DNA from: Hyphomicrobiales bacterium
GTDB taxonomy: Bacteria; Pseudomonadota; Alphaproteobacteria; Rhizobiales; Kaistiaceae
NCBI GenBank assembly: GCA_017305815.1
Contig: JAFKJZ010000449.1
Span: 1 to 10,190 of the forward strand
DNA: 10,190 bases
Direction: 5' to 3'
Shown here one piece after another: positions 1 to 10,190 of the stretch; within the stretch, counting starts at the first letter, position 1; each line of letters opens with the position of its first letter. Position numbers and translations under genes: made by a program. Under the pieces are notes generated by a model. It ran no database searches and was not told the origin of the DNA. It worked only from the letters and a program-made list of their open reading frames with translations.

Positions 1-422
1 AGCCGCCGCCGAGGTCGCCGCCCCCTCGCATGCCGCCGAAGCCCATGCCGCCGGGGCCGGCGCCGGGGTCGGCGCTCCGCATGCCGCCGCTGAAGGGGCT
101 GCCGCCCGGCGCCAACACGACGATCGCCGTCGTCGCCACAGACGCTGTCCTGACCAAGGCGCAGTGCAAGCGCCTCGCCGTTATGGCGCATGACGGCTAC
201 GCGCACGCCATCTGGCCCGTGCACACGCCGCTCGATGGCGACACCATCTTCGCCACCGCAACCGCCCGCAAGCCGCTCGCCGATCCGGTCTTCGACCTGG
301 CGCTGATCGGCGACGCCATCGTGCGCACGCTCGCCCGCGCCTCGGCTCGCGCCGTCCATGAGGCGACCGCCCTGCCGCAGCCCGGCAGGCTCCCGGCCTG
401 GCGCGACGTCTGGGGCGAGTAG
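1..422 (+). CDS. P1 family (DmpA/S58-like) peptidase, C-terminal part, 5' end outside window
   Basis: The reading frame is open from the left edge (codon phase begins at base 3) to TAG at 420-422, so only the last 140 or so residues are visible. The stretch NTTIAVVATDAVLTKAQCKR, followed by LAVMAHDGYAHAI and then HTPLDGDTIFATAT, is the typical C-terminal part of P1-family peptidases (DmpA, L-aminopeptidase/D-esterase, MEROPS S58). These are autoprocessed N-terminal-nucleophile aminopeptidases. The catalytic serine and the processing site lie upstream and cannot be checked. The first 35 or so visible residues are proline-rich, in the linker that precedes the conserved NTTI strand; this is plausible for the family, but low complexity makes the exact frame there less certain. 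The methionine at base 30 is internal, not the true start. The downstream operon begins 184 bp later with its own promoter candidate, so the two are probably transcribed separately. Confidence 0.8.
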   Translation, partial: PPPRSPPPRMPPKPMPPGPAPGSALRMPPLKGLPPGANTTIAVVATDAVLTKAQCKRLAVMAHDGYAHAIWPVHTPLDGDTIFATATARKPLADPVFDLALIGDAIVRTLARASARAVHEATALPQPGRLPAWRDVWGE

Positions 423-551
423 CGCCAGGCCGCTCGCCGCATTTTCCAGACGGACCATGACGTCCTCCGGATCGGATTCCGGGGGACGTTCTCGTCTGCG
501 CGCGCCGTCATCCGGGGCGTTCTCGGCGTCGGGACGAGGGGCTCTGGCGGC

Positions 552-579
552 TTGACAAGCGGGCGTTCGCAGCTACGCT
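552..579 (+). promoter_or_regulatory. Candidate sigma70-type promoter of the iclR-amidohydrolase-aminotransferase operon
   Basis: A perfect -35 hexamer TTGACA (552-557) is followed after 16 bp by TACGCT (574-579), which matches three of six -10 positions. Transcription would start near 586, about 20 bases before the IclR start codon. The surrounding 423-606 gap otherwise shows no gene or strong terminator. The weak -10 leaves this as a candidate. Confidence 0.5.
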
Positions 580-589
580 ATCAAATATG

Positions 590-601
590 AAACGTGAGTT
601 T
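590..601 (+). promoter_or_regulatory. Candidate operator for the IclR regulator
   Basis: AAACGTGAGTTT is a short inverted repeat (AAAC, four-base spacer, GTTT) lying just after the predicted transcription start and six bases before the IclR start codon. IclR-family proteins bind short inverted repeats near their own promoters and often regulate themselves, so the position is suitable. Four-base arms are weak evidence alone. The GTGAG inside it (594-598) may also act as the ribosome binding site. Confidence 0.3.
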
Positions 602-606
602 ACCAG

Positions 607-1404
607 ATGAACTCAATTGCCGACAGTGACCGATATTCGATCCGGGCCGTGGATCGCGCGATCGACGTGATCCAGTGCCTCGCGGCCAGCGACTCGGCCT
701 TGACCGCCGACGAGATCGCGGCCGCCATCGGCCTGCCCAAGAGCACCGTTTTCCGCGTGCTGGCGACGCTGCTCGGGCGTGGGCTGCTCGATCGCGACCC
801 GGAGCGGCAGACCTTCCGCTTCGGCACGCTGGCGCTGCTGGTCGGGGTGCGGGCGCTCGGCGATCTCGACGTCAAGCGCGTCGCCCGGCCGATCATCGAG
901 CAACTGGCGGAAGCGACCGGCGAGACGGTGCACCTGTCGGTGCTGAACGAGCGGTCGGCGCTCTGCATCGACAAGATCGACAGCAAGCGCGCGGTGCGAA
1001 TGTCGTCCTATGTCGGCTTCCGCGATCCGCTGCATTGCAGCGGCGTCGGCAAGATCCTGCTCGCCTTCCAGGACGAAGCGGCGCGCGAGGCGCTGATCGA
1101 GAGGATCGGCTTCGAGAAGCACACCGAGCGCACCATCACCGACCCCGCGGCGCTGCGCGCGCATCTGCGCCAGATCGTGGCGCTCGGCCACGCGGTCGAC
1201 CACGAGGAGATCGAGGACGGGTTGAGCTGCGTCGCCGCGCCGGTCCGCGACCACACCGGCAAGGTCGTCGCCGCGATCAGCAATTCCGGGCCGACTTATC
1301 GCCTCGACGAAGCCGCTATGCGCGATCTCGTCGGGGTCGTGCGCGAGCACGCCGCCCGCATCTCCGCCGCCCTCGGATATCTTGCCAGGAAGCCTGCCCG
1401 ATGA
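607..1404 (+). CDS. IclR-family transcriptional regulator
   Basis: The protein has 265 residues, the usual size for the family. Residues 12-75 form the winged helix-turn-helix: RAVDRAIDVIQCLA, then LTADEIAAAIGLPKSTVFR with recognition helix 45-55, then the wing ending in QTFRFGT. Residues 85-258 form the IclR effector-binding domain, with the familiar HCSGVGKILLAF (143-154) and EDGLSCVAAPVRD (203-215) segments. It would bind operator DNA as a dimer or tetramer and respond to a small, usually acidic or aromatic, metabolite; the ligand cannot be read from the sequence. It is the first gene of the operon, and its TGA overlaps the next start codon (ATGA, 1401-1404), so it is co-transcribed and translationally coupled with the amidohydrolase. 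This makes autoregulation and control of the enzymes likely. Whether it activates or represses is unknown. Confidence 0.93.
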   Translation: MNSIADSDRYSIRAVDRAIDVIQCLAASDSALTADEIAAAIGLPKSTVFRVLATLLGRGLLDRDPERQTFRFGTLALLVGVRALGDLDVKRVARPIIEQLAEATGETVHLSVLNERSALCIDKIDSKRAVRMSSYVGFRDPLHCSGVGKILLAFQDEAAREALIERIGFEKHTERTITDPAALRAHLRQIVALGHAVDHEEIEDGLSCVAAPVRDHTGKVVAAISNSGPTYRLDEAAMRDLVGVVREHAARISAALGYLARKPAR

Positions 1405-2288
1405 TCATCGACGTCCATAGTCACACGCCGCAATTCCGCGACCGCGTTCCCGCCGACAAGCTGGTGATCAACACGGCCTGGCGGCCCGACCGCCCGGTGC
1501 AGGGCAACTACAGCTGGAACGACTACATGGCGGCGCAGGCGCCGGCCGAAAAATCCATCGTCTTCGGCATCGCCTGGGAGCCCGGCGAACGCGTTGGCGG
1601 CACCAATGGCTTCGGCGATGTCGGCGACGTCGCCGATGGCGTCAACGATTCCACCGCCGCCTTCGTCCGCGCCTTCCCCGATCGGCTGATCGGCTTCATG
1701 GCGGTGCACCCGCATGACCGCAAGGCGCTGGACGAGATGGAGCGCAGCCGGGTCGATCTCGGGCTGCGCGGCGTCAAGCTCGGCGCCAACTACCAGATCT
1801 TCGATCCGCTGGAGAGCCGGGCGCTGGCGATCTACCAGTATGCCCAGGAGCACGGCCTGCCGATCCTGTTCCACATCGGCACCTCGGCGGTGCGCATGGC
1901 GCCGATCGCCTCGGCCCATCCGCTGGTCGTCGACGAGATCGCCATGCGCTACCCCAATCTGAAGATCGTCATGGCCCATATGGGCCATCCCTGGACGGTC
2001 GATACGGCGGTGGTGGTGCGCAAGCATCCGAACGTCTTCACCGACATTTCGGGCCTGCTCTACCGCCCCTACACATTCTACGAGGCGATGATCAAGGCGA
2101 CCGAGTGGAACGTGCTCGACAAGATCCTGTTCGGTTCTGACTACCCGATCACCACGCCGGCCGAGACCCTCGAAGGCCTGCGCAACGTCAACGCGATCGT
2201 CGAAGGCACCAGGCTGCCGCGCGTCCCGCTCGACCGCATCGAGCAGATCATCCACCGCGACAGCCTGGCGCTGCTCGGCCTGAACTGA
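1401..2288 (+). CDS. Amidohydrolase family 2 (ACMSD-like TIM-barrel) metal-dependent hydrolase
   Basis: The protein has 295 residues and begins MIIDVHSH, giving the HxH metal motif at His6 and His8 right after the start, as is standard for Amidohydro_2 (PF04909) proteins. Other expected barrel residues are visible: Lys126 in RGVKLGA, His158 in ILFHIG, His193 and His196 in VMAHMGHPW, and Asp247 in LFGSDYP. All metal-site positions seem intact, so the enzyme should be active. This superfamily branch includes decarboxylases such as ACMSD and various C-N or lactone hydrolases; the substrate cannot be assigned. There is no signal peptide, so it is cytoplasmic. The start overlaps the iclR stop, and the aminotransferase starts 23 bp downstream. 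The context points to one step in a short catabolic route controlled by the IclR protein. Confidence 0.9.
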   Translation: MIIDVHSHTPQFRDRVPADKLVINTAWRPDRPVQGNYSWNDYMAAQAPAEKSIVFGIAWEPGERVGGTNGFGDVGDVADGVNDSTAAFVRAFPDRLIGFMAVHPHDRKALDEMERSRVDLGLRGVKLGANYQIFDPLESRALAIYQYAQEHGLPILFHIGTSAVRMAPIASAHPLVVDEIAMRYPNLKIVMAHMGHPWTVDTAVVVRKHPNVFTDISGLLYRPYTFYEAMIKATEWNVLDKILFGSDYPITTPAETLEGLRNVNAIVEGTRLPRVPLDRIEQIIHRDSLALLGLN

Positions 2289-2311
2289 CGCCACAGGACC
2301 CGGATTCCGCC

Positions 2312-2353
2312 ATGACCTTTCAGAACTCTGCCATGACGTTCCAGAATTCCGCC
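2312..2353 (+). repeat. 21-bp imperfect tandem duplication at the aminotransferase start
   Basis: Two adjacent 21-bp units (2312-2332 and 2333-2353) each encode MTFQNSA. They differ at four bases, all third codon positions and all synonymous (ACC/ACG, TTT/TTC, AAC/AAT, TCT/TCC). The bases just before the first ATG (ATTCCGCC, 2304-2311) also match the end of the second unit. Both copies carry an ATG, giving two possible start codons. Confidence 0.85.
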
Positions 2354-3622
2354 GATCTCTATGCCCGCGCCACAAGGGTGATCCCGGGCGGGGTCAATTC
2401 CGCCACGCGCCGCCTCGCCCGCCCGATGGCGTGGGAATGGGCCGAGGGCGCCTATATGCGCGACGTCGACGGCAACACCTTCCTCGACTATCACGCCGCC
2501 TTCGGGCCGATCGTGCTCGGCCACAGGCATCCGGGCGTCACCGCCGCCGTGGCCGAGGCGATCGAGGGCCTCGACATGGTCGGCGTCGGCGTCACGGAGC
2601 GCGAGATCCAGCTCGCCGAGAAGGTGGTCGAGCATGTGCCGTCGGCCGAGATGGCGCTCGCCTTCTCGACCGGCTCGGAAGCGACCTACATGGCGGTGCG
2701 CCTGGCGCGCGGCGTCACCGGCCGCACCAAGCTGATCAAGTTCCAGGGCACGTTCCATGGCTGGCACGACTATCTGCTGATGAACGTCATCACCCCGGCC
2801 GAGAAGATCGGCCAGAAGGATCCGGGCTGCGCGGGGCTGCTCGCCGATGCGGTCGAGAACACGCTGATCTGCCGCTTCAACGATCTCGATTCCGTCGAAC
2901 GGACGATCGCCGCCCATCCCGGCGAGATCGCCGCGATCTTCCTCGAGGCCATCCCGCACAATATCGGCTGCGTGCTGCCGACCCAGGCCTTCGTCGAGGG
3001 CCTGCGCCAGATCTGCGATGCGCATGGCATCATCCTGGTGTTCGACGAGGTGATCACCGGCTTTCGCCACGGCCTCGGCGGCTACCAGGCCAAGCTCGGC
3101 GTCACGCCGGACCTCACCACCATGGCGAAGGCGATCGCCAATGGCTATCCCTGCGCCGTGATCGCCGGCCGTCGCGACCTGATGATGCAGTTCTCGACGG
3201 CGCCCGGCGGCAAGGTGTTCGTCGGCGGCACCTACAATGGCCATCCGGTCGGCGCGGCGGCGGCGCTCGCCACCATCGCCGCCATGGAGGACGGCTCGGT
3301 GCACCGGCACCTGTTCGCGCTCGGCGAGCATGCGCGCAGCGGTATCCAGTCGATCGCGGACCGCCTCGGCATCCGGATGACGGTCGGCGGCTATGGCTCG
3401 GTGTTCACGCCCTATTTCATGGACGGGCCGATCGACCGCTACGAGGACCTGCTGCGCAACGACAACGCCAGCGACGTGGCGTTCCGCAGTGCCATGGTCG
3501 ACCAGGGCATCTTCATGCTGCCCATGGCGCTGAAGCGCAATCACATCAGCGCGGCGCATACGCTGGCCGATGTCGAGCGCACCCTCGATATCGCCGAGAC
3601 GGTGCTGAAGACCCTGCGCTAG
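2312..3622 (+). CDS. Class III PLP-dependent aminotransferase, glutamate-1-semialdehyde aminomutase-like
   Basis: The protein has 436 residues, typical of the family. The motifs are complete: VIPGGVNSATRR near the N-terminus as in GSAM-like proteins; GSEAT (121-125) for phosphate binding; TFHGWHD (147-153) with the cofactor-stacking region; FDEVITGFR (244-252) with Asp245; TMAKAIANGYP (270-280) with Lys273 as the Schiff-base lysine; and GGTYNGHP (305-312). It should be a PLP-dependent transaminase or aminomutase. A true heme-pathway HemL is unlikely, because the Lys motif differs from the usual HemL form and the gene sits in an IclR operon. The start is ambiguous. ATG 2312 has only a distant AGGA (2295-2298), and ATG 2333 begins the second copy of a 21-bp tandem repeat, so the protein starts MTFQNSA twice. 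The upstream gene ends 23 bp before, consistent with one operon. Confidence 0.92.
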   Translation: MTFQNSAMTFQNSADLYARATRVIPGGVNSATRRLARPMAWEWAEGAYMRDVDGNTFLDYHAAFGPIVLGHRHPGVTAAVAEAIEGLDMVGVGVTEREIQLAEKVVEHVPSAEMALAFSTGSEATYMAVRLARGVTGRTKLIKFQGTFHGWHDYLLMNVITPAEKIGQKDPGCAGLLADAVENTLICRFNDLDSVERTIAAHPGEIAAIFLEAIPHNIGCVLPTQAFVEGLRQICDAHGIILVFDEVITGFRHGLGGYQAKLGVTPDLTTMAKAIANGYPCAVIAGRRDLMMQFSTAPGGKVFVGGTYNGHPVGAAAALATIAAMEDGSVHRHLFALGEHARSGIQSIADRLGIRMTVGGYGSVFTPYFMDGPIDRYEDLLRNDNASDVAFRSAMVDQGIFMLPMALKRNHISAAHTLADVERTLDIAETVLKTLR

Positions 3623-3638
3623 CCCTGCGCGGGATCTC

Positions 3639-3669
3639 CGGCGCGACGGCTTGGCCGATCGTCGCGCCG
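3639..3669 (+). terminator. Candidate terminator hairpin after the aminotransferase
   Basis: CGGCGCGACG (3639-3648) and CGTCGCGCCG (3660-3669) are perfect 10-bp complementary arms around an 11-nt loop, starting 16 bp after the aminotransferase stop codon. A GC-rich hairpin here fits an end-of-operon terminator or an mRNA 3'-end stabiliser. No T-tract follows (CTTCGGCC), so it is not a textbook intrinsic terminator. Confidence 0.5.
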
Positions 3670-3714
3670 CTTCGGCCGGAACGGTCTTGGCCGCCGGCCA
3701 TCTTCAGGGCAATC

Positions 3715-3800
3715 CCGCCAGACATCGAGATATTGCATCGCAGCAGTAAATGCTGCGATGCATCAAGTCCAGGAATTCGTTCCGTCGATGTCTGCGGAAC
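3715..3800 (+). other. Nested inverted-repeat element, candidate structured RNA (three-way junction)
   Basis: An outer pair, CAGACATCGA (3719-3728) and TCGATGTCTG (3785-3794), is perfectly complementary over 10 bp. It extends by CCG (3715-3717) with CGG (3795-3797) across a one-base bulge. Inside it lie a perfect 12-bp hairpin, TGCATCGCAGCA (3734-3745) with TGCTGCGATGCA (3751-3762) and loop GTAAA, and a smaller hairpin GGAA-TTCG-TTCC (3772-3783). Together they would fold as a three-way junction. GTTCCG (3779-3784) can instead pair with CGGAAC (3795-3800), excluding the outer stem. The element lies 92 bp after the aminotransferase stop and 170-255 bp before the nucleoside hydrolase. I do not recognise a known riboswitch or repeat family. 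It could be a leader RNA, a small RNA, or a palindromic DNA element. Confidence 0.55.
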
Positions 3801-3825
3801 ACTCCGTGTATTTAGTTTGGATCCC

Positions 3826-3851
3826 AAAGTGTAAAGCCGGACTTGCACTTT
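3826..3851 (+). other. Small inverted repeats in the leader region
   Basis: AAAGTGTAA (3826-3834) pairs with TTGCACTTT (3843-3851) over nine positions including one G-U, with an 8-nt loop. It competes with a smaller hairpin, TTTGG-ATC-CCAAA (3816-3828). A further imperfect stem, CGGACGC (3852-3858) with GCGCTCCG (3872-3879), follows. These may be part of a structured leader, or chance pairing; no function can be assigned. Confidence 0.3.
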
Positions 3852-3881
3852 CGGACGCTTCGGGCTTTGCTGCGCTCCGTC

Positions 3882-3910
3882 TTGTCGTTCGCTGGGAATA
3901 TTTCGAAAAT
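3882..3910 (+). promoter_or_regulatory. Candidate promoter of the nucleoside hydrolase-importer operon
   Basis: TTGTCG (3882-3887, four of six -35 matches) and GAAAAT (3905-3910, four of six -10 matches) are separated by 17 bp. A start site near 3917 would place the LacI-type operator just downstream of it, a good position for repression. Both boxes are degenerate, so this is tentative. If true, the nested structure at 3715-3800 lies upstream of the transcript rather than in its leader. Confidence 0.4.
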
Positions 3911-3929
3911 CCCGGCGTTCTGTAGATGC

Positions 3930-3947
3930 TACGCAAACGTTTGCGTA
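3930..3947 (+). promoter_or_regulatory. LacI-family operator, perfect 18-bp palindrome
   Basis: TACGCAAACGTTTGCGTA is a perfect palindrome with a central CG, the classic form of LacI/GalR-family operators; it closely resembles the E. coli PurR consensus (ACGCAAACGTTTnCnT). It ends four bases before the ribosome binding site GGAGGA (3952-3957) of the nucleoside hydrolase gene. The obvious binder is the LacI-family protein encoded at 6344-7345 in the same operon. I saw no second copy of the site in the window. Confidence 0.85.
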
Positions 3948-3969
3948 ACCTGGAGGAGAGAGTCCCAAG

Positions 3970-4905
3970 ATGAATTTTCCTGCCATCGACGAAAGCGTCC
4001 GGGTTGCCCGCCTCGCGCCGCATGTCCGCAAGGCCCGAGTCGTGATCGACACGGATACGTTCAACGAGATCGATGATCAGTTCGCCATCGTCTACGCGCT
4101 TCTTTCCGCGGATCGCATGACGACGGAAGCCATCTATGCGGCTCCCTATTTCAATTCGCGCTCGACCGGCCCCGCCGACGGCATGGAGAAGAGCTACGAG
4201 GAAATCCTCCGCCTGCTCGAGCTGATGGGCCGCCCGGCGGACGGCTTCGTGTTCAAGGGCTCGACCGACTATGTCGGCGCCGGCCTGAAGCCACAGCGCA
4301 ACGCGGCGGTGGAGGACCTGATCGCGCGCGCCATGGCCTCGACCCCGGAGGACCCGCTCTACATCATCGCTCTGGCGGCGATCACCAATGTCGCCTCGGC
4401 CATCATGATCGAGCCGCGCATCATCGACAGGATCGTCGTCTGCTGGCTGGGCGGCCATTCGCTCCAGTGGCCGCATACGCGCGAGTTCAACCTGAAGCAG
4501 GACGTTCCCGGCGCCCGCGTGCTGTTCGACAGCGGCGTGCCGCTGGTGATGTTGCCTTGCGAGGGCGTCGTCTCGACCCTGAGCACCACGATTCCCGAGC
4601 TCGAACGCTATGTCGAGCCGTCGGGTCCGCTCGGCGCCTTCCTCGCCGGCCGCGTCAAGGGCTACGAGGACGAGGACAAGCATATCGGCTGGTCGAAGCC
4701 GATCTGGGACATGGCGCCGGTCGCCTACCTGATCGACGCCAGCTGGACCCCCTCGACGCTGGTGCCGAGCCCGATCCTCACCCCGGAAGTGACGTGGAGC
4801 TTCGACAATTCGCGCCACCTCATCCGCTATGTCCACCGGATCGATCGCGACGCGATCTTCCGCGATTTCTTCGTGAAGCTCGCGGCGTTCGCGAAGTCGA
4901 AATAG
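3970..4905 (+). CDS. Nucleoside hydrolase (inosine/uridine-preferring family), divergent active site
   Basis: The protein has 311 residues, the normal size for the IUNH family, which hydrolyses the N-glycosidic bond of ribonucleosides to free base and ribose using a calcium ion held by N-terminal aspartates. The metal motif is visible as VVIDTDTFNEIDDQFA, with Asp27, Asp29, Asp35 and Asp36. It has a longer spacing than the textbook DTDPGxDD but resembles a recognised branch that carries NE(I/V)DDQFA. AAITNVASA (136-144) matches the LTN segment, EFNLKQD (172-178) the ribose-binding EFN segment, and IWDMAPVAYLI (245-255) the C-terminal D-x-x-A motif. In that last motif the usual preceding His is Trp246, while Asp247 is kept. 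There is no signal peptide, so it is cytoplasmic. GGAGGA at 3952-3957 precedes the ATG. It leads the importer operon behind a LacI-type operator. The exact substrate is unknown. Confidence 0.88.
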   Translation: MNFPAIDESVRVARLAPHVRKARVVIDTDTFNEIDDQFAIVYALLSADRMTTEAIYAAPYFNSRSTGPADGMEKSYEEILRLLELMGRPADGFVFKGSTDYVGAGLKPQRNAAVEDLIARAMASTPEDPLYIIALAAITNVASAIMIEPRIIDRIVVCWLGGHSLQWPHTREFNLKQDVPGARVLFDSGVPLVMLPCEGVVSTLSTTIPELERYVEPSGPLGAFLAGRVKGYEDEDKHIGWSKPIWDMAPVAYLIDASWTPSTLVPSPILTPEVTWSFDNSRHLIRYVHRIDRDAIFRDFFVKLAAFAKSK

Positions 4906-4947
4906 GCCGGCGGACGGCCGCTACGGCCGGAAACAGGTCCTGGAATA

Positions 4948-4967
4948 CCGGCGGAGCGATCCGCCGG
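4948..4967 (+). other. Hairpin with GNRA loop between nucleoside hydrolase and solute-binding protein genes
   Basis: CCGGCGGA (4948-4955) and TCCGCCGG (4960-4967) pair perfectly over 8 bp around a GCGA tetraloop of the stable GNRA type. It lies in the 136-bp gap before the solute-binding protein gene, which also has repeated CGGCCG blocks (4915-4929). There is no T-tract, so a terminator is unlikely. A processing or stability element that raises solute-binding protein levels over its operon neighbours is a plausible role. Confidence 0.45.
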
Positions 4968-5041
4968 CCCACTGTTCGATGCCCGGGCGCTCGATCCAGG
5001 AAAATCGATCGCATCTCCGGGTCTTTTGGGAGGAGACCAAC

Positions 5042-6322
5042 ATGAAGCATCGTTCGCTTACCCTAAGACTGACGGCGGCGATCCTGTTCGCCGGGGCAGC
5101 GACCCTGTCGCTCGCGCCGGCCCAGGCCGAAGACGTCACCATCAACTTCCTGCATGCGCAGAACGAGCGCACCTACGGTCCGGCGATCGAGGCGTTCGAG
5201 AAGGCCAATCCCGGTATCAAGATCCGCCAGCAGATCGTGCCCTTCGACCAGCTGAATGCGCAGATCCAGGCCCGCATCGGCGCCGGCGACGACAGCATCG
5301 ACATCTATGGCGCCGACGAGCCGCGCGTGCCGGCTCTCGCCAAGCGCGGCCTGCTCAAGGACCTGTCGTCGGAGACCGAGAAGGTCACCGCCGCGACGAC
5401 GCCGGAGGCCGTTTCGGCGACCAGCGCCGGCGGCAAGCTCTACGCGCTGCCGCAATGGACCTCGACGCAGCTGCTCTTCTACAACAAAGAACTGCTCGAG
5501 AAGGCCGGCATCGAGCCGCCCTCGGCCGATCCGGCGAAGCGCATGACCTGGGACGAGCTGCTTGCCAATGCCAAGAAGGCGCAGGCGGCCGGCGCCAAGT
5601 ACGGCTTCGGCTTCGAGCAGGTCGACCGCTACTACCAGCTGCAGCCGCTGTTCGAATCGAGCGGCGCGGGCTCGGGCCTGAAGGGCGACGACCTGCTGAC
5701 GCCGGACGTTAACAGCCCCAAATGGGTCGAGACCCTGACCTGGTACGGTGATCTCTACAAGTCGGGCCTGTCGCCGCGCGGCATCCCGGCCGAGCAGATG
5801 TCGCCCCTGTTCCTGAATGGCCAGATCGCCTATTTCGTCGCCGGCCCGTGGAACTTCTACGATTTCGGCAAGTCCGAGAGCCTCAAGTGGGGTATCGCGC
5901 CGCATCCCTATTTCACGGGTGGCAAGCCGGTCACGGCGACGGATTCGTGGGCGGTCGGCATCAGCCCGCACAGCAAGCATCCGGAAGAGGCGCTGAAGTT
6001 CGCCGCCTATACGACGATCGACGACGAGGGCGCGCTGCTGACCACGGCCGCCAACCCGCTGCCGCCGGCCAACAAGGCTGCCTTCGTCAAGAACGTCGAG
6101 GAACAGACCAAGCTCGGCGGTGCTTCGACGGCCCCCTATGGCGACCTGCTCGCCTATGAACTGTCGAAGACCTCGGTCAGCCGTCCGCGCACCATCGGCT
6201 ATGTCGCCTTCGAGGAAGTCATGAACAAGGCGTTCAGCGACGTCCGCAACGGCGCCGACCCGAAGGCGACGCTCGACCGGGCCGAGAAGCAGCTGAAGGC
6301 AACCTTCGGCCGCCTGAAGTAA
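5042..6322 (+). CDS. ABC transporter substrate-binding protein, CUT1 (sugar-type, family 1)
   Basis: The protein has 426 residues from ATG 5042, preceded by a strong GGGAGGAG (5030-5037). The N-terminus is a classic Sec signal peptide: positive MKHRSLTLRLTAA, a hydrophobic core, and an AQA cleavage site after residue 29, giving a mature protein starting EDVTINF. The mature part follows extracellular solute-binding family 1: FLHAQNERTYGPAIEAFEKA at the start, then IQARIGAGDDSIDIYGAD, LYALPQWTSTQLLFYNKELL, MTWDELLANAKKA, FLNGQIAYFVAGPWN, and ATDSWAVGISPHSKHPEEAL. It is periplasmic and delivers the ligand to the two permeases at 7356-9082. The family mostly binds sugars, but the adjacent nucleoside hydrolase suggests a nucleoside or other glycoside. 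An upstream in-frame ATG at 4979 would add 21 residues before the signal peptide and is not credible. The LacI gene begins 21 bp downstream. Confidence 0.93.
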   Translation: MKHRSLTLRLTAAILFAGAATLSLAPAQAEDVTINFLHAQNERTYGPAIEAFEKANPGIKIRQQIVPFDQLNAQIQARIGAGDDSIDIYGADEPRVPALAKRGLLKDLSSETEKVTAATTPEAVSATSAGGKLYALPQWTSTQLLFYNKELLEKAGIEPPSADPAKRMTWDELLANAKKAQAAGAKYGFGFEQVDRYYQLQPLFESSGAGSGLKGDDLLTPDVNSPKWVETLTWYGDLYKSGLSPRGIPAEQMSPLFLNGQIAYFVAGPWNFYDFGKSESLKWGIAPHPYFTGGKPVTATDSWAVGISPHSKHPEEALKFAAYTTIDDEGALLTTAANPLPPANKAAFVKNVEEQTKLGGASTAPYGDLLAYELSKTSVSRPRTIGYVAFEEVMNKAFSDVRNGADPKATLDRAEKQLKATFGRLK

Positions 6323-6343
6323 GCCGGCGCCAGAGGGGGAGGG

Positions 6344-7345
6344 ATGCCCTTGGCCACCATCAAGGACATCGCTCTCGCCCTCGGCATCGCGCCTTCGACG
6401 GTTTCGCGCGGCCTGAACGGGCAGCCTGGACTGTCGGAGGAGGTCCGGCAGAGGATCGTCGAGACGGCGGCGCGCGTCGGTTACCGCCCCAGCGGGATCG
6501 CGCGCGCGCTGCGCAGCAAGACGACCCGGACGATCGGCCTGATCGTTCCGAGCATTCTCAATCCCTTCTTCACCGACCTGGCCTACGCGGTCGAGCTGGC
6601 GGCGCGCGCCAGGGGCTTCAGCGTCATCGTCGGCAATTCCGACGAGGAGCCGAGCCACGAGACCGAATATCTGCGGATCATGATCGAGCGCGGCGTGGAC
6701 GGGTTGCTGGTTGCGCCCAGCCGCGATCGCAACGCGATGCTGACAGAGCTGCATGAGGGTGGAACGCCGATGATCTTCCTGGACCGCAAGGTTCCGGGGC
6801 TCGACGTGCCGACCGTCGACGTCGATCCCGAGCCGGCGATCCGCGCGCTGGCCCGGCGGATGGCGGGGCTCGGCTTTCGCCGCGTCGGCATCGTGCGCGG
6901 GCCGGACGGCGTTGGCGTGGCGCGGGAGCGCACGGCGCGGATGGTGCGGGCCGGCGAGGCGAGCGGGCTTGTCTTCGAGCCGCGGCACCAGTTCGCCGGC
7001 AATTTCACGGTCGACGGCGGCAAGGCTGCCTTCGCCGCCCTGAGCCAGGACATGCCCGATGCGATCTTTCTTACCAACAACCTGATGACGCAGGGTTTTC
7101 TGCTGGCCGCTGCCGAGGCGGGCACCGGCGTCGGCCGGGAGATCGCCATCGCGACCTTCGACGATGTGCCGCTGTTTCAGCTCTACAACCCGCCGATCAC
7201 GGCGATCGTCCAGCCGACCCGCCGGATGGGCGAGATGGCGGTCGACATGCTGCTGAGACGCATTGCCGGCGAGCGGGTCTCGTCGGCCCGCCTCGCAGCG
7301 GATGTGGTTTTCCGCGCTTCGTTCAGCGAAGCGCGCCCCTTCTGA
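6344..7345 (+). CDS. LacI-family transcriptional repressor
   Basis: The protein has 333 residues. The N-terminal helix-turn-helix is ATIKDIALALGIAPSTVSR (4-22), with PSTVSR as recognition helix, followed by GYRPSGIARALRSK (46-59), the hinge helix with the minor-groove leucine (Leu56). Residues 62-330 form a periplasmic-binding-protein-like effector domain (TRTIGLIVPSILNPFFTDLA, then RGVDGLLVAPS, FDDVPLF and PPITAIVQP). It should bind a sugar-like or nucleoside inducer and repress from the operator at 3930-3947. The start is uncertain. ATG 6344 touches the purine-rich GAGGGGGAGGG (6333-6343), whereas TTG 6350 would give MATIKDIA, the commonest start for the family, with GGAGG (6338-6342) at ideal spacing. 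The gene sits between the solute-binding protein (21 bp before) and the permeases (10 bp after), so the repressor is probably made from the operon it controls. Confidence 0.93.
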   Translation: MPLATIKDIALALGIAPSTVSRGLNGQPGLSEEVRQRIVETAARVGYRPSGIARALRSKTTRTIGLIVPSILNPFFTDLAYAVELAARARGFSVIVGNSDEEPSHETEYLRIMIERGVDGLLVAPSRDRNAMLTELHEGGTPMIFLDRKVPGLDVPTVDVDPEPAIRALARRMAGLGFRRVGIVRGPDGVGVARERTARMVRAGEASGLVFEPRHQFAGNFTVDGGKAAFAALSQDMPDAIFLTNNLMTQGFLLAAAEAGTGVGREIAIATFDDVPLFQLYNPPITAIVQPTRRMGEMAVDMLLRRIAGERVSSARLAADVVFRASFSEARPF

Positions 7346-7355
7346 GGACGATTGG

Positions 7356-8240
7356 ATGACGCGCGTTCGACAAAGCCGGTTTGCATGGATCGGTCACAAC
7401 GAGGCCCTGGTAGGCCTGCTCATGCTGTGTCCGGTCTTCATCGCGCTGATCGTGCTGCGGCTCTGGCCGGCCGGGATCGCGCTGGTCCATTCGCTGACCT
7501 CCGACGAGCCGGGTGGCGGCTTCGACCTCGCCACCTACTCCTATCTGTTCCAGGACCCGACCTTCCTGAACTCGCTGTTCCGTACGGCCATCTTCTCGAT
7601 TGTCATCAACCCGCTGCAGATCCTGCTCGCCCTGGCGATGGCGCTGCTGATGAACCAGAAGATGAAACTCGACGGCGTCTGGCGGACGCTGATCCTGCTG
7701 CCGGTCGTCATCCCGCAGAGCATCTCGGCGATCATCTGGGGCGTCGCGCTCCGGCCCGACGGGCCGATCAACGCCGTGCTGGTGTCGCTCGGCCTGCCGG
7801 AGCAGGGCTTCCTCACCTCGACGACCCAGGCGATGCCGAGCCTGATGGTGGTGGTGAGCTGGGTCGGCTGCGGCTACTGGATGACGTTCCTGCTCGCCGG
7901 TCTGAAGGACATTCCGGTCTCGCTCTACGAGGCCGCCCGGCTCGACGGCGCCAATCGCCGGCAGCAGCTCTGGAACATCACGCTGCCGATGCTGCGCCGG
8001 CCGCTCCTGTTCGTGCTCGTCGCCGACACCGTCGCGAACTTTCTCGTCTTCGCGCCGGTGCAGATCCTGACCGGCGGCGGGCCGGAGGAAACCACCAATC
8101 TGATCATGTCCGAGATCTACACGCGAACCTTCGTCTATGGCGACGACAAGGGTGGCGCCGCCGCGACGGTCATCCTCGTCGCGGTAGTGCTCGTCGTCGT
8201 GCTGATCCAGTTCCGAATGATGCGGGGGAGGGGCGCGTGA
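7356..8240 (+). CDS. ABC transporter permease, CUT1 family (MalF/UgpA-type)
   Basis: The protein has 294 residues from ATG 7356, with GAGGA (7344-7348) seven bases upstream and overlapping the LacI stop. Six hydrophobic segments are visible at about 18-40, 74-98, 108-131, 160-182, 215-238 and 266-286. The cytoplasmic EAA loop, YEAARLDGANRRQQLWNITL (191-210) followed by PML, contacts the ATPase. The later ILTGGGPEETTNL (237-249) is typical of the MalF-like partner. It forms the inner-membrane channel together with the next permease. An upstream in-frame ATG at 7263 lies deep inside the LacI gene and has no supporting site. The stop codon overlaps the next start by one base (TGATG), indicating translational coupling. 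The ligand is set by the binding protein, not by this subunit. Confidence 0.93.
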   Translation: MTRVRQSRFAWIGHNEALVGLLMLCPVFIALIVLRLWPAGIALVHSLTSDEPGGGFDLATYSYLFQDPTFLNSLFRTAIFSIVINPLQILLALAMALLMNQKMKLDGVWRTLILLPVVIPQSISAIIWGVALRPDGPINAVLVSLGLPEQGFLTSTTQAMPSLMVVVSWVGCGYWMTFLLAGLKDIPVSLYEAARLDGANRRQQLWNITLPMLRRPLLFVLVADTVANFLVFAPVQILTGGGPEETTNLIMSEIYTRTFVYGDDKGGAAATVILVAVVLVVVLIQFRMMRGRGA

Positions 8241-9082
8241 TGACCCAGGCCGATACCGTGAAGTCGTCGCGTTTCGCGCTTTTCGGCGCCGTGCTGGTGG
8301 CGGCGCTGTCGATGGCGCCGCTCTACTGGGCGCTGATCTCGTCGCTCCGGCCGAGCGAGGACATCTTCCGCTACATCTCTGAGGTCAGCCTCTGGATGTT
8401 CGTGCCGAACCGGATCACCTTCGACAACCTCATCAATGTCTGGAGCGGCCCCTTCGCCCGGGCGATGATGAATTCCGTCATCGTCACGCTGGCGACGATC
8501 GTGCTCGGGCTCGTCATGTGCTCGATGGCGGCCTTCGCGCTGGCGCGGCTCGAAATTCCCGGCAAGCGGGCGATCTTCTCGATCGTCATCGTCAGTTTCC
8601 TGGTGCCGTTCGACGCAATCGCGGTGCCCCTGCTCAGCCTGTTCCGCAGCTTCGGCATGCAGAACACCTATCTCGGCATCATCCTGCCCGGCATCGGCAA
8701 CGGCTTCGCCGTGTTCATGCTGCGGCAGTTCTTCCTCGGCATCCCGAAGGAGCTTTCCGACGCGGCGCGGGTCGACGGACTCGGCTGGTGGGGCATCTTC
8801 ACCCGCATCTACCTGCCGCTTTCCAAGCCGGCGCTTATCTCGGCCGGCCTGATCCTGTTCGTGTTCCAGTGGCAGGCCTTCCTCTGGCCGCTGCTGATCG
8901 CTCCGGATCCCGACTACAAGGTCGCCGCCGTCGCCATCGCCGATTTCGCCGGTCAGTTTTCAACCGATTTCGGCTCGATGTTCGCGGCCGCCGTGGTCGT
9001 CTCCGTCGTGCCGCTGGTGATCCTGCTGGTCTTCCAGCGCTATTTCACGGCCTCGGTCGCCTCGAGCGGCAGCAAGGAATAG
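8240..9082 (+). CDS. ABC transporter permease, CUT1 family (MalG/UgpE-type)
   Basis: The protein has 280 residues. The start ATG 8240 follows GGAGGGG (8227-8233) at six bases; GTG 8237, one codon earlier, is less likely. Hydrophobic segments lie at about 12-35, 76-102, 111-134, 144-165, 197-220 and 245-267. FALARLEIPGKR (99-110) and the EAA loop ELSDAARVDGLGWWGIFTRI (171-190) followed by YLPLSKPAL are the usual MalG-like signatures. It pairs with the preceding permease and is the last plus-strand gene of the operon. No ATP-binding subunit (Walker A, LSGGQ) follows: the next gene is convergent and unrelated. The complex therefore needs an ATPase from another locus, as happens for several CUT1 importers that share one ATPase. 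Confidence 0.93.
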   Translation: MTQADTVKSSRFALFGAVLVAALSMAPLYWALISSLRPSEDIFRYISEVSLWMFVPNRITFDNLINVWSGPFARAMMNSVIVTLATIVLGLVMCSMAAFALARLEIPGKRAIFSIVIVSFLVPFDAIAVPLLSLFRSFGMQNTYLGIILPGIGNGFAVFMLRQFFLGIPKELSDAARVDGLGWWGIFTRIYLPLSKPALISAGLILFVFQWQAFLWPLLIAPDPDYKVAAVAIADFAGQFSTDFGSMFAAAVVVSVVPLVILLVFQRYFTASVASSGSKE

Positions 9083-9143
9083 CGCCGATCACATGGAGCG
9101 GGGGGGCGGTCGGCATCCCCTTTCTCTGTGTTTTGGGGCCGGT
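9083..9143. other. Convergent intergenic region, weak terminator candidate
   Basis: This 61-bp gap lies between convergent genes. It contains a run of seven G (9100-9106), then CCCC (9117-9120) followed by a T-rich stretch (TTTCTCTGTGTTTT) and GGGG. A 4-bp GGGG/CCCC stem followed by T-rich sequence could be a weak terminator for the importer operon. No strong hairpin is present. Confidence 0.25.
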
Positions 9144-9740
9144 TCAGACGGCGCGGGACATCGTTGCCCGGCCGCTGGTCAAGTCGGCGACCATCTGGCG
9201 GATCTCCTCGACCCTGTCCTCGTGGATCGCTGCGACGAGTTCGCCGCCTGTAGCCGTGTAGGCCTGCGTCAGCACCTGCGCCGCCGGATGGGCAGCAAGC
9301 CGCGTCTGCAGCAGCGCCAGATCGCCGAAGCCGCAGGCAATCGTCGCCTCGCGGGTGCGGATGATCGGCACCTTCGCCGCGGCGCGCAGGCAGGTTGCCG
9401 CCGTGCCGCCATAGGCGCGGATCAGGCCGCCGCCGCCGAGCAGGATGCCGCCGAACCAGCGGGTGACGACGACCGCGACGCCGTCGAGCGACTGTCCCTC
9501 GATCGCCTGCAGGATCGGTTTCCCGGCGGTGCTGCTCGGCTCGCCGTCATCGCTGAAGCGATAGCTCTGGCCGATCTTCCACGCCCAGCAATTATGGTTC
9601 GCGGCCGGGTCGGAATGAGCGGCGATGAATTCCTTCGCCGCGGCCTCCGACGAGACGGGGCCGGCCGCCGCGATGAAGCGGCTCTTGCGGATTTCCTGCC
9701 GGAAGGTTTCCGTCCCTTCAAGGGTGAACATCGTCGTCAT
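9144..9740 (-). CDS. yigZ: YigZ/IMPACT family protein (UPF0029)
   Basis: The protein has 198 residues, close to the usual 200 or so for bacterial YigZ. The IMPACT domain (about 10-115) carries the family signature: EIRKSRFIA near the start, NHNCWAWKIG (48-57), YRFSDDGEPSSTAGKPIL (60-77), and VVVTRWFGGILLGGGGLI (90-107) followed by RAYGGTA. Residues about 125-190 correspond to the C-terminal DUF1949-like domain. The eukaryotic relative IMPACT regulates the kinase GCN2; the bacterial role is poorly defined, so I give no reaction. The start ATG 9740 is preceded by GGAAAG at a reasonable distance. A second in-frame ATG at 9731 would shorten it by three residues. The open frame runs on upstream to 10061, but that part overlaps the kinase gene antisense-free in another frame and lacks family similarity. 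It converges on the importer operon and is downstream of the kinase remnant. Confidence 0.9.
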   Translation of the reverse strand: MTTMFTLEGTETFRQEIRKSRFIAAAGPVSSEAAAKEFIAAHSDPAANHNCWAWKIGQSYRFSDDGEPSSTAGKPILQAIEGQSLDGVAVVVTRWFGGILLGGGGLIRAYGGTAATCLRAAAKVPIIRTREATIACGFGDLALLQTRLAAHPAAQVLTQAYTATGGELVAAIHEDRVEEIRQMVADLTSGRATMSRAV

Positions 9741-9817
9741 GGTCGTCTTTCCAGCCGCGCGCGCTCTTCCATGCGCGGTGTGGCGCCGGCGATCAAGCTG
9801 CTGCCGCCCGCTTCGCG

Positions 9818-10190
9818 TCAGGAACGGGGAAGGATGAAGGCGACCTGCAGGCCGGTTCCGTCCGTCCGGTTGCTGAGTTCGAGCCCGACGCCCAGGCGCT
9901 GGGCGGCGATCGCGACGATGGTGAGGCCCAGCCCGGTTCCGGAGGGGCTCCGGTTGCGGCCGCGATAGAAGCGCTGCGTGACGAGATCGAGTTCCTCGTC
10001 CGGAATGCCGGGCCCCTGGTCGGCGATCAGGATGCCGGTCGCGCCCGGCATGGGCCGCCACGACACGACGCCCTCCTCCGGCATGTGCTGGATGGCGTTT
10101 TCGTGCACGGTGCGGAGCGCCAGCATCCAGGGCTAGCGCGGGCCGGGCAGGCGGATCTCGGCGAGCGCCGGGTCGATGTCGACACGGATG
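9818..10190 (-). pseudogene. Sensor histidine kinase, C-terminal ATPase part, in-frame amber stop; 5' end outside window
   Basis: Read from the right edge, the frame encodes a segment ending EIRLPGPR, then TAG (complement of 10133-10135), then PW and MLALRTVHENAIQHMPEEG. After the stop, the HATPase_c domain looks complete: N-box HENAIQH, G1 box IADQGPGIPDEEL, F-box RFYRG, G2 box GTGLGLTIV, and a normal C-terminal end at TGA 9818-9820. The stop breaks no spacing: similarity to a kinase continues on both sides in the same frame, so a point substitution (for example from CAG or TGG) is the simplest explanation. A 102-residue remnant could start at ATG 10126, but it would lack the upstream half of the domain and the phosphorylated histidine. 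A sequencing error is the main alternative. Any response-regulator partner would be beyond the right edge. Confidence 0.75.

Follow-up and report, generated by a model that had tools for sequence, protein, structure and literature searches.

We put at about even the chances that the nested palindrome in the 347-bp spacer between an aminotransferase gene and a nucleoside hydrolase gene of a Kaistia bacterium is a single-copy, lineage-specific palindromic element located between two transcription units; the window, that is, the whole 10,190-nucleotide stretch of DNA analysed here, covers the spacer and both neighbouring gene blocks. The element would have come with, or arisen at, the joint of these blocks. 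The fold is real and improbable but the element is an orphan, more readily seen as a stray palindromic spacer than as a new regulatory RNA. As it stands, the element is of little significance, and it illustrates that a striking, improbable fold can belong to an orphan palindrome devoid of comparative support. The original prediction had offered three functional readings, namely a cis-regulatory RNA of the hydrolase/importer operon, a small RNA or a palindromic repeat; this functional interpretation is mostly unsupported and only partly supported by the results described below.

Architecture and predicted fold of the element

The arms of the element were read directly from the sequence (Table 1), and the 10-bp outer repeat, the 12-bp inner repeat and the GGAA-TTCG-TTCC hairpin are all located where they had been predicted. 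The three-way junction proposed along with them is recovered by the predicted fold of 3715-3797 (minimum free energy of -43.6 kcal/mol and z of -8.16; none of the 200 shuffled sequences did as well), which adds three pairs, 3729-3731 with 3767-3769, beneath the 12-bp hairpin. For the segment 3705-3805, the minimum free energies are -45.4 kcal/mol for the plus strand and -48.7 kcal/mol for the minus strand (z of -6.37 and -6.60 against shuffles, respectively). Because a stable fold is predicted for either strand, with a small advantage for the minus strand, the fold itself is no pointer to a sense RNA; the UUCG loop is found on the plus strand. The ends of the element are CCGC and CGG.

Table 1. 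Features of the spacer and of the adjacent genes (coordinates within the window)
Feature	Coordinates	Strand	Remarks
Class III aminotransferase gene	2312..3622	+	Last gene of the IclR-amidohydrolase-aminotransferase block
Perfect 10-bp GC-rich hairpin	3639..3669	+	Separate from the element; 16 nt 3' of the aminotransferase stop; no T run
Nested palindromic element, predicted three-way junction	3715..3797	either	Arms read directly, fold computed
Outer stem, left arm CAGACATCGA	3719..3728		CCG 3715-3717 adds to the stem; one C of 3718-3719 bulged
Perfect 12-bp inner hairpin	3734..3762		5-nt loop
4-bp hairpin GGAA-TTCG-TTCC	3772..3783		
Outer stem, right arm TCGATGTCTG	3785..3794		CGG 3795-3797 adds to the stem
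Weak terminator-like hairpin, tail TATTTAGTTT	3793..3808	+	Overlaps the right arm of the outer stem; 0.4 expected by chance (shuffle mean)
18-bp perfect palindrome TACGCAAACGTTTGCGTA	3930..3947		Putative LacI-type operator
IU_nuc_hydro nucleoside hydrolase gene	3970..4905	+	First gene of the importer block

The suggestion that two nested perfect stems are unlikely to occur by chance was borne out: a perfect nested 12+10 pair is absent from 26.42 Mb of order-1 simulated sequence modelled on the intergenic region, and the z-scores of the fold range from -6.4 to -8.2. Under laxer thresholds (inner stem of at least 10 bp, outer stem of at least 8 bp), a nested pair was found once in 578,478 simulated bases and not at all in a 192,826-base sample of real DNA, taken from the same genome and seven congeners and chosen around earlier matches rather than at random. 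The same real bases contain three perfect hairpins of at least 12 bp and, with the GC content regressed out, 9 of 19,134 real 101-nt windows, corresponding to four or five sites, including one within a multicopy repeat, are as stable as the element or more so. Thus, strongly folding segments as such are not rare in the genus. Very stable palindromic segments were also observed in congeners at L141:4261-4361 and L147:15001-15101 (arms GGGTGAGGG / CCCTCACCC).

The surrounding region had been described as less GC-rich than the genes, which holds for 3715-3969 only and does not apply to 3623-3714, where the GC fraction is 0.73 (0.53 for the element, 0.57 for the complete 347-bp intergenic region and 0.67 for the whole window). 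Among the eight segments of the window, the spacer is the only one that lacks a Kaistia-like composition, although it is short and non-coding.

The spacer as a probable joint between two gene blocks

The proteins encoded in the left-hand block (IclR regulator, amidohydrolase and aminotransferase) are 82-93% identical to those of the congeners G003, G010 and G012, and the aminotransferase, at 92-93% identity to three congeners, identifies the nearest among the congeners compared. The DNA similarity to G003 and G010 stops at the aminotransferase stop codon, at 3622, which gives the spacer the appearance of a lineage-specific joint. On inspection by eye, the DNA 3' of the stop codon is unlike that of all five congeners examined, and G003 and G012 are alike in this region, with G010 being of other sequence. 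The right-hand block (3970-9082) consists of genes for a nucleoside hydrolase, a solute-binding protein, a LacI regulator and two permeases, in this order. For the hydrolase, the binding protein and the permeases, identity amounts to 72-84% with three loci from Burkholderiales (L034 and the Pararobbsia loci L035 and L085) and to 50-64% with the best loci of the congeners G013 and G011; despite the closer Burkholderiales proteins, the composition of the block is Kaistia-like.

A chimeric contig was considered and rejected, given the 92-93% identity of the aminotransferase to congeners, the Kaistia-like composition of the hydrolase block, and the YigZ protein, for which the nearest named relative, among the best 120 of 3,756 matches, is from Kaistia sp. 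32K (79%). The YigZ/IMPACT family protein (UPF0029, DUF1949) is encoded at 9144-10126 on the minus strand, and the open frame adjoining its gene resembles, by eye, the end of a sensor kinase.

Apart from the element, the spacer contains a hairpin at 3639-3669 that, even without a T run, is likely to be the transcript-end hairpin of the aminotransferase gene. This location would place the nested element beyond the likely end of the aminotransferase transcript. The two structures have in common the spacer and a perfect GC-rich stem; the 3' hairpin, however, is located immediately 3' of the stop codon and has counterparts in two of the five congeners, whereas the nested element has none. A strong hairpin directly 3' of the aminotransferase stop is present in three of the six species (the window, G010 and G005), and none was detected at this position in G003, G012 and G011; the latter half of the species was counted against the reading of the element as a solitary spacer palindrome. 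So was the perfection of the 12- and 10-bp arms, which should decay in neutral DNA, implying that the element arose recently or is being maintained. Its position between the aminotransferase 3' hairpin and the operator that precedes the hydrolase gene was counted in favor. If active at all, the element would function as a stem-loop barrier, either in RNA, where it would form a 3' end of the aminotransferase transcript or block its read-through, or as a DNA hairpin, and would not be a ligand- or sRNA-responsive switch. No T run was found after the 12-bp stem or the outer stem; hence intrinsic termination by the element is not indicated.

Copies, relatives and known palindromic repeats

Only one copy of the element was found in its own genome (a draft that is 92% complete, in 719 contigs), by DNA, hairpin-core pattern and covariance model alike, so that, for the assembled genome, the notion of a palindromic repeat present in many copies is refuted. 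The covariance model, which was built from the single sequence of the element, retrieved only this sequence at E<=0.01; the next best match in the same genome had an E value of 1.35, and weaker matches at E 1.8-3.2 were obtained among 29 loci. The element had not been recognised as a known riboswitch class, and an Rfam scan of the whole window produced 0 matches at E<=1.

A comparison with related genomes had been proposed as a check, and the DNA searches found no homologue of the element in them. There was no match in 60 relatives; nor was the element found in 13 congeners, five of which yielded short matches that all fall at 3633-3708, outside the element, or in 19 genomes with related hydrolases, where the single 25-bp match is again outside. 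These groups overlap with each other and with the order and phylum samples. The covariance-model search of 296 other genomes of the order gave no match under stricter filters that may miss weak relatives. The DNA searches, in which at most two candidates were scored per genome so that weak relatives may likewise be missed, gave no match in 397 other genomes of the phylum and one in 396 other genomes of the order (G086, 35 bp, 86%); this match was rejected as a relative, being, by eye, a hairpin rich in GCAGC that lacks the outer stem.

The searches of plasmids and phages turned up short matches in one plasmid record and three phage records, all of them outside the element. In viral contigs, both two-arm patterns gave 0 matches, the exact hairpin core was found in 2 and the exact right arm in 12; in the segments of up to about 170 bases cut out of these 14 contigs, the left outer arm is absent throughout and, by eye, the outer stem is never formed. 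These pieces were put down to chance. In one of the viral contigs (L156), the core is surrounded by a longer imperfect hairpin of other sequence, inside a 661-codon open frame.

Somewhat tentatively, the element might be viewed as what is left of a small mobile palindrome of the REP dimer, RIME or MITE type, or as an isolated copy of one, with sister copies in unsampled genomes. A multicopy nested palindrome of similar size is indeed abundant in the genus: the 93-base repeat at L147:15156-15248, which has a CGTC end, shows at least 30 matches in the genome that carries the element and is matched in at least 10 of the 14 genus genomes, this one included, with no more than 40 candidates from the first look scored in each genome. 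Read by eye as a dimer, it agrees with the CGTC dimers described in the literature (PMC3733652). In that source, the CGTC-tagged REPs of alphaproteobacteria are multicopy, have a CGTC end and 8-9 bp stems, are located mostly downstream of genes, and form dimers that may adopt one large fold (PMC3733652). Such dimers and the element are both intergenic palindromes able to fold as a single nested structure, but the dimers, as described there, are multicopy, whereas the element is single-copy, differs in sequence and has a 12-bp inner stem that exceeds the 8-9 bp (PMC3733652). Compared with the features of CGTC REPs, the element is not multicopy in the draft genome and has neither an unpaired CGTC-type end nor an 8-9 bp stem. 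A CGTC is present at 3783-3786, in line with a mobile origin, but it is internal and mostly within stems; furthermore, no second copy was detected in the genome by sequence or model, and no target-site duplication was seen by eye in the flanks of both possible ends.

The order Hyphomicrobiales includes Sinorhizobium along with Kaistia. The RIME and A/B/C palindromes of rhizobia are intergenic, of unknown function and occur in dozens, and in Sinorhizobium meliloti, 56% of the 186 predicted sRNA loci lie in spacers with a repetitive element (PMC2573895). The element resembles these palindromes in being intergenic and belonging to Hyphomicrobiales; compared by description, however, they are present in dozens (PMC2573895), whereas the element has no copy in the order samples. 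The element is similar to the CGTC and rhizobial repeats in layout and dissimilar in copy number and, with respect to the CGTC type, also in sequence and ends. A literature search returned no mention of Kaistia, which is no gauge of what is in print.

Candidate RNAs and operators upstream of the nucleoside hydrolase operon

A lineage-specific small RNA or another riboregulator is possible but unlikely. What speaks for a small RNA is the predicted fold (z -8.16) with the UUCG loop on the plus strand; the hairpin at 3793-3808, which carries a T-rich tail, could be added as a weak terminator, but it is in competition with the outer stem, and its pair probability is 0.06. Moreover, a search restricted to the sigma-70 type found no such promoter in 3560-4010, the fold of 3705-3805 is slightly more stable on the minus strand, and no relatives were found in the genomes searched. 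We consider it quite unlikely that the element represents an as yet undescribed small RNA or 3'-derived RNA with a three-way junction that is confined to one Kaistia lineage and was born at the gene-block joint; were the element transcribed and to have a function, it would exemplify the emergence of a structured RNA at a newly formed operon joint.

A role in the nucleoside hydrolase/importer operon, as its cis-regulatory leader or as an attenuator, is disfavored and, in our assessment, very improbable. The element is upstream of the operon, on the same strand, and the CGG of its outer stem can instead pair in the terminator-like hairpin; the attenuator was nevertheless rejected, given that the pair probability of this alternative hairpin is 0.06. 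The element is separated from the hydrolase start codon by 172 nt, and the palindrome that intervenes, 132 bp downstream of the element and 22 bp before the start codon, has a core, GCAAACGTTTGC, that we take to be LacI-type. With one mismatch, this core recurs ahead of the matched hydrolase start in the three nearest operons, at a distance of 36 bases in L085, 40 in L034 and 93 in L035; none of these operons contains a perfect hairpin of at least 10 bp within 400 bases upstream of the hydrolase gene. In the comparison of 81 loci, with the window not counted and L046 left out for want of upstream sequence, the core is present with up to three mismatches in seven, and perfect hairpins of at least 10 bp, of other sequence, occur within 400 upstream bases in three (L047, L059 and L090). 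Because the nearest operons have the operator in common but not the nested hairpin, a leader RNA is unlikely; and since transcription probably starts near the operator, the hairpin would be outside the hydrolase operon mRNA.

The least plausible possibility is that the element is a DNA operator for a protein, with no action as RNA: the dyads are perfect and the window encodes an IclR and a LacI regulator, but the arms are 5 and 56 bp apart, which, as generally known, is not the usual dyad spacing, and the hairpin core is found nowhere else in the genome. The shared LacI-type operator is a more useful regulatory lead than the hairpin. The LacI protein of the window has no match at E<=1e-15 in the DNA examined around L034, L035 and L085. 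Its gene is placed between the binding-protein and permease genes.
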